Below, piece after piece: positions 1 through 64,000 of a stretch of 64,000 nucleotides of DNA. The position numbers and the translations under genes are program-made. The stretch covers positions 112,414 to 176,413 of the forward strand of contig CANIEU010000001.1 of assembly GCA_947466585.1 (NCBI GenBank). Reading direction: 5' to 3'. Source of the DNA: Fibrobacterota bacterium. Lineage in GTDB: Bacteria > Fibrobacterota > Fibrobacteria > UBA11236. The stretch's first letter is position 1, and each line of letters starts with the position of its first letter. The notes under the pieces are model-generated. The model worked only from the letters and a program-made list of their open reading frames with translations, was not told where the DNA came from and searched no databases.

Positions 1-1
1 C

Positions 2-877
2 GTGGTCAACGACGAGACGGCCCGCAAAAGCCGCGTGCTCGAGCTCGGCGACGCCGTGCGCATCGAGATTCCCGCAGAGAAAACCATCGGCAGAGTCGAA
101 CCGGAAAATATTCCGATCGAAATCGTATACGAGGACAAGTACCTCGCCGTGGTCAACAAACCCAAGGGTCTGGTCACGCACCCGGGACACGGCGTGCCCG
201 GCGGTACGCTCGCCAACGCGCTCGCCTATCGCTTCAAATCGCTCTCCGATTTCGGCGGATCGGATCGACCCGGTATCGTGCACAGATTGGATCGGGACAC
301 TTCGGGGTTACTCGTGGTCGCGCGCGACAACGCTACGCATGCCGCACTCTCCGCGCAACTGGCGGCCCGCGATATCCATCGCACCTACCGCGCCCTCATT
401 TGGCGCGAACCGCCTCCCGAAGGCACTTTCGACTGGCCGCTCGGACGACACATGAAGGATCCCGTCAAACGCGCGGTGATCCAACCCGATCCCCGCGGCA
501 TCCCGGGCAAGGCCGCCGTGACGCACTACCGCGTGACCGACTGGTACCAGTTCGCCGCACAGGTCGAAGTCACGCTCGATACCGGACGCACGCACCAGAT
601 CCGCGTTCACTTCTCCCACGCGGGGTTCCCCGTGATCGGCGATACCTTATACGGCGGCGGCGAGTCGATGCTAGGCCGCGTGCCGCCGTTGTTTCATTCT
701 TCTGCGGCGGCCTTGATCAAGCGGCTCAACTCGCAAGCCCTGCATGCCGCAAAGCTTGCGTTCACGCATCCGCGCACGGGCAAGATGCTCGAGTTCACGT
801 CGCCCTTGCCCGAAGAATTCCAAAACGCGCTGAAATTCTTGGAAAAGTTTCGGAGGGAAGATGAGGAGATTGATTAA
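2..877 (+). CDS. rluD: RluD-family 23S rRNA pseudouridine synthase, 5' end missing
   Basis: Converts uridines of ribosomal RNA to pseudouridine. The gene enters from outside the window: the first ~25 visible residues look like the end of an S4 RNA-binding domain (V-N-D-E followed by LELGDAVRIEIP), so the initiator lies upstream and the GTG at position 2 is probably not the start. The catalytic domain follows: NKPKGLVTHPG at ~52-62, the catalytic motif HRLDRDTSG at ~94-102 (the Asp after HRL is the nucleophile) and GRTHQIRVH at ~193-201. S4 plus this catalytic core fits the RluC/RluD group. RluD is the usual single member in this phylum-level context, but RluC-like specificity cannot be excluded. 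The stop lies inside the left arm of a heptamer inverted repeat. Confidence 0.9.
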   Translation: MVNDETARKSRVLELGDAVRIEIPAEKTIGRVEPENIPIEIVYEDKYLAVVNKPKGLVTHPGHGVPGGTLANALAYRFKSLSDFGGSDRPGIVHRLDRDTSGLLVVARDNATHAALSAQLAARDIHRTYRALIWREPPPEGTFDWPLGRHMKDPVKRAVIQPDPRGIPGKAAVTHYRVTDWYQFAAQVEVTLDTGRTHQIRVHFSHAGFPVIGDTLYGGGESMLGRVPPLFHSSAAALIKRLNSQALHAAKLAFTHPRTGKMLEFTSPLPEEFQNALKFLEKFRREDEEID

Positions 878-968
878 TGAACAATGCGCAATGCTCAAAA
901 ACGCATCAGCGTATTGGTCAAAGTCTTTCCCCCTCTCTGAGCATTGTTCATTGCGCATTGTTCATTGA
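876..968. repeat. Heptamer-array inverted repeat A
   Basis: The left arm (876-896) is three tandem heptamers, AATGAAC, AATGCGC and AATGCTC. The right arm, read on the minus strand from 966 to 939, is four heptamers, AATGAAC, AATGCGC, AATGAAC and AATGCTC. The arms therefore pair in at least two registers and differ by one inserted unit. The loop is about 40 nt (898-937) with no obvious structure. The left arm overlaps the stop codon of the pseudouridine synthase; the right arm ends 29 nt before the proposed GTG of the methyltransferase. Same architecture as the elements at 48.2, 50.6, 54.2 and 56.2 kb. Confidence 0.85.
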
Positions 969-997
969 ACCCTGATTTCCGACGGAGAATCCTTCCT

Positions 998-1918
998 GTG
1001 AAAAAGCCGCTTGATTTCAACTTCACCCGCGCTCTGGCCCGTGGTCATGTTTCTTACGATGCCACCGTCGGCACTTGGTGGGAACACCGCTCCGCCGATG
1101 ACGCGCACAAGCGCGCTTACCGCCATTCAGCGGAGCACACGCGCGACAGCCTGCGAAAGGCGATGAAGAAGAACAAGATCTCTTCGCCGCTCATCGTCGA
1201 CTACGCCTGCGGCGGCGGCCACTACCTGCTCGAACTCGCGCGGCTCATGCCCGAGGCCCGCATCGTCGGGCTCGACGGATCCAAGAAGCTGCTGGCCCTC
1301 ACGGCCGCGCGCTGCGAAGCCGCAGGGATTTCCGCGACGATCACCACCGGGGAAAAAGCCTTCGTCGCCGGCGGACCGCGCGTACGCTTGGTGCGCACCA
1401 ACCTGCCCAACTTCAAATTGCCCGCAGGCAAGGCCGATGCCGTGGCCTTCGTGTTCCCCAACATCGCACCGGGCCCCGACGATCAGCCCCTCTACGACCG
1501 CAACGGTTATCTCAACCGCGGCGATGCGGCGGTGGCCAAAATGCTGGCCCGCTTCCGCGAAATGGATCCCGAAGACGAAGTCACCAACGAAAAGCCGGCG
1601 CTGCTGTTCGACGGCTATATGACCGAGCGCGTGCTCGCACGCAACATCCGCAAGTTTCTCAAGCCGGGCGGTCTGTGGATCAAGGTCGACTACGCCAACG
1701 CGCTGCGCTCGGAGCTGACCGAACTTTCGCAATGGCGTTGCCTGTTCGCCGAATGCGCTCTCGAAGCTCCGATCAAGGGATTGCAGAGCGAGTTGCTGTT
1801 TAAACTGCGCGACAACGTGTTCCGACGGTCGTCGGTGATTCTCGACGTGTACCACCAGACCAAGGACCCAAGCGACAAAACGGGTGGCTACTTCATCACG
1901 GAGTTCGGGGCGGTTTAA
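998..1918 (+). CDS. Class I SAM-dependent methyltransferase
   Basis: Predicted cytoplasmic S-adenosylmethionine-dependent methyltransferase, 306 aa, substrate unknown. Motif I is VDYACGGGHYLL (residues ~67-78), a Rossmann glycine loop. Motif II is IVGLDGS (~89-95), with the acidic residue that binds the ribose of SAM. A later segment FLKPGGLWIKVDYAN matches the post-motif III strand of this fold. I chose GTG at 998 because CGGAGA lies about 11 nt upstream. An in-frame ATG at 944 exists but falls inside the right arm of the heptamer repeat and would add residues encoded by the repeat. It stands alone between the pseudouridine synthase and the YCF48 gene; no pathway can be inferred from context. 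Confidence 0.75.
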   Translation: MKKPLDFNFTRALARGHVSYDATVGTWWEHRSADDAHKRAYRHSAEHTRDSLRKAMKKNKISSPLIVDYACGGGHYLLELARLMPEARIVGLDGSKKLLALTAARCEAAGISATITTGEKAFVAGGPRVRLVRTNLPNFKLPAGKADAVAFVFPNIAPGPDDQPLYDRNGYLNRGDAAVAKMLARFREMDPEDEVTNEKPALLFDGYMTERVLARNIRKFLKPGGLWIKVDYANALRSELTELSQWRCLFAECALEAPIKGLQSELLFKLRDNVFRRSSVILDVYHQTKDPSDKTGGYFITEFGAV

Positions 1919-1955
1919 CCGGATTTCTTCCGAATTTCGATAGAAACGGCTGTTA

Positions 1956-1983
1956 TTGAAATTTGTTTCGTATCAGCTGTAAA
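1956..1983 (+). promoter_or_regulatory. Possible sigma70-type promoter
   Basis: TTGAAA at 1956-1961 and TGTAAA at 1978-1983 are separated by 16 bp, about 55 bp before the start of the YCF48-repeat gene. The -35 matches consensus well, the -10 only moderately. No experimental support; other A/T-rich hexamers in the spacer could serve. Confidence 0.3.
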
Positions 1984-2009
1984 AAGTTCAAACAACCTCC
2001 CCGAGCTAG

Positions 2010-2027
2010 ATTTCCCCGCGGGGAAAT
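2010..2027. promoter_or_regulatory. Perfect 18-bp palindrome next to the ribosome binding site
   Basis: ATTTCCCCGCGGGGAAAT is a perfect palindrome just before AGGGAGG, the Shine-Dalgarno sequence of the ATG at 2040. In RNA it would form a short tight hairpin abutting the binding site; as DNA it could be a dimeric repressor site. It does not contain the Shine-Dalgarno itself. No T-run follows, so it is not a terminator of the upstream gene. Confidence 0.5.
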
Positions 2028-2039
2028 AGGGAGGGTGTC

Positions 2040-4511
2040 ATGAGGCTTCTTCGATCAATCTGTATTTCGATACCGCTGCTGGCGGGGGTTTTGATCGGAG
2101 TTTCCGAGGCGCAGACGTGGTCGGCAATCGCGAGTGGCACCACGCAATCCCTTCTGAATATCACCGTGGCAGATTCGCTACCGCCCGCCGGCCCTTATTG
2201 GACGCCAACGACAACCGGCACATCCAAACGCCTTCGCTCTATTGTCTTCCTGGACGATAGCACCGGTTGGGCCGTCGGAGATTCTGGAAAAATTCTGAAG
2301 ACCGCCGATGCGGGTGCAAACTGGAGCACCCAACCGAGCGGGACCATTGAAAACCTGTATTCCGTACGCTTTTTGAATTCAAACCTCGGATGGGTCGTGG
2401 GAGACGGAAAACGTCTTTTGAAAACCACGAACGGAGGAACCTCCTGGAACAATACGGGCACAATCACCGGAGCGAGCCGATTCAATTCCGTTGCCATCAG
2501 CGACAGTCAAACCGTTTGGGCGGCTTCGACCAACGGGCTCTACCGCACCACGGATGGCGGCGCCTCTTGGGTCCTCGCATTCTCGTCTCTTGATGCCGAC
2601 CCGGAATTCTTGTCGGTTCAATTCAAAGGCGTTTGCGGCTGGGGTCTCCAGGCCAGTCAGATCTACCGAACCACGAACGGAGGAGCCACCTGGGCCCGAC
2701 GTGCCTTTGTGGTCGGTGGCCATACGGGAATGGCCTTCACCGATAGCCTGCTGGGTTGGTCTTCTGCGGCAAGTGGAAAATACGAGCACTCCGAGGACGG
2801 CGCGAAAATTTACACCGCCGTTGAAAATACGGTGACCGGCACGGGAACCACGTTTCGCACTGTCGGATTTTTGAACGACCAGCTTGGGTGGCTTGCGGGA
2901 GATTCCGCAACCCTCCTCCACACTACCAATGGCGGCACCTCGTGGGCGAAGGAATCGATTTGGCCGCCGGTGAGCAATCTCACTAGCCGTACGCTTTGGG
3001 AATTGCAAATAAGCGGAGCAGCCAACGGATGGATCGCGGGCGACGACGGATTGATTCTCAAATACGTAACGAGTAAACCCGAATTCTCCTATATCGGAAC
3101 CGAACGATCCTATACCACCGGTGCGCAAATCGCGCCTTGGATCCCGCTCGCATTGGCCAAAACCACTTCGTGGTCGATCACCCCGTCGCTGACCACCCGA
3201 ACCGGACTTCAGTTCGATGTCGCGACCGGTGCCATCTCCGGAACGCCTTCCTTAACCTCTCCGGTCACGTCGTACACGGTCACTGCTGTGAACGGAAAGG
3301 GTTCCGTGCAAAAATCGATCGCCATCGCCGTCACGTCCTCTCCGTGGATCCGACTTTACCAAGAAAACTCCGGGTTCCCTTCCGATCGCACCATTTCCGC
3401 CTTGCAATTTTTCCCGTCGAACATCGGATACGCCGCCATCAACGCGCCTGGAGACGGTTTCAAAGGGGTCTTCAAAACCACGGACGCGGGCGCTTCGTGG
3501 CAGCGCAATTACCTGACCGGGGTGAGCTCCTACCGGGCCGATGCCATCCACTTCTACGACGAAATGTCGGGCTTTATGGGCCGCACATACGGTTCGGTCG
3601 TCGGCACGACGAACGGGGGAACCACCTGGGTGGTTCGCCTGACGGCGGCTACCGGATTTGCCGCGGCGCTGAATTCCGTATTCTCGACAAGCGCCACCAC
3701 CAGGTATGTGGTCGGAGCGGGCGGCTTGATCGCCAAATCCACGGATGTGGGAGCGACCTGGAGCGTTCTCCCGGGATCGACTTCAAAGAACCTGAATGGC
3801 GTTTATTTCACCGATTCCGAAAACGGCTATGCGGTCGGAGACAGCGGAACGATTCGTAAAACCACCAATGGGGGCACAGACTGGGCCGTTCAATCGAGCG
3901 GTTCGACCCGCGCCTTGCGCGCCGTCCGGTTTGTGAATGCCACCTGGGGATTCGCCGTGGGAGACAGTGGGACCATCCTCCTGACGACAAACGGTGGATC
4001 CCAGTGGATGGGAATTTCCTCGGGAACCACGGTCACTCTACGGGCCGTCCACTTCCCCGATGCGCTGGACGGATTCATTGCGGGGGACAGCGGTGTGATT
4101 CTCGCAAGCGAGAACGGAGGAGGCATCTGGACGCGCCAACCGACGACCACGCGCGCGACATTGCGGACGGTTTGGATGCTGGACGACACTTCCGGCTATG
4201 CAGCCGGGGATAGTGGCGTCATCCTCCAATACACCAGAATTTATAATCCCCCCGTGTCACTACGACCCGAAACGTCCGTTCATGCCTCGCTCGTGAATCG
4301 CACCTTCACCTATACCCTCGCCTCCCCCACCGCAGTCCGCATCTGCCTGCTCGACCTGCGCGGGCGCGAGGTATGGCGCACGAACGCAACCCAGCAATCC
4401 GCAGGGTCGCACGCGATCACGTTACCGATGAAAAATCTGGAAACGTCGCTTTACTTGTTGGAGTTTCGCGCGGGCGCGGAGCGTCGCATCATGCGCGTGA
4501 TGGCGCAGTAA
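2040..4511 (+). CDS. Secreted YCF48/BNR-repeat protein with putative Ig module and C-terminal sorting-like domain
   Basis: Exported protein of 823 aa. The N-terminus is a clear signal peptide (hydrophobic core ISIPLLAGVLIGV, likely cleavage after SEAQ). Residues ~30-340 and ~435-735 are beta-propeller repeats of the YCF48/photosystem II stability factor type, with recurring GWAVGDSG, TTNGGTSW and similar blocks. Between the two repeat sets lies a putative Ig-like segment (~345-430; FDVATGAISGTPS is typical of bacterial He_PIG domains). The last ~85 residues, with LLDLRGREVW and LYLLEFRAGAERRIMRVMAQ, resemble the beta-sandwich sorting tails of type IX secretion cargo. Such proteins are typical large surface or secreted proteins of the FCB group; ligand unknown. 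A strong AGGGAGG precedes the ATG. The gene ends in a dyad shared with the convergent topoisomerase gene. Confidence 0.8.
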   Translation: MRLLRSICISIPLLAGVLIGVSEAQTWSAIASGTTQSLLNITVADSLPPAGPYWTPTTTGTSKRLRSIVFLDDSTGWAVGDSGKILKTADAGANWSTQPSGTIENLYSVRFLNSNLGWVVGDGKRLLKTTNGGTSWNNTGTITGASRFNSVAISDSQTVWAASTNGLYRTTDGGASWVLAFSSLDADPEFLSVQFKGVCGWGLQASQIYRTTNGGATWARRAFVVGGHTGMAFTDSLLGWSSAASGKYEHSEDGAKIYTAVENTVTGTGTTFRTVGFLNDQLGWLAGDSATLLHTTNGGTSWAKESIWPPVSNLTSRTLWELQISGAANGWIAGDDGLILKYVTSKPEFSYIGTERSYTTGAQIAPWIPLALAKTTSWSITPSLTTRTGLQFDVATGAISGTPSLTSPVTSYTVTAVNGKGSVQKSIAIAVTSSPWIRLYQENSGFPSDRTISALQFFPSNIGYAAINAPGDGFKGVFKTTDAGASWQRNYLTGVSSYRADAIHFYDEMSGFMGRTYGSVVGTTNGGTTWVVRLTAATGFAAALNSVFSTSATTRYVVGAGGLIAKSTDVGATWSVLPGSTSKNLNGVYFTDSENGYAVGDSGTIRKTTNGGTDWAVQSSGSTRALRAVRFVNATWGFAVGDSGTILLTTNGGSQWMGISSGTTVTLRAVHFPDALDGFIAGDSGVILASENGGGIWTRQPTTTRATLRTVWMLDDTSGYAAGDSGVILQYTRIYNPPVSLRPETSVHASLVNRTFTYTLASPTAVRICLLDLRGREVWRTNATQQSAGSHAITLPMKNLETSLYLLEFRAGAERRIMRVMAQ

Positions 4512-4567
4512 ACCGAACGGAGAGGTGAGGTCGAAGAAAATCGCCCCTCACCCAATGCTCCGGTTTA
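4509..4567. terminator. Nested dyad between convergent genes, possible bidirectional terminator
   Basis: Two nested inverted repeats: TAAACCG (4509-4515) with CGGTTTA (4561-4567), and GGTGAGG (4524-4530) with CCTCACC (4546-4552). The outer arms contain the stop codons of both flanking convergent genes. There is no strong T-run, so intrinsic termination is uncertain, but position and symmetry favour a shared transcript-end structure. Confidence 0.45.
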
Positions 4568-7243
4568 CTCTTCGATGTCGGTGGCGGCCTTCTTCGCGAA
4601 CCCACCCTTGCCGCGCGGTTTGAATTCGCGTGGGGGGAACTCGAACTCCAGCTTGCCGGCCTTGTTCAGCTTCAGGTACGCGTCAAAGAATCGGCGCGTC
4701 TTCGAAGACTGAAATCCGACGATGAGGCCCGACTTCCCTTCACCCAACATCTTCGCGATATGCTCGCGCTCCAGCGTTTTGCCGAGGATGGATTTGCCGA
4801 TGCGGAAACCCTTCTTGGTGTCGGTCGCGCCGCCCGCGATATCCAGCGCGCTTTGCGACATGTACGACGTCACGGTTTCAAACACGGGCGTGCTATCAAT
4901 AGGTGAGTTACCGAGAGCTTCCGGATTTACGATTTCGGGAACCTCACCATCGCCGCCTTCAAATACGAACTCGATCTTGCCCGTGGATTCGGTGAAGCGC
5001 AGAGCCGCCGCAAACGGCTTGCCCGCCTTGCTGCGAAACCCGGTAAGCGGGCCGAGACGCCCGGTCTTAAGGAGTTCCACGATCTCGTCGGGTGCCATCT
5101 GGCGGCCGCCCATCACCTTGCGGATCACGATCTTGCCGTCTTCCGACTGCCAACGACTCGCGGTCTCACTCATCGGGCGACCATCGAGCGGGTTCGAGAA
5201 ACCCGCCGCCTTGCGGTCGTCGTCTTCGTTGTAACCCTTGATACGCTGCACGATGTTACGCGTGAGCGCTTCCGTCTCGTGCATGAACTCTTCGCGGGTG
5301 AGCTTGCCCTTCTCGATACGGTTCAGCTTGAATTCCCACTCACCGGTGAGCTCGGGCAAGGTGAGTTCTTCGATCTTCATCGCGGATAACATGCCGAGCA
5401 GCTCCGTACCCTTTGCGGTCGGAACGAGTTCCTTGCCTTCGCGGACGATGTACTTGTCCGAGAGCAAACCTTCGATGGTGGCTGCACGTGTGGCGGGCGT
5501 GCCGAGGCCGCGCTCTTTCATGGCGTCGCGCAGCTCTTCGTCTTCCACGTATTTGCCCGCGCTTTCCATAAAGGAGAGCAGGGTGGATTCGTTCAGGCGC
5601 GCCGGGGGTCGCGTGCGGTCGGCGCGGGCTTCCACCTCGCGGGCGAACACGGGCTGACCGGGGACGAGCGCGGCCAGCGCGGCTTCTTCGCCGGGCTCCA
5701 TGCCGTAAATCGCCTTCCAGCCGGCGAACTCGAGAACCTTGCCCTCGGTGCGGAAGGACTCGCCTTCCACCACGGAGATGCGCGTGGTCTGCAAAAAGCG
5801 CGCGACCGGGAAGAACACGGCGAGAAAGCGCTGCGTAACGAGCTCGTAAATTTTGCGTTCGGGTTCGCTGAGGCTCTCAGGGAGAACCTGGGTCGGAATG
5901 ATGGCGAAGTGATCGGACACCTTGGTGCCGTCGAAAATCTTTTTGTCGAGGCGGATGTAGTTCTTCTCAAGCGCCTCGGCGGCGAACTTTCCGAACACGC
6001 CACCCTTCAAGGTCTGCATGAGATCCTTGACCACCGGCAGATAATCTTCGGGCAGGTGGCGGCTGTCGGTACGCGGATAGGTGAGCACCTTGTGACGCTC
6101 GTACAGCGCTTGCGCAATGCCGAGCGTGTTCTTCGCGCTAAAGCCGAACCGGCTGTTGGCCTCGCGCTGGAGCGTGGTCAAATCGTAAAGACCCGGACAG
6201 CTCTGGCTTGTCGGCTTCGCCGACTCGGTGACCTGCGCGGGCTTACCCAAACATTTTTCCGCGATGGCTTTCGCTCGCGCGGCGTCCCAGATGCGCTCCG
6301 CCTTGAGCGCATCGTCGACGTCTTCTTTTTTGAATTCGGGATCGAACCAACGACCGGCATAGGTCTGCTCGGCAGAAGACTTGCCGATCTCGAACAATGC
6401 GTGCACTTCGGAGTAGTCGCGGGCGACGAAACGGTTGCGTTCCTCTTCGCGGCGCACGATCATCGACAGCGTCGGGGTCTGTACGCGCCCGCAGGGCGTG
6501 AGGAAGAATCCTCCGCGACGCGACTGGTAGCCGGTGAGCGCACGCGAACCGTTGATGCCGACGAGCCAATCCGCTTCGGAACGGCTCTGGGCGGCGGCGG
6601 CGAGGTTGCGCATTTCGGAGTCGTCGCGCAAATGCTGCAATCCCTCCTCGATCGCGGTCTTGGTCATGCTCTGCAACCAGAGACGCTTGATCGGCACGGT
6701 GACTGGTTTGGTCTCCGACACGAACTGCACGATGTAACGGAAAATCAGTTCACCCTCGCGGCCGGCGTCGCAGGCGTTCACGATTTCGGTCACGTCTTTG
6801 CGGCGCATCAGTTTGCCGAGGGTGGCGAGCTGGCTCTTGGTCTTGGGCAGCGCCATGATCGAGAACTTTTCGGGAATGATCGGCAGGTTGTCGAGCGACC
6901 AGGTCTTGTGCCGGTCGTCCATGTCCTTGGGGGTGGCGAGCGTCACCAAGTGTCCCAAAGCGAAGGAGACGATATGATGGGGACCTTCCCAATACGAGTC
7001 GTGCTTCTCGAACGTGCCGGGCAACGCCCGGGTCAGATCCTGCGCGACGCTCGGCTTTTCGGCGATGACGAGGGTCTTGCCGGCACCGGCGGGTACAGAT
7101 GTTTTGGAAGACTTCTTGGCCTTGGGCACGGCCCCGGCGGAGACGACGTCAAGGACATCACTCGACCCCGTACTCGTACTTTTACTCGTACGCGTACTCG
7201 ATGTCGTTTTCTTCGCGACTTTCTTCACGATTACGTCGCTCAT
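4565..7243 (-). CDS. topB: Type IA DNA topoisomerase, topoisomerase III-like
   Basis: Relaxes or decatenates DNA by single-strand passage; 892 aa. After a Ser/Thr/Lys-rich tail (~1-55) comes the Toprim domain beginning KTLVIAEKPSVAQDL, with metal site DAGREGE (159-165). The catalytic tyrosine is Y389 in TYPRTDSRHLP, the form typical of topoisomerase III rather than TopA. No zinc-finger C-terminus is seen. Instead two C-terminal repeats (around WQSEDGKIVIRKVMGGRQMAPDEIV and the SALDIAGGATDTKKGFRIGK segment) resemble Toprim_Crpt modules. The ATG at 7243 overlaps the upstream EIIA stop as ATGA, and upstream in-frame starts would run back through that gene. The low-complexity N-terminus is encoded by imperfect CGTACT-like repeats (~7165-7205), which might vary in length. 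Confidence 0.88.
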   Translation of the reverse strand: MSDVIVKKVAKKTTSSTRTSKSTSTGSSDVLDVVSAGAVPKAKKSSKTSVPAGAGKTLVIAEKPSVAQDLTRALPGTFEKHDSYWEGPHHIVSFALGHLVTLATPKDMDDRHKTWSLDNLPIIPEKFSIMALPKTKSQLATLGKLMRRKDVTEIVNACDAGREGELIFRYIVQFVSETKPVTVPIKRLWLQSMTKTAIEEGLQHLRDDSEMRNLAAAAQSRSEADWLVGINGSRALTGYQSRRGGFFLTPCGRVQTPTLSMIVRREEERNRFVARDYSEVHALFEIGKSSAEQTYAGRWFDPEFKKEDVDDALKAERIWDAARAKAIAEKCLGKPAQVTESAKPTSQSCPGLYDLTTLQREANSRFGFSAKNTLGIAQALYERHKVLTYPRTDSRHLPEDYLPVVKDLMQTLKGGVFGKFAAEALEKNYIRLDKKIFDGTKVSDHFAIIPTQVLPESLSEPERKIYELVTQRFLAVFFPVARFLQTTRISVVEGESFRTEGKVLEFAGWKAIYGMEPGEEAALAALVPGQPVFAREVEARADRTRPPARLNESTLLSFMESAGKYVEDEELRDAMKERGLGTPATRAATIEGLLSDKYIVREGKELVPTAKGTELLGMLSAMKIEELTLPELTGEWEFKLNRIEKGKLTREEFMHETEALTRNIVQRIKGYNEDDDRKAAGFSNPLDGRPMSETASRWQSEDGKIVIRKVMGGRQMAPDEIVELLKTGRLGPLTGFRSKAGKPFAAALRFTESTGKIEFVFEGGDGEVPEIVNPEALGNSPIDSTPVFETVTSYMSQSALDIAGGATDTKKGFRIGKSILGKTLEREHIAKMLGEGKSGLIVGFQSSKTRRFFDAYLKLNKAGKLEFEFPPREFKPRGKGGFAKKAATDIEE

Positions 7244-7704
7244 GCGTACTTCGCTTCGCCGGCCACGAGGCCCGCGTAAAATTCGGCCGAGGTTTCCGCC
7301 TGAATCAGGTTTTTGCGGATGTCCGCATCGGAAAGGAGGCGTGAAATCGCCGATAGGGCGCGGATGTGAGGGCCCACGGTACTGGCGGGCGACACGATCA
7401 GGAACAGGAGATAGACGGGTTGTTTGTCGATGGCATCGCACTCGAGGCCGCGTTTGACCGAGCAAGCGGCGATCAGCATTTCATCGAGAAAGTCGACCTT
7501 GGCGTGGGGAACCGCGAGACCGCAACCGATACCGGTCGACATCTTGGATTCACGATCGAGCACGGCCGCCAAAATACGCTCATTATCGGTGAGTCCATGG
7601 ACCGTACAGAGGCGGTCCACCATTTCCCCGACGATCTCGCGCCATGACGGCTTTTGGCTGTCCACGATCACGCATTGTTCCGTCAGTCGATCCGTCAGTT
7701 TCAT
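7240..7704 (-). CDS. PTS EIIA domain protein (fructose/nitrogen type, PtsN-like)
   Basis: A 154-aa single-domain EIIA of the mannitol/fructose/PtsN class. The phospho-acceptor is H67 in STGIGCGLAVPHAKV, matching the family pattern TGIG-x-G-x-A-x-PH. Without a linked EIIB/EIIC permease it is more likely regulatory (nitrogen-PTS-like) than a sugar transporter part. The ATG at 7704 is preceded by GGGGAGG at suitable spacing; longer upstream frames lack such a site. It overlaps topB by 4 nt, so the two are probably co-translated, an odd pairing. No HPr or EI gene lies in the window. Confidence 0.82.
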   Translation of the reverse strand: MKLTDRLTEQCVIVDSQKPSWREIVGEMVDRLCTVHGLTDNERILAAVLDRESKMSTGIGCGLAVPHAKVDFLDEMLIAACSVKRGLECDAIDKQPVYLLFLIVSPASTVGPHIRALSAISRLLSDADIRKNLIQAETSAEFYAGLVAGEAKYA

Positions 7705-7853
7705 GCCGGCCTCCCCATCCCCACCGGTGCTTCGACAAGCTCTGCTACCGGACGGGGCGCCAAAATTAGAATTATGGCCCTCGGGTTGCCGCGATTTGCG
7801 GACCAAATCCGATAAAGCTCAACGGGTTTTGTGGCCAAAAAACCGCCTCCCGG

Positions 7854-10800
7854 CTAGAATTCGGACCCGAGCGACCAATAAACCCGCGGCGCCTTGTATT
7901 TGTTGGCCATGCCCTGAATCGTCCAGGCCCGGGAGTATTTCAGCACGAAAATCCCCAGATTCATGCGCCAACCGTACCCCATGCCCATCCCCAATTCGCT
8001 CAGGGGATCGTGATCTTTGGGTTCGGACCACGCGCCGCCGTAATCGACGAACATGCTGCCCATCACGTTGGTAATGGCGAAGGGCACCGGCCACACGAAG
8101 GACAGTTCGTTGACGAAGGGAAAGCGGAATTCGGCGTTGGTGACGAACTTGCGCGTTCCCCGAAAATCGAACACGTCGTATCCGCGCAAGGGGAAGTCGA
8201 GATCGGAGAAATAATACTGGGCCAGATCCACCGGCACGTTGTCGTAATTCGCGTGCGCGTTGAAGGTGTACGACTCGCCTCCCACATAATACTGGTGCGG
8301 GTTGCGCAACCCGCCCACCGGTTCGGAAAGGCCACCCGAAACGCGGAAGGCGAAGGTGTAGCGTTTGTAAAACTCTTTGTAAAAGCGCAGGTCGGCATCG
8401 GCCTTGAGGTAGGACAGGCTGTCCTGAAACACGGGAGGCAACCATTGCAGCGCCGCCATCATGCGCCGCCCTGCCACCGGCCCCACGATACCCCACTGCG
8501 CGTTGTCGTGCACCCAGGCCAGGGAAGGCAACAGCGCGTCCACCGGCGTATGCTCCGTGAAGGAAGAGTCGTACTGAAGCAGGGAGTCGTACAGCACGCG
8601 CGTACGCGAACGTTCGGTGAAGCGCGTGAACACATTCGCCTCCACACGCGTGAACGGGGAGAAGGGGTAACGAACGCCGGCGCCGAAGCCGAAGCGGCGA
8701 TCGACCGCGTCGTCACTGAAGATGCCGCTGGCGCCGTCGCGTCGGTAGGCGTAATAGGCAGTGCTTTGGGACTCACGGAACCCCATGAGGGTAAAGTCGA
8801 CGCGATAAGGAAGGTAGGAGTACTCCGCGTACAGATTAGTGTTTTCCAACGACCCGTTGATGGAAAGCGCGAAGGAAATGCTTTGGTCGCCCATCAAATC
8901 GCTGACGGTCAGAAAGGCGAGGCCCCCGGCGCCGTAGTAGTTGTCCACGCCCACGCTGGCGTTCACCGCATCGAAGCTCCATTTGGTCTGATACGGCCGC
9001 CGGATGAAGGCGCCGAGCGAATCGACGCACTGCACACTGTCGGTGAGGAAGGGCGTCTTCTTCGGCTTTTCCGGTTTTTTCTTTGCGGTTGCGGAAGTAT
9101 CGGATTTCGCGGAATCGGATCGCACCGTATCCATTTTCGAATCGGATTTCGCGGAGTCCGGTTTAATCGAAGCGGTTTTGATGGAGTCGGTCGAATCGGA
9201 TCGGGGCTTTCCCTGCGTTTCGAGACTCCCGGTATCCACCGCTGCGGTCCCGGACGAATCCGTGCGCAGAGAGTCGGCCACAAACTTGTCCCTCTTCGCC
9301 TGTTCGGCCTTTACTTGCTTCGCCGATTTCTTCTTGGGCGGCTTTTCGGCCGCGCGCCGGGCGGAGTCGAGGCTGTCGGCCTTATAGCTGCTGAGATTCT
9401 CCCATGTCGGCGCGCGGAAAAGCCCCTTCGTGGAATCCTCTGCGTTCAGGATGAAACGCGTCTTCGGCAACGTATCCGGCAGCGCATGTGTGCGCATTTT
9501 GACGAGCGGGTCGCTCATCAAAAACACGTCCCAACCGCCCGCTTCGAAGAGCGAGAAGGCCAGCTTGGTGCCGTCGCGCGACCATGAAGGCGTGAAGCAA
9601 CCCGTCAGCAGATTGGTCACGGGCTTCTCGGTGATCACACCGGCGGAGTCTTGCCACAGGTAAATATTGTCGAGGCCCGAACGGTTCGAGACGAACACGA
9701 ACTGCGAATCGGAGGGGCCGAACGACGGCATCTTTTCGTCCCACGGCCCGCCGACCACGCGCGCGAGCCCCTCACCGGTCGGGGAGATGCGGTACAAGTC
9801 TCTGAAGTGCAGCAGGGAGTCGAAGCCCGCCAGCGGGTCCGCCGCAGAGTCTCGGTTCGCATTGGGACGATCCGATTCGAATACGATCCACGCTCCCGAG
9901 GGAGAGAACACCGGCTTGTCGTCGTTGGCGATGTCGTGCGTGAGTCGCCGCGTCGCGCTGTTCGGATCGGATGCATCCAGGTCGTACACGTAAATGTCGG
10001 CGAAACCGTCACGCTGTCCGCTGAAGGCGATGTGCTTGCCGTCGCGCGACCAGTTGGGCGACAATACCGCTTGCACGTCGGGACGCAGCACGCGCCGCAC
10101 CTTGCCGGTCTTCGCGTTCAGAATGCTGATCACGTCGCGCGCGCCGGCCTTGCTCACCACCGCCAACGACTTGCCGTCGGGGCTCCACGAAATGCCCGAC
10201 TTGAAAGAGCGGAAGCTTTCGTGCTCGCCCTCGTTGCCGCTTTGGATCACGGTACGGGTGACCTTTTCGGTCTTCACGTTGAGGATGTAGATCGCTTCCC
10301 AGCTTTCGCGATCGCTGAAAAACGCGATCTCCTTGCCGTCGGGCGAGAGCGAAGGTTGCAGGTTGTAAAACGAACGGTCGCGCCCGTGTTGCGTCAGCCT
10401 GCGCGCCACACTTTTACCGTAACCGCGCTGACCGAGCTCGGGCCAGTAGATGCGGCGCAACTCGCGCAGCCAGATCTCCCCTGCCTCTTCGAGCGAGGTG
10501 TTGGTGGTCTTTTTGAAGGCTTGCTGCGGGTCTTCCGATACGGCGAGATTCTGGATGAAGCGCGTGGTCGTGCCCGGGCCGTAGGTCGTCTCGAGAAAAT
10601 GGAAGAACAGTTGCCCGCCCTTGTAGGCCAAAAACCCGCCGAAGTCTGCGACCGGCGGCTCCACGTATCCGAACGTGGTCGCGTCGATCATGAAAAACTC
10701 CGAACCGAGATCCCATCCGATGGCGGCGTACTCCGCAAGGCCTTCGTTCACCCACAACGGAAACCCGCCATACTGCTGCGAAACCGGCCCGCCCGCAGGC

Positions 10801-11276
10801 CCGCCGAACAGCATGTTGAACACCACCGCGTGCGCCAACTCGTGGTTCAGCACCTGATAGAACTCGCGGTAGCCGCCTTCGAAAGGCAGCACGATCCGGT
10901 TCTTGAACCGCTCCGTAAACCCGCCGATGCCCTCGCTGAGCGCCATGGGAATCACGTTCGTCTGCTGAAACTCCGTATGGGTTTTATGCAGGATGATCGG
11001 GACGCGTTCGGTGAGCTGGTGACCGGTGATTTTGGCAACGCGGACGTACATCTCCTCGATGTGCCGCGCGGCGAACTCGCCAATCTGTTCGGATCCCTGC
11101 GCGTAGTAGATGTCGAAGTGTTCGGTGCGGATGGAGGTCCATTTGAAGGCCTCGTACTGCACCTTGTTTTGACCGAACCCGTGGGCGGCAGGGACGACTC
11201 CCAAAAGCACGACGCACAGCACAAGGCAACGTCGCAACACCTGATGCAACACCCGGTGAATCAACCCACCGAACAA
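7854..11276 (-). CDS. Giant peptidase-MA / TolB-type propeller / Omp85 barrel fusion protein
   Basis: Outer-membrane protein of 1140 aa. A signal peptide (CLVLCVVLLGVVPAAHG) precedes a peptidase-MA-like metalloprotease domain: HELAH at 145-149 with the downstream ligand-bearing WVNEGLAEY (~175-183). Residues ~290-620 hold PD40/TolB-type propeller repeats (SPDGKEIAFFSDR, SPDGKSLAVVS, SRDGKHIAFSGQRDG, SPSGAWIVFESDR). A Ser/Asp/Lys-rich linker (~660-750) follows, then a C-terminal barrel of the bacterial surface antigen family ending in GSEF with a terminal Phe, the usual BAM recognition residue. The frame opens with TTG at 11276, directly behind the stop of aroD; a GTG at 11252 is an alternative. 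Function is inferred as outer-membrane biogenesis, processing or transport; the substrate is unknown. Confidence 0.75.
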   Translation of the reverse strand: MFGGLIHRVLHQVLRRCLVLCVVLLGVVPAAHGFGQNKVQYEAFKWTSIRTEHFDIYYAQGSEQIGEFAARHIEEMYVRVAKITGHQLTERVPIILHKTHTEFQQTNVIPMALSEGIGGFTERFKNRIVLPFEGGYREFYQVLNHELAHAVVFNMLFGGPAGGPVSQQYGGFPLWVNEGLAEYAAIGWDLGSEFFMIDATTFGYVEPPVADFGGFLAYKGGQLFFHFLETTYGPGTTTRFIQNLAVSEDPQQAFKKTTNTSLEEAGEIWLRELRRIYWPELGQRGYGKSVARRLTQHGRDRSFYNLQPSLSPDGKEIAFFSDRESWEAIYILNVKTEKVTRTVIQSGNEGEHESFRSFKSGISWSPDGKSLAVVSKAGARDVISILNAKTGKVRRVLRPDVQAVLSPNWSRDGKHIAFSGQRDGFADIYVYDLDASDPNSATRRLTHDIANDDKPVFSPSGAWIVFESDRPNANRDSAADPLAGFDSLLHFRDLYRISPTGEGLARVVGGPWDEKMPSFGPSDSQFVFVSNRSGLDNIYLWQDSAGVITEKPVTNLLTGCFTPSWSRDGTKLAFSLFEAGGWDVFLMSDPLVKMRTHALPDTLPKTRFILNAEDSTKGLFRAPTWENLSSYKADSLDSARRAAEKPPKKKSAKQVKAEQAKRDKFVADSLRTDSSGTAAVDTGSLETQGKPRSDSTDSIKTASIKPDSAKSDSKMDTVRSDSAKSDTSATAKKKPEKPKKTPFLTDSVQCVDSLGAFIRRPYQTKWSFDAVNASVGVDNYYGAGGLAFLTVSDLMGDQSISFALSINGSLENTNLYAEYSYLPYRVDFTLMGFRESQSTAYYAYRRDGASGIFSDDAVDRRFGFGAGVRYPFSPFTRVEANVFTRFTERSRTRVLYDSLLQYDSSFTEHTPVDALLPSLAWVHDNAQWGIVGPVAGRRMMAALQWLPPVFQDSLSYLKADADLRFYKEFYKRYTFAFRVSGGLSEPVGGLRNPHQYYVGGESYTFNAHANYDNVPVDLAQYYFSDLDFPLRGYDVFDFRGTRKFVTNAEFRFPFVNELSFVWPVPFAITNVMGSMFVDYGGAWSEPKDHDPLSELGMGMGYGWRMNLGIFVLKYSRAWTIQGMANKYKAPRVYWSLGSEF

Positions 11277-12110
11277 CTAAGGCCCCTCCATCCGCGCCGC
11301 AGCCCATTCCAGCCAATGCGCAACAGGCGCGTCCGCAGCGGGAACCCCGGAATCGGCACGCGCGGCACGGGCGAAGAAATCCTGCATCGCCTTCACCGGC
11401 AGTTGCCCCGGCGCCACGGCACCATCGCCGATAAAACCGTAAGTCAAAGCGCACCCGAGCAACGGGCTGACCAAGCGCGTCACTGAACCCTCCGCTCCCA
11501 TACCCAATACGCACGCATCGGAGAACTCGGCACCGACCTTGCGTGCGAATTCCAAGAGCAACGGAATCTGTGCGGTGGAAGCCGTCACTGCGAACTTCAC
11601 GCCGTCGGGGTGAAAGGCCCGCATCGTATCCAGTCTTGTTTCCCAGAGGGAAGAATCTTCCGGTGTGAAGGCATGATGGGACAACAAAACCTTCACGCCG
11701 GACGAGCGTAGGGTATCGAGCGTCACCTCATCCACCTGAGTGATCGCATCAACTTCGAGATCGACCCAGTCGCAGGTGCCCGGAGGCAAGGATTCCCAGA
11801 TGGCGTTGCGTTCCGCGGCCGCATCGTCGGGCCACGCCCCACCGTCGCGGCGCAGCCGCAAGGTGAAGATCACCGGGCCGGTGAATCCGCGGCGCCCCTT
11901 TTCATTGTCGAAGTCGGAAACGGCACCCGCCACGAGGTCGGGATTCAGGCCGTCGGCACGCAGTTCCACCCCCCCGCATTCCCAAAGGGACGGGGGGTAT
12001 TGGCGTGCAGCGAGCATGTCGGCGGTGACGATGCCCAAAATACAGGGTTTGGGGGGTGCTTTAGTAGTTTGAGCCACAATGCCTTTCAGAACCGCAATTG
12101 GAGCCTTCAT
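11277..12110 (-). CDS. aroD: Type I 3-dehydroquinate dehydratase
   Basis: Third step of the shikimate pathway: dehydration of 3-dehydroquinate to 3-dehydroshikimate through a Schiff base. The 277-aa protein shows the class I landmarks in order: VELRAD (48-53), IFTLR (81-85), DLE (117-119), catalytic H146 in LLSHHAF, Schiff-base K172 in VKFAVTA, MGAEGSVTR with R212, and PGQLPV near 234-239. The ATG at 12110 would overlap the divergent TPR gene by 32 nt; a GTG at 12077 (VAQTTK) would avoid this, and neither has a good Shine-Dalgarno. Its stop abuts the start of the large barrel gene, suggesting co-transcription. No other aro gene lies nearby. Confidence 0.85.
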   Translation of the reverse strand: MKAPIAVLKGIVAQTTKAPPKPCILGIVTADMLAARQYPPSLWECGGVELRADGLNPDLVAGAVSDFDNEKGRRGFTGPVIFTLRLRRDGGAWPDDAAAERNAIWESLPPGTCDWVDLEVDAITQVDEVTLDTLRSSGVKVLLSHHAFTPEDSSLWETRLDTMRAFHPDGVKFAVTASTAQIPLLLEFARKVGAEFSDACVLGMGAEGSVTRLVSPLLGCALTYGFIGDGAVAPGQLPVKAMQDFFARAARADSGVPAADAPVAHWLEWAAARMEGP

Positions 12111-13101
12111 ATCTACTAAACGGCGCGGAACCGGCCTTCCCCTCCTGTTTTCGACCTTCTTTTGGATGGGGTCGATCTGCTTCGCCGGCGTCCCCCTGTC
12201 CGGTGAGGCCGCACTCGTGCGGAAGGCCCTCGATCAGGTTTACCGGATGGATTACGTGGCCGCCGAAGAAACCCTGACGAAAGGGCTGCCGGCGGAGTCG
12301 CCCTCTCGACCTTATTTTGCAGGCCTTGCGTGCATGAACCGCTTTCTCGATTGGGGCGATACGGTCGCCCTGCGCCGGGCCGAAGGCTATTGGGAGAATC
12401 TCTCGCCCCGGGGTGAGGCTTCTAAAGCCTACCGGAAAACCGACCCGGGAGATCTGCAGCTCTACCGCGGGTTGGCCGGGGTGCAGCTCTCCTACGCCGC
12501 CACGTTGCGGGGCCAGCGCCTGCGCGCCGCCAGCCTCGCCCTCGCCTCCAACAGTCTGCTGGCCGACCTGAAGGCCCCCGAAGCCCGCGCCACCCGGATG
12601 CTGTATGAATACTACCGCGGCCGCATCCTGGAAAATCTGCCCTTCGTCAGCGAGGCCGAACTGGATGTGCCCGGCTTCCGCGCGGCTGTCGCCGAGGCCC
12701 CGGCACTGCGGGAGATGTTTCAGGGTTCCCTGTTCTGGATCCACATGGATGGGGCGCGATACCCCGAGGCCCAGGCCATCGCAACCGAATTTCTGGAGAG
12801 ATTCCCCGAAAACCGCCTGATGCGCCAAATGCGGGCCGATGTGCTGTTCCGCTCGGGCAAAACGGCAGAAGCGCGTGCGGCCTACGAAAAGTTGCGGGAA
12901 GAATATGCCGCCCTGCCGACAACGGCGGGACGCCTCCCCCTCGGGTATTTCCGCTGCGTCGGGAACCTCGCCCGCATTCAGGCCGCGGCCGGGGACCGGC
13001 GCGGAGCGGAGGCGCGGCGTGCCGAGTGGAACCGGGCAGAAGGGCTTGATCTGATGCCGTGGTTGCCACCGCAATTGCGCCGGGATCTCGCACGCCTGTG
13101 A
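12079..13101 (+). CDS. Exported TPR-like protein of unknown function
   Basis: 340 aa with an N-terminal signal sequence (basic KRRGTG, hydrophobic LPLLFSTFFWMGSICFAG). The rest is alpha-helical with loosely recurring helix pairs such as ALDQVYRMDYVAAEETL, ARYPEAQAIATEFLERFPEN and SGKTAEARAAYEKLREEY, which read as degenerate tetratricopeptide repeats. Probably a periplasmic scaffold or lipoprotein-like accessory; no enzyme motif is visible. The ATG at 12079 has no convincing ribosome-binding site and overlaps the divergent aroD by 32 nt; ATG 12166 is a shorter option but would cut into the signal peptide. Confidence 0.6.
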   Translation: MPFRTAIGAFISTKRRGTGLPLLFSTFFWMGSICFAGVPLSGEAALVRKALDQVYRMDYVAAEETLTKGLPAESPSRPYFAGLACMNRFLDWGDTVALRRAEGYWENLSPRGEASKAYRKTDPGDLQLYRGLAGVQLSYAATLRGQRLRAASLALASNSLLADLKAPEARATRMLYEYYRGRILENLPFVSEAELDVPGFRAAVAEAPALREMFQGSLFWIHMDGARYPEAQAIATEFLERFPENRLMRQMRADVLFRSGKTAEARAAYEKLREEYAALPTTAGRLPLGYFRCVGNLARIQAAAGDRRGAEARRAEWNRAEGLDLMPWLPPQLRRDLARL

Positions 13102-13234
13102 AACTATTTCATGATGTCGCCGAAATAACCGACACCCTTGTTTTTCAGGGCTTTTAAGGGTTCCGACGCCTCGATATTCTATATTGGGAAGCCTGAATTT
13201 CAGTATTTCTTTCATTCTAACCGGAGTCCGGTTG

Positions 13235-15172
13235 ATGTTGCCTTCTTCTTCTCCCGCACCGAAAAACTCGACGAATTCGGAGAGCGGTGCCCCTGGTTCT
13301 CCCGCCCCCAAGACGATTGAAGAACTCGATTCCGTAACCATTCGGTTCGCCGGCGATTCCGGCGACGGGATGCAGCTTACGGGAACGCAGTTCACCGATG
13401 CCGCCGCACTCTTCGGCAACGATCTCGCGACCATGCCCGACTTTCCCGCAGAGATCCGTGCTCCCGCGGGCACGGTTGCAGGCGTCAGCGCATTTCAACT
13501 TCACTTTTCGTCACACGAAATCAAAACTCCCGGCGACGACCTCGACGTTTTGGTTGCCATGAACGCTGCGGCGCTCAAGGCCAATATCGCCGATCTCGAA
13601 ATCGGCGGCATTCTCGTGGTCGATCTCGCCGGTTTCGGCGAGAAGGATCTCGAAAAGGCGGAGTATAGCGAAAGCCCGCTGCGTCACGGCGCGCTCGATG
13701 CGTATCGCGTGATCGAGGTCGACATCACCGGACAGACGGTGCGCGCGGTGGAACACACCGGCCTCAAGGGTCGCTCCGCCGAACTCTGCAAAAACTTCTT
13801 CACGCTCGGCATGATGTACTGGTTGTACGACCGCCCGGTCGAGCACACGCTGTCCTGGATTCAGACCAAATTCGGTCCCAAGACGAAGTACAAGGACAAG
13901 CCTGAAATCGCCTCGGCCAACCAGGCTGCGTTGCTCGCGGGCTTTAACTACGCCGAAACGGTGGAGCTCTTCGCCAGCAGCTATCGCGTCAAGAAAGCGG
14001 AACTTCCCACCGGCAAATACCGTAAGATCTCCGGGAACGAAGCCACCGTATTCGGGCTCATCGCGGCCGCGCAGAAAGCCGGACTCGAAATCGTTTACGG
14101 CAGCTACCCGATCACTCCCGCCTCCGACGTGCTGCACGGCCTTTCCCGTCAAAAGCATTTCGGCGTCACCACCTTTCAGGCCGAAGACGAAATCGCCGCG
14201 ATGGCCTCCATCGTGGGCGCCGCCTACGCGGGCGCGCTCGGCGTAACCGCCACTTCGGGCCCGGGCATCTGCCTCAAGTCCGAAGCCATGGGCCTCGCGG
14301 TGATGACCGAACTTCCCATGGTGGTGATCGACGTGCAACGCGGCGGCCCCAGCACCGGCCTGCCCACCAAGACCGAACAATCCGACTTGCTGCTCAATAT
14401 GTTCGGGCGCTCGGGTGACAGCCCGCTGCCCATCCTGGCGGCCAAGTCGCCTTCGGATTGCTTCAACATGGCCTACGAGGCCACGCGCATCGCACTCAAG
14501 TACATGACGCCCGTGGTGCTGCTCACCGATGGCTACATCGCCAACGGCTCCGAGCCTTGGCTCATTCCCGATCCGGATGCGCTGCCTTTTATTCTCACAA
14601 ACCGCGCGTTGTCGCCTGCTCCCGGCCAGGGCGAATACCTGCCCTACCTTCGCAACCCCGAAACGCTTGCGCGTCCGTGGCCCATTCCCGGAACACCCGG
14701 TCTCGAACACCGCATCGGCGGCCTCGAGAAGGCGCAAAATACCGGAAAGATCTCGTACGACCCCGGCAACCACGACGCCATGACGCGCGAGCGCGCGGCA
14801 AAGGTTGCGGGCATCGCCAAAGACATCCCGGCGCAGACCGTGGAAGGCGATCCGTCTGCCGATGTGCTGGTGGTTTCGTGGGGCGGCACCTACGGCGCCG
14901 TCTCCACCGCAGTCGGCGACTGCAATGCCAATGGCATTCGGTTGGCGCATGCGCACATCCAATACATGAACCCTTTCCCCGCGAACCTGCGGCAAATCCT
15001 CGGGTCGTACAAGCAGGTGGCTATTCCCGAGCTGAACATGGGTCAACTCCGGATGCTCCTCTCCGGAACCTACGGGATTCCCGCCATCGGCATCAACTTG
15101 GTGCGCGGCAAACCGTTCCGCATCTCTTACCTCGTCGACAAATTCGAACGCATCGTGAAGGCCCTCGCATGA
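13235..15172 (+). CDS. korA: 2-oxoacid:ferredoxin oxidoreductase, fused gamma-alpha subunit
   Basis: Oxidative decarboxylation of a 2-oxoacid, probably 2-oxoglutarate, with CoA and ferredoxin. The 645-aa chain begins with a gamma domain (VTIRFAGDSGDGMQLTGTQF, residues ~31-50, through ~200) and continues into the alpha/pyrimidine-binding domain with YPITPAS, the phosphate-binding TSGPGICLKSEAMGLA and QRGGPSTGLPTKTEQSDL. This gamma-alpha order is typical of KorA. The ATG at 13235 has CCGGAG about 10 nt upstream; the preceding Ser/Pro-rich residues (~2-25) are not conserved in the family. It overlaps korB by ATGA. Substrate choice between 2-oxoglutarate and another 2-oxoacid is inferred from overall similarity. 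Confidence 0.87.
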   Translation: MLPSSSPAPKNSTNSESGAPGSPAPKTIEELDSVTIRFAGDSGDGMQLTGTQFTDAAALFGNDLATMPDFPAEIRAPAGTVAGVSAFQLHFSSHEIKTPGDDLDVLVAMNAAALKANIADLEIGGILVVDLAGFGEKDLEKAEYSESPLRHGALDAYRVIEVDITGQTVRAVEHTGLKGRSAELCKNFFTLGMMYWLYDRPVEHTLSWIQTKFGPKTKYKDKPEIASANQAALLAGFNYAETVELFASSYRVKKAELPTGKYRKISGNEATVFGLIAAAQKAGLEIVYGSYPITPASDVLHGLSRQKHFGVTTFQAEDEIAAMASIVGAAYAGALGVTATSGPGICLKSEAMGLAVMTELPMVVIDVQRGGPSTGLPTKTEQSDLLLNMFGRSGDSPLPILAAKSPSDCFNMAYEATRIALKYMTPVVLLTDGYIANGSEPWLIPDPDALPFILTNRALSPAPGQGEYLPYLRNPETLARPWPIPGTPGLEHRIGGLEKAQNTGKISYDPGNHDAMTRERAAKVAGIAKDIPAQTVEGDPSADVLVVSWGGTYGAVSTAVGDCNANGIRLAHAHIQYMNPFPANLRQILGSYKQVAIPELNMGQLRMLLSGTYGIPAIGINLVRGKPFRISYLVDKFERIVKALA

Positions 15173-16206
15173 GCACGACCCTGGAAACCACCGCCGCGCC
15201 CGGATCCTCTGAGACTCCCGCCGCGCTGACACGCAAAGACTTCGCCTCGCCGGTCGCCATCCGCTGGTGCCCCGGCTGCGGAGATTACTCCATCCTCACC
15301 GCCGTGCAAGGCGTGTTGCCCACCTTGGGCATTCCCAAGGAAAAGTTCGTGTTCGTTTCGGGCATCGGCTGCTCCAGCCGCTTCCCCTACTACATGAACA
15401 CCTTCGGGTTCCACACCATCCACGGCCGCGCGCCGGCTGTGGCCACGGGCGTGAAGCTGGCCAACCCCGATCTGCAGGTGTGGGTCATCACCGGTGACGG
15501 CGATGCGCTCTCCATCGGCGGAAACCATTTCATTCACGCCCTGCGCCGCAACGTCGACCTGAAGATCATCCTGTTCAACAACCGGATTTACGGCCTGACC
15601 AAGGGACAATATTCGCCCACCTCCGCAGTGGGTACCGTGAGTCCGTCGACGCCGTTCGGTTCGGTGGATCAGCCCCTCTCGCCGCTCAGCCTCGCGCTGG
15701 GCGCCGAGGCCAGCTTTGTGGCGCGCACCAGCGACAACGACGTGAAGCACATGACCGAGGTGTTCGCCGCCGCGGCCGCCCATAAAGGTTCGGCGCTCAT
15801 CGAAGTGATGCAGAACTGCGTGATCTTCGCCGACAAGGTGCACGAGCCCTACTACGGTCGCCAGGCCAAGCAGGAACACCTTCTCTACCTCGAGCATGGC
15901 AAGCCGATGCGTTACGGCAAGGAAAACGAAAAGGGCCTGGCGCTCAAGGGCCTCAGCGTCGAAACGCGCGAGAACCCTGCGGATGCCGACGTTCTGGTGC
16001 ACGACACCAAGGAGACGAGCGGTACCTTGGCCTACATGCTTTCGCGCCTTTCGCACCCCGACTATCCGGTGCCGGTGGGAATCTTCCGCGACGTGGTCCG
16101 CACCACGTATCACGAAGCCGCCAAAGCGCAGGTAGACGCGGCCAAGGCCAAATCGCCCGCCGACCTCGGCAAGCTGTTCAATTCCGGGAGCACCTGGACG
16201 GTTTAA
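15169..16206 (+). CDS. korB: 2-oxoacid:ferredoxin oxidoreductase beta subunit
   Basis: TPP- and iron-sulfur-binding beta subunit, partner of the preceding gene; 345 aa. The cysteines expected to hold the proximal [4Fe-4S] cluster are present: WCPGCGDY, SGIGCSSR and MQNCVIF. The TPP/Mg motif is GDGDALSIGGNHFIHALRRN followed by NNRIYGLTKGQ. The start is fixed by the ATGA overlap with korA, which suggests coupled translation. Its stop overlaps the stop of the convergent SDR gene by 4 bp, leaving no room for a separate terminator. Reduced ferredoxin from this enzyme could feed the complex I encoded 1.8 kb downstream (inference). Confidence 0.88.
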   Translation: MSTTLETTAAPGSSETPAALTRKDFASPVAIRWCPGCGDYSILTAVQGVLPTLGIPKEKFVFVSGIGCSSRFPYYMNTFGFHTIHGRAPAVATGVKLANPDLQVWVITGDGDALSIGGNHFIHALRRNVDLKIILFNNRIYGLTKGQYSPTSAVGTVSPSTPFGSVDQPLSPLSLALGAEASFVARTSDNDVKHMTEVFAAAAAHKGSALIEVMQNCVIFADKVHEPYYGRQAKQEHLLYLEHGKPMRYGKENEKGLALKGLSVETRENPADADVLVHDTKETSGTLAYMLSRLSHPDYPVPVGIFRDVVRTTYHEAAKAQVDAAKAKSPADLGKLFNSGSTWTV

Positions 16207-17654
16207 GTCGCTTCCGCGCGCTGTTTAAGCGCGTTGATGAGGCCCGGAAAAACGAACCGGTGCAACGGGAGCACGGCGTACCAGTAGAGGTAGCCGAAAA
16301 TGCCGCCGGGATCGAAGAAGGCGGTTTGCTCCACGCGCGATCCGCCCGGCCCCGGCAGCACTTCGAACTGCAGCCAGGCGTGGCCGGGCAGCTTCATCTC
16401 CGCGCGCAGCCGCAACAGGCGCGGATACTCGAGCGCTTCCACGCGCCAAAAATCGAGCGGATCTCCCACGCGCAACTCGCGCGGATGACGGCGGCCTCGC
16501 CGCATGCCCACGCCGCCCACCATGCGGTCCATGAACCCGCGCAACTGCCAGAGCGCATTACCCGCCGGCCAGCCTTCTTCACCGCCCAACGAACAAATCG
16601 TCTCGAACAATTTGGCTGGATCCGCGCGGACGCGACGGCGACGCCGATCCAGAAACATGCCTTCGTGCGCATCCAACAAATCGGCATCGGTTTGGTCGTA
16701 GGTGAGGCTCGAAAGACTTGACGCCCAAATGGTCTCCACATCGTCGCGGTCGACGCGGATCAACGCCAAGCGCACGGCTTCGTCGTAACCGGTGGGCTGT
16801 ACGTTGAACACCGATCGCACCCGGTCGTCACGGACGATCACCTCGGTTTGAAGGCTTTCCATCAGGGGATGGGCGATGTTGAAGGGAATCGGCGTCAACA
16901 GATCCACCCAACGGCTGAAGAGTTCGAGTTTCAGGATCGGAGTGACCACGATATAGCGCCGCAACCCCCGGATGCGGGCGTAATGCAACATCAATTCGCG
17001 ATAGGTCAGAATGTCTTCTCCGCCGATTTCGAAAATGCCCTCTGCGTGGGGATGATCCAGCGCCTCCACCAGATATTCCATCACCGAACGGATGCCGATC
17101 GGTTGGCACCGCGTGTTGACCCCGAGCGGAGCGAACATCACCGGAAGACGTTCGCAGAGATGCCGGATCATTTCGAAACTGGCGCTTCCCGAGCCCACGA
17201 TGACCGCGGCCCGGAACTCGACCACCGGCACGCCGGCGGCGGCGAGGCAACGGCCGACCTCTTGTCGCGAGCCCAAATGTTTGCTGCGGGCTTTTCCGGT
17301 TTCACCCAGTCCGCCGAGGTAAACGATGCGCCGCACCCCCGCCTTGGCGGCGGCCCGTCCGAACCGCAGCGCCATGATCCGGTCCCGCCGGTGAAAGGCC
17401 TTGCCCGCCGCCATGGAGTGCACGAGGTAATAGGCGACCTCGATCCCGTGCAAGGCTTTGGAAACGGATTCGGCTTCTTCCAAATCACCCGCAACGATTT
17501 CGACCCCGGGCCACGAATATCCGGCCAAGCGGGACGGATTGCGAGCGACACAGCGCACAGCGTGGCCGTTGGCCAAAAGGCGCGGCACCAAACGTCCTCC
17601 GATATAACCGGTGGCCCCGGTGACCAAGATGCGGACCGGATTCGTGGATTCCAT
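16203..17654 (-). CDS. Atypical SDR NAD(P)-binding protein with C-terminal DUF2867-like domain
   Basis: 483 aa. The N-terminal half is an NmrA/atypical SDR Rossmann domain: ILVTGATGYIGGRLV near residues 8-22, then VRCVARNPSRL, YLVHSM and a FRAAVIVGSGSASFEMI segment. The C-terminal ~150 residues (GWPAGNALWQLRGFMDRMVGGVGMRRGRRHP, LRLRAEMKLPGHAWLQFEV) match the DUF2867/SRPBCC-like module commonly fused to these proteins. The reaction is unknown; relatives are annotated as oxidoreductases or epimerases without firm assays. ATG 17654 begins the conserved Rossmann strand; an upstream extension in frame is not family-like. The gene ends overlapping korB by 4 bp. Confidence 0.75.
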   Translation of the reverse strand: MESTNPVRILVTGATGYIGGRLVPRLLANGHAVRCVARNPSRLAGYSWPGVEIVAGDLEEAESVSKALHGIEVAYYLVHSMAAGKAFHRRDRIMALRFGRAAAKAGVRRIVYLGGLGETGKARSKHLGSRQEVGRCLAAAGVPVVEFRAAVIVGSGSASFEMIRHLCERLPVMFAPLGVNTRCQPIGIRSVMEYLVEALDHPHAEGIFEIGGEDILTYRELMLHYARIRGLRRYIVVTPILKLELFSRWVDLLTPIPFNIAHPLMESLQTEVIVRDDRVRSVFNVQPTGYDEAVRLALIRVDRDDVETIWASSLSSLTYDQTDADLLDAHEGMFLDRRRRRVRADPAKLFETICSLGGEEGWPAGNALWQLRGFMDRMVGGVGMRRGRRHPRELRVGDPLDFWRVEALEYPRLLRLRAEMKLPGHAWLQFEVLPGPGGSRVEQTAFFDPGGIFGYLYWYAVLPLHRFVFPGLINALKQRAEAT

Positions 17655-17996
17655 AGCTTTAGTGTAGGATTTTACACGGCGAACACCGCAGGCCAAAAAG
17701 GGACCATTGCGCCCGGAATCCGGCCGAAACGGAGGGCGATTCACGAAGAAACTCGATTTGACGGCGCTTCTTCGCGGGAAGATTGGGGGGGGGGTCGCAA
17801 GCAAATCCACCTTGAACAGTATGCCCGGGCGGAAACTTTCAGAAACCCTCGAGATTGCGCGGAGCCAAAAGACAAACGGGCCATACTTTGCTCAATTGCA
17901 TAACCCTAGGCACGATTTATCACAGCCTTTCCGGTCCGATCGCGCACCCATGAACGCGCAGGCGGATATTCGGAAAGGACGGAGGCACCTCACGCT
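17655..17996. other. 342-bp intergenic region upstream of the nuo operon, with a G10 tract
   Basis: No convincing gene. The region separates the minus-strand SDR gene from nuoA and should carry promoters in both directions. A run of ten G residues occupies 17785-17794. Downstream, TTGCGC (17855-17860) and CATACT (17882-17887) are spaced 21 bp apart, too far for a confident sigma70 assignment. A 97-codon frame across 17707-18000 has no family signal and overlaps nuoA. Confidence 0.5.
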
Positions 17997-18380
17997 GTGA
18001 CATCCTACATCCTCATCGGAGTCTTCGTTCTGGTCGGTCTGGCTTTCGCCGGAGGCGCGATGGTGGTATCGCGCCTGATCGCCCCGAAGTTCCCGGGCGG
18101 CGGCGCCAAGATGGAACCGTACGAGTCGGGCGAGCCGACCATCGGCAGTACGCGGGTGCCGTTCAAAATCGGCTATTACCTGTTCGCCTTGGTCTTTCTG
18201 GTATTCGATGTGGAAGCCCTCTTTTTGTTCCCGACCTTGGTGCTCATGCGCCCTGCCGGCGAAGGCACTTTGCCCGGCATTTCATCGGCCCTGGTTTTTA
18301 GCGAAGTTCTCGTATTTCTCGCCATTCTCGGGTTCGCCCTCTTTTACGCATGGCGCAAAAAAGCGTTGGAGTGGGAATGA
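17997..18380 (+). CDS. nuoA: NADH-quinone oxidoreductase subunit A
   Basis: Membrane subunit of complex I; 127 aa, three transmembrane helices. Family signatures are [20 protein letters not shown], containing the E-S-G-x-P core, and [10 protein letters not shown], whose acidic residues are conserved in NuoA. The start is GTG at 17997 with CGGAGGC about 14 nt upstream. First gene of a plus-strand run of ten nuo genes; the stop overlaps the start of nuoBC as ATGA. Confidence 0.93.
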
Positions 18381-19675
18381 TCGACAAGTCTGCGGAATTT
18401 TCCTTGCCCCCCGGCTTGGTGCCGCCCCAAAGTGGGTTGCTCCAACCTGTGGATTGGATCGTCGGCTGGGCCCGCGCCAATTCACTGTGGCCGCTTGTGT
18501 TCGGCACCTCCTGCTGCGCGATCGAAATGATGGCCACCGGTGCCTCCGACAACGACTGGGCCCGTTTCGGGCTCGAAGTCGCACGCGCTTCCCCACGGCA
18601 GGCCGACCTCATCATTCTGGCCGGTACCATCACTGAAAAAATGGGCTCGCGCCTGGTCACGCTGCACGAACAAATGCCGGGCCCGAAATACGTGATCGCA
18701 ATGGGTGCCTGCACCATTTCGGGCGGCCCGTTCTATTACGACAACTATTCTGTGGTCAAGGGTGCGGATCGATTGATCCCTGTGGACGTCTACATCCCCG
18801 GTTGCCCGCCGCGCCCCGAAGCGCTGTTGTACGGCGTGATGCAATTGCAAAAGCTGATCCGTGCGGGTGGCTGGCGCAACTCCATCGTACACCGCCCTGT
18901 GAACGTTTCGCCCATCACCGATCCCATGGCAGAGACGCTCAAAGAATGGGAAGTGATCGAGGCGAAAAAACAGGAAGAGATGAAGGAAGCGAAGGAGCGC
19001 TTCAAGCTGGAGAACCCCGACTACAAGGGCGTGGTGATCAAGCGCATCGTCGCTCCGAAGTACGACGAAGTCGCTCCCACCCCGCGCCCCGAGCGCGGCC
19101 TGGCGCAAGCCGAAATCTTCGCGAACCTTTCGGAACGTTTCCCTTCCCTGCGCGTGCATGCACTGCCGGAAAAATCCGCAGAAAAAGTTGCAGATAACGT
19201 CGCTGAAGTCGCTACAGAAACGTCGGTAGAAAAACCGATCGAAACCGTTACGGAAAAAATCACCGCGATGGGTCGCGAATACGTGCTGGATGTCGCCGTC
19301 GAGCCTGCGGACTATTTGCCGCTGATCCGCCACCTGCGCGACGACACGGACCTGCAATTGGATTACCTCATCGAACTCACCGCCATCGACTGGAAAGACC
19401 GCTACGATGTGGTCGTGCATCTGCTGTCGACGGACAAGGGACACAAGGTGTTTGTGCGCTGCGCGCTTCCGCATGTCGAGGCCCCTGAAATCGAATCGCT
19501 TTCGAGTCTCTTCGCGGGCGCGAACTGGCACGAGCGGGAGGCGTACGACTTTTTCGGTATCCGCTTTACGGGCCATCCCGATTTGCGGCGTCTGTTTCTC
19601 GAAGACGATTTCCCCGGACATCCTTTGCGCAAAGACTTCGAGTATCCCGAACGCGTGGTGAAGAGGCCCTACTGA
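18377..19675 (+). CDS. nuoBC: NADH-quinone oxidoreductase, fused subunits B and C
   Basis: A single 432-aa chain carrying both NuoB and NuoC. Residues 1-165 are NuoB, with all cysteines that ligate cluster N2: C46 and C47 in [11 protein letters not shown]112 in [10 protein letters not shown]143 in [12 protein letters not shown] charged, Ala/Glu/Lys/Thr-rich linker spans ~165-295. Residues ~296-432 are NuoC, with [35 protein letters not shown] and [17 protein letters not shown]. No stop or frameshift lies between them, so this is a real open fusion. ATG 18377 overlaps the nuoA stop. NuoCD fusion is the better-known arrangement; here NuoD is separate, 2 nt downstream. Confidence 0.92.
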
Positions 19676-19677
19676 CC

Positions 19678-20853
19678 ATGAATACGCCCTCTTCCCCTTC
19701 CGCACCCGCGCCCGAGCATCGTCTCCCGCCAGGGTTCGCCCTGCATGCGTCTGGCGCAGACGGTTCGCAGGAATATTTCCTGAACATGGGTCCGCAGCAC
19801 CCCAGCACGCATGGCGTGCTGAAGCTGGTGGTGCGTCTCGACGGTGAAACCGTGGTGGAAGTCGTGCCGCATCTCGGTTTCATCCACCGCGCCATCGAAA
19901 AAATGGGCGAGAGCGAGACCTACGTGCAGTACCTCCATCTCACCGACCGGATGGACTACCTCAGCAGCCACATCAACAATCTCGGCGTGTGCATGGCCAT
20001 CGAAAAGGCCATGGGCATCGGGGTGCCGGAGCGCGGCGAATACATCCGCGTGATGGTTTCGGAATTGCAGCGCATCCAGTCCCATCTGTTGTGGTGGGGA
20101 GCTTTCGGCATGGACCTCGGAGCTGTGACAGCCTTTCTGTATGGGTTTAAGGAGCGCGAAAAAATCACCGCGCTGTTCGAGGACCTCTGCGGCGCGCGCC
20201 TGACCATGAACTATTTCCGTCCCGGCGGATCGAACGCCGACGTTCCCGAAAACTTCATCCCGCGCGTTCTCGAAATCGTCGAGGAGATGAAATTCACCTT
20301 GGACGAATTCAACGCCTTGTTGTCGGCGAACCCCATCACCATTTCCCGCACGCAGGGAGTCGGTGCGCTGTCGCGGGAACGCGCAATCAGCTACGGCTGC
20401 TCGGGGCCCGTGGCGCGCGCCTCGGGCGTGAATTTCGACGTGCGTCGTCACGCGCCTTATTCGATCTACGACCGCTTCGAGTTCGACGTGCCCCTGGGTC
20501 AAAACGGCGATTGTTACGACCGCTATCGCGTGCGCATGGAAGAAATGCGGCAATCCGTCCGCATTCTCGAGCAGGCGGCGGCGTCCTTCCCGGAAGGTCC
20601 GCACCGCGCCAAGGAAAAACCCGTCTACAAACTGCCCGCCGGCAGTTACTTCTCGAGCGTTGAAACCGCACGCGGGATGTTCGGCACCTACATCGTCTCC
20701 GACGGCGGATTGAAGCCCTATCGCATCAAGAGCCGTTCGCCCAACCTCTCGAACCTCGCACCCATCGCGGAAATGGCCGCCGGAGGAAAGATCGCCGATC
20801 TCGTCGCGATTCTTTCCACCCTCGACATCATCGTTCCGGATATCGATCGGTGA
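19678..20853 (+). CDS. nuoD: NADH-quinone oxidoreductase subunit D
   Basis: 49-kDa-type peripheral subunit that forms the quinone site with NuoB; 391 aa. Landmarks are NMGPQHPSTHGVLKLVVRLDGE (~36-57, with the quinone-site His), VPHLGFIHRAIEK, RMDYLS, LGAVTAFLYGFKEREK and the family C-terminus VAILSTLDIIVPDIDR. It starts 2 nt after nuoBC. The first ~30 residues are Pro/Ala-rich and variable. Confidence 0.94.
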   Translation: MNTPSSPSAPAPEHRLPPGFALHASGADGSQEYFLNMGPQHPSTHGVLKLVVRLDGETVVEVVPHLGFIHRAIEKMGESETYVQYLHLTDRMDYLSSHINNLGVCMAIEKAMGIGVPERGEYIRVMVSELQRIQSHLLWWGAFGMDLGAVTAFLYGFKEREKITALFEDLCGARLTMNYFRPGGSNADVPENFIPRVLEIVEEMKFTLDEFNALLSANPITISRTQGVGALSRERAISYGCSGPVARASGVNFDVRRHAPYSIYDRFEFDVPLGQNGDCYDRYRVRMEEMRQSVRILEQAAASFPEGPHRAKEKPVYKLPAGSYFSSVETARGMFGTYIVSDGGLKPYRIKSRSPNLSNLAPIAEMAAGGKIADLVAILSTLDIIVPDIDR

Positions 20854-20859
20854 TCGCAC

Positions 20860-21942
20860 ATGATTGATTTAACCGTAACCCACCCGATCGGCGATCGCAT
20901 CCGGGAAGTTCTGCCCCCACTGCCCGCCGCACTCGCGAACGGCGCGCTCGCCGTCGCTTCGCTGGCCTTACTGGTGACCGTGATGGCGATTCTGCTCGTA
21001 TGGCTCGAGCGCAAGGTTTGCGCCCGTTTTCAAGCGCGCCTCGGGCCTACGCGCGTCGGCCCCTTCGGCCTCTTGCAACCGATCGCGGACGCCCTCAAGT
21101 TGTTGATGAAGGAAAACCTGCGGCCGACCGCCACCGATATGGTCGCGTACTATCTCGCGCCCCTGCTTCCCATCACTGGATCGTTTCTTGTGTTGACGGT
21201 CATTCCCTTCGACCACAACCTGCAGGTGGCGAACCCCGGTGCCGGCGTGGTGTTCGTGATCGCCGCATCGGGTCTCGGAATTTTGGGAACCTTGATCGGC
21301 GGGTGGGGTTCGAACAACAAATACGCATTGCTCGGTTCGATGCGATCGGGTGCGCAGTTGTTCTCGTATGAATTGTCGATGGTACTGTGCATGCTTCTGG
21401 TGGTGATGGCCGCCGGTTCCGCATCGCTGCGTGAGATCGTGCTGTCGCAGCAAGGTACGGTGCTCGACTGGTGGATTTTCAAACTCCCCGGTGCCGGATT
21501 CGCCGCCTTTCTGTTGTTCCTGATTTCTTCCACAGCCGAACTCAATCGCGGCCCGCTCGACCTCTCCGAAGCCGAACAGGAACTCACCGGCGGGTTCCAC
21601 ACGGAATATGCGGGCATGTCGTTCTCCATGTTCTTCCTCGCCGAGTTCGTGAACATGTTCGCCGCAGCCGCGTTGGGCTCCACATTCTTCCTGGGCGGGT
21701 TCCTCGCTCCGCAAATCGGGGTGCATGCGGTGGATGCCGTACTTTCCTTCGTTCCGGGAGTGATCTGGTTCGGCCTCAAGTCGGGCTTCCTGATCTTCCT
21801 CTACATGTGGTTCCGCTGGACTTTTCCGCGCCTCCGCATCGACCATCTTTTGGCGCTGGAATGGAAGTTCCTGCTTCCCGTTTCCATGGGCAACCTGCTG
21901 CTCGGCGCCACCCTCGTCACCTTCGGTCTGCTGCTGCCATGA
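20860..21942 (+). CDS. nuoH: NADH-quinone oxidoreductase subunit H
   Basis: Multi-spanning membrane subunit linking the quinone cavity to the proton pumps; 360 aa. Diagnostic segments are WLERKVCARFQARLGPTRVG, FGLLQPIADALKLLMKE and DLSEAEQELTGGFHTEYAG, with the conserved glutamates of the E-channel. Begins 6 nt after nuoD; its stop overlaps nuoI as ATGA. Confidence 0.95.
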   Translation: MIDLTVTHPIGDRIREVLPPLPAALANGALAVASLALLVTVMAILLVWLERKVCARFQARLGPTRVGPFGLLQPIADALKLLMKENLRPTATDMVAYYLAPLLPITGSFLVLTVIPFDHNLQVANPGAGVVFVIAASGLGILGTLIGGWGSNNKYALLGSMRSGAQLFSYELSMVLCMLLVVMAAGSASLREIVLSQQGTVLDWWIFKLPGAGFAAFLLFLISSTAELNRGPLDLSEAEQELTGGFHTEYAGMSFSMFFLAEFVNMFAAAALGSTFFLGGFLAPQIGVHAVDAVLSFVPGVIWFGLKSGFLIFLYMWFRWTFPRLRIDHLLALEWKFLLPVSMGNLLLGATLVTFGLLLP

Positions 21943-22412
21943 ACCTCGCACCCATCCCCCACAACGACCACCTCTTTGTCCGCCGCCTCAAGCAGGTGGG
22001 CGAACTGCTGCGCGGCATGCGCGTCACCTGGGGTTATCTCGTGCGCCCCTCGCGCGTGGTCACCCGCGAGTATCCCGAGAACCGGGAGACGCTCACCTTT
22101 CCGGAACGCTTCCGCGGTCAGGTCGTCATGCCGCACGACGCCGAAGGCGAACACAACTGCACCGCCTGTACGCTCTGCGAAAAAGCCTGCCCCAACGGCA
22201 GCATCTCGATCCTCACCACCAAGAACATCGCCGACAAACGCGTGCTGGGCCGCTTCGTGTACCGACTCTCTTCCTGCACGTTGTGCAACCTCTGCATCGA
22301 AGCCTGCCCGTTCGACGCCATCCACATGGGTCACCAAGTGGACAACGTCGAAGCCGCCTCGTACGAGCGCGCCGCCCTCGACCTCATCCTGAACAAGCGG
22401 GAAGGACGGTAA
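21939..22412 (+). CDS. nuoI: NADH-quinone oxidoreductase subunit I, 2x[4Fe-4S] ferredoxin-type
   Basis: Electron-transfer subunit carrying clusters N6a and N6b; 157 aa. Two complete CxxCxxCxxxC sets: C74, C77, C80, C84 (CTACTLCEKACPNG) and C113, C116, C119, C123 (CTLCNLCIEACPFDA). The start is set by the ATGA overlap with nuoH. In a complex lacking the NuoEFG module this subunit would be the natural docking point for reduced ferredoxin (inference from ferredoxin-type complexes). Confidence 0.95.
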   Translation: MNLAPIPHNDHLFVRRLKQVGELLRGMRVTWGYLVRPSRVVTREYPENRETLTFPERFRGQVVMPHDAEGEHNCTACTLCEKACPNGSISILTTKNIADKRVLGRFVYRLSSCTLCNLCIEACPFDAIHMGHQVDNVEAASYERAALDLILNKREGR

Positions 22413-22415
22413 CGC

Positions 22416-22979
22416 ATGCGCGACGTACTGTTCTACCTGTTGTGCGCCGTCATGCTGGGGTTCGCGGTCATCGCCGTGACCTCGCGCAACCTGTTCCGCG
22501 CCGTGCTCGCCTTTGCCGGAGTCATCCTCGGCACGGTGATTCTCTTTTTCGCTCTCGGCGCCGAAATGACGGCGCTCGCACAGATCCTGGTGTACATCGG
22601 CGGCGTGATGATCTTCGTGTTGTATGCGGTTTTTTTGACTTCGGGCGAAGAGGTGGGGATGCCCAAACCGTCCGTCGCCAAAATCATCTTCGCCTTGATC
22701 GTGGCCGCGATTCCGCTTTCGCTGATTGCGGGTCTGGCCCTGCGGGCCGGTTGCACGTTTCCCGTTGCGGGAGAGGCATTACAGTCTCCCATCGCCTCGC
22801 TGGAATCGATCGGGCTGCGCTTGCTCAATCCCGGCGCGGACGGCTTCCTCGTGCCTTTCGAACTGATATCGGTATTGCTGCTGGCCGCCATGGTGGGCGC
22901 GATCGCGATCGCAACCCGGGAAAAAGAGGCCGAAACAGCCGACGGAATCCTGACCGAAAAGCAGGAGGACGCGTCGTGA
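22416..22979 (+). CDS. nuoJ: NADH-quinone oxidoreductase subunit J
   Basis: Membrane subunit of 187 aa with about five transmembrane helices. The family pi-bulge region appears as AQILVYIGGVMIFVLYAVFL (~61-80), and LLLAAMVGAIAIATREKE lies near the C-terminus. It starts 3 nt after nuoI and overlaps nuoK by GTGA. Confidence 0.92.
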   Translation: MRDVLFYLLCAVMLGFAVIAVTSRNLFRAVLAFAGVILGTVILFFALGAEMTALAQILVYIGGVMIFVLYAVFLTSGEEVGMPKPSVAKIIFALIVAAIPLSLIAGLALRAGCTFPVAGEALQSPIASLESIGLRLLNPGADGFLVPFELISVLLLAAMVGAIAIATREKEAETADGILTEKQEDAS

Positions 22980-23305
22980 ATCTGGCCGGATGCCTCGTTC
23001 TTTCGGGAGCGCTTTTCGCGGTGGGCGTGTTCGGACTGCTCACGCGCCGCAACATGATCGCTGCCTTATTGTCGCTCGAACTCACGGTCGTGGCTGCGCT
23101 GATCAACTTTGTGGCCTTCGCGCGCTTCGGCGCAGCCAGTGCGACCAACGTTGCAGGCGGCGATGCCCATGCCGGAAGCATCTTCGTCTTTTTCGCGGTG
23201 GCCGCCACTGCCGCCGAGATGGCTCTCGCGCTAGCCCTCGTGATCGCCTTGCGCCGTCGCCGCCAAAGTCTGGATATCACCGACCTGGATGGTCTGCATG
23301 GATAA
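22976..23305 (+). CDS. nuoK: NADH-quinone oxidoreductase subunit K
   Basis: Small three-helix membrane subunit, 109 aa. The intramembrane glutamates of the proton path are visible in LLSLELTVVAALINF and FFAVAATAAEMALALALVIAL. GTG start at 22976 preceded by GCAGGAGGA, overlapping the nuoJ stop. Its final codons overlap the start of nuoL. Confidence 0.92.
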   Translation: MNLAGCLVLSGALFAVGVFGLLTRRNMIAALLSLELTVVAALINFVAFARFGAASATNVAGGDAHAGSIFVFFAVAATAAEMALALALVIALRRRRQSLDITDLDGLHG

Positions 23306-25391
23306 TCCCGTCCTCCTGACCCAAGAAGCGTGGTCCTCCTTGCAAACCGCAGCGTGGGCGGTGCTGATTCTGCCGCTGCTGTCGTTCCTTGTGAACGGAC
23401 TCTGGCTCGGGCGCAAACACGAGCGGGCCGCAGGGTGGACCGCCACCGCCTTGCTGGGCGCCACCCTCGCGTGTGCTCTGCACGTCGCCTCGGGATGGCG
23501 CAGCCTCGTCCTGCAACATCCGGAGTTGTACCCCTCCCGCACCGCGTTGGCTTGGGAACACGTGTGGCTGAACTTCGGCGGCAACCTGTCGGCGCGTCTG
23601 GGGTTTTATCTCGATCCCGCATCGGTGATGATGATCGTTGTGGTCTCGGCGATTTCCTTTTTGGTGCACTTCTACTCGATCAGATACATGAAGCACGAGC
23701 GCGGCGCGGGCCGGTTCTTCGCCTTGCTGTCGCTTTTCACCTTTGCCATGCTCGGGCTGATCGTTTCGGGCAACCTGATCCAGACCTTTTTCTTTTGGGA
23801 ACTGGTGGGGGCCGCTTCCTATCTGCTGATCGGTTTCTGGTACACCAAGCCTGCCGCGGTCGCCGCCAGTAAAAAAGCCTTCGTACTCACGCGCTTCGCC
23901 GACGCCTTCTTTTTGATGGGCGTGCTCCTCACCGGAGTGAACACGGGAAGCTTCGACTTTCTGGTCGTGAACGGCCCGGCCGCTGCCGCGGAATTGAACC
24001 GTACGCTAGGCGCAGGACTCTTCGCGTTTAAACTGTTGTCCGTTACCACGGTACTGCTCTATATGGGCGCCTGGGGCAAGTCGGCCATGTTCCCCTTCCA
24101 CGTGTGGTTGCCCGATGCCATGGAGGGACCGACACCCGTGTCGGCACTCATCCATTCGGCGACCATGGTCGTCGCGGGTGTTTACCTGACCGCACGCCTC
24201 TTTCCGCTCTTCGCAGCGGCTGAACACACGCTACAGTTGGTCGCCTTCACCGGCGCGCTGACGGCGGTATTCGCCGCCGCGGTGGCCTGCACGCAAACCG
24301 ACCTCAAACGCATCCTCGCGTTTTCCACCCTGTCGCAACTCGGCTTGATGATGCTGGCCTTGGGAGTTTCGATCCCGACCGTTGCAAACGGCGGCGGCGG
24401 TGCAGTCACCACCATTGCAAATACCGCGGGATACACCGCCGCGCTGTTCCACGTGTTCACACACGCCTTTTTCAAAAGCCTGTTGTTCCTCTCCGCCGGT
24501 GTGATCATCCACGCCATCCACAGCAACGATCTCCGCGACGCCGGGGGTTTGCGCAAGAAAATGCCGTGGACCTACATCTCGACCTTGGCGGCTTGTTTGG
24601 CGCTCGCGGGACTGTGGCCCTTCGCCGGATTTTTCTCCAAAGAAGAAATCCTCGGGGCCGCGCTCGGAAATGGGCATTTCACATTCGTGGCCGCTGGCCT
24701 GCTCACCGGAGGTTTGACCGCGTTCTATATGACGCGCTACTTCGTGTTGGTCTTTCACGGAAGCGCCCGTACACACGCGTCCTCCGCAATGAATGCGGAC
24801 CACGCCGGGGCGGCGCATCATGGACCGACCGAACCGCTGTTAATGGTATTGCCGCTGATCGTGCTCACCGTCCCCAGCGTTCTGGTTGGCTGGTTAGGCC
24901 GTAACGCCTTCCTCAAGGACATGCTGCCGTGGACTTCTTCTGCGACGGCTCCGGTAGAGCATTTAGAAGCACACGCCGGTTTCCCCTGGATGGTGTTGGT
25001 CGCTACCGCGCTGGCCCTGTCGGGAATCGGTACCGGCCTTTACCTTTACGGCCGCAAGCGATGGACGGCCGGATATGCCGACGACCGTGGCCCCTGGCTT
25101 TACCGGATCTTGCGTGACAAACTCTACGTAGATGAGGTCTATTCCTTCCTGATTCGCAAGGTGGGGTCGCGTTTCGTGATCACCCCCGCCGATTGGGCGG
25201 AACGAAAAATCCTCAACGCCTCTTTCGACCAAGGCGGCGGCGTCCTCAACAAGCTCGCACGCGGCCTATCGCGCTACCAAAACGGTCAGGTGCAACGCTC
25301 CGTCGCCACGGCCTTGCTGGGCTTGGTTCTTCTCCTCGCCCTCTATTTTTCCGGAAGTCCGCTTCCCCACCTGTTTGGGAGTCTGAAATGA
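23289..25391 (+). CDS. nuoL: NADH-quinone oxidoreductase subunit L
   Basis: Largest antiporter-like proton-pumping subunit; 700 aa from ATG 23289, or 697 aa from ATG 23298, which is equally plausible. Mrp-type motifs include FFWELVGAASYLLIGFWY (lysine/glutamate channel), KSAMFPFHVWLPDAMEGPTPVSALIHSATMVVAGVYL and a His-containing HVFTHAFFKSLLFLSAG. The C-terminal part (residues ~590-700) contains an amphipathic segment consistent with the lateral helix. The frame overlaps nuoK at its start and nuoM at its end. Confidence 0.94.
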   Translation: MVCMDNPVLLTQEAWSSLQTAAWAVLILPLLSFLVNGLWLGRKHERAAGWTATALLGATLACALHVASGWRSLVLQHPELYPSRTALAWEHVWLNFGGNLSARLGFYLDPASVMMIVVVSAISFLVHFYSIRYMKHERGAGRFFALLSLFTFAMLGLIVSGNLIQTFFFWELVGAASYLLIGFWYTKPAAVAASKKAFVLTRFADAFFLMGVLLTGVNTGSFDFLVVNGPAAAAELNRTLGAGLFAFKLLSVTTVLLYMGAWGKSAMFPFHVWLPDAMEGPTPVSALIHSATMVVAGVYLTARLFPLFAAAEHTLQLVAFTGALTAVFAAAVACTQTDLKRILAFSTLSQLGLMMLALGVSIPTVANGGGGAVTTIANTAGYTAALFHVFTHAFFKSLLFLSAGVIIHAIHSNDLRDAGGLRKKMPWTYISTLAACLALAGLWPFAGFFSKEEILGAALGNGHFTFVAAGLLTGGLTAFYMTRYFVLVFHGSARTHASSAMNADHAGAAHHGPTEPLLMVLPLIVLTVPSVLVGWLGRNAFLKDMLPWTSSATAPVEHLEAHAGFPWMVLVATALALSGIGTGLYLYGRKRWTAGYADDRGPWLYRILRDKLYVDEVYSFLIRKVGSRFVITPADWAERKILNASFDQGGGVLNKLARGLSRYQNGQVQRSVATALLGLVLLLALYFSGSPLPHLFGSLK

Positions 25392-26971
25392 CGCCCGTCT
25401 CCACTTTCGCATACTCTGCGGCCAGCAACCTATTGACGCTCACCTGGGCCCTGCCGTTGGCTTCCGCTGCGGCGCTGGCCCTTTTCCCGCGCCAGCGCGT
25501 CTCTGCAATTCGACGCTTTGCGCTGGCGGCCAACACCCTCAACCTGATTTTGGTCGCTGTACTCACGGTGCTGTTCTTCAAGTCGCCGCCCGTTCCCAAT
25601 ACATCATCGGGCGGCACCGAAACCATGCTGGCCTTTGCCGCCGACCACGAGTGGCTTTCCGTACTCAATGTCCACTACCTCATCGGGGTGGACGCGATTT
25701 CCATTACGCTGATGCTGCTTGCTGCCGTCATCCTATTTAGCGGCACTCTGGCGAGTTGGACCATTGGAGCACCGGGAGGTACGGGCAAGGTTGCCGCCCT
25801 TGCTTCATCCGAAAACGGCGCGAAAGAATTTTTCATCCTGCTGCAGATTCTGGCGGCCGGAGTATTCGGCTGTTTCATCTCCTTCGATCTCTTCACCTTT
25901 TTCGTCTTCAACGAACTGACGCTGATTCCCACCTACCTGCTCATCGCGTTGTTCGGTAGCGGGCGCCGCGAATACGCGGCGATGAAGCTGACCTTGATCC
26001 TCATGGGCGGCTCAGCTCTGATCTTCCTCGGCATCTTTGGCTTGTACTTCGAATCGGGCATCCACAGCTTCAGTATTCTGGAATTGTCCCAGGTCCGCTT
26101 CCACCCCGATTTCCAAGGATGGGCGTTCCCCGTGCTGTTCCTCGGATTCGGCATTCTGGGAAACATGTTCCCCTTTCACATCTGGTCACCCGACGGGCAC
26201 GCCTCCGCTCCGACGGCCGTCTCCATGCTGCTGGCCGGCGTGCACATGAAGTTGGGAGCCTACGGATGCCTGCGCATCGCCATGTATTTGCTTCCCGAAG
26301 GTGCCGGCATGTGGATGAACGTGTTCCTCATTCCCGCGGTGGTCGGCGTCGTTTGGGGCGGCTTCGTCGCCGTGCGGCAGAAGGACCTCAAATACATGAA
26401 CGCCTATTCCTCGGTATCGCACTGTGGACTGGTGTTCGTGGGTCTCGCCACCCTGAACCTGATCGGTTTGCGCGGTGCGGTGCTGCAGATGCTGGCGCAC
26501 GGCTTCATCACCGCCACGGTGTTCGCCGTGATCGGCATGATTTACCAGCGCACGCACACGCGTCGCATCCCCGACATGTCGGGCCTGATGCGCTCCATTC
26601 CGTTCCTGTCGGTCGTCTTCGTGATCGCGGGCATGGCGGCCCTCGGCCTCCCCGGCTTTGCCGGCTTCGCCGCCGAACTGAACATCTTCCTAGGCGCCTT
26701 CGCCGCCGCCGGTACGCTGGCGCGCATGGGGGCGGTGCTCGCCGTCCTGTCGATCATCGTCAGCGCCATCTACATCCTGCGCGCCGTGAACGGCGTGCTC
26801 CACGGTCCTCCCAAAGAAAATGCCGCCGTGCTTTCGGATGCGGTGCCGGTGGAAAAAATCGCGCTGCTGACCTTACTCGCCGCGATTCTCGTTCTCGGTC
26901 TGTGGCCCGGCCCGGTCGTGCATCGCATCGATGACGCCCTGATGCCCATCCTCAACAACCTGAAACGGTAA
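25388..26971 (+). CDS. nuoM: NADH-quinone oxidoreductase subunit M
   Basis: Second antiporter-like subunit, 527 aa. Signatures are LTFVVFNELTLIPTYLL-type sequence (here FFVFNELTLIPTYLLIALFG), GNMFPFHIWSPDGHASAPTAVSMLLAGVHMKLGAYG and AYSSVSHCGLVFVGL. ATG 25388 overlaps the nuoL stop. An insert rich in Gly/Ala/Ser (~115-140, GAPGGTGKVAALASSENG) sits in a loop before the first conserved helix pair. Confidence 0.94.
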   Translation: MTPVSTFAYSAASNLLTLTWALPLASAAALALFPRQRVSAIRRFALAANTLNLILVAVLTVLFFKSPPVPNTSSGGTETMLAFAADHEWLSVLNVHYLIGVDAISITLMLLAAVILFSGTLASWTIGAPGGTGKVAALASSENGAKEFFILLQILAAGVFGCFISFDLFTFFVFNELTLIPTYLLIALFGSGRREYAAMKLTLILMGGSALIFLGIFGLYFESGIHSFSILELSQVRFHPDFQGWAFPVLFLGFGILGNMFPFHIWSPDGHASAPTAVSMLLAGVHMKLGAYGCLRIAMYLLPEGAGMWMNVFLIPAVVGVVWGGFVAVRQKDLKYMNAYSSVSHCGLVFVGLATLNLIGLRGAVLQMLAHGFITATVFAVIGMIYQRTHTRRIPDMSGLMRSIPFLSVVFVIAGMAALGLPGFAGFAAELNIFLGAFAAAGTLARMGAVLAVLSIIVSAIYILRAVNGVLHGPPKENAAVLSDAVPVEKIALLTLLAAILVLGLWPGPVVHRIDDALMPILNNLKR

Positions 26972-26977
26972 GCGCGC

Positions 26978-28468
26978 ATGTCCACCCCGTTTTCCACCCC
27001 GTTCCTTTCCGCATTCCTTCCCGATCTCGCTCTGCTGGTTCTCGCGCTTGTTGTGCTGACCACGGAAATCGTGTTCCGCAAGCATCAAGCCCGATGGACG
27101 GCCCGCGTCGCAGTGGCGGGGCTGGCGGCTGTCCTGATCCTGCTTGCAGCTTTACCTCTCCCTTCCGGCGGCGTCGCATACGCGGGCTACCAGGTCACCC
27201 GATCCGTCGTGGTGTGGAAACAGCTCTTCGCGCTCGCCACCTTGGCCACCATCCTGCTTTCCCGATCCTATTTCCGCAATGGCCACAGCCTGCGCGGAGC
27301 GCTCGCCAATCCGGGCGCCTTTTACGGGCTTCTGCTGTTCAGCACCACCGGCATGTTCGCCTTGGTGTCGGCCCGCGACCTGTTGACCTTTTATATCGGT
27401 CTGGAACTGGCCACCTTGCCCCTGTATGCGCTCACCGCGCTGCAACCGCGCAATGCCGGATCCATCGAAGCCGGTTCGAAATACATGTTGATGGGTGCCT
27501 TCGCATCAGCCCTCTCGCTGTTCGGCATCTCGTTCCTCTACGGCGCGGCCGGAAGCCTCGGCTTCGACGCGCTTGCGAAGGTCGCTTCCGCGCAGCCCTC
27601 TCTGTCGGCGCAACCCTTCCTGCTCGCGGGCGTTTTGATGCTGCTGGGATCGCTCGGCTTCAAATTGGCCATGGTCCCTTTCCAGATGTGGGCACCCGAC
27701 GTCTATGAAGGCGCCCCCACTGCGGTCACCGCCTTCCTCTCCACCGGCTCCAAGGCCGCCGCCGTGGCCGCCACCACCACACTGTTCCTCGGCCCGCTGA
27801 ATCTGCCACGCATCGACCTCGGTGCGATCTTCGCATTGGCCGCAGTGCTCTCGCTGCTGGCGGGAACATTGGGCGCCATGCGCCAATCCAACCTGCGCCG
27901 TTTCATCGCCTATTCCTCGATCGCGCAAGCCGGCTATATGCTGATGGCCTTCACGGGAGGCGAAGGATCCGAAGCCGCCGCACGCATCGCACTCCAATAC
28001 AACCTGCTGGTTTACGGCACCGCCAGTTTCGCGCTCTTCTTCGTTGTCAGTTTGGTCGGGCGCAGCGCCCCGGAAACGATTCCTTCCTTGAGGGGACTCT
28101 CCGCGCGCAGCCCTGCTCTGGCCGCACTGTTAGCCTTGAGCCTGTTCTCCCTGATCGGCATCCCTCCGCTGGCAGGCTTCCTCGGCAAGTTCCTGCTCTT
28201 CGCCGTCGCCGCGCGCAACGGGCATTACACGCTGATCTTCATCGGCGCCCTCGCCGTGGCGCTCTCCTTCTACTACTACATGCGCCTGTTGAAGGAAGCG
28301 TATCAACCCGTTCAGACCGCAGAAAACAGAGGCGCGCCCGCATCTGCGGTTCCGCTTTCTCCGATACGCCTTAGCCTCGCAGGAAAATGTGCCGCAGCTC
28401 TTTTGGCGATTCTCTTAGTGGTACTGGGAACATGCCCCGGAATGCTGAACTTCATCGCTTCCCGATAA
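26978..28468 (+). CDS. nuoN: NADH-quinone oxidoreductase subunit N
   Basis: Third antiporter-like subunit, 496 aa, about 14 transmembrane helices. Recognised by DLLTFYIGLELATLPLYALTAL, KLAMVPFQMWAPDVYEGAPTAVTAFLSTGSKAAA and FIAYSSIAQAGYMLMAF. It ends the operon; no nuoE, F or G follows, and the next gene is the unrelated ppsA. In the following spacer GCCCC-CAA-GGGGC (28557-28569) could form a hairpin but has no T-run. Confidence 0.94.
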   Translation: MSTPFSTPFLSAFLPDLALLVLALVVLTTEIVFRKHQARWTARVAVAGLAAVLILLAALPLPSGGVAYAGYQVTRSVVVWKQLFALATLATILLSRSYFRNGHSLRGALANPGAFYGLLLFSTTGMFALVSARDLLTFYIGLELATLPLYALTALQPRNAGSIEAGSKYMLMGAFASALSLFGISFLYGAAGSLGFDALAKVASAQPSLSAQPFLLAGVLMLLGSLGFKLAMVPFQMWAPDVYEGAPTAVTAFLSTGSKAAAVAATTTLFLGPLNLPRIDLGAIFALAAVLSLLAGTLGAMRQSNLRRFIAYSSIAQAGYMLMAFTGGEGSEAAARIALQYNLLVYGTASFALFFVVSLVGRSAPETIPSLRGLSARSPALAALLALSLFSLIGIPPLAGFLGKFLLFAVAARNGHYTLIFIGALAVALSFYYYMRLLKEAYQPVQTAENRGAPASAVPLSPIRLSLAGKCAAALLAILLVVLGTCPGMLNFIASR

Positions 28469-28667
28469 AACGCGAGTTAACGAGCGCCATTCCGTTGATC
28501 GATCCCGATTCCGGGTGTCCGTGGCCTTCGGTTTTCTGCGAATGCCAATAAAACATGCCCCCAAGGGGCTGGTTGGACTTACGAGCTTCATCGGATGTAC
28601 ATAGGTAGGTGAAGGGGGCGTGAATTCCACGCCTCCTCGACCTCAGAATCTGTCGAAAGACAATCCC

Positions 28668-31073
28668 ATGAAATACACGGTGGACTTTGCGGAAATCGGG
28701 ATGCAAATGACCGCATCTGTGGGCGGCAAAAACGCATCCCTTGGAGAAATGTGGAATCACCTGACCACCCAAGGCGTGGCGGTTCCCGACGGATTCGCAC
28801 TCACCGCAAAGGGTTACTGGCGCTTTCTCGAACACAATGCGCTCACCGTAAAAATGAGGGAGGCGCTGCAGCGTCTCGACCTGAAAGACTTCTCCAACTT
28901 GGACGATGTGGCGCGGGCAACACGGGACCTGATCACCTCGGGTGTCTGGCCGCAGGAGGTCGGGGACGATCTGGTCGCCGCGTACGCGGCTTTGCTGAAC
29001 CGTTGTCCCGCAGGCATCACAGTCGCCGTGCGCAGCAGCGCGACCGCTGAAGATCTTCCCGGCGCCAGTTTCGCCGGACAGATGGAGACCTACCTCAACG
29101 TCGCCGGCGAGCAGGCGGTGCTGGATGCCTGCCACCGCTGCTTCGCGTCCCTCTTCACAGCCCGCGCCATCAAATACCGGGTGGACAACGGGTTCGCACA
29201 TATGGATGTGGCCGTCTCCGTCGGCGTGCAACGCATGGTCCGCAGCGATCTCGCCTGTGCGGGCGTAGGCTTCACCGTGGAACCCGAAACCGGAAACCCG
29301 AACGTGGTCGTGCTCACGGGTGCTTGGGGACTGGGCGAAAACGTGGTGCAAGGCGCCGTGACGCCCGATCAGTTTACGGTGTTCAAGCACGGAATGCGCC
29401 TCGGGCTTCCCGCCATCCTTTTGCGCGTGACCGGAGCCAAGGAACGCACCATGGTATACGCTGCAGACAAGTCTCCCGCAGCCATCGGGGGCGTGTTGAA
29501 CACGGATACCACACCGGAAAAACAACGCCTGTTGACGCTTTCGGACGCCGAAGTGCTGCGGCTTGCGGACTGGTGCCTGCGCATCGAAGCGCACTATGGT
29601 CACGCCATGGATATCGAATGGGCGAAGGACGGAATAAGCGGAGAACTGTTCATCGTACAAGCACGTCCCGAGACCGTTCACGACGGATCGCGCGCGCAAC
29701 TCGCGCACCGCACCTTCCAACTCGAGAAAACCGGCACAGTATCGGCGAAAATATTGGCGCAGGGCATCGCCGTCGGCGGTGGCATCTCGGTGGGCACGGC
29801 AAGACGACTGGATTCTCCGGACCAAGCCCACTTGTTGCAGGCCGGCGAAGTATTGGTCACCGGCATCACCAACCCCGACTGGGACCCGGTGATGAAAAAA
29901 GCGGCGGCCATCGTGACGGACAAGGGCGGAAGGACCAGCCACGCGGCCATCGTCGCACGAGAACTGGGCTTGACGGCCTTGGTGGGAACGGGCAACGCAA
30001 CTGAAACCATTCCCGATGGTCAGTTGATCACGGTAAGTTGCGCCGAGGGTGCGACGGGGCATGCCTACGAAGGAAGCCTGCCCTTTACCGTTTCGGAAAC
30101 GGACGCAAAGGATTGGCGCAAACCGAAAACCCGCGCCATGCTGATTTTGGGAGACCCGGACCGCGCCTTCCAATTGTCGCGCCTGCCCTGTGACGGAATC
30201 GGCCTGATGCGAATGGAATTCATCATCACCAGCGCGATCCGCATTCACCCCGTGGCGCTCGCCAAATGGAACGAATTGCCCGCCGGCCCCGCCAAGGATG
30301 AAATCGCCCGCCTCACGGAAGGCTATGCGGACAAGTCGGCATTCTTCGTGGACAAGCTGGCCGAAGCGGTGGGCACCATCGCGGCCGCCTTTCATCCGCG
30401 CGAAGTGATCTTGCGCATGAGCGATTTCAAAACCAACGAATACGCCAACCTGCTCGGCGGGAAGGGGTTCGAGCCGCACGAAGAAAATCCGATGCTCGGG
30501 TTCCGGGGAGCGTCACGCTACTATCACCCCCTGTATCGCGACGGCTTCCGGCTGGAATGCCGGGCGATTCAGAAAGTCCGCGAAACGATGGGACTGAACA
30601 ACGTCAAGGTGATGATTCCCTTTTGCCGCACGGTCGAGGAAGCCGCCAAGGTCGAAGTCGAACTCGCCGCCAACGGATTGAAGCGCGGTGAAAACGGGCT
30701 GGAACTCTATGCGATGGTCGAGATTCCCAGCAACGTGTTGCAACTCGAGGAATTCGCCGCACACTTCGACGGATTCTCGATCGGTTCCAATGATTTGACT
30801 CAACTGACCTTGGGGATCGACCGCGATTCGGCCTTGGTCAGTCCGTTGTTCAGCGAAAGCAATCCCGCCGTCAAGGAACTGATTTCCAGGGCCATCCACA
30901 CGGCGCGCCGGCTGGGCCGCAAAATCGGGTTATGCGGACAGGCGCCGAGCGACGACCCATCGTTCGCCCGCTTTTTGGTTGAAAACGGGATCGACAGTAT
31001 TTCCTTCAATCCCGACGCCCTGCACCAGGGCATGATCAACATGTGCGCCGCAGAGGAAAACCCGATTCATTGA
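28668..31073 (+). CDS. ppsA: Phosphoenolpyruvate synthase
   Basis: Pyruvate plus ATP to PEP, AMP and phosphate; gluconeogenic. 801 aa, close to the usual ~790. The order is ATP-grasp/PPDK N-terminal domain (GGKNASLGEMWNHL at the start, VAVRSSATAEDLPGASFAGQMETYLNV), the swivelling phosphohistidine domain (H425 in GGRTSHAAIVARE), and a TIM-barrel PEP domain with C756 in LCGQAPSDDP. This motif separates PpsA from pyruvate phosphate dikinase. ATG 28668 matches the family N-terminus; a GTG 48 nt upstream adds non-conserved residues. The spacer upstream (28469-28667) holds TTGGAC at 28573 but no good -10. Confidence 0.9.
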   Translation: MKYTVDFAEIGMQMTASVGGKNASLGEMWNHLTTQGVAVPDGFALTAKGYWRFLEHNALTVKMREALQRLDLKDFSNLDDVARATRDLITSGVWPQEVGDDLVAAYAALLNRCPAGITVAVRSSATAEDLPGASFAGQMETYLNVAGEQAVLDACHRCFASLFTARAIKYRVDNGFAHMDVAVSVGVQRMVRSDLACAGVGFTVEPETGNPNVVVLTGAWGLGENVVQGAVTPDQFTVFKHGMRLGLPAILLRVTGAKERTMVYAADKSPAAIGGVLNTDTTPEKQRLLTLSDAEVLRLADWCLRIEAHYGHAMDIEWAKDGISGELFIVQARPETVHDGSRAQLAHRTFQLEKTGTVSAKILAQGIAVGGGISVGTARRLDSPDQAHLLQAGEVLVTGITNPDWDPVMKKAAAIVTDKGGRTSHAAIVARELGLTALVGTGNATETIPDGQLITVSCAEGATGHAYEGSLPFTVSETDAKDWRKPKTRAMLILGDPDRAFQLSRLPCDGIGLMRMEFIITSAIRIHPVALAKWNELPAGPAKDEIARLTEGYADKSAFFVDKLAEAVGTIAAAFHPREVILRMSDFKTNEYANLLGGKGFEPHEENPMLGFRGASRYYHPLYRDGFRLECRAIQKVRETMGLNNVKVMIPFCRTVEEAAKVEVELAANGLKRGENGLELYAMVEIPSNVLQLEEFAAHFDGFSIGSNDLTQLTLGIDRDSALVSPLFSESNPAVKELISRAIHTARRLGRKIGLCGQAPSDDPSFARFLVENGIDSISFNPDALHQGMINMCAAEENPIH

Positions 31074-31277
31074 TGTGAGGGTTGTGCGCGGGTTGGAGAT
31101 GCGGAAAAAAGTAGAGTAGGAATGCGTTGCCACCCTCTCCACTTTTGCAGAGGCTGAGGGACGATAAACCGGAAGTCCGCCGCAGGCGGAGGCTGGGGGT
31201 AAGGGCTGTGCCACCGGAAGAAGCGCGATCGACTTTACAGTGCGCGTGGCCCCAAGCGCCCAAAAAACACAAATTCC
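31074..31277. other. Non-coding spacer with a degenerate hairpin-bearing repeat
   Basis: No gene. It contains CT-rich CCACCCTCTCCACTTTTGCAG (~31131) followed by the perfect short hairpin TCCGCC-GCA-GGCGGA (31177-31191) and a G-rich GGCTGGGGGTAAGGG (31190-31204). The CT-rich then AG-rich composition recalls the repeat at 43612-43659 and may be a decayed relative; this is only a resemblance. Confidence 0.35.
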
Positions 31278-31351
31278 TACGCCGGCCTGGGCTCGAACCA
31301 GGAACCTGCGGTTTAGAAAACCGCTGCTCTATCCAGCTGAGCTACCGGCGC
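31278..31351 (-). tRNA. tRNA-Arg(UCU)
   Basis: A complete 74-nt cloverleaf on the minus strand. The acceptor stem is GCGCCGG with CCGGCGT (G-U at the terminal pair), the D arm is GCTC...GAGC, the anticodon stem GCGGT/ACCGC encloses TTTCTAA with anticodon TCT, and the T arm is CCTGG-TTCGAGC-CCAGG. The discriminator base is A and CCA is not encoded. It reads AGA (and AGG by wobble). Confidence 0.97.
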
Positions 31352-31518
31352 AGGAAGGCACAAGGTAACAGGCGCGATCGGGCCATGGCAACGGCCCGGC
31401 ACCGGTTTGCGTCGGGATTTCGGGAATACGCCGAGATGGACCCCAACTTGTTATTTTTGCCCGCCGGACGGAAATCATTCCGTATTTTCGGTATGATCGA
31501 CATTCAAGGAGACCTCTC

Positions 31519-31797
31519 ATGGCCGGATTCGGTAGCCCCGACCTTCTCTTTCTTCTCGGAACGATTTTGGTCATGTATTTCCTGTTTTTTCTGCCCCAGC
31601 GTCGTAAACAACAAGCCTTGGTCAAAATGATGGCGGCCCTCAAAAAGGGTGACCACGTGGTTACCACTGCCGGAATGCGCGGTGAAGTGGTCGCGGTCGA
31701 AGACGCAGTGGTGACCCTGAAGTTCCACGGCGACACCCGCATCGATTTCGACAAGAGCTCCGTGGCCCAGGTTCTGGTAGCCAAGCAGGAAGACTAA
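31519..31797 (+). CDS. yajC: Preprotein translocase subunit YajC
   Basis: Accessory of the Sec/SecDF translocon; 92 aa. One transmembrane helix (LLFLLGTILVMYFLFFLPQRRKQQ) is followed by the typical small beta domain with KKGDHVVTTAGMRGEVVAVEDAVVTLKF. AAGGAGA precedes the ATG. It is followed by def; secD and secF are not in the window. A duplicated AGGGAAACC lies between yajC and def (31797-31817). Confidence 0.93.
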   Translation: MAGFGSPDLLFLLGTILVMYFLFFLPQRRKQQALVKMMAALKKGDHVVTTAGMRGEVVAVEDAVVTLKFHGDTRIDFDKSSVAQVLVAKQED

Positions 31798-31827
31798 GGG
31801 AAACCAAAGGGAAACCGGGAGCACAGC

Positions 31828-32346
31828 GTGTCGGATCTTTCCATCGTCACCTACGGCAGCAAGGTTCTCCGCAAACGTGCGGAAAACGTGAAAACCGTCA
31901 CCCCTGCGCTGAAGCGCCTCGCAGACGACATGCTCGAAGCGATGTACGCTGCGGAGGGCGTAGGCTTGGCCGCGCCGCAGGTGGGCGAGTCGGTGCGTCT
32001 CTTCGTGGTGGACGTGTCGCGCGACGAGAAGAAAAGATCCCCGCTGGTGTTCTTCAATCCCGAGATCATCGCCTCGCGCGGAAAATCAACCGCGGAGGAA
32101 GGGTGTCTTTCGATCCCCGACGTGTGGGCCGAGGTCACCCGTCCCGAGGTCATCACCGTGCGTGCGCTCGACCGCGAGGGCAAGCCCTTCGTGATCGAAA
32201 ACGCCGACGAGTTGCTCGCGCGCTGCATCCAGCATGAGTACGATCATCTCGAGGGCGTGCTGTTCACCGACAAGATTTCGGCCACCGACCGACTGCTCAA
32301 CGACAGTCGCCTCAAAAAACTAACCAAGCTTTCGCGCGCTCTATGA
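31828..32346 (+). CDS. def: Peptide deformylase
   Basis: Removes the N-formyl group from nascent proteins; metal-dependent, 172 aa. The three signature motifs are intact: GVGLAAPQ, EGCLSIP (metal-binding Cys) and QHEYDHLEG (the two His ligands and the catalytic Glu). GTG start at 31828 with GGGAGC about 10 nt upstream. Its stop overlaps the ATG of the SpoIID-like gene (ATGA). Confidence 0.95.
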   Translation: MSDLSIVTYGSKVLRKRAENVKTVTPALKRLADDMLEAMYAAEGVGLAAPQVGESVRLFVVDVSRDEKKRSPLVFFNPEIIASRGKSTAEEGCLSIPDVWAEVTRPEVITVRALDREGKPFVIENADELLARCIQHEYDHLEGVLFTDKISATDRLLNDSRLKKLTKLSRAL

Positions 32347-33827
32347 TCGGTGCGACCATCGCACGACGCGGCACGTTCCTTCGGGCCGCGCTGCTGTTCG
32401 CACTGTTGGTCTCCCCGCTCACCGTGCGCACCGAAGCGCAAAACACCCTCCCCGCCACCGAGCTCACTCCCGGGGCCTTTCTGCGGTATTCCGGAGGCAT
32501 TCCCCTCGACCGTCCGCCCTATCCGGACGCGTGGGACGAGAACCCGCTCGCCTACCCCTACGCTCCCGCCGAATCGGTCTTTCTTCCGCCGCCACCGCCT
32601 CCCCCCCCTGTTGCAGAAGCGGGGCCTTCGACCACGCCCGGGCGCATGGGCTTATTCGCCCCGCCGGGAAACATCGGTCGCACGGTGCGCGTGCTGCTGC
32701 AGGAAGAAACCCCTTCCCTGCTGGTCAATACGCGCGGTGGTGCCGATCTGCAATGGCGCGGGCCCAGAGGCCGGGCCCAGCGTGGCGCATCGCTTGCGGG
32801 CGCGGTGCGGGTGGAACGCAAAAGCGGACGTTTCGTGGTTTCGCTTGTCGGTGGGGCCAGCGTCGCAGGCGGTGACGCGGTCGCCCTGCGCATCGCGCCG
32901 CTCGATCCATCGGTTCCGCTCGAACTGAATGGAAAAACCTATCGCGGAGCCTTGGAGTTTCATCCGCAGGGTTCCGGCTTCGTCTGCATCAACGTGGTCC
33001 CGCTCGAAGAGTACCTGCGCGGGGTGGTCCCTCTTGAAATGGGACGGCACGAAGAATCGCGTCTCGAGGCGTTGAAGGCGCAAGCCGTGGCGGCGCGCAC
33101 CTATTCGGTGAAGCGCGTGCTCTCGCGCACGAATGAGTTGTTCGATCTGTACGCCTCGGTTCAGGATCAAGTCTATGGCGGTGCGGCCGCCGAGCATGCG
33201 ATGAGCGACCGTGCCATTCGTGAAACCGCAGGAATCCTGCTGCTGTATGGCGATTCGCTTGCACTCACCTACTACCACAGTACCTGTGGCGGAAAAACCG
33301 CTTCACGCCACGAGGTGTGGGGCGGCGCACCGGTTCCGTATCTGATCTCCGCGCCCGATACCGATGCGACGGGCAATGCGTGGTGCCGCGCCTCGCGCTA
33401 CATGGCCTGGACGCAGGAATGGGACGTCGATGCGCTAACGGCGATCGTGCGCAAAAATCTCTCCGATGCGGGCGTGCGCGGGGCCCCGTCTTTCCGGTCG
33501 CTGAAATCCGTCGAAGTCCGCAGCCGCTTCGCGGACGGCCGCGTCAACCTGCTTGACATCCAGACCGATCGCGGTACGATCACCGTGCGCGGCGACAAAA
33601 CCCGGTGGGCATTACGGCCGACTCCGGGTACGGGGAGGATTCTGGAAAGCGACCGCTTCGACGTGGACATGCGCGGGGACCGCATTGTGGTCAAGGGCAA
33701 CGGATTCGGCCACGGGGTGGGCATGTGTCAGATGGGCGCACTCGGGCGCGCCCAGGCGGGACAATCGTTCGCGCAGATTTTGGCGGCGTATTATCCTGGA
33801 ACGGATTTGGCGCGGCTACAGCCGTAA
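32343..33827 (+). CDS. Exported SpoIID/LytB-domain protein
   Basis: 494 aa. A signal peptide (FLRAALLFALLVSPLTVRTEAQ) is followed by a Pro-rich region with eight consecutive prolines (~83-90), which would call for EF-P during translation. The SpoIID/LytB core spans ~215-490: VPLEEYLRGVVPLEMG, ALKAQAVAARTYSV, YYHSTCGGKTASRHEVWGG and the C-terminal GFGHGVGMCQMGALGRA. SpoIID proteins are lytic transglycosylases acting on denuded glycan; in non-spore-formers LytB-like relatives act in cell-wall remodelling. Enzymatic activity here is inferred. Translationally coupled to def. Confidence 0.82.
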   Translation: MIGATIARRGTFLRAALLFALLVSPLTVRTEAQNTLPATELTPGAFLRYSGGIPLDRPPYPDAWDENPLAYPYAPAESVFLPPPPPPPPVAEAGPSTTPGRMGLFAPPGNIGRTVRVLLQEETPSLLVNTRGGADLQWRGPRGRAQRGASLAGAVRVERKSGRFVVSLVGGASVAGGDAVALRIAPLDPSVPLELNGKTYRGALEFHPQGSGFVCINVVPLEEYLRGVVPLEMGRHEESRLEALKAQAVAARTYSVKRVLSRTNELFDLYASVQDQVYGGAAAEHAMSDRAIRETAGILLLYGDSLALTYYHSTCGGKTASRHEVWGGAPVPYLISAPDTDATGNAWCRASRYMAWTQEWDVDALTAIVRKNLSDAGVRGAPSFRSLKSVEVRSRFADGRVNLLDIQTDRGTITVRGDKTRWALRPTPGTGRILESDRFDVDMRGDRIVVKGNGFGHGVGMCQMGALGRAQAGQSFAQILAAYYPGTDLARLQP

Positions 33828-33861
33828 CGTTCCGGCTCCGATCCAAATACCGTAGGTTTTT

Positions 33862-34374
33862 TCAGCCTTCGGATTCCGAAACCCGATCGACCGCAATCAT
33901 GCCGATTTCCAGTTGGTCGCGCACGCGCGCCAGTTGATCCAGCAGCACACGCTTTTCCGATGTGCTCAAGAAGCCAAGTTGACGCACATGGATGTCACGC
34001 GCGAGCGGATCGAGTTCGTTAAGCAACGCAAGCCCGTCTTCGGTGATGCGCGTCGACACGACACGCCGATCTCCCGGTGTTCTACCGCGCGAAATCAAAG
34101 CGCGCTGCTCCAACCGATCCAATAAACGCGTGACATCGGGATCACGCGTCACCATGCGCGAGGCGATCTCCCCGCACGGCAACCCCGGTTCGCCTGCGCC
34201 GCGGAGAATGCGCAGCACGTTGTATTGAGGAGGCGAGATACCGCGCTCCTTGAGCAAGGCACCGAAGCCGCGCCCCAACAAATCGGAGGTGCGAAGCAAA
34301 CTGAGATACAGTTCTTCTTCGGGCAAAGAGAACGGTTTGGTCTGCCGCAGCTCGCTGAGCATATCGTGTGACAT
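33862..34374 (-). CDS. MarR-family transcriptional regulator
   Basis: Winged-helix DNA-binding repressor, 170 aa. The core reads SPPQYNVLRILRGAGEPGLPCGEIASRMVTRDPDVTRLLDRLEQRALISRGRTPGDRRVVSTRITEDGLALL: the recognition helix and the D-x-R-x-x-x-x-x-T wing of the family. ATG 34374 begins the conserved dimerisation helix; ATG 34362 is possible. It is divergent from tetR-tolC-MFP-RND and may co-regulate that pump, though MarR genes often regulate themselves. Confidence 0.85.
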   Translation of the reverse strand: MSHDMLSELRQTKPFSLPEEELYLSLLRTSDLLGRGFGALLKERGISPPQYNVLRILRGAGEPGLPCGEIASRMVTRDPDVTRLLDRLEQRALISRGRTPGDRRVVSTRITEDGLALLNELDPLARDIHVRQLGFLSTSEKRVLLDQLARVRDQLEIGMIAVDRVSESEG

Positions 34375-34489
34375 CGTGACAAAGATAATCCGTTGAAACG
34401 GAATGTCGACCGCTTTTCCATGGCTATGCGAACCGGTCGGGTGTTTTTTTTTGGAACAGGGTGGCAACAAAAAAAGCCTCGCTTACCCC

Positions 34490-34518
34490 TTGACCCAGGA
34501 AAAACCCCGGATTAGATT
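34490..34518 (+). promoter_or_regulatory. Probable sigma70-type promoter for the tetR efflux operon
   Basis: TTGACC (34490-34495) is followed by TTAGAT at 34512 or TAGATT at 34513, a spacing of 16 or 17 bp, 35 nt before the tetR start. Between the -10 and the gene lies a direct repeat of AAACTTA (34520-34533 region), which could be an operator. Confidence 0.5.
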
Positions 34519-34552
34519 GGAAACTTAAAAAACTTATAGGGTTTCTTAATTC

Positions 34553-35254
34553 ATGGCTCTTTTCCTGAAACGCAAGCCGCAACCCTCCCCGGGCGCAACT
34601 CTGGCCCCGCCCACCGCGGAAACGCCGGTCGCGCGCCCGGTGGGACGCCCGCCCGCACCGCAGGACGAGGTGGTGCGCCGCGTGCTCGACACGGCCTGCG
34701 AGCAGTACATGCGGCTCGGCTTCAGTTCGGTCACAACCGACGAGACCGCCAAAGCCGCGGGCATCAGCAAGAAAACCCTGTACCAGCTTTTCCCCAGCAA
34801 GGATGAATTGCTGCGCAACGTGGTGCGCGAGAACTCCGAGAAGCACAACGCCGCCATCCGTTCCATCTGCCGCGATGAAACCTGCTCCATCGGCAAACGC
34901 CTGAAGCGCATGATAAACTACCTGTCGGGCCTTTTCGGCGAACTCAGCCCGGCCCTCGTGCACGACATGCGTCGCAGCGCCCCGGAAGTCTGGGCCGAAA
35001 TCGAAAAGGGCCGCCAGCGCTGCATCCAGGAAGATTTCGGGGCCCTGCTGAAGGAGGGCCGCGAGCGCGGCGACTTCCGCAAAGACGTGGACCCGCGCAT
35101 TTTCATGATGATTTACGCGGAAACCATCCGCAACGTGATCAATCCCCAAGCCTTCGCGCAACTGGGCGTGACGCCACAGCGCGTGTTCGAAACCGTCTAC
35201 AAGGTGCTCTTCGAGGGCATTCTGACCGAAAAAGCCCGGAAGGAGTACACATGA
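34553..35254 (+). CDS. TetR-family transcriptional regulator
   Basis: 233 aa. A Pro-rich N-terminal tail (~1-40) precedes the helix-turn-helix domain: VVRRVLDTACEQYMRLGFSSVTTDETAKAAGISKKTLYQLFPSKDELL (~41-88), with the Y-x-x-F-x-x-K-x-x-L hallmark. The ligand domain is AcrR-like and its effector unknown. First gene of an operon with tolC-, MFP- and RND-type genes, overlapping the next gene by ATGA, so it is probably an autoregulated local repressor of the pump. Confidence 0.9.
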   Translation: MALFLKRKPQPSPGATLAPPTAETPVARPVGRPPAPQDEVVRRVLDTACEQYMRLGFSSVTTDETAKAAGISKKTLYQLFPSKDELLRNVVRENSEKHNAAIRSICRDETCSIGKRLKRMINYLSGLFGELSPALVHDMRRSAPEVWAEIEKGRQRCIQEDFGALLKEGRERGDFRKDVDPRIFMMIYAETIRNVINPQAFAQLGVTPQRVFETVYKVLFEGILTEKARKEYT

Positions 35255-36597
35255 ATCGTTCTGTTCCCCTTGTTCTTCCACTTGTTCTCGCACTAACGCT
35301 CGCGGGTGCGACGAGAGCGAGCGCTCAAGCTCCCTTGACTCTCGCAGACGCCCTCCGCGCTGCGCGGAATCAAAGCGATGAGTCGCGCGTCATCGCCGAA
35401 AAAACCGAGAAGCTGCAGGCGATGAAGAGTGAATTATGGGCGGGTGCGCTGCCGCAAGTCACCGGCTACGCCAATGCGGGCCGCGGATCTTCCCCGTTTG
35501 ACCAAGCCGCCGCGGGCTTCTCCGGCGGCGAAGTCGTGAACCCGGTCATGAACCGCTACTCCTACGGTGTGGAAGCGCAGCAGCCGATCTATTCCTTTGG
35601 CCGCCTCAGCCAGTCTTTCCGCGTCGCTTCCAAGCAAATCGCGGCGCAAGACGAAGCCAACCGCAGCGACCTTCAAAAACTGGAACTGCAGGCCTTGGAC
35701 GCTTTCTACGGCGTGGTCACGGCAGAGGCGCGGGTTCGCGTTCTCGAGACCTCGCTGGAGCGTCAACGTCGCAGCACCGGATTCCTCGAATCGAACTTCA
35801 AGGGCGGGGCCGGCGCACGCAGCACGCTGCTGCTGGCGCGCTCCGCGCTCAAGGGTCTCGAACCGCAACGCATTCGCGCGGAGCGCGACGCCGACGCGGC
35901 CCGTATGGCCCTGAACCGGCTCGTGGGCCGCGACGTGCGCGCGCCGCTGACGCTCGACACGGTGAACAATCCGGACCTCTCCGCGCCCGGCACCGATACC
36001 ACCGCAGTCGCGATGCAGCAAGCGCTCGATCGCCGTCCCGACCTCACCTCCATCCGTCTGCAAAAGGAAACCCTGCACGGCTACGCCACCGCCTGGCGCA
36101 TGCAGTATCTCCCGAGCCTAGGCGCACAAGGCAAGGTCGGCATTCTGGCCTATCAGCTCGATAACCAGCTGACCGATTTCGACAAAAATCTCGAATGGCA
36201 GGTCGGCGTAGGCCTCTCGTGGCCGCTCTTCGACGGCTTCACCAGGAGTTCGAAGGCGCGTCAGTACGATGCAGACTCGCGTTCTCTCGCGGCGACCGAA
36301 CGTCAGGTGCGCGCCTTCGCGCGCATTGAAATCGAGGGTGCGGAGCGCGAGACCGGCGCAGCGGACTCCGCCTTTCACGCGGCTCAGGAAGCGCGCGATG
36401 CCGCCGCCGAAGCCGCGGACATGATTGGAAGCGACTTCCGCGCGGGCGCGGGCAACATCACCGATTTGCTCTCCGCGGAGGAGGGCTTGCGCAACGCCGA
36501 GTTGGGACTGCTGTCGGCGCGCTATCAAAAATTACGCGCCGGAGCGGCACTGCGACTGGCACTGGGCATGGACTTGATCAAGGAGAATTCCAAATGA
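35251..36597 (+). CDS. TolC-family outer-membrane efflux protein
   Basis: Outer-membrane channel of a tripartite efflux system; 448 aa with signal peptide (LVLPLVLALTLAGATRASAQ). The body has the duplicated long-helix pattern of the OEP family (ADALRAARNQSDESRVIAEKTEKLQAMKSELWAGALPQVTGYANAG, later RARQYDADSRSLAATERQVR and AGNITDLLSAEEGLRNAELGLLSARYQKLRAGAALRLALGMDL). Co-transcribed with tetR upstream and the membrane fusion gene downstream, with 4-nt overlaps at both ends. Confidence 0.9.
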   Translation: MNRSVPLVLPLVLALTLAGATRASAQAPLTLADALRAARNQSDESRVIAEKTEKLQAMKSELWAGALPQVTGYANAGRGSSPFDQAAAGFSGGEVVNPVMNRYSYGVEAQQPIYSFGRLSQSFRVASKQIAAQDEANRSDLQKLELQALDAFYGVVTAEARVRVLETSLERQRRSTGFLESNFKGGAGARSTLLLARSALKGLEPQRIRAERDADAARMALNRLVGRDVRAPLTLDTVNNPDLSAPGTDTTAVAMQQALDRRPDLTSIRLQKETLHGYATAWRMQYLPSLGAQGKVGILAYQLDNQLTDFDKNLEWQVGVGLSWPLFDGFTRSSKARQYDADSRSLAATERQVRAFARIEIEGAERETGAADSAFHAAQEARDAAAEAADMIGSDFRAGAGNITDLLSAEEGLRNAELGLLSARYQKLRAGAALRLALGMDLIKENSK

Positions 36598-37694
36598 ACA
36601 CACGGAAAACGCAACACCTGAAAATCGCCGGCCTCCCGGGCTTTTTAAGCCTCTTCGCCGCCTCGCTCCTGATCGCAGGGACGCTGAGCGCCTGTGGTAG
36701 AAAAGAGGATGGTAAAAAGGAAGAAGGCGACGCAAAGAAGGTCTCCGCCGACACCACCGCCGCCATTCCGGTGATCACCACCGTGGTCAAGGCTGGTGCC
36801 TTTGAAGACTGGGGCACCTACCCCGCCGATTTGCGCGGCACCGACGACGCCGTGCTCACCGCACCGACTCCCGGCGGCGGACGCGTGAACAGCATCGTTG
36901 AAGTCGGCACCAAGGTCGCCAAGGGTCAGGCCCTCTGCGACATCGAAACCGACCTGTACAACGCCCAGTTGAAGCAGGCCCAGGCCGCCGTGGATCTCGC
37001 CAAAGGCGAGGTCGATCGCGCCCAGACCAATGTGGAACAGGGCTACGTGGGCAAGGCCGTGCAGGACAAGGCAAACCTGGATTTCGAAGGCGCCCGCGTG
37101 GCCCTCTTCCAGGCCCGCCGCGCCTATGAAAACAGCCGTTGCCAGGCTCCGTTCGCCGGCGTTTTGGTCAGCCGTTCGATCGAACAGTTCCAAACCGTCG
37201 CCCCCGGCACGCCCACGGTGCGGGTGGCCGCGCTCTCGCAACTCGAAGCGCTGGTCTCGATTCCCGAAAGCGAATCGCAAGGTTACAAGGAAGGACAGCG
37301 CGCCGAGTTCCATCTTCTTCAAGCCGAAGGCAAACCCATTCTCGGGACCATCCGCAGCTTGGATCGCGCCGTGCAGTCGAACAACCGCGTCGTTTCGGCA
37401 CGCGTCAAGGTCGGCAATCCCGGCGGCATGCTCAGCCCGGGAATGATCGGCAAGGTGCGTATTCTCCGCTATCGTTACGAAAAGGCCTTGGTGGTCGCTT
37501 CGCAAGCGGTGTTGCGCCTGCAGACCGGCACCGCCGTGATGGTGGTTCGCGGCGACCGGGCCCATCAGGTTCCGGTGGTTCTCGGCCCCTCACTCGGCGA
37601 TTCGGTCGTACTGCTCGAAGGTGTTTCCGCTGGAGACCGCATCATCACCGTGGGTGCGTTCCAAGTTTCGGAAGGCACGCGGGTCAAGTTTTAA
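36594..37694 (+). CDS. RND efflux periplasmic adaptor (membrane fusion) lipoprotein
   Basis: 366 aa. A type II signal peptide with lipobox LSAC (residues ~31-34) anchors it in a membrane. It has the HlyD/AcrA-type layout: VNSIVEVGTKVAKGQALCDIETDLYNAQLKQAQAAVDLAKGEVDRAQTNV (lipoyl half plus hairpin), RCQAPFAGVLVSRSIEQFQTVAPGTPTVRV-type second lipoyl half, then the beta-barrel and membrane-proximal domains. The partner RND pump lies 132 bp downstream, beyond a cluster of compact palindromes. Confidence 0.9.
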   Translation: MNTRKTQHLKIAGLPGFLSLFAASLLIAGTLSACGRKEDGKKEEGDAKKVSADTTAAIPVITTVVKAGAFEDWGTYPADLRGTDDAVLTAPTPGGGRVNSIVEVGTKVAKGQALCDIETDLYNAQLKQAQAAVDLAKGEVDRAQTNVEQGYVGKAVQDKANLDFEGARVALFQARRAYENSRCQAPFAGVLVSRSIEQFQTVAPGTPTVRVAALSQLEALVSIPESESQGYKEGQRAEFHLLQAEGKPILGTIRSLDRAVQSNNRVVSARVKVGNPGGMLSPGMIGKVRILRYRYEKALVVASQAVLRLQTGTAVMVVRGDRAHQVPVVLGPSLGDSVVLLEGVSAGDRIITVGAFQVSEGTRVKF

Positions 37695-37695
37695 G

Positions 37696-37797
37696 GCGTA
37701 GGGGTGATGCACGCATCACCTATTCAAAAAGTCTGACGAAGAACCGTAGGGGCGACTCACGAGTCGCCCCGGACAAACGGGTCCACGAAGGGACCCG
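37696..37797. repeat. Cluster of three compact palindromes between efflux genes
   Basis: Hairpin 1: GGTGATGC-AC-GCATCACC (37703-37720). Hairpin 2: GGGGCGACTC-AC-GAGTCGCCCC (37749-37770). Hairpin 3: CGGGTCC-ACGAAG-GGACCCG (37778-37797). Hairpins 1 and 2 share a leading CGTAGGGG and the central AC loop, so they look like two diverged copies of one palindromic intergenic repeat. Located between the MFP and RND genes of one operon, they could slow RNA decay or tune downstream expression. Confidence 0.8.
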
Positions 37798-37826
37798 AAC
37801 CATGAGCTGACCACGGAGAAAATCCC

Positions 37827-40800
37827 ATGACAAAATTCGCCGTTAAAAACCCCGTCACGATTCTCGTGCTCGCGCTCATTCTATTGATCGCGGGCGCGCT
37901 ATCGTACATCCGCCTGCCGCGCGAAGCCTTTCCCGAAATCAAGATTCCCCTGATTTTCGCGACGGTGATCTACCCCGGCGCGTCCCCCGAGGACATGGAA
38001 AAGCTCGTCGCCGAGAAAATCGAAGACAAGCTCGAAGGCCTGGACGGCCTGAAAAAGGTGACCTCGACTTCGGGTGAAGGCTACGCCACCATTCAGGTCG
38101 AGTTCAACGCCAACGTGGACGTGGAAACCGCGCTGCGCCGTGTGAAGGACAAGGTCGACGAGGCCCGCCCCGACCTGCCTACAGACGTGGAAGAACCCGT
38201 CGTTCAGGAACTCAACTTTTCGAACATTCCGATTTTGGTGCTCTCGCTTTCGGCGGATTACGAAGGCGAACGGCTCGACCAAGTGGCCGAAGATCTCAAA
38301 GACCGTATGGCAGCCGTTCCCGGCGTGCTGGAATCGAGCATCACCGGCAAGCGCGAGCGCGAAATCGCCATCGACGCTGATCCAGCCAAGCTCCGTCAGT
38401 ACGGTCTATCGCTCAACGACCTGGTGGCGGCCGTGCAAACGCAGCACCGCAACATCCCCGGCGGCACGCTGGTCGCAGGCGGTAACCGTTTCTCGCTCAA
38501 GCTCACCGGCGAAGTGGAGTCGCCCGAAAAGTTCGGCGATCTGATCGTGCGTGCCGAGGGCGCGACCTTGGTGCGCCTGCGCGACGTGGCCGACGTGTCG
38601 TTCCAATACAGCCGCGATCGTTCGACCATCTTTCGCCTCAACGGCAAAAACTCGCTGGCCGTGACGGTGACCAAGCGTGTGGGCGCGAACATCCTCACGG
38701 TGGTGGACGCGGCGAAAAAAGTCGTGGAAGAGAACCGTTCCTCGTGGCCGCGCGGCACGACAGTCGACTACACGATGGACCAATCCACCGAAATCCGCCA
38801 CACGGTGAACGAATTGCAGAACCACATTATCCTCGGCGTGATCCTAGTGGTGGTGCTGCTCTCATTCTTCCTCGGCCTGCGCAACAGCCTCTTCATCAGC
38901 ACCGCGATCCCCTTCAGTATGACGATCGGGTTTTTGGTGCTTGAAGTGATGGGTGTGACGCTGAACATGGTCGTGCTTTTCTCGCTCATCATCGCGCTGG
39001 GCATGCTCGTCGACGACGGCATCGTGGTGGTGGAGAACATCTACCGGCATTTGCAGATGGGCAAGAGCCGCGTTCAGGCGGCCATCGACGGCACCAAGGA
39101 GGTCGCGATTCCGGTGACCACAGCCACCGTCACCACCATCGTGGCCTTCCTCCCCATCATTTTCATGCCCGGCATCATGGGCCAGTTCATGAAGTACCTG
39201 CCGATCACCGTGATGGTGACGTTGGCGGGCTCGCTCTTTGTGGCCTTCGTGTTCAACCCGGTGTTCGCCTCGCTGTTCATGAACAGCAAGGAGAAAGGCA
39301 TGGACGAACACGGCGGCGAACGCTTCGACCGCTTCCGCCAGTGGTACAAGAAAAAGCTCAGCCGCGTGATTCATCATCCGATTCTGACGGCCGTGTTCTG
39401 CTTCTTCTTCGTCGTCACCGGTATCATGGCCTACGGCATCCTCGGCCCGGGTGTGGTGTTTTTCCCGAACGCCGATCCGAAGGTCGCCGCCGTGGAAATC
39501 ACGGGCCCGCTCGGCGTCGATATCACCTCTACGGACGAAGCCTTGAAAAAGGTGGAAGCCAAGCTGTTCACGATTCCGAAGGACCAGGGCGACATCCAGA
39601 GCTTCTCCGCAGTAACCGGCTTCGGTAAATCGGCCATGGGAACCGAGCCTCGCCCCGAGTCGCACCGTGGGTATGTCGATATCGGCTTTACCGAATACGA
39701 CAAACGCGAAGTCACTTCCTGGAAGTCGATGAAGTGGATGCAAGACAATATCCCGCAAATCCTGCCAGGCTGGAAAGTGGCCGTCAAGAAGCAGGATGAC
39801 GGTCCGCCGCAGGGTTACCCCGTGAGCTTTGAAATCTCGGGCGACGATTTCGGCGTGCTCGGCGCGATCGCCGACTCCGTCGAAGAGCGCCTGTCGAAGG
39901 TGCCGGGTCTGGTCAACATCAACTCCGACTACGAACCAGTGCGCCCCGAGCTCACGATTGAGGTCGATCGCGAGCAGGCGCAGCAACTCGGCGTCAGCAC
40001 CAGCGATGTGGCTTTGGCCGTGCGCGGAGCCATCCAGGGCTTCGAGGCCGGCAAATACCGCCTCGGCAAGGACGAGCACGATATCATGGTGCGCCTGAAT
40101 CCCGAGTCGCGTGAAAGCTTCACGGGCATCGACCGCATCACCATTCCCCACAAGGGCTCGCAGATCCCCTTGACCTCGGTGGCCAACATCCGCCAGCAGG
40201 CCAACCTCGCCAGCATCCGCCACCTCGACGGAAACCGCACGGTTCAGGTATGGGCCGAATTGATTCCGGGAACCAAGGATGAGTCGAAGCCCAAGGCGGC
40301 GGCGATCAAGGCGATGGAAAATCTGCGAATGCTTCCGGGTTACACCGTCGGTACCGGCAGCAGCAACCGCGATCAGGAAGAGTCCGCCTCCTTCCTCATC
40401 ATGGCCTTCTTCATCGCCGTCGCGCTGGTGGTGATCACCATGGTGGCTCAGTTCAACTCGGTCGCGCAGCCGCTCATGGTGTTCTCCGGCATCTTGCTCT
40501 CGCTGGGCGGCGTGTTCTGGGGCTTCGTGCTCATGAATCGCCTGTTCTTCACGGAGGTGACTTTCTCGATCATGATGACGGGCATCGGCATCATCGCCCT
40601 CGCCGGCGTAGTGGCCAAGAACGGCATCGTGCTGATCGACTTCATCAATCACCTGCGCCACGAAGGCGCGCCGCTTGAAGAGGCCGTGGTCGAAGGCGGG
40701 GCTACCCGTTTGCGTCCGGTGTTGCTTACCGCCATCACGGCCATGATCGCTCTCGTGCCCATGGCCACCGGCAAGGGCTTCGACTTCACCCACCTCAAGT

Positions 40801-41087
40801 TCGTGTGGAAGTCAGAAAGCTCGCTGTGGTGGACCCCGATGGCGTGGGCGCTGTTTTGGGGCCTGTTCTTCAACACCGTGCTGACCCTTTTCGTGGTGCC
40901 GACGTTCTATTACGCCTGGGAAACCTTCAAGCCATGGGCACTCAAGGTTGGTCCTATCGGCGTGGTCACCGGCACGTTCCGCAACCTCTGGAGTTTTCTG
41001 AAGGCGGTCGCACGTGGAATCCCCCATCTTCCCGGGTACATCGCAGGGCTCTTCTCGCGCCGCGCGCGACCCAAATCCGCCGCCTAG
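37827..41087 (+). CDS. RND-family efflux pump inner-membrane transporter
   Basis: Proton-driven export pump of the AcrB/HAE1 superfamily; 1086 aa. Transmembrane helix 1 begins NPVTILVLALILLIAGALSYIRLP, typical of the subgroup seen with separate MFP. Proton-relay aspartates D396 and D397 sit in MLVDDGIVVVENIYRHLQ. The second half repeats the fold (ISVALVVITMVAQFNSV-like helix, IALAGVVAKNGIVLIDFINHLR). The substrate is unknown; the local TetR and MarR regulators suggest a drug, lipid or solvent. It ends the operon at a strong bidirectional terminator. Confidence 0.93.
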   Translation: MTKFAVKNPVTILVLALILLIAGALSYIRLPREAFPEIKIPLIFATVIYPGASPEDMEKLVAEKIEDKLEGLDGLKKVTSTSGEGYATIQVEFNANVDVETALRRVKDKVDEARPDLPTDVEEPVVQELNFSNIPILVLSLSADYEGERLDQVAEDLKDRMAAVPGVLESSITGKREREIAIDADPAKLRQYGLSLNDLVAAVQTQHRNIPGGTLVAGGNRFSLKLTGEVESPEKFGDLIVRAEGATLVRLRDVADVSFQYSRDRSTIFRLNGKNSLAVTVTKRVGANILTVVDAAKKVVEENRSSWPRGTTVDYTMDQSTEIRHTVNELQNHIILGVILVVVLLSFFLGLRNSLFISTAIPFSMTIGFLVLEVMGVTLNMVVLFSLIIALGMLVDDGIVVVENIYRHLQMGKSRVQAAIDGTKEVAIPVTTATVTTIVAFLPIIFMPGIMGQFMKYLPITVMVTLAGSLFVAFVFNPVFASLFMNSKEKGMDEHGGERFDRFRQWYKKKLSRVIHHPILTAVFCFFFVVTGIMAYGILGPGVVFFPNADPKVAAVEITGPLGVDITSTDEALKKVEAKLFTIPKDQGDIQSFSAVTGFGKSAMGTEPRPESHRGYVDIGFTEYDKREVTSWKSMKWMQDNIPQILPGWKVAVKKQDDGPPQGYPVSFEISGDDFGVLGAIADSVEERLSKVPGLVNINSDYEPVRPELTIEVDREQAQQLGVSTSDVALAVRGAIQGFEAGKYRLGKDEHDIMVRLNPESRESFTGIDRITIPHKGSQIPLTSVANIRQQANLASIRHLDGNRTVQVWAELIPGTKDESKPKAAAIKAMENLRMLPGYTVGTGSSNRDQEESASFLIMAFFIAVALVVITMVAQFNSVAQPLMVFSGILLSLGGVFWGFVLMNRLFFTEVTFSIMMTGIGIIALAGVVAKNGIVLIDFINHLRHEGAPLEEAVVEGGATRLRPVLLTAITAMIALVPMATGKGFDFTHLKFVWKSESSLWWTPMAWALFWGLFFNTVLTLFVVPTFYYAWETFKPWALKVGPIGVVTGTFRNLWSFLKAVARGIPHLPGYIAGLFSRRARPKSAA

Positions 41088-41115
41088 TACGCCTGATTAG
41101 CAGGGATTCAAAAAC

Positions 41116-41155
41116 AAAAAAGCCGCCCCGGTCGAAAGACTCGGGCGGCTTTTTT
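41116..41155. terminator. Strong bidirectional intrinsic terminator
   Basis: A 13-bp perfect stem, AAAAAAGCCGCCC (41116-41128) with GGGCGGCTTTTTT (41143-41155), encloses a 14-nt loop. The T-run follows on the plus strand and the A-run gives the same on the minus strand. It sits between the convergent RND pump and ABC ATPase genes. Confidence 0.93.
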
Positions 41156-41191
41156 ATGCGGGTTTTTTCGGGATAGGCGGAACGAAAGCCT

Positions 41192-42820
41192 TTAAAAACG
41201 GGCTCCGGAAAAGGACGCTTCGAGCAGAGCTTGCGTGTAAGCGTGCGTCGGATTCGCGAACACCGCGCGCGTCTCCCCTTCCTCTACGACGACGCCTTTG
41301 TGCATCACCATTACACGCTCAGCGATACGCTCCACCACGCCAAGATCGTGCGAGATGAAGACGTACGTCAAACCCAGCTTGTCCCCGAGGGATTCGAGCA
41401 GTTCGAGTACCTGCGCCTGCACGGTCATGTCGAGCGATGCGACCGGTTCATCGGCCACCACGAGCTTGGGAGACACTGCCAACGCGCGGGCGATCGCCAA
41501 ACGCTGGCGTTGACCGCCTGAAAACTGATGAGGGTACTTGACGGCATCGGAGGCCTTGAGGCCAACCGATTCCAGTAATGCGGCCACGCGATCCTTCATC
41601 TCACGCTCGGGCGCCAATGAATGGATGCGCAGCGGTTCGGCCACGAGATATCCCGCGCTGAGCCGGGGGTTGAGCGAGGCGTACGGATCCTGAAACACCA
41701 TCTGTGCCTCGCGGCGGAAGGCGCGCAGGGGGGCCCCCTCAAGTCGCAACAAGTCGGTATTGCCGTCCCACAGCAGCTTTCCCGATGTGACCGGGCCGAG
41801 ACGAATCAAAGCGCGACCCAACGTGCTTTTGCCCGATCCCGATTCGCCCACGATGGCGAGCGTCTCGCCGGCGCGCACCTCCAGCGAAACCCGATCCACA
41901 GCGGTCATCACAGAGCCCGACCGACCAAAAAGACCGGATTGCAAAGGATATTGGACGGTGATGTCTTTCGCAGAGAGCAAGATGTTCGGGACGCTACGGG
42001 AGTTTTCCTCCGGCCGCTGCGCGGCATCCGTGCGGGAATCGCGGACGTGCATGGATCCCACCAACATCTTCGTGTAGGGATGTTCGGCGCGGGTGAACAG
42101 GTCTGCGACGTTTAACGTCTCCACGATCTTCCCGGATTGCATGACCGCGGCACGATCGGCGGTTCGCACCACGGCGTCCAAATCGTGGGTGATGAAGAGC
42201 AGCGCCATGCCGCGTTGCAGTGCAAGCGTGCGGAGCAAGGTCAGAATCTGCGCCTGCACGGTCGCGTCGAGCGCGGTGGTCGGCTCGTCGGCGATGAGCA
42301 GCGCAGGCTTGAGGGCCAGCATCATGGCGATGATCACGCGTTGGCGCATGCCGCCCGAAAGCTCGTGCGGATATTGGCCGAATTGCCGCGCGGGATCGGG
42401 AAGCCCGACTTCGCGGAAGAGCTCCAGCACACACGCGCGCGCCTGTGCAGCGGAAAGACCTTCGAGCACGCGCATCGCCTCGGCGGTTTGATCGCCGCAG
42501 GTCATCACGGGGTTGAGGTATTGCATGGGGTCTTGAAACACCATGGCCATACCGCTACCCCGCAAAGCCCGGCGCGACGCATCCGAAAGCCCGTTGAGTT
42601 CGAAATCGCGGAAGCGGATCGATCCTCCGGAGACTGCGGCGGCGGGAGGCAAGAGGCCGAGCACCGCCGAAGCCGTAAGGCTTTTCCCGCTGCCCGATTC
42701 GCCTACCAGCGCCAATACCTCGCCCGCGGCGACGGAGAAGGAAACATCCTCCACGGGATAGATCGCCCCGGCTTCGGTGCGAATGCGGACGGTGAGGTGC
42801 GCGACTTCAAGAACGGACAT
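41192..42820 (-). CDS. ABC transporter ATPase with two fused nucleotide-binding domains (DppD-DppF type)
   Basis: 542 aa made of two oligopeptide-type ATPases in tandem. Domain 1 (~1-255) has Walker A GESGSGKS, signature LSGGMRQR and Walker B LLIADEPTTALD. Domain 2 (~285-540) has GESGSGKST, FSGGQRQRLAIARAL and LVVADEPVASLD. Both are the type that powers dipeptide/oligopeptide or nickel importers; the fusion resembles YejF/GsiA. No permease or binding-protein gene adjoins it, so partners lie elsewhere. ATG 42820; divergent from the HAD gene with 71 bp between. Confidence 0.9.
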   Translation of the reverse strand: MSVLEVAHLTVRIRTEAGAIYPVEDVSFSVAAGEVLALVGESGSGKSLTASAVLGLLPPAAAVSGGSIRFRDFELNGLSDASRRALRGSGMAMVFQDPMQYLNPVMTCGDQTAEAMRVLEGLSAAQARACVLELFREVGLPDPARQFGQYPHELSGGMRQRVIIAMMLALKPALLIADEPTTALDATVQAQILTLLRTLALQRGMALLFITHDLDAVVRTADRAAVMQSGKIVETLNVADLFTRAEHPYTKMLVGSMHVRDSRTDAAQRPEENSRSVPNILLSAKDITVQYPLQSGLFGRSGSVMTAVDRVSLEVRAGETLAIVGESGSGKSTLGRALIRLGPVTSGKLLWDGNTDLLRLEGAPLRAFRREAQMVFQDPYASLNPRLSAGYLVAEPLRIHSLAPEREMKDRVAALLESVGLKASDAVKYPHQFSGGQRQRLAIARALAVSPKLVVADEPVASLDMTVQAQVLELLESLGDKLGLTYVFISHDLGVVERIAERVMVMHKGVVVEEGETRAVFANPTHAYTQALLEASFSGARF

Positions 42821-42891
42821 GCGACAAGTTTAGCATACGGCGGACACCTTGAAGCGAACAGCTGGCCCCCCGGTCAGCTATTATTACCCCC

Positions 42892-43590
42892 ATGTCATCC
42901 ATTCTGCTGCTCGATCTCGATCACACGCTCTACCCATCCACCTCGCCCACGCTGCCGGCGGTGGATGCCCGCATCACGCACTTCATCGAAATCCGTCTCC
43001 ATCTGCCCCTCGCCGAAGCCGACGCCATGCGCCGGGAACTGTGCGCGGAGCACGGTACCACCTTGCGCGGTCTCGAAATGCTGCACGGAGTCAGTCGTGA
43101 GGAGTATACCGACTTCATTCAGGATTTGGCCGATCATGTGATGCCTTCTCCCGATCCGCACTTACGAGTGTGGCTCGAGAACATGGCGCGGCGCGTGCCG
43201 ACCTATCTCTTTACCAACGCGCGGCGGGATTGGGCCGACCGTTGCCTGCGGCATCTGGGCATCGAGGACTTGGTCCGGAATAGGGAAGAGGAAGGGTCGA
43301 TTTCCTCCGCGGGCGGAACGGTGGCGGGAATCTTCGACATCGACTTCATGGCCTGGGTGGGCAAGCCGCACCGCGAGGCGTACGAAAAGGTCGAGAATCA
43401 TTTGATGGAACGACACCCGCAGGCCACGGAATTCATCTTCGCCGACGACCGGCTCGAAAACCTCGTGACCGCGCGGGCGCGCGGTTGGCAAACCGTGTGG
43501 GTGCGCCCGCACGACGCCGCGTCCGGTCTGGGCGGCGGCCACCACATTGTGGACAGAATCACCGAGCTCGACCCGGAAACCTTCGTGTGA
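42892..43590 (+). CDS. HAD-superfamily hydrolase, pyrimidine 5'-nucleotidase-like
   Basis: 232 aa. HAD motifs in order: DLDHTLYP (nucleophile Asp near residue 7), FTNARRDWADRCLRHLGIEDL (motif II Thr/Asn), K in VGKPHREAYEKV (motif III) and FADDRLENLVTARARGWQTVWV (motif IV). The layout matches SDT1/YjjG-like nucleotidases; the true substrate is unknown. Its TGA overlaps the candidate GTG of lpxB (GTGA at 43587). Confidence 0.85.
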   Translation: MSSILLLDLDHTLYPSTSPTLPAVDARITHFIEIRLHLPLAEADAMRRELCAEHGTTLRGLEMLHGVSREEYTDFIQDLADHVMPSPDPHLRVWLENMARRVPTYLFTNARRDWADRCLRHLGIEDLVRNREEEGSISSAGGTVAGIFDIDFMAWVGKPHREAYEKVENHLMERHPQATEFIFADDRLENLVTARARGWQTVWVRPHDAASGLGGGHHIVDRITELDPETFV

Positions 43591-44780
43591 ATCCTCACCC
43601 CTCACCCCTGCCCCCCTCCACTCTCCTTCGCGCAAGCGATGAAGGAGAGTGGAAGGGGGTAAGAATCTTCGTGGGAACTGGGGAAGCTTCGGGCGACCGC
43701 ATTCTGGCGCTGTTGCTGCAAGGGCTCCGCGCCGAATTTCCCGGACTGGAACTGCGTGGGTTCGGCGGCCCTTTGTCCGCAGCCCAAGGTCTCGACTCCC
43801 CCTACCCCCTGTCGGATCTCGCCGTGAACGGCGTGGGGGATGTGCTGCGGAAGGGTTTATTCCTGTGGCGCACCCGCAAGGCCCTGCTGCGCCTGCTCGA
43901 ATCCTTCCGACCCGATCTGGTGCTGCTCGTCGATTACCCGGGCATGAACGTGCCGTTGGCACGTCGCGCCCGCACATTGGGCATTCCCGTACACTTCGTC
44001 GCGCCTCCGCAACTGTGGGCCTACCGGAACCCCTCCCGAAGGTATACGCGTATGCAACGCGACCTCGACCAAACCTCCTTCCAATTTCTGTTTCCTTTTG
44101 AGAAGGCCTCCTACCCGGATTGGAACGGGACAGTGACGCAAGGCCATTTCTTTCCGCTGCCCGCCTTTGAACCCACGTGCGGTACGCGGTTACTGCTCTG
44201 CCCGGGCAGTCGACGCGGTGTGTTGCGCCGAAACCTGCCGTTGTGGCTGACACGCGTGCGCGCTTTCTTCGGCACGCTGGAAGGCATGGACGTGCTGGTG
44301 CCGGATTATCTGGAAAAGGATGCGCGGGAGATCTGCGGCGAAGCGGTCGGGCCGCACGGGTTGGAAATCGTGACGGACAAAACACTGGCCTTCGCCCGGG
44401 CGGGGGCGGCCATCGCCTTTCCCGGAACCATGACGTTGGAACTTTTTCTGCAACGCATTCCGGTGCGCGTGTGGGCTGTGGTCGATCCGCTTACGTTGTG
44501 GGTGGGGAAACGCAAACTGCGGGGACCGCCTCACAGAAGGCTCGCCCTGCCCAGCGTGATTGCACAGGAACCGTTGCTGCCGGAGTGGGTCGGCACGGCG
44601 CGCGACTTCGGCCGCAATCCGCCGGAGATTCCGGGCGCGATTTCGGCATGGAATCCCGAAGCGGCCGACGCGCCGGTACACAAGGTTTGGTTGTTGATGG
44701 GGTCGGATCAGGGCGTACGCGAAGGCGTGGCGGCCTGCACAAAATTTCTAATGGGAAGAACTTCGATCAGCTCAGAATGA
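43587..44780 (+). CDS. lpxB: Lipid-A-disaccharide synthase, start uncertain
   Basis: Joins UDP-diacylglucosamine and lipid X in lipid A synthesis; peripheral, inner membrane. About 397 aa from GTG 43587. The conserved fold begins at VRIFVGTGEASGDRILALLL (codon 43659 onward), followed by LLVDYPGMNVPLARRA and FVAPPQLWAYR, all family-typical. The start is awkward: codons 43587-43658 read through a palindromic repeat and encode Pro/Ser-rich non-conserved sequence, while the conserved first codon at 43659 is GTA. A GTG at 43671 has the G-rich right arm as a possible Shine-Dalgarno but would remove part of the first strand. The 3' end overlaps the convergent TPM gene by 14 bp. Confidence 0.82.
   Translation: MNPHPSPLPPSTLLRASDEGEWKGVRIFVGTGEASGDRILALLLQGLRAEFPGLELRGFGGPLSAAQGLDSPYPLSDLAVNGVGDVLRKGLFLWRTRKALLRLLESFRPDLVLLVDYPGMNVPLARRARTLGIPVHFVAPPQLWAYRNPSRRYTRMQRDLDQTSFQFLFPFEKASYPDWNGTVTQGHFFPLPAFEPTCGTRLLLCPGSRRGVLRRNLPLWLTRVRAFFGTLEGMDVLVPDYLEKDAREICGEAVGPHGLEIVTDKTLAFARAGAAIAFPGTMTLELFLQRIPVRVWAVVDPLTLWVGKRKLRGPPHRRLALPSVIAQEPLLPEWVGTARDFGRNPPEIPGAISAWNPEAADAPVHKVWLLMGSDQGVREGVAACTKFLMGRTSISSE
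43612..43659. repeat. CT/AG-rich palindromic repeat spanning the lpxB start region
   Basis: A perfect 12-bp stem, CCACTCTCCTTC (43618-43629) with GAAGGAGAGTGG (43641-43652), is extended outwards by C-rich (43612-43617) and G-rich (43653-43659) arms with a one-base bulge; the loop is 11 nt. It is preceded by tandem CTCACCC units (43594-43607). The composition looks like a mobile intergenic repeat rather than coding sequence. Confidence 0.75.
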
Positions 44781-45285
44781 ACGGCGCATCGGGCAATTCG
44801 TTGCGATCCGCGTCACGGTTTTCTTCCGTCATCCGAAAATGTTCCGCGAGATGCGCGGCTACCCGTTCGATACCGGCGCGGAGCCCGTCTTCGAACCGAC
44901 CCGCGCGAAAATCCGCCTCCATGCCCTTGCAGATGTCTTCCCATCCCGCTTCCCCCACGGCATCATGGATGCCGCGATCCGCAACGATCTCCACATCGCG
45001 GTCTGCGAGTAGCAGATAGATCAGCACGCCGTTGTTGGCTTCGGTGTCCCAGACGCGCAGGTTCGAAAACACCTGCACCGCGCGTTCCCGTGCGGAGATG
45101 CCGGGTCGCAACAGCGGCAGGTGCAGCGACGCTTCCACCGCTAAACGGATTTCTCCGGTGTGACGTTTCTCGCTTGAAGTAACGACGGCGCCCAGACGCG
45201 CAAGCGCCTCGGCGGAAAGAACCTTGCGCAGGGCGCGAGGCCCCATAAATTCATGATGCAGCCAGCGGCGAAAATTCCAGTCCAT
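44767..45285 (-). CDS. TPM-domain protein (YgcG-like), cytoplasmic form
   Basis: 172 aa without a signal peptide. The N-terminal helix (DWNFRRWLHHEFMGPRALRKVL) leads into a TPM-like domain with HTGEIRLAVEASL, AVQVFSNLRVWDTEANNGVLIYLLLADRDVEIVADRGI and a helical end. The ATG at 45285 follows the larger TPM gene by 8 bp and is preceded by GGAGATC. The longer open frame upstream is Arg-rich and antisense-like in composition, so it is rejected as start. Family role is poorly known; TPM proteins occur with LemA, as here, possibly in membrane protein quality control. Confidence 0.75.
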   Translation of the reverse strand: MDWNFRRWLHHEFMGPRALRKVLSAEALARLGAVVTSSEKRHTGEIRLAVEASLHLPLLRPGISARERAVQVFSNLRVWDTEANNGVLIYLLLADRDVEIVADRGIHDAVGEAGWEDICKGMEADFRAGRFEDGLRAGIERVAAHLAEHFRMTEENRDADRNELPDAPFILS

Positions 45286-45293
45286 GTGATCTC

Positions 45294-46184
45294 CTACCAG
45301 TTTCCCGAGGCGCCGCCGCCTCCAAAAGAACCACCGCCGCCGCCGAAGCCACCGCCACCGCCGAAACCACCGCCGCCCCCCATGCCTCCAAAGCCGCCGC
45401 GTGAGCCGTGTGAATAAAAGCCGCCGCCACCCATACCGCCGAGGCCTGCAGCCAAGGTTCCCAAACCGAGGAGGCCGAACACCAACGCCAGAAACCCGAA
45501 AAGTGCGCCCAGAATGATCGAACCGAACAGGAGCCACGACAAAAATCCCACCACGGCTCCGGCACCGATCCCGCCGACTACGCGCCCCAAAATCGTGGGC
45601 AATACGAACACCGCGAAGGCTGCGGCGATCAGAAGCAACTGCAACAAGCCCCCGGGAGTGCCCCGGCGTGCGGGCGCTGCGGCCGCCGCAGGCAAGGGTT
45701 CCCCGTCGATGACCTTTACGGCCTGTTCCAGACCGGCGCGGATACCGCCGGGAAAATCGTTTTGCTGAAACAATGGCGTCACGGTTTCATCGAGAATGCG
45801 GTTCGCCACCGCGTCGGGAAGACTCCCTTCGAGGCCGTAGCCGACCTCGAAACGCATGGCGTGATCGTTCACGGCAACCACCATGAGAAGCCCATTGTCC
45901 TTTTTCTCGTGGCCGAGCTTCCACGCTTCGGCGACGCGCAAGGAGTACTGTTCGATGGCTTCGGGCCGTGTGGTGGGCACCACCAGCACCACGACCTGCG
46001 CACCTTTTTGCGCTTCCACGGCAGCCAGCCAACCTTCCAGTTCACCAGCCGATTGCTGGGAAAACACTCCGACCTGATCCACGACCCTGCCCGTAAGCGG
46101 CGGAACCGGCACAAGGTCGACGGCGGAGACCCCAACGGGAATCAACCCGCAGAGCACTGCCGCCAAAACGAGATTCCGGAACAA
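45294..46184 (-). CDS. TPM-domain membrane protein with glycine-rich tail
   Basis: 296 aa. Signal peptide (LVLAAVLCGLIPVGVSA), periplasmic TPM domain (~25-150; GRVVDQVGVFSQQSAGELEGWLAAVEAQKGAQVVVLVV, KKDNGLLMVVAVNDHAMRFEVGYGLEGSLPD), two or three transmembrane helices (~178-245), then a Gly/Phe/Ser-rich tail ending GGGGASGNW. This is the canonical YgcG layout. Between lemA (3 bp upstream) and the smaller TPM gene, so likely one operon. Confidence 0.88.
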   Translation of the reverse strand: MFRNLVLAAVLCGLIPVGVSAVDLVPVPPLTGRVVDQVGVFSQQSAGELEGWLAAVEAQKGAQVVVLVVPTTRPEAIEQYSLRVAEAWKLGHEKKDNGLLMVVAVNDHAMRFEVGYGLEGSLPDAVANRILDETVTPLFQQNDFPGGIRAGLEQAVKVIDGEPLPAAAAAPARRGTPGGLLQLLLIAAAFAVFVLPTILGRVVGGIGAGAVVGFLSWLLFGSIILGALFGFLALVFGLLGLGTLAAGLGGMGGGGFYSHGSRGGFGGMGGGGGFGGGGGFGGGGGSFGGGGASGNW

Positions 46185-46187
46185 GGA

Positions 46188-46835
46188 TTATTCCTTTTTC
46201 GCCGGCGCAGAGAAATCCACGGCGGGCGCATTCGAAACCGCCGCCTCATCCACCACCGTGAAATTGGCCTTGGCCGTGTAGCCGAAGATCTTAGCCGTCA
46301 GGTTGGTCGGGAAGGAACGCGTCAGAATGTTGTATTGCTTGACGGTCTCGATATACCGGCCGCGCGCGACGGTGATGCGGTTTTCGGTGCCTTCGAGTTG
46401 CGCCTGCAGGTCGCGGAAAAGGCCGTCGGCCTTGAGCTGCGGGTAATTCTCGGCAACCACCATGAGGCGCGAGAGCGCGCCTTTCATCTGGTTTTGCGCC
46501 GCCATGAACTTCGCCAAGGCGGCTTCGTCGTTCACGAGTTCAGGGGTGGCCTGTATCGAACCCACGCGGGCACGGGCCTCGGCGACGTCGGTAAAGACCT
46601 GGCTCTCGTGGGCGGCATAACCCTTCACCGTTTGAACGAGGTTCGGCACCAGGTCGGAACGGCGCTGGTATTGGTTGATGACTTCAGACCATTGCGATTT
46701 CACTTCTTCGTCCATCGCCTGAAAACGGTTGTAGCCGCAGCCCGTCAGGCTTGTCGAGAGGATCAACAGGGCGGCCGCTAGAACCAAGGTTTTGAGGGCG
46801 GCCATTTTATTGAGCGGGAATATGTTTGAGATCAT
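46188..46835 (-). CDS. lemA: LemA-family lipoprotein
   Basis: 215 aa. Type II signal peptide with lipobox LTGC, then the LemA helical domain: YNRFQAMDEEVKSQWSEVINQYQRRSDLVPNLVQTVKGYAAHE, LSRLMVVAENYPQLKADGLFRDLQAQLEGTENRITVARGRYIETVKQYNILTRSFPTNL. LemA proteins are mostly helical, surface or periplasmic, of unclear role, and often adjoin TPM genes. ATG 46835 has AGGAGCT about 8 nt upstream; the longer frame lacks a signal. First gene of a three-gene minus-strand operon, divergent from the glycosyltransferase gene. Confidence 0.9.
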   Translation of the reverse strand: MISNIFPLNKMAALKTLVLAAALLILSTSLTGCGYNRFQAMDEEVKSQWSEVINQYQRRSDLVPNLVQTVKGYAAHESQVFTDVAEARARVGSIQATPELVNDEAALAKFMAAQNQMKGALSRLMVVAENYPQLKADGLFRDLQAQLEGTENRITVARGRYIETVKQYNILTRSFPTNLTAKIFGYTAKANFTVVDEAAVSNAPAVDFSAPAKKE

Positions 46836-46958
46836 CGGGAGCTCCTGGCTGGGTAGGCACGTTGTTCCCCATAAGATACGTCGACCGTGGTTGCCAAGGT
46901 AGGACCAGGGGGGAGCAGGCAAACAAAGGTCGGCGGGGGTCTACTATGTTTCTGCCGC

Positions 46959-48188
46959 ATGACAACCAAGCCCTTGACCGCACTGGATTGCAACGAATTT
47001 TGGAGCCCGTCGGGCGGGGGCGTGCGCCGCTACCATCTGGAGAAGATGGCCTTCTTCCGCAAACAGAACGCCGATACCGTGCGTCACATCATGGTGATGC
47101 CCGGGCCGGAGGCCCGTACCGAACAAACCGGGCCCGACACGTACATCGAACATGTTCCCGCGTTCAAGTTTCCCGGCAATTGGGAATATCGCCTTTGCCC
47201 TTCCACCCGTGCACTGCGGGCGGTGATTCTGCGCCATCGGCCCGATGTGATCGAAGTCGGCAGCCCGTACCTGCTTCCGGGACGCATCCTTTCCATCGTA
47301 GACGAACTGCCGGAAGCGGACCGCCCCCGCATCGTGGGATTTTGGCATTCGGATTTTCCGGTTACCTACGTGGGCCGGTTCTTCGCGCGCTTCAGTCGCA
47401 TGCTCGGTGGAATGACCGAGGCGATGGCCTGGATGTACGCGCGCCGCCGCTACAATCGCATGGATGCGATTCTCGTGCCCAGCCGCCTGATTCTGGAGCG
47501 ACTGCGCCTCAACGGCCTGCAGAACCTGCACCATGTTCCCCTCGGGGTGGATTCGCGTACGTTCACTCCTGCCGCGCTTGACGAGTCCCGCGTGGCCGAC
47601 CTGAAGGCGGGCATGCCCGGTCGGCTGACGATTTTTTTCGGTCACCGATTCGCGGAAGAAAAAGGCCTGCGCACCTTTCTGAAAGCCTATCCGGAAATCT
47701 GCGCGCGTCTCGGGCACGAACCCGCCGTGGTATTCGCAGGCACGGGTCCCGACCTCGATCTGGTGCAGGCGGCTGTGAAGGCGAACGCGCATATGCGCTA
47801 CATCGGTTTTGTCCGCAGCCCGCAGGAGATGGCGGCATGGTACGCCTCGTGCCATATGGGCCTGGCGCTCAGCGGCTGGGAAACCTTCGGGCTTTCCATT
47901 CTCGAAGCGATGGCCTGCGGACAGATTCTGATCGGCGTCAATCAGGGAGCAGCGCGCGAACACATCGAAGACAGCGCCGGAAACGGCGGCGCGGGCCTCA
48001 CGATTCCGGTAGCCGACCCCAAAGCATTGGCGGAAGCGGTGGAGAAATTGTGGAACGACCGAGGCTCTTGGCAGGAACGCTCGCGCAAGGCCGTGGCTTA
48101 TGCGCAACGGTTGACGTGGGAGCGGTGCTTTGAACGCGAAGTGGAGATCTACAGGAATTTGGCCACTCGAGGTTCAAATGAGAAATGA
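46959..48188 (+). CDS. GT4-type glycosyltransferase
   Basis: 409 aa, GT-B fold. N-terminal acceptor domain with the glycine motif SPSGGGVRRYHLEKM; C-terminal donor domain with RLTIFFGHRFAEEKGLRTFLKAYPEI, VVFAGTGPDLD, IGFVRSPQEMAAWYASCHMGLALSGWETFGLSILEAMACG, the E-x(7)-E retaining motif of family 4. Likely transfers a sugar to a cell-surface glycan or lipid; donor and acceptor unknown. TACTAT (46942) lies just upstream of the ATG. The last codons and stop are made by the left arm of heptamer element B. Confidence 0.87.
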   Translation: MTTKPLTALDCNEFWSPSGGGVRRYHLEKMAFFRKQNADTVRHIMVMPGPEARTEQTGPDTYIEHVPAFKFPGNWEYRLCPSTRALRAVILRHRPDVIEVGSPYLLPGRILSIVDELPEADRPRIVGFWHSDFPVTYVGRFFARFSRMLGGMTEAMAWMYARRRYNRMDAILVPSRLILERLRLNGLQNLHHVPLGVDSRTFTPAALDESRVADLKAGMPGRLTIFFGHRFAEEKGLRTFLKAYPEICARLGHEPAVVFAGTGPDLDLVQAAVKANAHMRYIGFVRSPQEMAAWYASCHMGLALSGWETFGLSILEAMACGQILIGVNQGAAREHIEDSAGNGGAGLTIPVADPKALAEAVEKLWNDRGSWQERSRKAVAYAQRLTWERCFEREVEIYRNLATRGSNEK

Positions 48189-48307
48189 GAAATAAGAAAT
48201 GAACGGCGAAAAATCTCAATGCCAAACGTCAACGGACTTATTTTAAAATCTGTTCGACTCATTTTCTTGCTTCCCTTTTCTCATTCTTCATTTCTCATTT
48301 CTCATTT
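48176..48307. repeat. Heptamer-array inverted repeat B
   Basis: The left arm is AAATGAG, AAATGAG, AAATAAG, AAATGAA (48176-48203). The right arm is CTCATTC, TTCATTT, CTCATTT, CTCATTT (48280-48307), which reads AAATGAG, AAATGAG, AAATGAA, GAATGAG on the minus strand. The loop is 76 nt. The stop codon TGA of the glycosyltransferase (48186-48188) is inside the left arm and the next gene starts 3 nt after the right arm, so the element is essentially the whole intergenic space. Confidence 0.9.
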
Positions 48308-48310
48308 CCT

Positions 48311-49249
48311 ATGATCCCCAATCGCCTCATCTTCATCTGGTTCGGCAGCGCTTTTCCATATGGCAATCTGCTCGCCCTGCGTTCGGCGCGGCGGTGGTTC
48401 AAGCCCGAAGAGATATTGCTGATCGTGGACGATCCGGAAGGCATTCGGGAGAAGATCGAAGACTGCGCAGACTGGCCGGAGCTTCGACTCGCTCGCGCCG
48501 ATGCAGCCTGGTTTCGGGGCCTCCCCCATATTTCCGCGATCGCGACGGAACTCTTCGCCGAAAATCTTTCGCCGGCCAGCAAGGCCAATCTGATCCGCCT
48601 CGCGGCGTTGTACGACCTCGGCGGCGTGTATCTCGACTTCGATACCATCACGGTCGCCGATCCGGCTCCGCTGCTCGCGAAATCCGGGTTCTGCGGCACG
48701 GAGCCGCTCGCCTTGCCCGCCGATCTGTTCCGCAGCGCGAATCCGCTGCGCTGGATCGCCGCGGGCCTGCGACTTGCCGCCCGTCAAGCTCTGGCCTACC
48801 CGCCGGGCGGTTGGCGCGTGTTCCGGGTCATCGAAGGTCTGTATCCGGCCGCCGCTAACAACGCGGTGATCGGCGCAGAGGCCGGACATCCCTTTCTGGA
48901 AACCTGTTTCCGCCTGATGGCCGCGCTCCCGCCTGCCGAGCGCCTGAAGCGCTTCCGCCTCGGCACGCATTTGCTGCAACGCGCGGTAAAAACGACCGCG
49001 CCAGATTCCCGCCACGGATTCGACGTGATGCCGGTCTCGACCTTTTATCCCCTCGGACCCGAAATCGCCACGCATTGGTTCAAGCCGGGGACGGCCCGCG
49101 GGCTCGATGCGATGCTGCGCCCCGATACGGTGATCGTGCATTGGTACAACTCGGTGGAGAGCCGTTTGGGGGGCAAGGCGCTGACGCGGGAATGGGTGGC
49201 GGCGCATCCGGACACAGCCTTCGCGGAGATGGTGCGACGGTATTGTTGA
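48311..49249 (+). CDS. DXD-type glycosyltransferase (GT32-like)
   Basis: 312 aa. It begins with MIPNRLIFIWFGSAFP, the start typical of the glycosyltransferase sugar-binding/DXD family, and has ANLIRLAALYDLGGVYLDFDTI with the metal-binding D-x-D near residues 115-117. The C-terminal VIVHWYNSVESRLGG also fits family 32 (H-x-W-x-x-S-W-like). Expected to add a hexose to a surface glycan; substrate unknown. It probably works with the GT4 enzyme upstream, although the heptamer hairpin separates them. Confidence 0.85.
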   Translation: MIPNRLIFIWFGSAFPYGNLLALRSARRWFKPEEILLIVDDPEGIREKIEDCADWPELRLARADAAWFRGLPHISAIATELFAENLSPASKANLIRLAALYDLGGVYLDFDTITVADPAPLLAKSGFCGTEPLALPADLFRSANPLRWIAAGLRLAARQALAYPPGGWRVFRVIEGLYPAAANNAVIGAEAGHPFLETCFRLMAALPPAERLKRFRLGTHLLQRAVKTTAPDSRHGFDVMPVSTFYPLGPEIATHWFKPGTARGLDAMLRPDTVIVHWYNSVESRLGGKALTREWVAAHPDTAFAEMVRRYC

Positions 49250-49412
49250 GGGATTCGGGAGGGTGATCCGGAGTCCCGCCCGACTGCTCTTTGGGTTACT
49301 TTTCCGCACTGAATGAATCTTTGAAACGTCCTGCCAGAGAGCATGTGATACAGCCTGTGATACGGCCAGTGTTGCGGCCTTCGGGGTTGCTTAAGATACG
49401 GGAGATCTTCCG

Positions 49413-50600
49413 ATGAAAACCAAAGGAAACGTGCGAATGAAAAAGTCGATTGCGACGCTTGCGACGATTTCCAAGATTGCACTTGGCCTCGCCGCCCTCC
49501 TCGCCCTTCCCCTCGCGGGTTGCGGCAAAAAAGCCGACTCCAATGAAATTCTGATCGGCGAATACGGTGCGCTCACCGGCTCCATCGCCAGCTTCGGGCA
49601 GAGCACCCACAAAGGCATCACCCTCGCCATCGAAGAGATCAACGCGAGTGGCGGCGTACTCGGCAAAAAAATCCGCCTCGTCACCGAAGACGATCAGGGC
49701 AAACCCGAAGAAGCCCTCACCGCCGTCACCAAGCTCATCAGCAAAGACCGCGTGTCCGCGCTCCTTGGCGAGTTCGCCTCGTCGAACAGCCTCGCCGCGG
49801 CACCCATGGCGCAAAGCAGCGGTATCCCGATGGTATCGCACGGTTCGACCAATCCCAAAGTCACGCAGGTCGGCGACTACATCTTCCGCGTCTGCTTCAT
49901 CGACCCCTTCCAGGGGCAGGTGATGGCGAAGTTCGCGCACAACTCCCTCAAGCTTGGTCACGTGGCGATTCTGCGCGACGTGAAGAGCGATTACTCGGTG
50001 GGCCTGGCCGACTACTTCACGCAGAACTTCGTAGCCGCAGGCGGCGCGATTGCGGGTGACGAAAGCTACAGTGCGGGCGACAAGGATTTCAACGCCCAGC
50101 TGACCTCACTGATCGCGAAGAAGCCCGAAGCCTTGTTTATTCCCGGCTATTATACCGAGGTCGGTCTGATCGCACGGCAGGCGCGGCGTTTGGGCTTCAC
50201 GGGCGCGCTGCTCGGCGGCGACGGCTGGGACAGCGAGAAGCTGTGGGAGATCGGCGGCGACGCGTTGAACAACGGGTATTTCTCCAACCACTATTCGGTG
50301 GACAACCCCGCCCCCGAGATCCGCGCCTTCGTGGAGAAGTTCAAAGCCCACAATCAGGGTGAGGCGCCCGACGCGCTTGCAGCGCTCGGCTACGACGCGA
50401 CCCGCGTGCTGGTCGACGCCATCCGCCGTGCGGGTTCCGACAAACCTTCCGCCATCCGCGACGCGCTGGCGCAGACCAAGGACTTCCCCGGCATCACCGG
50501 CAACATCACACTCAACGCCCAACGCGACGCGGTAAAATCCGCTGTCGTCCTAGAAGTCAAGGACGGCAAGTTCCTGTATAAGGAGACGGTTGCGCCATAA
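49413..50600 (+). CDS. livK: Branched-chain amino-acid ABC transporter substrate-binding lipoprotein
   Basis: 395 aa. Lipoprotein signal peptide with lipobox LAGC (near residue 37) and then the type I periplasmic-binding fold of LivJ/LivK: EILIGEYGALTGSIASFGQSTHKGITLAIEEINASGGVLGKKI, LIFIPGYYTE-like sequence (EALFIPGYYTEVGLIARQAR), GDGWDS and LGYDATRVLVDAIRRAG. The exact ligand is inferred (Leu/Ile/Val or a related compound). ATG 49413 is preceded by CGGGAGA; ATG 49437 is a second option. First gene of livKHMGF; separated from livH by heptamer element C. Upstream, 49343-49377, GTGATACNGCC-like units are repeated. Confidence 0.88.
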   Translation: MKTKGNVRMKKSIATLATISKIALGLAALLALPLAGCGKKADSNEILIGEYGALTGSIASFGQSTHKGITLAIEEINASGGVLGKKIRLVTEDDQGKPEEALTAVTKLISKDRVSALLGEFASSNSLAAAPMAQSSGIPMVSHGSTNPKVTQVGDYIFRVCFIDPFQGQVMAKFAHNSLKLGHVAILRDVKSDYSVGLADYFTQNFVAAGGAIAGDESYSAGDKDFNAQLTSLIAKKPEALFIPGYYTEVGLIARQARRLGFTGALLGGDGWDSEKLWEIGGDALNNGYFSNHYSVDNPAPEIRAFVEKFKAHNQGEAPDALAALGYDATRVLVDAIRRAGSDKPSAIRDALAQTKDFPGITGNITLNAQRDAVKSAVVLEVKDGKFLYKETVAP

Positions 50601-50601
50601 A

Positions 50602-50744
50602 GAATGAGAAATGATGAATGAGAAATGAGAAAAGAACACGGGTCGACTGCCAAACTGGTCTCTGCGCAGTTCCCAGCTGTTTCAACACTCACCGCCTGAT
50701 TCCGAGCTTATCTCTCATCATTTCTCATTTCTCATTCATCATTC
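50602..50744. repeat. Heptamer-array inverted repeat C
   Basis: The left arm is GAATGAG, AAATGAT, GAATGAG, AAATGAG, AAAAGAA (50602-50636). The right arm on the minus strand is GAATGAT, GAATGAG, AAATGAG, AAATGAT (50744 to 50717). One register gives a perfect 21-bp stem, 50612-50632 with 50721-50741; the loop is 88 nt in that register. The element fills the gap between livK (stop ends at 50600) and livH (start 50749). Its heptamers are the same as in element B. Confidence 0.9.
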
Positions 50745-50748
50745 CCCT

Positions 50749-51657
50749 ATGACCGTCTTTCTCCAGCAACTTCTCAACGGCCTCTCGCTCGGCAGCATCT
50801 ACGCCCTGGTCGCGCTCGGTTACACCATGGTGTATGGCGTGCTGCGCCTGATCAACTTTGCGCACGGCGACGTTTACATGCTGGGGGCCTTCGCGGGCTA
50901 CTACACCAGCCGCCTGCTCCATGGCCATCTCGGTGCCGCCGGCGGAGGACTGGTCGAAGCAGGCATCATCCTCATGGTCTCCATGGTGGCGTGCGCCGGA
51001 GTGGGTATGCTCATCGAACGCCTCGCCTATCGTCCCGTGCGACGGGCCTCTCGCCTGACCATTCTCATCGTCGCCATCGGCGTCTCGCTCCTCATTGAAA
51101 ACGTTGCGCAGATGGTGTTCGGCGCCGAGCCGAAGTTCTTCCCGCAGATCATTCCGGAAAAACGCTTCGACTGGGCAGGCGTGGTCTTCACCAATCAACA
51201 AATCCTCGTGCTCGCCACCGCCGTGGTGCTGATGATCGGCCTCACGCTGTTCATCCGTCGCACCCGCACCGGCAAGGCCATGCGTGCCGTGGCCCACAAC
51301 CCCGACGCCGCACGCCTGATGGGCGTCAATGTCAATTTCATCATCAGCCTCACCTTCGCGATCGGCTCCGCGCTCGCCGCCGCGGGAGGCATCCTCGTCT
51401 CGCTCAACCAGCCCGGCATCGATCCGCTGATGGGATTGATGACCGGTATCAAGGCCTTTGTCGCGGCCGTGCTCGGCGGCATCGGCAGCATTCCCGGCGC
51501 CGTGCTCGGCGGTCTTCTGCTCGGCATGGCGGAAACCTTCGTGGCGGGCTACGGCTCCTCTACCTACCGCGATGCCATCGCCTTTCTCATTCTCATCGTC
51601 ATCCTGCTGCTGAAGCCCGCCGGGCTTTTGGGCAAGGGCCAAGTGGAGAAGGTGTGA
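50749..51657 (+). CDS. livH: Branched-chain amino-acid ABC transporter permease LivH
   Basis: Membrane permease of 302 aa, about eight helices. Family hallmarks: FLQQLLNGLSLGSIYALVALGYTMVYGVLRLINFAHGDVYMLGAF at the N-terminus, RTGKAMRAVAHNPDAARLMGVNVNFIISLTFAIGSALAAAGGIL (the EAA-like loop) and KAFVAAVLGGIGSIPGAVLGGLLLG. It overlaps livM by GTGA and lies immediately after heptamer element C. Confidence 0.93.
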   Translation: MTVFLQQLLNGLSLGSIYALVALGYTMVYGVLRLINFAHGDVYMLGAFAGYYTSRLLHGHLGAAGGGLVEAGIILMVSMVACAGVGMLIERLAYRPVRRASRLTILIVAIGVSLLIENVAQMVFGAEPKFFPQIIPEKRFDWAGVVFTNQQILVLATAVVLMIGLTLFIRRTRTGKAMRAVAHNPDAARLMGVNVNFIISLTFAIGSALAAAGGILVSLNQPGIDPLMGLMTGIKAFVAAVLGGIGSIPGAVLGGLLLGMAETFVAGYGSSTYRDAIAFLILIVILLLKPAGLLGKGQVEKV

Positions 51658-52700
51658 AGCGTCTTGTTCCAATCCTCGCGACCCTCGCGGGCCTCGCCCT
51701 GTTGCAGTGGGCCGCGACGGCGCTTTTGCTCGACGGGCCGATCCGGCAGGGACCCTACTATTACCAGATCCTCCTGCTCGCGGGCATCAACGTTATTCTC
51801 GCCGTATCGCTCAACCTGACCAACGGCGTCGCGGGGCAGTTCTCCATCGGCCACGCCGGGTTCTTCGCCGTGGGGGCCTACGTCGCCGCAAGCGTCTCCG
51901 TGTATGGCGGACCCGCAATCGCGGGTATACTCCCGAACATCCCCCTCGTCCGCGACTCCGGAATTCTGATCGCGGCCACCAGTGCGGGAGCCCTCGCCGC
52001 CGCGATCGCCGGATGGTTGGTAGGTATGCCCTCGCTGCGTCTGCGCGGCGACTACCTCGCCATCGTGACCTTGGGCTTCGGCGAAATCATCCGCGTGCTC
52101 ATCCTCAACATCGATGCGGTCGGTGGCGCACGCGGCTTCACGGGCATCCCGCGCCTCGCCAACCTGTTCTGGGTGGGACTCGGCGTCGCCGCATCCTTGG
52201 CAGTGGTGCGCAACATCACCCGCTCCAGCCACGGGCGCGCGCTGCTCGCCATCCGCAGCGACGAAATCGCCGCCCAGGCCATGGGCATCAACGTAACCCG
52301 GCTCAAGGTCACCGCCTTCGTGGTCAGTGCGGCCTTCGCGGGCGTGGCGGGATCGCTCTTCGCGCACTTCGCAATGTTCCTGCACCCCAACACCTTCACC
52401 TTCGTCAAAAGCTTCGAGATCGTCATCATGATCGCGCTGGGTGGGCTCGGCAGCCTTGCGGGCGCCGTGCTCGGCGCGGTGACGCTCACCGTACTGCCCG
52501 AACTCTTCCGAGGGTTCGCCGACTACCGCATGGTGATTTACGCACTGGCGCTCATTCTCATCATGATCTATCGGCCACAAGGCATGCTGGGCGCGGGAGG
52601 ATTCCTCGGCCGCATTGTGCGCATGCGCTGGAAGAAACCCGTAGCGAAAAAGGGCGCGGAAACGAAGAGCGCGGACAACATCGGCGGGCCCTCCGCATGA
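51654..52700 (+). CDS. livM: Branched-chain amino-acid ABC transporter permease LivM
   Basis: 348 aa, multi-spanning. Conserved parts: [111 protein letters not shown] and [20 protein letters not shown] start at 51654 overlapping livH. The basic C-terminal tail ([13 protein letters not shown]) is variable. Ends overlapping livG as ATGA. Confidence 0.93.
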
Positions 52701-53457
52701 CCGCCTTGCTCGAATTGAAAGACGTCACGCGGCGCTTCGGCGGCCTCACGGCCGTGAAGGACGTGTCCTTTACGGTGGAAGAAGGCGCGCTCTTCGGCGT
52801 GATCGGCCCCAACGGCGCGGGCAAAACCACGCTGTTCAACCTGATCAGTGGACTCTACGTGCCCGACACCGGCAGCATCGCATTGGCTGGTACACGCGTC
52901 TCCGGCCTTGCGCCACACTGCGTGGCCGCACAGGGTATCGCGCGCACCTTCCAGAACATCCGCCTCATCGGCAGCCTGAGCGTGCTCGACAACATCAAAA
53001 TCGCCTGCCACATGCGCCGCGCACCCACCTTGGGCTCCGCGGTGATCCGCAGCGCCGCGTTCGAGCGCTCGGAAGCCGACGTGCACGTCTTCGCGCTGCA
53101 ACTACTCGACCTCTTGCAACTGGGCACCCTGGCACACGAAGCGGCCGGCAACCTGCCGTACGGATCGCAACGTCGGCTCGAGATCGCACGCGCTCTCGCC
53201 ACCGAGCCACGCCTGCTCTTGCTCGATGAACCGGCGGCCGGCATGAATCCGCAGGAATCGCTCGAGCTTATGGCGCTGATCCGCCGTTTGCGCGATACCT
53301 TCCGACTCACCATCCTGCTTGTGGAACACAACATGAAGGTGGTCATGGGCGCCTGCGAGCGCATTCACGTGCTCGACCACGGTGAAAGCATCGCCGAAGG
53401 CACACCCGAAGAAATCCGGGGAAACGCCACCGTCATCGAAGCCTACCTCGGAGCCGG

Positions 53458-53461
<4 letters not shown>
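52697..53461 (+). CDS. livG: Branched-chain amino-acid ABC transporter ATPase LivG
   Basis: 254 aa ATPase. Walker A GPNGAGKT (~36-43), Q-loop and the LivG segment [21 protein letters not shown], signature [15 protein letters not shown], Walker [14 protein letters not shown]-loop VEHNM. The LivG/LivF pair is recognised by the GARTFQNI segment and the NPYGxQR-like signature. Start fixed by ATGA overlap with livM, and it overlaps livF at the end. Confidence 0.93.
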
Positions 53462-54165
<704 letters not shown>

Positions 54166-54172
54166 CAAAGAC

Positions 54173-54241
54173 GTGGATAGTGAAAAGTGGATAGTGGGAC
54201 AAGAAGAGTGAATACGCCATTTTTACTATCCACTATCCACT
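54173..54241. repeat. Heptamer-array inverted repeat D
   Basis: The left arm is GTGGATA, GTGAAAA, GTGGATA, GTGGGAC (54173-54200). The right arm on the minus strand is GTGGATA, GTGGATA, GTAAAAA (54240 to 54220). A perfect 12-bp match joins 54186-54197 and 54230-54241. The loop is under 30 nt, the smallest of the five. It lies between the convergent livF and nadE genes, where it might also act as a transcript end, but there is no T-run. Confidence 0.87.
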
Positions 54242-54247
54242 CATGAG

Positions 54248-56182
54248 TTATCTAAGAATCTTCGTTTTCAGTTCCTTGTACCGCTGCGTATAGACCGGAC
54301 GCCCCAAAAATTCGCGATGGTCGAACCCGAAAGCCCGCGAGCTCACGGCCAATACCGGCGGGGCTTGCACGCGCTTCGCCACCCCGATTCCGTTATAAAG
54401 ATTCCACCACCGTTCCAGATCGGCGATGAAGTCGGCCGGGGTCGGGAACAGTTTTTTCAGATCGAGGTCCTGCGGAAGCTGCAGCTCTGCCGCCAGAGTT
54501 CCTGCCGCGTACCATTCCAGGATTTCTTCCGGTGTCGCGCGATTCCAGCGCTGCACGAAGGCGTAGAACAGACGATCGTGATAAGGATACACCAGCGGGT
54601 CGCCCTTGCCTTCGTCCACGGCATGGTGAGCACCGAGTTCCGCAGAAGGGACGACATCGAAAACCCCTTGCGGGATAACCTTGCTACCGAAAACAGTGTC
54701 GTTGAGAAAGTGCCCGACCGCATACACATCGTGCTTCCACAAATCGCCCAGCGGGGCGAGAAATCCCGCGATGTCGCCGTACAAGGTTCCGTAGCCCACC
54801 GTCAGTTCCGCCTTGTTGGCGTTGCACGAAAACACGGCACCGAACGATTGGGAAATCCCCGCCAGCACCCGTGCGCCACGATCGCGCGCCTGCGCGTTTT
54901 CGTCGGCGAGGCCTTCCAATTTCAGCGTGACCCGATGCGTGCCGTTCGCGGAAGCCGCATTCAACCCGTGCAACTGCGACCGCACCACCGCAAGACTTTC
55001 TTCGATGGGCACTTCCGCATACAAACAGCCCAGATTGTCGGCCAGCTGCTTCGCCAGCGAACGCGTCGTCGCACTGTTGAATCGACTGGGCATGTTGACC
55101 AGCAATAAATTCTCTGGTTGCAGGAACTCGGCGTAAAGCGCCGCCGTCACCGCACTGTCGATGCCGCCCGATATGCCAATCACGACCTTCTTCAAACCCG
55201 TGGAGGCAAGAAACTGCTCGACGCCGTAACGCAATGCGGCATGGATTTCCGCAACAGGCGTACCGTGAACAGCCTGCGCAGGTGTTGCAGCCGGAATCGA
55301 CCAACTGCCGCCACCCGCAGACCGTACGACCTCGACAACCGTAACCGTCTCCGCATAGGGAACGGTTTCCACGAGCACCCGGCCGTCTCCCCCGTACACC
55401 GTGCTCGAACCGTCGAAGGTGTACAGCGTCTTTCCGTTATTCTGAATGCCGGTTGCATTCACATAGACCAGAGGACAACCGAGTAGCTTGGCCTTCGCAC
55501 CGAACACGCGGTTGCGTTTGTCGTTCTTCCCGCGCGTAAACGGCGATGCACTGAGGTTCACCACCAGGTCGGGGTGCTTCGAAGCCAAGGCGGCGACGGG
55601 CTTTTGAACGTAATCGTCTTCCCACGCATCTTCGCACAACAGTACCCCGAGACGGAGCGTCTGGCCGCGCAGCATCAACGTCACCGGCTCGATATAATCT
55701 TCCCACGCACATCCCGCGTCGCGGGCCAATTCCCGCGCATCATAAAAGTGACGTCCGTCTTCGAACTCACGATAATGCGGGAGCAAGGTTTTGATGCCGT
55801 AGGGGCGCTTCAGTCCGGGATGCTCGACGGCGGTCCCCTCTGCCGCGACGACCCACGCATTGTATTTACGCGGACGGCCGTCTTCGCCTTTCAGGTTCCA
55901 ATCGATGGCGACGGTACCGAAAACGATCGCGGGACCGCCCTGCGTGGCGGCGATGATGCGCGCGTTCCAGGTTTCACAATCCCGAAGAAACGCCGGGCGC
56001 TCCCAACCGTCTCCGAGAAAATATCCCGGCACGCATAGTTCGGGAAACACCAACACGTCGGCGCGGGTCTCAGCGGAGAGGGCCGCGTTCTCCGCGATCA
56101 GGCGCAACATCGTCTCTGCATTGCGGGCCGGCTCGCCGGGATGCACGCGCATTTGGCAGAGCGCGAATCGAAGGGACGTCAT
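54248..56182 (-). CDS. nadE: NAD+ synthetase, glutamine-hydrolysing
   Basis: Last step of NAD biosynthesis: amidation of deamido-NAD with glutamine. 644 aa in two domains. The N-terminal nitrilase-like glutaminase (~1-290) has the catalytic triad: E48 in FPELCVPGY, K in LKRPYGIKTLLPHYREFEDGRHF, and Cys in LGVLLCEDAWEDDY. The C-terminal synthetase (~300-644) has the PP-loop VVIGISGGIDSAVTAALYAEF, and GTLYGDIAGFLAPLGDLWKHDVYAVGHFLND. ATG 56182 begins the conserved strand. It is flanked on both sides by heptamer elements (D at the 3' end, E at the 5' end). Confidence 0.93.
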   Translation of the reverse strand: MTSLRFALCQMRVHPGEPARNAETMLRLIAENAALSAETRADVLVFPELCVPGYFLGDGWERPAFLRDCETWNARIIAATQGGPAIVFGTVAIDWNLKGEDGRPRKYNAWVVAAEGTAVEHPGLKRPYGIKTLLPHYREFEDGRHFYDARELARDAGCAWEDYIEPVTLMLRGQTLRLGVLLCEDAWEDDYVQKPVAALASKHPDLVVNLSASPFTRGKNDKRNRVFGAKAKLLGCPLVYVNATGIQNNGKTLYTFDGSSTVYGGDGRVLVETVPYAETVTVVEVVRSAGGGSWSIPAATPAQAVHGTPVAEIHAALRYGVEQFLASTGLKKVVIGISGGIDSAVTAALYAEFLQPENLLLVNMPSRFNSATTRSLAKQLADNLGCLYAEVPIEESLAVVRSQLHGLNAASANGTHRVTLKLEGLADENAQARDRGARVLAGISQSFGAVFSCNANKAELTVGYGTLYGDIAGFLAPLGDLWKHDVYAVGHFLNDTVFGSKVIPQGVFDVVPSAELGAHHAVDEGKGDPLVYPYHDRLFYAFVQRWNRATPEEILEWYAAGTLAAELQLPQDLDLKKLFPTPADFIADLERWWNLYNGIGVAKRVQAPPVLAVSSRAFGFDHREFLGRPVYTQRYKELKTKILR

Positions 56183-56191
56183 GGAGGGAAA

Positions 56192-56322
56192 GTTAGTAGG
56201 TAGTTATCAGTAGGTAGTAGGTAGACGGTAGCGAACGCGGGCACACCGCACCAAAACCCACTTTTGTGATTTTTGTTTTCGCTTAATCTACCGTCTACCG
56301 TCTACAAACTACCGTCTACTTC
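56192..56322. repeat. Heptamer-array inverted repeat E
   Basis: The right arm is CTACCGT, CTACCGT, CTACAAA, CTACCGT, CTACTTC (56288-56322). The left arm is a looser GTAG-headed series, clearest as GTAGTTA (56200), GTAGTAG (56214), GTAGACG (56221) and GTAGCGA (56228). GTAGACGGTAG (56221-56231) pairs perfectly with CTACCGTCTAC (56288-56298 and again in other registers). The stop codon of the minus-strand thioesterase gene (56316-56318) lies in the last heptamer; the left arm begins 10 nt upstream of the nadE start. Confidence 0.85.
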
Positions 56323-56801
56323 TTCCCCAACTGCGCCTGCAAGGCCAAACGGTTTTCGCGGCGGATTCCTGCCTGCGCAAAACGGCGCTTATCCTCCATG
56401 GTTTCGGGAAGCACCGTGGGCAGTTCGCGGGTCTTTCCCTGCGCATCCAGCGCGACGAAGGTGAGATACGCATTGCAAACGTATTCGGCCTCAGGACCAT
56501 CGGGAGGGAGAGAATAAACCGAAACCCCGACCTCCATGGATTTGTTGAAGACGCGGTTCACGCTCGCCTTTACCGTAAGAATCGAACCCAACCGCACGGG
56601 CCGCCGAAAGATCAGGCTGTCGATGGAAACCGTCACCACCGCGCTATGGGCGTGTTTGATGGCACTGATGGCCGCGGTTTTATCGATGATGCTCGCAAGC
56701 CGACCGCCGAACAAATGCCCAAGGTGATTCAGGTCGGACTGTAGAATGATCTCCGAAGACTCGGTGCGGGACAAAAAGACGGGGCGGGCAGGGGTTTCCA
56801 T
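56316..56801 (-). CDS. Hotdog-fold acyl-CoA thioesterase
   Basis: 161 aa, YciA/BACH-like hydrolase of acyl-CoA. The hotdog signature is DLNHLGHLFGGRLASIIDKTAAISAIKHAHS (~24-54), with the family Asn/Asp and Gly-Gly; then VVTVSIDSLIFRRPVRLGSILTVKASVNRVFNKSMEVGVSVY. Chain-length preference is unknown. ATG 56801 fits the family N-terminus; a longer frame to 56915 encodes non-conserved residues. Upstream are three 10-bp direct repeats (56848-56877). Its stop codon is within heptamer element E. Confidence 0.87.
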   Translation of the reverse strand: METPARPVFLSRTESSEIILQSDLNHLGHLFGGRLASIIDKTAAISAIKHAHSAVVTVSIDSLIFRRPVRLGSILTVKASVNRVFNKSMEVGVSVYSLPPDGPEAEYVCNAYLTFVALDAQGKTRELPTVLPETMEDKRRFAQAGIRRENRLALQAQLGKK

Positions 56802-56847
56802 GAAGAGGAAGGTAGCTTCCGGTGTTTTTCGGAATGCGCGGTCAATT

Positions 56848-56877
56848 GATCGAAAGGGATCGAAAGTGATCGAATTT
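56848..56877. repeat. Three tandem 10-bp direct repeats
   Basis: GATCGAAAGG (56848), GATCGAAAGT (56858) and GATCGAATTT (56868). The exact 10-bp period places them on one DNA face. They lie upstream of the minus-strand thioesterase gene and could bind a regulator cooperatively. Confidence 0.6.
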
Positions 56878-57052
56878 CTCCGATTTGAAGCCTTTTTCGG
56901 GACTCTGCGGGGCAATCCGACCCTTCCCGACTCCCCTCTGGTTTGGGCGGCGAGTCGAAAGAGAGGCTGGATTGGGGGCGAAGAGCGGAATCAGAGGATA
57001 TTTGGTTCTGGCCGGTACGCCGTGTGCTTTCGCCTCGAACCCTCAAAAAACT

Positions 57053-57071
57053 ATTGAGATTCTATCTCATT
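57053..57071 (+). promoter_or_regulatory. Fur-box-like operator, site 1
   Basis: ATTGAGATTCTATCTCATT contains the perfect dyad TGAGAT-TCT-ATCTCA. It resembles Fur-box forms with TGAGA...TCTCA halves. It overlaps a candidate -35 element of the downstream outer-membrane protein gene. Confidence 0.4.
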
Positions 57072-57096
57072 CTTGCTACTCTTTGATCCGATATCA

Positions 57097-57111
57097 AGAT
57101 CGAGTCTCAAT
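57097..57111 (-). promoter_or_regulatory. Fur-box-like operator, site 2
   Basis: On the minus strand the sequence is ATTGAGACTCGATCT, identical to the first 15 bases of site 1 at 13 of 15 positions, in opposite orientation, 44 bp away. The repetition supports a real binding site for some dimeric regulator. Confidence 0.4.
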
Positions 57112-57187
57112 CTTTTACCCAATCACCCACGTGCCTCGGCCGCACACGCCGGGCGCTAGGCTACCCGCCTGCCCATTCGAGGACCCC

Positions 57188-58009
57188 ATGCACACCAAAC
57201 TCTCCCGTCCCTCCCTCCTGCGCCTGACGCTCGCTCTGTCCGCGATCGCCGCCGGGCATGCGGTCGCCAATGACCGTCACTTCGGCTACGTCTACGAGAC
57301 CGCCACCATGCCGGTGGGCATGCGCGAACTCGAAGTCTGGAACACCGCGAGCGTCGGACGCGCAGACTATTACTCGCGCCTCGACCACAGCCTGGAGTTC
57401 GAGACCGGCCTCACCGACAACCTACAAGGGTCGCTGTACCTGAACTGGCGCAACACCACCGCCGATACCGGGTCCGGCAACCGCGCCACCGAATTCGAGT
57501 GGAAGGGACTCGCCACGGAGCTGAAGTACAAGCTTTTGGACCCGAGCGTGGATCCCCTGGGCTTCGCGCTCTACGGGGAACTCGGTTACAATACCGACGA
57601 ACTCGAACTCGAGACCAAGGCGATCTTCGACAAGCGCCTTGGACCTTGGCTGCTGGCGGCCAACTTCGCCGGCGAATTCGAATACGAGTCCGAGGGAAGC
57701 GAACTTGAGTTGGAGGAGATCGGGCTAGAGGGCACCTTCGGCGCCTCCTACGCGATTTCTCCGCGCCTCGCGCTCGGGCTGGAGATGCGCAGCCACAACG
57801 AAATCGCGAAGAGCGCGTCCTCCGAAATGGAGTTCGAGTCCTCCGCGTTGTACCTTGGCCCCACCGTGGCCTGGTCCTCCAAGTCCTGGTGGCTGACGTT
57901 CACCGCGCTCCCGCAGATCGCGGCGTTCAAGCACGAAGGCGGTGGAATCCGCGATCTGAAAGACCACGAAGCCATGCAGGCGCGTCTTCTCCTTTCATTC
58001 CACCTGTAA
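57188..58009 (+). CDS. Putative outer-membrane beta-barrel protein
   Basis: 273 aa with signal peptide (LLRLTLALSAIAAGHAVA). The mature part starts RHFGYVYETATMPVGMRELEVWNTASVGR, then alternates amphipathic beta strands (SRLDHSLEFETGLTDNLQGSLYLNWRN, GFALYGELGYNTDELELETKAIF, LLAANFAGEFEYESEGSELEL) and ends FHL. The start recalls a family listed as DUF6662, but I cannot confirm this. Acidic Glu-rich strands are notable. Starts at ATG 57188, 20 bp before cytochrome c (58027) is its stop-to-start spacing; the pair and the CDF gene may share a metal-linked role. Function unknown. Confidence 0.65.
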   Translation: MHTKLSRPSLLRLTLALSAIAAGHAVANDRHFGYVYETATMPVGMRELEVWNTASVGRADYYSRLDHSLEFETGLTDNLQGSLYLNWRNTTADTGSGNRATEFEWKGLATELKYKLLDPSVDPLGFALYGELGYNTDELELETKAIFDKRLGPWLLAANFAGEFEYESEGSELELEEIGLEGTFGASYAISPRLALGLEMRSHNEIAKSASSEMEFESSALYLGPTVAWSSKSWWLTFTALPQIAAFKHEGGGIRDLKDHEAMQARLLLSFHL

Positions 58010-58026
58010 GCCCCTCGCGTATCCGT

Positions 58027-58452
58027 ATGCATTTCCCGATCGCGATACATCGCCCCGTCCGCTGGATCCGCTGGATCCGCTGGATCGGCTGGATCAGCGC
58101 TGGCCTGCTCGCGGGGCTGATCGGCTGCGCGGGGTACTTTCCGCAGCCGGCGGAACATCATTCCCCCTACGCCGCGCGGTTGGGATATCCCGCCACGCTG
58201 GCGGACTTGCACGAGGGACGGCGGCTGTTCGTGATGAAATGCGACGGCTGCCACGGCCTTCCGGGCATCCAGAAGTTTGGTACGACCAAATGGGTCCGGT
58301 GGCTTGACAGCATGAAGGTCGAGGCGGAGTTGTCGCCGCGCGAAGACACCTTGGTGCGCGCCTATGTCCTTGCAGCTTCGGGCTGGCTGCAAGATTCCCT
58401 GGCCGCAGAACGCGAGGCGAAGTCGAAGCCCCCCTCCGCCCACACCCCTTGA
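58027..58452 (+). CDS. Small mono-heme cytochrome c lipoprotein
   Basis: 141 aa. A hydrophobic N-terminus with Trp-rich repeats WIRWIRWIGWI, then LLAGLIGC as lipobox. One heme site CDGCH in FVMKCDGCHGLPGIQKF, and a downstream Met (SMKVEAEL) that could be the axial ligand. Presumed periplasmic electron carrier tethered to a membrane; partner unknown. ATG 58027 lies 17 nt after the outer-membrane protein stop, so the genes are probably co-transcribed. A 9-nt tandem repeat encodes the Trp-rich part. Confidence 0.78.
   Translation: MHFPIAIHRPVRWIRWIRWIGWISAGLLAGLIGCAGYFPQPAEHHSPYAARLGYPATLADLHEGRRLFVMKCDGCHGLPGIQKFGTTKWVRWLDSMKVEAELSPREDTLVRAYVLAASGWLQDSLAAEREAKSKPPSAHTP
58062..58097 (+). repeat. 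Four tandem 9-nt repeats within the cytochrome c gene
   Basis: CTGGATCCG, CTGGATCCG, CTGGATCGG, CTGGATCAG at 58062, 58071, 58080 and 58089. Being a multiple of three, copy changes would only lengthen or shorten the W-I-R segment. Confidence 0.85.
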
Positions 58453-58518
58453 CCCCCAGCGCTCCCGCAGTGCCGCAAGTCCGCAGACCGCGGTTCGCAA
58501 TCTCGCTATCTTGAAGGC

Positions 58519-59496
58519 ATGATTCACCGCTTTCCCGTTCTCCTCCATCAAGGGCACGATCACGGCGGACAGGCGCATTCCCACGATTCGAATAACAGTC
58601 AGGGGAACGGGTCGGGCGCGCGCCTGACGCTCGCCTTTTTTCTGACCGCCGCTTTTCTGCTGGTGGAACTGGCGACGGGATACTGGACCAATTCTCTCGC
58701 GCTGATTTCCGATGCCTTCCACATGCTGTCCGACACGCTGGCCTTGGGACTCAGCGCCTGGGCGGCCCGCGTCAGCCTGCGTCGTCCCACGCCCGAAAAG
58801 ACCTACGGCTTCAAACGCTTCGAAGTGTTGGCGGCGTTCGCCAACGCGATGCTTCTCGGAGTATTCGGCGTCACCATCGCCTTTAAAGCGGCAACGCGTC
58901 TGTGGGCCCCGCAAGCGGTGAATGCCGAACCCATGTTGATCGTGGCTGTGCTCGGCCTTTTGCTGAACCTCGGCATATTCTTTTGGATCCGATACGCCGG
59001 CAAAAAGCACGGCGGTCACAGCCTGAACGAAGAGGGCGTGTTGTGGCATGTGGCCGGCGATGCGCTCGGTTCGATCGCCGCCATCGCAGCAGGTTCGATC
59101 ATGGTGTGGACGGGCTGGATGCGCGCCGATGCGATCGCAGGGTTGATGACGGCGGGTGTGCTGTTCTTCGGCGCCCAGCGCGTGCTGCGGCAGAGCACCC
59201 ATATCCTGGTCGAAGGGGTGCCGCAGGGCGTGGATTCCGCCACCGTGCGCGAGGCAATGGAATCCTTTCCTCAGGTCCGCGCCCTACACGATTTGCACCT
59301 GTGGACGCTTTCGGGCCGCGACCTCTACCTCAGCGCACATTTCGAGGTGGAAAGCGGTTCCCTCCCGGAATCCGAAGTTCCCCGTGCCTTGCGTCGCGAG
59401 CTTGAAACCCGGTTCGGAGCCCAGCACGTCACCTTGCAGGCAGGCCCTTGCGGCCCCGACGATTGCGGAAACGACTGCGGAAACGACCGTCGCTGA
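58519..59496 (+). CDS. Cation diffusion facilitator (CzcD/ZitB-like metal efflux)
   Basis: Exports divalent metal (Zn, Co, Cd or Fe) in exchange for protons; 325 aa, six helices. The N-terminus is His-rich (HQGHDHGGQAHSHDSN). Metal-binding motifs are SDAFHMLSD in helix 2 and HVAGDALGS in helix 5, the H-x-x-x-D pairs of the zinc-transporting group. Cytosolic C-terminal domain ends in a Cys-containing tail, CGPDDCGNDCGNDRR, encoded partly by a 12-nt duplication (59461-59484). ATG 58519 has GAAGG upstream. Third gene behind the operator-like sites. Confidence 0.9.
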   Translation: MIHRFPVLLHQGHDHGGQAHSHDSNNSQGNGSGARLTLAFFLTAAFLLVELATGYWTNSLALISDAFHMLSDTLALGLSAWAARVSLRRPTPEKTYGFKRFEVLAAFANAMLLGVFGVTIAFKAATRLWAPQAVNAEPMLIVAVLGLLLNLGIFFWIRYAGKKHGGHSLNEEGVLWHVAGDALGSIAAIAAGSIMVWTGWMRADAIAGLMTAGVLFFGAQRVLRQSTHILVEGVPQGVDSATVREAMESFPQVRALHDLHLWTLSGRDLYLSAHFEVESGSLPESEVPRALRRELETRFGAQHVTLQAGPCGPDDCGNDCGNDRR

Positions 59497-59627
59497 CCCG
59501 AGCCGGGGTTACTGCCCCACCCGTTTGCTATTCTCTTAACCCGCCCCGGCCTGCCTGAAAAGGCGAGGGAGCGCACTTCCTTTCCTAATCCACTACCTAC
59601 CCACTGCCACCGATCCGGAGACACCCC

Positions 59628-62600
59628 ATGGCCTTGTTCGACCTCGTCCGCCCTCACTGGAAACACAGCGATCCCGCCAAACGCGCCGAGGCCATGCGTC
59701 TTTTGGAGGACGACCGCCAGGATCTTTTCGTGCCCGCGGCCTCGCAGGATACCGATGCCGGGGTGCGGCTTGCCGCAGCGCGTCGGGTGGAGGGCGAAAC
59801 GAACCTCCGCACCGTACTCGCTAAAACCGGTGATCGTAACGAAGACAAGGCCGCCCGCGAGGTGATCCAAAAAGCCCTGCTCCGGATCGTCAGCGCCCGT
59901 GCACTCACGGCACCGACCGCATCCGAAGCCGAGGCCCGCGCCTGGATCGAAGAACTGCGCGGCTATACTGGAGGCGAGAAAGCACTGGAAGAGATTGCAC
60001 TGGGATCCACCTCCTTGACGGTGCGCCGAGCCGCCCTCTCCGGAATCACGCACGCCAGCTCCCTCCTCCTCGTCGCCGTACGCGAAGAAGACCTCGCGCT
60101 CGCGCTCGAGGCCTTTGCGCGCCTGAACCGAGAAACCCAATTCGAAACCGCCGCCAAGAGCGCCAAAACCCGTGAAGTGCGTCAAGCCGCAAAGAACAAA
60201 TTGAAGGCGATCGAGGAGGCCAAAAAACCCGACGCAATGACGCTGAACCGCGCCAAACTGCACATTTTGGTTTCGACCATCGAAAAGGCCGAGATCGGTG
60301 CGCGCGAACCCGGGCACGGCTTCGATTGGGACGCTGCGCGGGCCCATGTCGACTCCGCCACCACGGCCTTCGAAGAACTGCTGGCCACCGGCCTCCCGGT
60401 GGCGGACACCTTGCGGGAGCAGTTCGAGGGCAGCGTCACGGTGTTCAACCAGCGACACGCCGTCCACGTCGCCACGGAAACGGCGCGTCACGAGCGCGAT
60501 GCCGACGAGGCGCGCATCCGCACGGTCCGTGAGGGCATCTGCGCGCGACTCGAAGCCCTTTATGCCGACCCCAATCCGGCCGATGCGAGCGAGGTAGAAG
60601 AATTGACGCGCACGTTCAACGCGGCGAAACCCTCCGTCGCCCGCGACGCCACTGCCGCATCAGCGGACGCCGATCCGCTGCGCGAACGGTTCTTCATCGC
60701 TCGCGACCGCCTGATTAAGGACAAGCTCCGCAAACAGCGCGAAGCCGCCGAGGCGGGCCGTGAAGCGGAATATGCGGTGGAGAAAGCCGCCCGCGACGCG
60801 CGCCAGGCTGCTGACCGGGTCGCCGAGGCTGCGGAAGCCGAACGCCTCGCGGCAGCCCGCATCGAGGCCGAACCGGCGTTGGAAAAATTCGTTACGGAAC
60901 TGGAGATGCTCGCCGGTTCGCCCGATCTGAAAACGGCCGAGAAGCGCCTGCGCGAAATTCAGTCGCGCGGAAAAACGCTTCTGGCCCTGCTCGGTGAAAC
61001 GGCTCCGGGAGTGATCCTGCGTTATCACGCCGCCGCGGAACATTTGCGCGAAACGCTCGACTGGAACCGCTGGGCCAACCTCCGTCGCAAGCAGGAACTC
61101 TGTACGCAGCTCGAAGCGCTGCTGCCTTCGGTCACCGTTGTGACCGCCGTGACCGCTGCGGCTGACGAAACTGCAGAAACTACCGAAACCGCTGCCGACC
61201 CAGCTGCTACCCGCGCTGCGTTCAACCGCTTCAAGACTCTCGTGACCGAATGGAAGTCCGTGGGTCACGTGCCTTGGGACGAATCCGAGGCCATGTGGGA
61301 ACGCTACCATCAGGTCTCCGACGCGCTGTACGAAAGGTTCCGCGAATATTTCGCCGAGCTCGACGGCGAGCGCGAAGAAAACCTCAAGGCGAAAGAAGAG
61401 CTTTGTGCGAAGCTCGAAACCCTGCTTGCCGCACCGGAAATCGATTGGCGCGAAGCATCGGAAGCCTTCCGCGAAGCGCACTCGGCATGGAAGGCAATCG
61501 GCGCGGCACCGCGCGAAAAAAGCGAAGCGCTATGGGAGCGTTTCCGCGCCGTCAACAAAGCGTTCCAGGAACGCCGTGACGGCAATCTGACCGAAAACCT
61601 GCGCGCCAAACGCGAACTCGCCACCTTGGTCGAAGGATTGAAGGATTCGCGCGAGTGGAAAAAGGCCGCGACCGCCATCAAGGAGGCGCAGGAGCAGTGG
61701 AAAACCATCGGCCCGGTGCCGCGCGATAAATCGGAGTCCCTGTGGAACCGTTTCCACGGCGCCTGCGAAGCCTTCTTCACCGCACGCAAGGCGCACTTCG
61801 ACCAACTCGATCAGGAACGCCCCATCAACCTCGAGAAGAAACTCGCCCTGTGTGAACGCGTAGAAAAACTCGAAGAGTTGCCGGGCGACCGCGAGCGCTA
61901 CGAAGCCATCCTCGACGCGCAATCCCAGTGGAAGGAAATCGGTCAAGTGCCGCGCGAGCACGAAGACGCAATCTGGGAACGCTTCCGCAAGCCCATCGAC
62001 CTGTACTTCCAGAACCACCGGGAAAAGACCGCGGGCGAGCGCGAACTGCGCGAAGCCGGGGAAAAAGAGAAAGAAGCGTTGTGCCTCGAAGCCGAGGCCC
62101 TGCGCGATTCCACGGAGTGGAAGGCCACCATCGAAAAGATCAAGGCGTTACAGGCGCGCTGGAAGGCTTCACCGCCCGCGCCGCGCCACCTCGACCAGGC
62201 ACTATGGCACCGTTTCCGGAGCGCCTGTGACGCTTTTTTCGCCCGCCTGAAAGAAAACTCCGCAGGGCGCGACGAAGAACGGCTCGGAAACCTGCGGCTC
62301 AAAACCGACCTGTGTTTCGCGGTCGAGATTTACAGTGGTGTTCCCGCAACCGATCCTGCAGCCCAGGCCGCCCGCGACGCGTGGGTCGAAGCACAACGTG
62401 CCGCCGGGAACGGCGTACCCGAGTTCAATGCCGACTGGAACGCGCTCGCGAACAAGGTCAAGACGCTGCAAACGGAATGGCGCGGCATCGGTCCCACGCC
62501 CCGCGAAGAGAACGACGCCGTGTGGGTGCGCTTCCAGCGCGCCTGCGACGTGTTTTTCGAAGAACAACGCCGCGCCAATCCGCGTCCGGGAGAAGACCCG

Positions 62601-62807
62601 CAGCATAATCTCGACGAGAAGCTTGCGCTCATCGCCCATGCCGAGGAGCTGGCACTCGATCCCGCCCGCCGCCATGAGGCGTCGGTGGAAGAATTGCGGC
62701 GCGACTGGAAACGCATCGGCCCCGTGCCGCGCGCCCAGTCCGATTACGTTTGGGACCGTTTCCACGCAGCATGCGAGGCCGCCGTGCCCCGCCGGCGCGG
62801 AGAGTGA
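59628..62807 (+). CDS. Large DUF349-repeat protein
   Basis: 1059 aa, cytoplasmic, helical. Residues ~1-200 are HEAT-like (SDPAKRAEAMRLLEDDRQDLFVPAASQDTDAGVRLAAARRV), ~250-420 mostly coiled-coil. From ~430 to the end are seven DUF349 units, each centred on W-K-x-I-G-x-x-P-R-x(5)-x-W-x-R-F: HVPWDESEAMWERY, AAPREKSEALWERF, PVPRDKSESLWNRF, QVPREHEDAIWERF, PAPRHLDQALWHRF, PTPREENDAVWVRF and PVPRAQSDYVWDRF. An unusually long array; the family is found widely in Bacteroidota and Actinobacteria with unknown function. Followed by a terminator; polA begins 98 bp later. Confidence 0.8.
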   Translation: MALFDLVRPHWKHSDPAKRAEAMRLLEDDRQDLFVPAASQDTDAGVRLAAARRVEGETNLRTVLAKTGDRNEDKAAREVIQKALLRIVSARALTAPTASEAEARAWIEELRGYTGGEKALEEIALGSTSLTVRRAALSGITHASSLLLVAVREEDLALALEAFARLNRETQFETAAKSAKTREVRQAAKNKLKAIEEAKKPDAMTLNRAKLHILVSTIEKAEIGAREPGHGFDWDAARAHVDSATTAFEELLATGLPVADTLREQFEGSVTVFNQRHAVHVATETARHERDADEARIRTVREGICARLEALYADPNPADASEVEELTRTFNAAKPSVARDATAASADADPLRERFFIARDRLIKDKLRKQREAAEAGREAEYAVEKAARDARQAADRVAEAAEAERLAAARIEAEPALEKFVTELEMLAGSPDLKTAEKRLREIQSRGKTLLALLGETAPGVILRYHAAAEHLRETLDWNRWANLRRKQELCTQLEALLPSVTVVTAVTAAADETAETTETAADPAATRAAFNRFKTLVTEWKSVGHVPWDESEAMWERYHQVSDALYERFREYFAELDGEREENLKAKEELCAKLETLLAAPEIDWREASEAFREAHSAWKAIGAAPREKSEALWERFRAVNKAFQERRDGNLTENLRAKRELATLVEGLKDSREWKKAATAIKEAQEQWKTIGPVPRDKSESLWNRFHGACEAFFTARKAHFDQLDQERPINLEKKLALCERVEKLEELPGDRERYEAILDAQSQWKEIGQVPREHEDAIWERFRKPIDLYFQNHREKTAGERELREAGEKEKEALCLEAEALRDSTEWKATIEKIKALQARWKASPPAPRHLDQALWHRFRSACDAFFARLKENSAGRDEERLGNLRLKTDLCFAVEIYSGVPATDPAAQAARDAWVEAQRAAGNGVPEFNADWNALANKVKTLQTEWRGIGPTPREENDAVWVRFQRACDVFFEEQRRANPRPGEDPQHNLDEKLALIAHAEELALDPARRHEASVEELRRDWKRIGPVPRAQSDYVWDRFHAACEAAVPRRRGE

Positions 62808-62811
62808 AATC

Positions 62812-62834
62812 GACCCATCTTTTCGGGTCTTTTT
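62812..62834 (+). terminator. Probable intrinsic terminator of the DUF349 gene
   Basis: GACCC (62812-62816) pairs with GGGTC (62825-62829) and is followed by TTTTT (62830-62834). The stem is only 5 bp, so efficiency is uncertain. Confidence 0.55.
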
Positions 62835-62905
62835 CAGGGGTTTTCGGGTGATTTCGGGAGTTTTCTTTTCACGGTCCCACCGTGCTTAATTCCTAATTTC
62901 ACCCC

Positions 62906-64000
62906 ATGCCTTCCCTGTACCTGATCGACGTTTCCGCAGTCGCTTACCGCTCCTTTTTCGCCTTCATCAAAACCCCGCTTAAGGTCAAGGTCGGGCCGCA
63001 CACGGGCCAGGAAACTTCGGCGCTTTTCGGGTTCGCCCAACACACGTTGCGCCTGTTGGCGGAGCGCAGGCCCGATTACATCGCCTTCGTCAAGGATCTG
63101 AAGGGCCCCACCATCCGACACGAGATGGACGAGAATTACAAGGCCCACCGCAAGCCCATGCCCGACGGACTGCAATCGCAGTTACCGCTGATCGACGCCT
63201 TCGTCGAAAAATCGGGTCTGCGCACGGTTTCGCTCAAGAGTTACGAAGCCGACGACGTGATGGCCACCCTGGCGGTGCAGGCTTGCGCGCGCGGATTTGA
63301 CACTTATATCGTGACACGCGACAAAGACATGATGCAGCTCGTCAACGACTGCATCTTCCTGTTCGAATTGGGCAAGCAGGGCGAACCGTCTCAGGTCGTC
63401 GACGCCGGCAAGGTGAAGGAAAAATGGGGCGTTGCTCCCGACCGCATCCGCGACCTCTTGTCGATCATGGGCGATAGTTCGGACAATGTCCCCGGCGTGG
63501 CCGGCATCGGCCCCAAGGGCGCGATCGAATTGCTCGAAACGTACGGCGATCTCGATGGCGTTCTCAAGAACAAAGGCAGCATCGCCAAAAAGGGCGTACG
63601 CGAAAAAGTCATCGCGCACGAAGAGGACGCGCGGCGCTCCATGGAACTGGTCACGCTGCATTGCAACCTCGAATTGCCGGTCACGTTGGACGATCTCGCC
63701 TGTCCCGGAATCAACGAAGAAGCGCTCAAAGAAATCCTGCTCGAATATGAATTGAAGAGCCTGATCAAGCTCCTCCCCGCAGCCAACGGCAAAACGCCGC
63801 CGAAGCACGAAGGCGCTCAGGAAGCCGAAGCGAGAAGGTCGGGAATCCCTGAATACGATTCTGCTCCGGGACTCGAGGAATCGTCGGTCTCCCGGCCCTC
63901 CGGGCCGCCGGGGGAATACGTGCTCGTCAACACCGTTTCTGCGCTCGCTGCGCTCGCGCAAGAACTCTCCGCGCACGGCACGCTCGCCGTCGACACCGAA
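62906..64000 (+). CDS. polA: DNA polymerase I, 3' end beyond window
   Basis: Replication and repair polymerase; 365 residues visible, frame open to the end. The N-terminal 5'-3' exonuclease domain is complete: LYLIDVSAVAYRSFFAF, FVKDLKGPTIRHEMDENYKAHRKPMPDGLQSQ, SYEADDVMATLA, YIVTRDKDMMQLV and LLSIMGDSSDNVPGVAGIGPKGAIELL. A ~40-residue Ser/Glu/Pro-rich linker follows. The last residues LAVDTE match the first exonuclease motif (D-x-E) of the 3'-5' proofreading domain, so that domain looks active, unlike the degenerate one in Thermus or Bacillus PolA. ATG 62906. Confidence 0.93.
   Translation, partial: MPSLYLIDVSAVAYRSFFAFIKTPLKVKVGPHTGQETSALFGFAQHTLRLLAERRPDYIAFVKDLKGPTIRHEMDENYKAHRKPMPDGLQSQLPLIDAFVEKSGLRTVSLKSYEADDVMATLAVQACARGFDTYIVTRDKDMMQLVNDCIFLFELGKQGEPSQVVDAGKVKEKWGVAPDRIRDLLSIMGDSSDNVPGVAGIGPKGAIELLETYGDLDGVLKNKGSIAKKGVREKVIAHEEDARRSMELVTLHCNLELPVTLDDLACPGINEEALKEILLEYELKSLIKLLPAANGKTPPKHEGAQEAEARRSGIPEYDSAPGLEESSVSRPSGPPGEYVLVNTVSALAALAQELSAHGTLAVDTE

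Follow-up and report, generated by a model that had tools for sequence, protein, structure and literature searches.

The window analysed here is a 64,000-nt stretch of a Fibrobacterota genome (G000), and coordinates refer to it unless a locus is named. It carries the branched-chain amino acid transporter operon livKHMGF, identified by Pfam. livK is an open reading frame on the + strand (49413-50600; Peripla_BP_6, E 5e-62) that encodes the periplasmic branched-chain amino acid binding protein, and its best named matches are Fibrobacteria/Fibrobacteres MAGs, the top one at 77%. The permease gene livH follows on the same strand (50749-51657; BPD_transp_2, E 2e-48). The gap of 148 bp between the livK stop codon (50598-50600) and the livH ATG (50749) is occupied by an inverted repeat. 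A purine-rich heptamer array on the + strand (50602-50632) forms its 5' arm, of which 50610-50632 is perfectly paired with the inverted copy of the array on the - strand (50721-50743), whose end lies 5 nt ahead of the livH ATG. The arms, AATGATGAATGAGAAATGAGAAA, are made of heptamers of the AATGAGA type. The original prediction of a 21-bp perfect stem between livK and livH was right as to place; the stem is slightly longer, 23 bp without a mismatch, or 26 nt at 96%. The arms are spaced by a loop of 88 nt (50633-50720), a unique sequence with neither a promoter-like nor a terminator-like site.

RNA folding of the gap gave a z-score of -4.5, with none of 200 shuffles folding equally well. The hairpin does not have the form of an intrinsic terminator: its loop is 88 nt long, and no short-loop GC-rich stem with a U-tract is present in 50560-50800. 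No promoter-like site was found in the gap, and there were no Rfam matches in 46000-57000. The proposed comparison of folding energy with other gaps did not set this one apart, its per-base minimum free energy being ordinary (rank 45 of 101 among gaps of 100-200 bp).

The gap sequence has many further matches within G000. Searching the whole genome with AATGAGAAATGAGAA at up to 3 mismatches gave 100 + 114 places, compared with 5 + 4 for the reversed control. A word-independent detector, which requires arms of at least 16 nt, complementarity of at least 80% and a separation of at most 260 nt, was applied to a 544-kb sample, which makes up 24% of the 2.24-Mb genome and comprises the window together with 24 stretches, each of 20 kb. 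It found 62 inverted pairs, 32 with a period of 7 and 7 with any other period; three shuffled copies gave 55 inverted pairs, none with period 7. Between called genes lie 28 of the 32 period-7 pairs. Extrapolation from the 544 kb gives about 130 elements in the genome. The anatomical counts below use 48 elements, the 32 and 16 more from outside the sample, fetched mostly for the word AATSAGA; 4 of the 48 overlap a called gene and 1 is at a contig end. Lag-7 arrays, whether paired or not, are intergenic in 69 of 80 cases in G000 and 69 of 79 in the congener G002, and in 100 kb of the congener G003 none is intergenic.

The window itself contains further members. One with the words AATGAAC/AATGCGC lies in a codirectional gap (876-966), and one with the word AAATGAG lies between two glycosyltransferase genes (48176-48300, its array continuing to about 48308). 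A third, with AGTGGAT, is in the convergent livF/NAD synthetase gap (54179-54241). A fourth, with GTAGGTA/GTAGACG, stands beside the NAD synthetase gene (56213-56313), where the genes abut or overlap in most relatives. At 13833-13887 of locus L164, ACAGCGG-type and GAACAGA arrays lie immediately behind a tRNA-Ala gene (13751-13826).

The elements lie mostly between genes, occur in many copies and are each built of two oppositely oriented arrays of tandem heptamers. The words of G000 include AATGAGA, AAATCAG/AAATATG, GGTAGNN, TAGTGNN, ACAGCNN, ACAGTNN and CAATGNN. The polarity is nearly fixed, the G-rich arm coming first in 47 of 48 elements of G000, 31 of 35 of G002 and 10 of 11 elsewhere, compared with 13 of 30 other inverted pairs. 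In 55 of 72 elements from G000 and G002 the two most variable heptamer columns are adjacent (chance, one third), and the unit is thus mostly five constant and two variable bases; this count is driven largely by a few words, and the 5+2 type is mostly missing from the arrays of more distant genomes. The loops are unique. None recurs in the sequence compared, save for one 23-nt and two 16-17-nt matches of G000 loops, and capture of loops from elsewhere was rejected on this ground; the 23-nt match is exact, between the L169 loop (C1:317989-318131) and L175 15972-15994. No target-site duplication is conspicuous: direct repeats of the 48 elements are at background for 5-mers (9, expected 9.65), and 2 were found for 7-mers (expected 0.44). 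Two other proposals were rejected. Arrays of stop codons in all frames were not favoured, a stop occurring in the 5'-arm strand of 19 of 39 words (20.0 expected), and the AATGAGA pair, searched with that word and spacing only, was found in no viral contig.

The architecture extends to the relatives and the words mostly do not. G002, with 35 elements in 465 kb, is built as G000 is, and its words are mostly others (GGTTGTT, GGGGGAC, AGGTANN), few being common to both (ACAGCNN, AATGATG). In whole genomes, threefold GGTAGNN occurs at 62 + 53 places in G000, 3 + 10 in G002 and none in the congeners G001 and G003; GTTGTTR occurs at 50 + 35 places in G002, where its reversed control, again an array-like word, gave 16 + 17, and at none in G000, G001 or G003. 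No element was detected in the sampled parts of G001 (36 kb), G003 (100 kb), G004 (100 kb), G008 (60 kb), G009 (43 kb), G005 (20 kb) and G006 (20 kb), and G007 has 2 in 90 kb sampled. Further afield, threefold GAAATNN is present in 27 of 150 genomes of the phylum. Eleven phylum genomes sampled by stretches, several of these stretches picked for existing matches to GAAATNN or its control, gave 9 elements in 7 genomes. The reversed control itself, repeated TAAAGNN, is abundant in G005 (8 + 19 places), G019 (16 + 28), G080 (18 + 16) and G135 (10 + 39), and other heptamer words therefore appear to be common across the phylum.

Comparison of G000 with G002 shows sites with and without elements. Of 63 gene pairs adjacent in both genomes, 48 have no element in either; 2 carry one in both, 6 carry one in G000 alone and 7 in G002 alone, so that positions are not shared above chance (p 0.32). 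The two shared gaps have unrelated words (L174 11264-11401 in G000 and L196 13684-13841 in G002; window 877-997 and L218 13549-13668). In 11 of the 13 one-sided cases the element-bearing gap exceeds its counterpart (median 80 bp, Wilcoxon p 0.013); the other 2 count against insertion.

Several gaps can be followed through more relatives, and these outgroups give the direction of change. The livG-livF gap without an element is -4 in G000, G001 and G003, -8 in G005, 3 in G004 and 19 in G006; with an element it is 124 in G002 and, with another element, 239 in G007. These two livG-livF elements (L186 4076-4158 in G002, L190 6886-7024 in G007) differ and were independently acquired. The gap beside the NAD synthetase gene is 163 in G000, -1 or -4 in G002, G005, G007 and G008, and 48 in G006. 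The livK-livH gap measures 6 to 55 in G002-G007. Direct reading found no heptamer array in it in eight relatives, G002-G009, a count that leaves out G001, in which the sequence upstream of livH is not recognisable as livK. Since all eight lack it there, insertion in the lineage of G000 is the simplest account of the livK-livH element. G002, the closest relative, has a short canonical terminator in this gap.

These observations lead to the reading that we prefer and hold with about even confidence: the livK-livH stem is one of a family of inverted heptamer-array elements that were inserted at scattered sites. Dispersal, period, polarity, net DNA gain in most one-sided gaps, species-specific words and unique loops are direct observations. 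Beyond them, the elements are probably inserted as units by putative machinery that would recognise or build the arrays. Each member has 3-5 heptamers pointing inward on one side, their inverted copy on the other and, between the two, a unique loop of about 20-135 nt. On this reading each appears as a net gain of roughly 60-170 bp at the edge of a gene, with turnover among species, with a largely lineage-specific heptamer word and with the 7-bp step, the G-rich first arm and the two arms common to all. The hairpin between livK and livH would then be mainly a by-product; when transcribed, it may weakly uncouple livHMGF from livK. The further suggestion of a Fibrobacterota foldback-like insertion system is speculative and, as a whole, rather unlikely. 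A putative enzyme would make or recognise element ends in which a short core recurs at 7-bp steps, and would place elements with unique loops exactly where genes adjoin, disrupting stop-start overlaps within operons; the word of the core would drift between species.

A role tuned to the excess of LivK over LivHMGF, as originally proposed, fares poorly. The same type of element separates numerous pairs of genes that are unrelated to liv, some of them convergent, and the eight relatives have nothing comparable between livK and livH. Liv-specific control of stoichiometry was rejected on this last ground.

Placement relative to genes bears on a more general role. The arms are mostly a few bases off stop and start codons. 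With genes from a simple codon-score caller, so that orientation classes are approximate, and counting every element that falls mostly inside a gap, an element sits, among gaps of 70-600 bp in G000, in 7 of the 27 between convergent genes, 19 of the 140 between codirectional genes and 3 of the 53 between divergent genes. The figures for gaps of 60-600 bp in G002 are 7 of 26, 18 of 133 and 4 of 53. Combined, these are 14 of 53, 37 of 273 and 7 of 106, a share that rises with how many genes end at the gap (p 0.0008 for trend). The enrichment could reflect a 3'-end role; selection against landing in promoters predicts the same. An SD-like motif is found upstream of about a third of called genes in the G000 sample (120 of 368 away from elements), compared with 2 of the 19 genes behind an element, and starts behind elements are mostly preceded by the pyrimidine-rich arm. 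Loop length in G000 has a median of 44 in convergent and 77 in codirectional gaps (p 0.0007). It did not track orientation in G002, and a read-through insulator around a promoter was dropped as an explanation.

The trend with 3' ends speaks for a hairpin that has a function between cistrons or at 3' ends. Acting as an RNase III substrate or a barrier to exonucleases, it would protect the message upstream of it and reduce the one downstream, in the manner originally proposed. We consider this possible but unlikely. It would also fit the loops, of which 2 of 29 in codirectional gaps are structured (z below -2) compared with 46 of 150 element-free gaps. Together with the terminator of G002 in the livK-livH gap, this suggests that the stem may replace an ordinary hairpin. 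The 3' arm, moreover, adjoins start codons, where SD-like motifs are rarer. Three RNA-level tests, however, lend no support to selection for the stem. Mismatches read in the sense orientation do not favour G-U over A-C (9 and 9 in G000, 5 and 15 in G002). Covariation of the arms as a stem was rejected: the probability that an arm matches its own mate better than the arms of other elements is 0.72, 0.51 and 0.72 for three word families of G000 and 0.52, 0.88 and 0.80 for three of G002, so that the own mate is weakly better overall and no better at all in two of the six families, GGTAG and GGTTG. Folding energy per base equals that of other gaps. In addition, elements occur between divergent genes, and their positions are not significantly common to G000 and G002.

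A second alternative takes the arrays as binding sites, a 5-bp core every 7 bp in two inward-pointing arrays recognised by a nucleoid or regulatory protein, with the complementarity of the arms incidental. The fixed polarity of the arms and the confinement of variation mainly to two adjacent columns are as it predicts, and similar paired arrays in Geobacter metallireducens have been read as sites for a global regulator, IHF or HU, in the account of that genome (PMC2700814). It is nevertheless improbable, as the many unrelated words per genome would call for several proteins and words change between congeners; the column pattern, too, is carried by a few words and is mostly absent from distant arrays. 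A third alternative, very unlikely, is that the arrays are ordinary heptamer microsatellites with neither function nor machinery, produced when the polymerase slips and given inverted partners by template switching at fold-backs. Heptamers are reported to be the most frequent long repeats in many bacteria (cited in PMC4679880 and PMC4692102), and 28 of the 69 intergenic lag-7 arrays of G000 are unpaired by the detector, but variation is confined to few columns rather than spread, polarity is nearly constant, the net gain includes a unique loop and 100 kb of the congener G003 has none.

The inserted-element reading can be set against known mobile repeats. As in MITEs and foldback elements, terminal inverted repeats occur in dispersed copies. 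The loops are unique in the sequence compared, so that copies share no interior with one another or with any autonomous element, and no candidate transposase for the elements was found. REP sequences and BIMEs, such as that between malE and malF, are palindromic intergenic repeats at 3' ends without heptamer arrays; REP families often go with a RAYT transposase, which is not obligatory in every REP genome. The elements are alike in being palindromic, intergenic and at 3' ends. They differ in their heptamer arrays; their copies have only heptamer words in common rather than a shared palindrome of 20-40 bp, and no RAYT was found. The REP-associated transposase domain PF01797 has no match in G000 or G002 and matches in 1 of 10 family genomes. 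The original description of a heptamer array and not a REP element is thus borne out.

Closer parallels come from published descriptions. The GGGAATC arrays of Xanthomonas are likewise dispersed, intergenic, mostly of about 4 units and quickly varying between relatives, with 70 (Xcc) and 75 (Xac) inverted convergent pairs and a position between divergent ORFs in only 7-8%, as reported by Rehm 2015 (PMC4692102). That account concerns one G-rich word and proposed quadruplexes, whereas many words occur here, most of them not quadruplex-like, and net insertion relative to abutting genes is observed. In Geobacter metallireducens, short tandem arrays are paired on opposite strands at variable distance, with several consensus words in that one genome. 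The sites are described in classes 1-3, absent from the sister species; class 3 has five heptamers MTYCTGA and class 1 is octameric, and their reading as global-regulator (IHF/HU) sites sets them apart from the elements here (PMC2700814). Beggiatoaceae have intergenic TAACTGA arrays of 2-6 units near start codons, but their 169 sets are given as almost all direct, with one indirect, and not as inverted pairs (MacGregor 2015, PMC4679880). The Drosophila elements Foldback and Galileo are alike in structure only, with long terminal inverted repeats containing internal tandem repeats and a variable middle; as described, they are eukaryotic, far larger and have target-site duplications and a transposase (PMC3573991); here no transposase was found and no target-site duplication stood out. 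A literature search of partial coverage gave no account of them in Fibrobacterota, a weak indication that none has been published. Relative to the Xanthomonas and Geobacter precedents, the range of words within a genome and the repeated insertion at junctions inside operons are new.

For paired heptamer arrays, described independently in those two genera, there is no consensus on how they arose. In Fibrobacterota, a pair of congeners with the same architecture and mostly different words, congeners whose sampled parts gave none and empty sites at overlapping genes make that origin testable by strain comparison. If the elements truly land in overlapping operon junctions, they would be natural experiments in the uncoupling of translation and stoichiometry.
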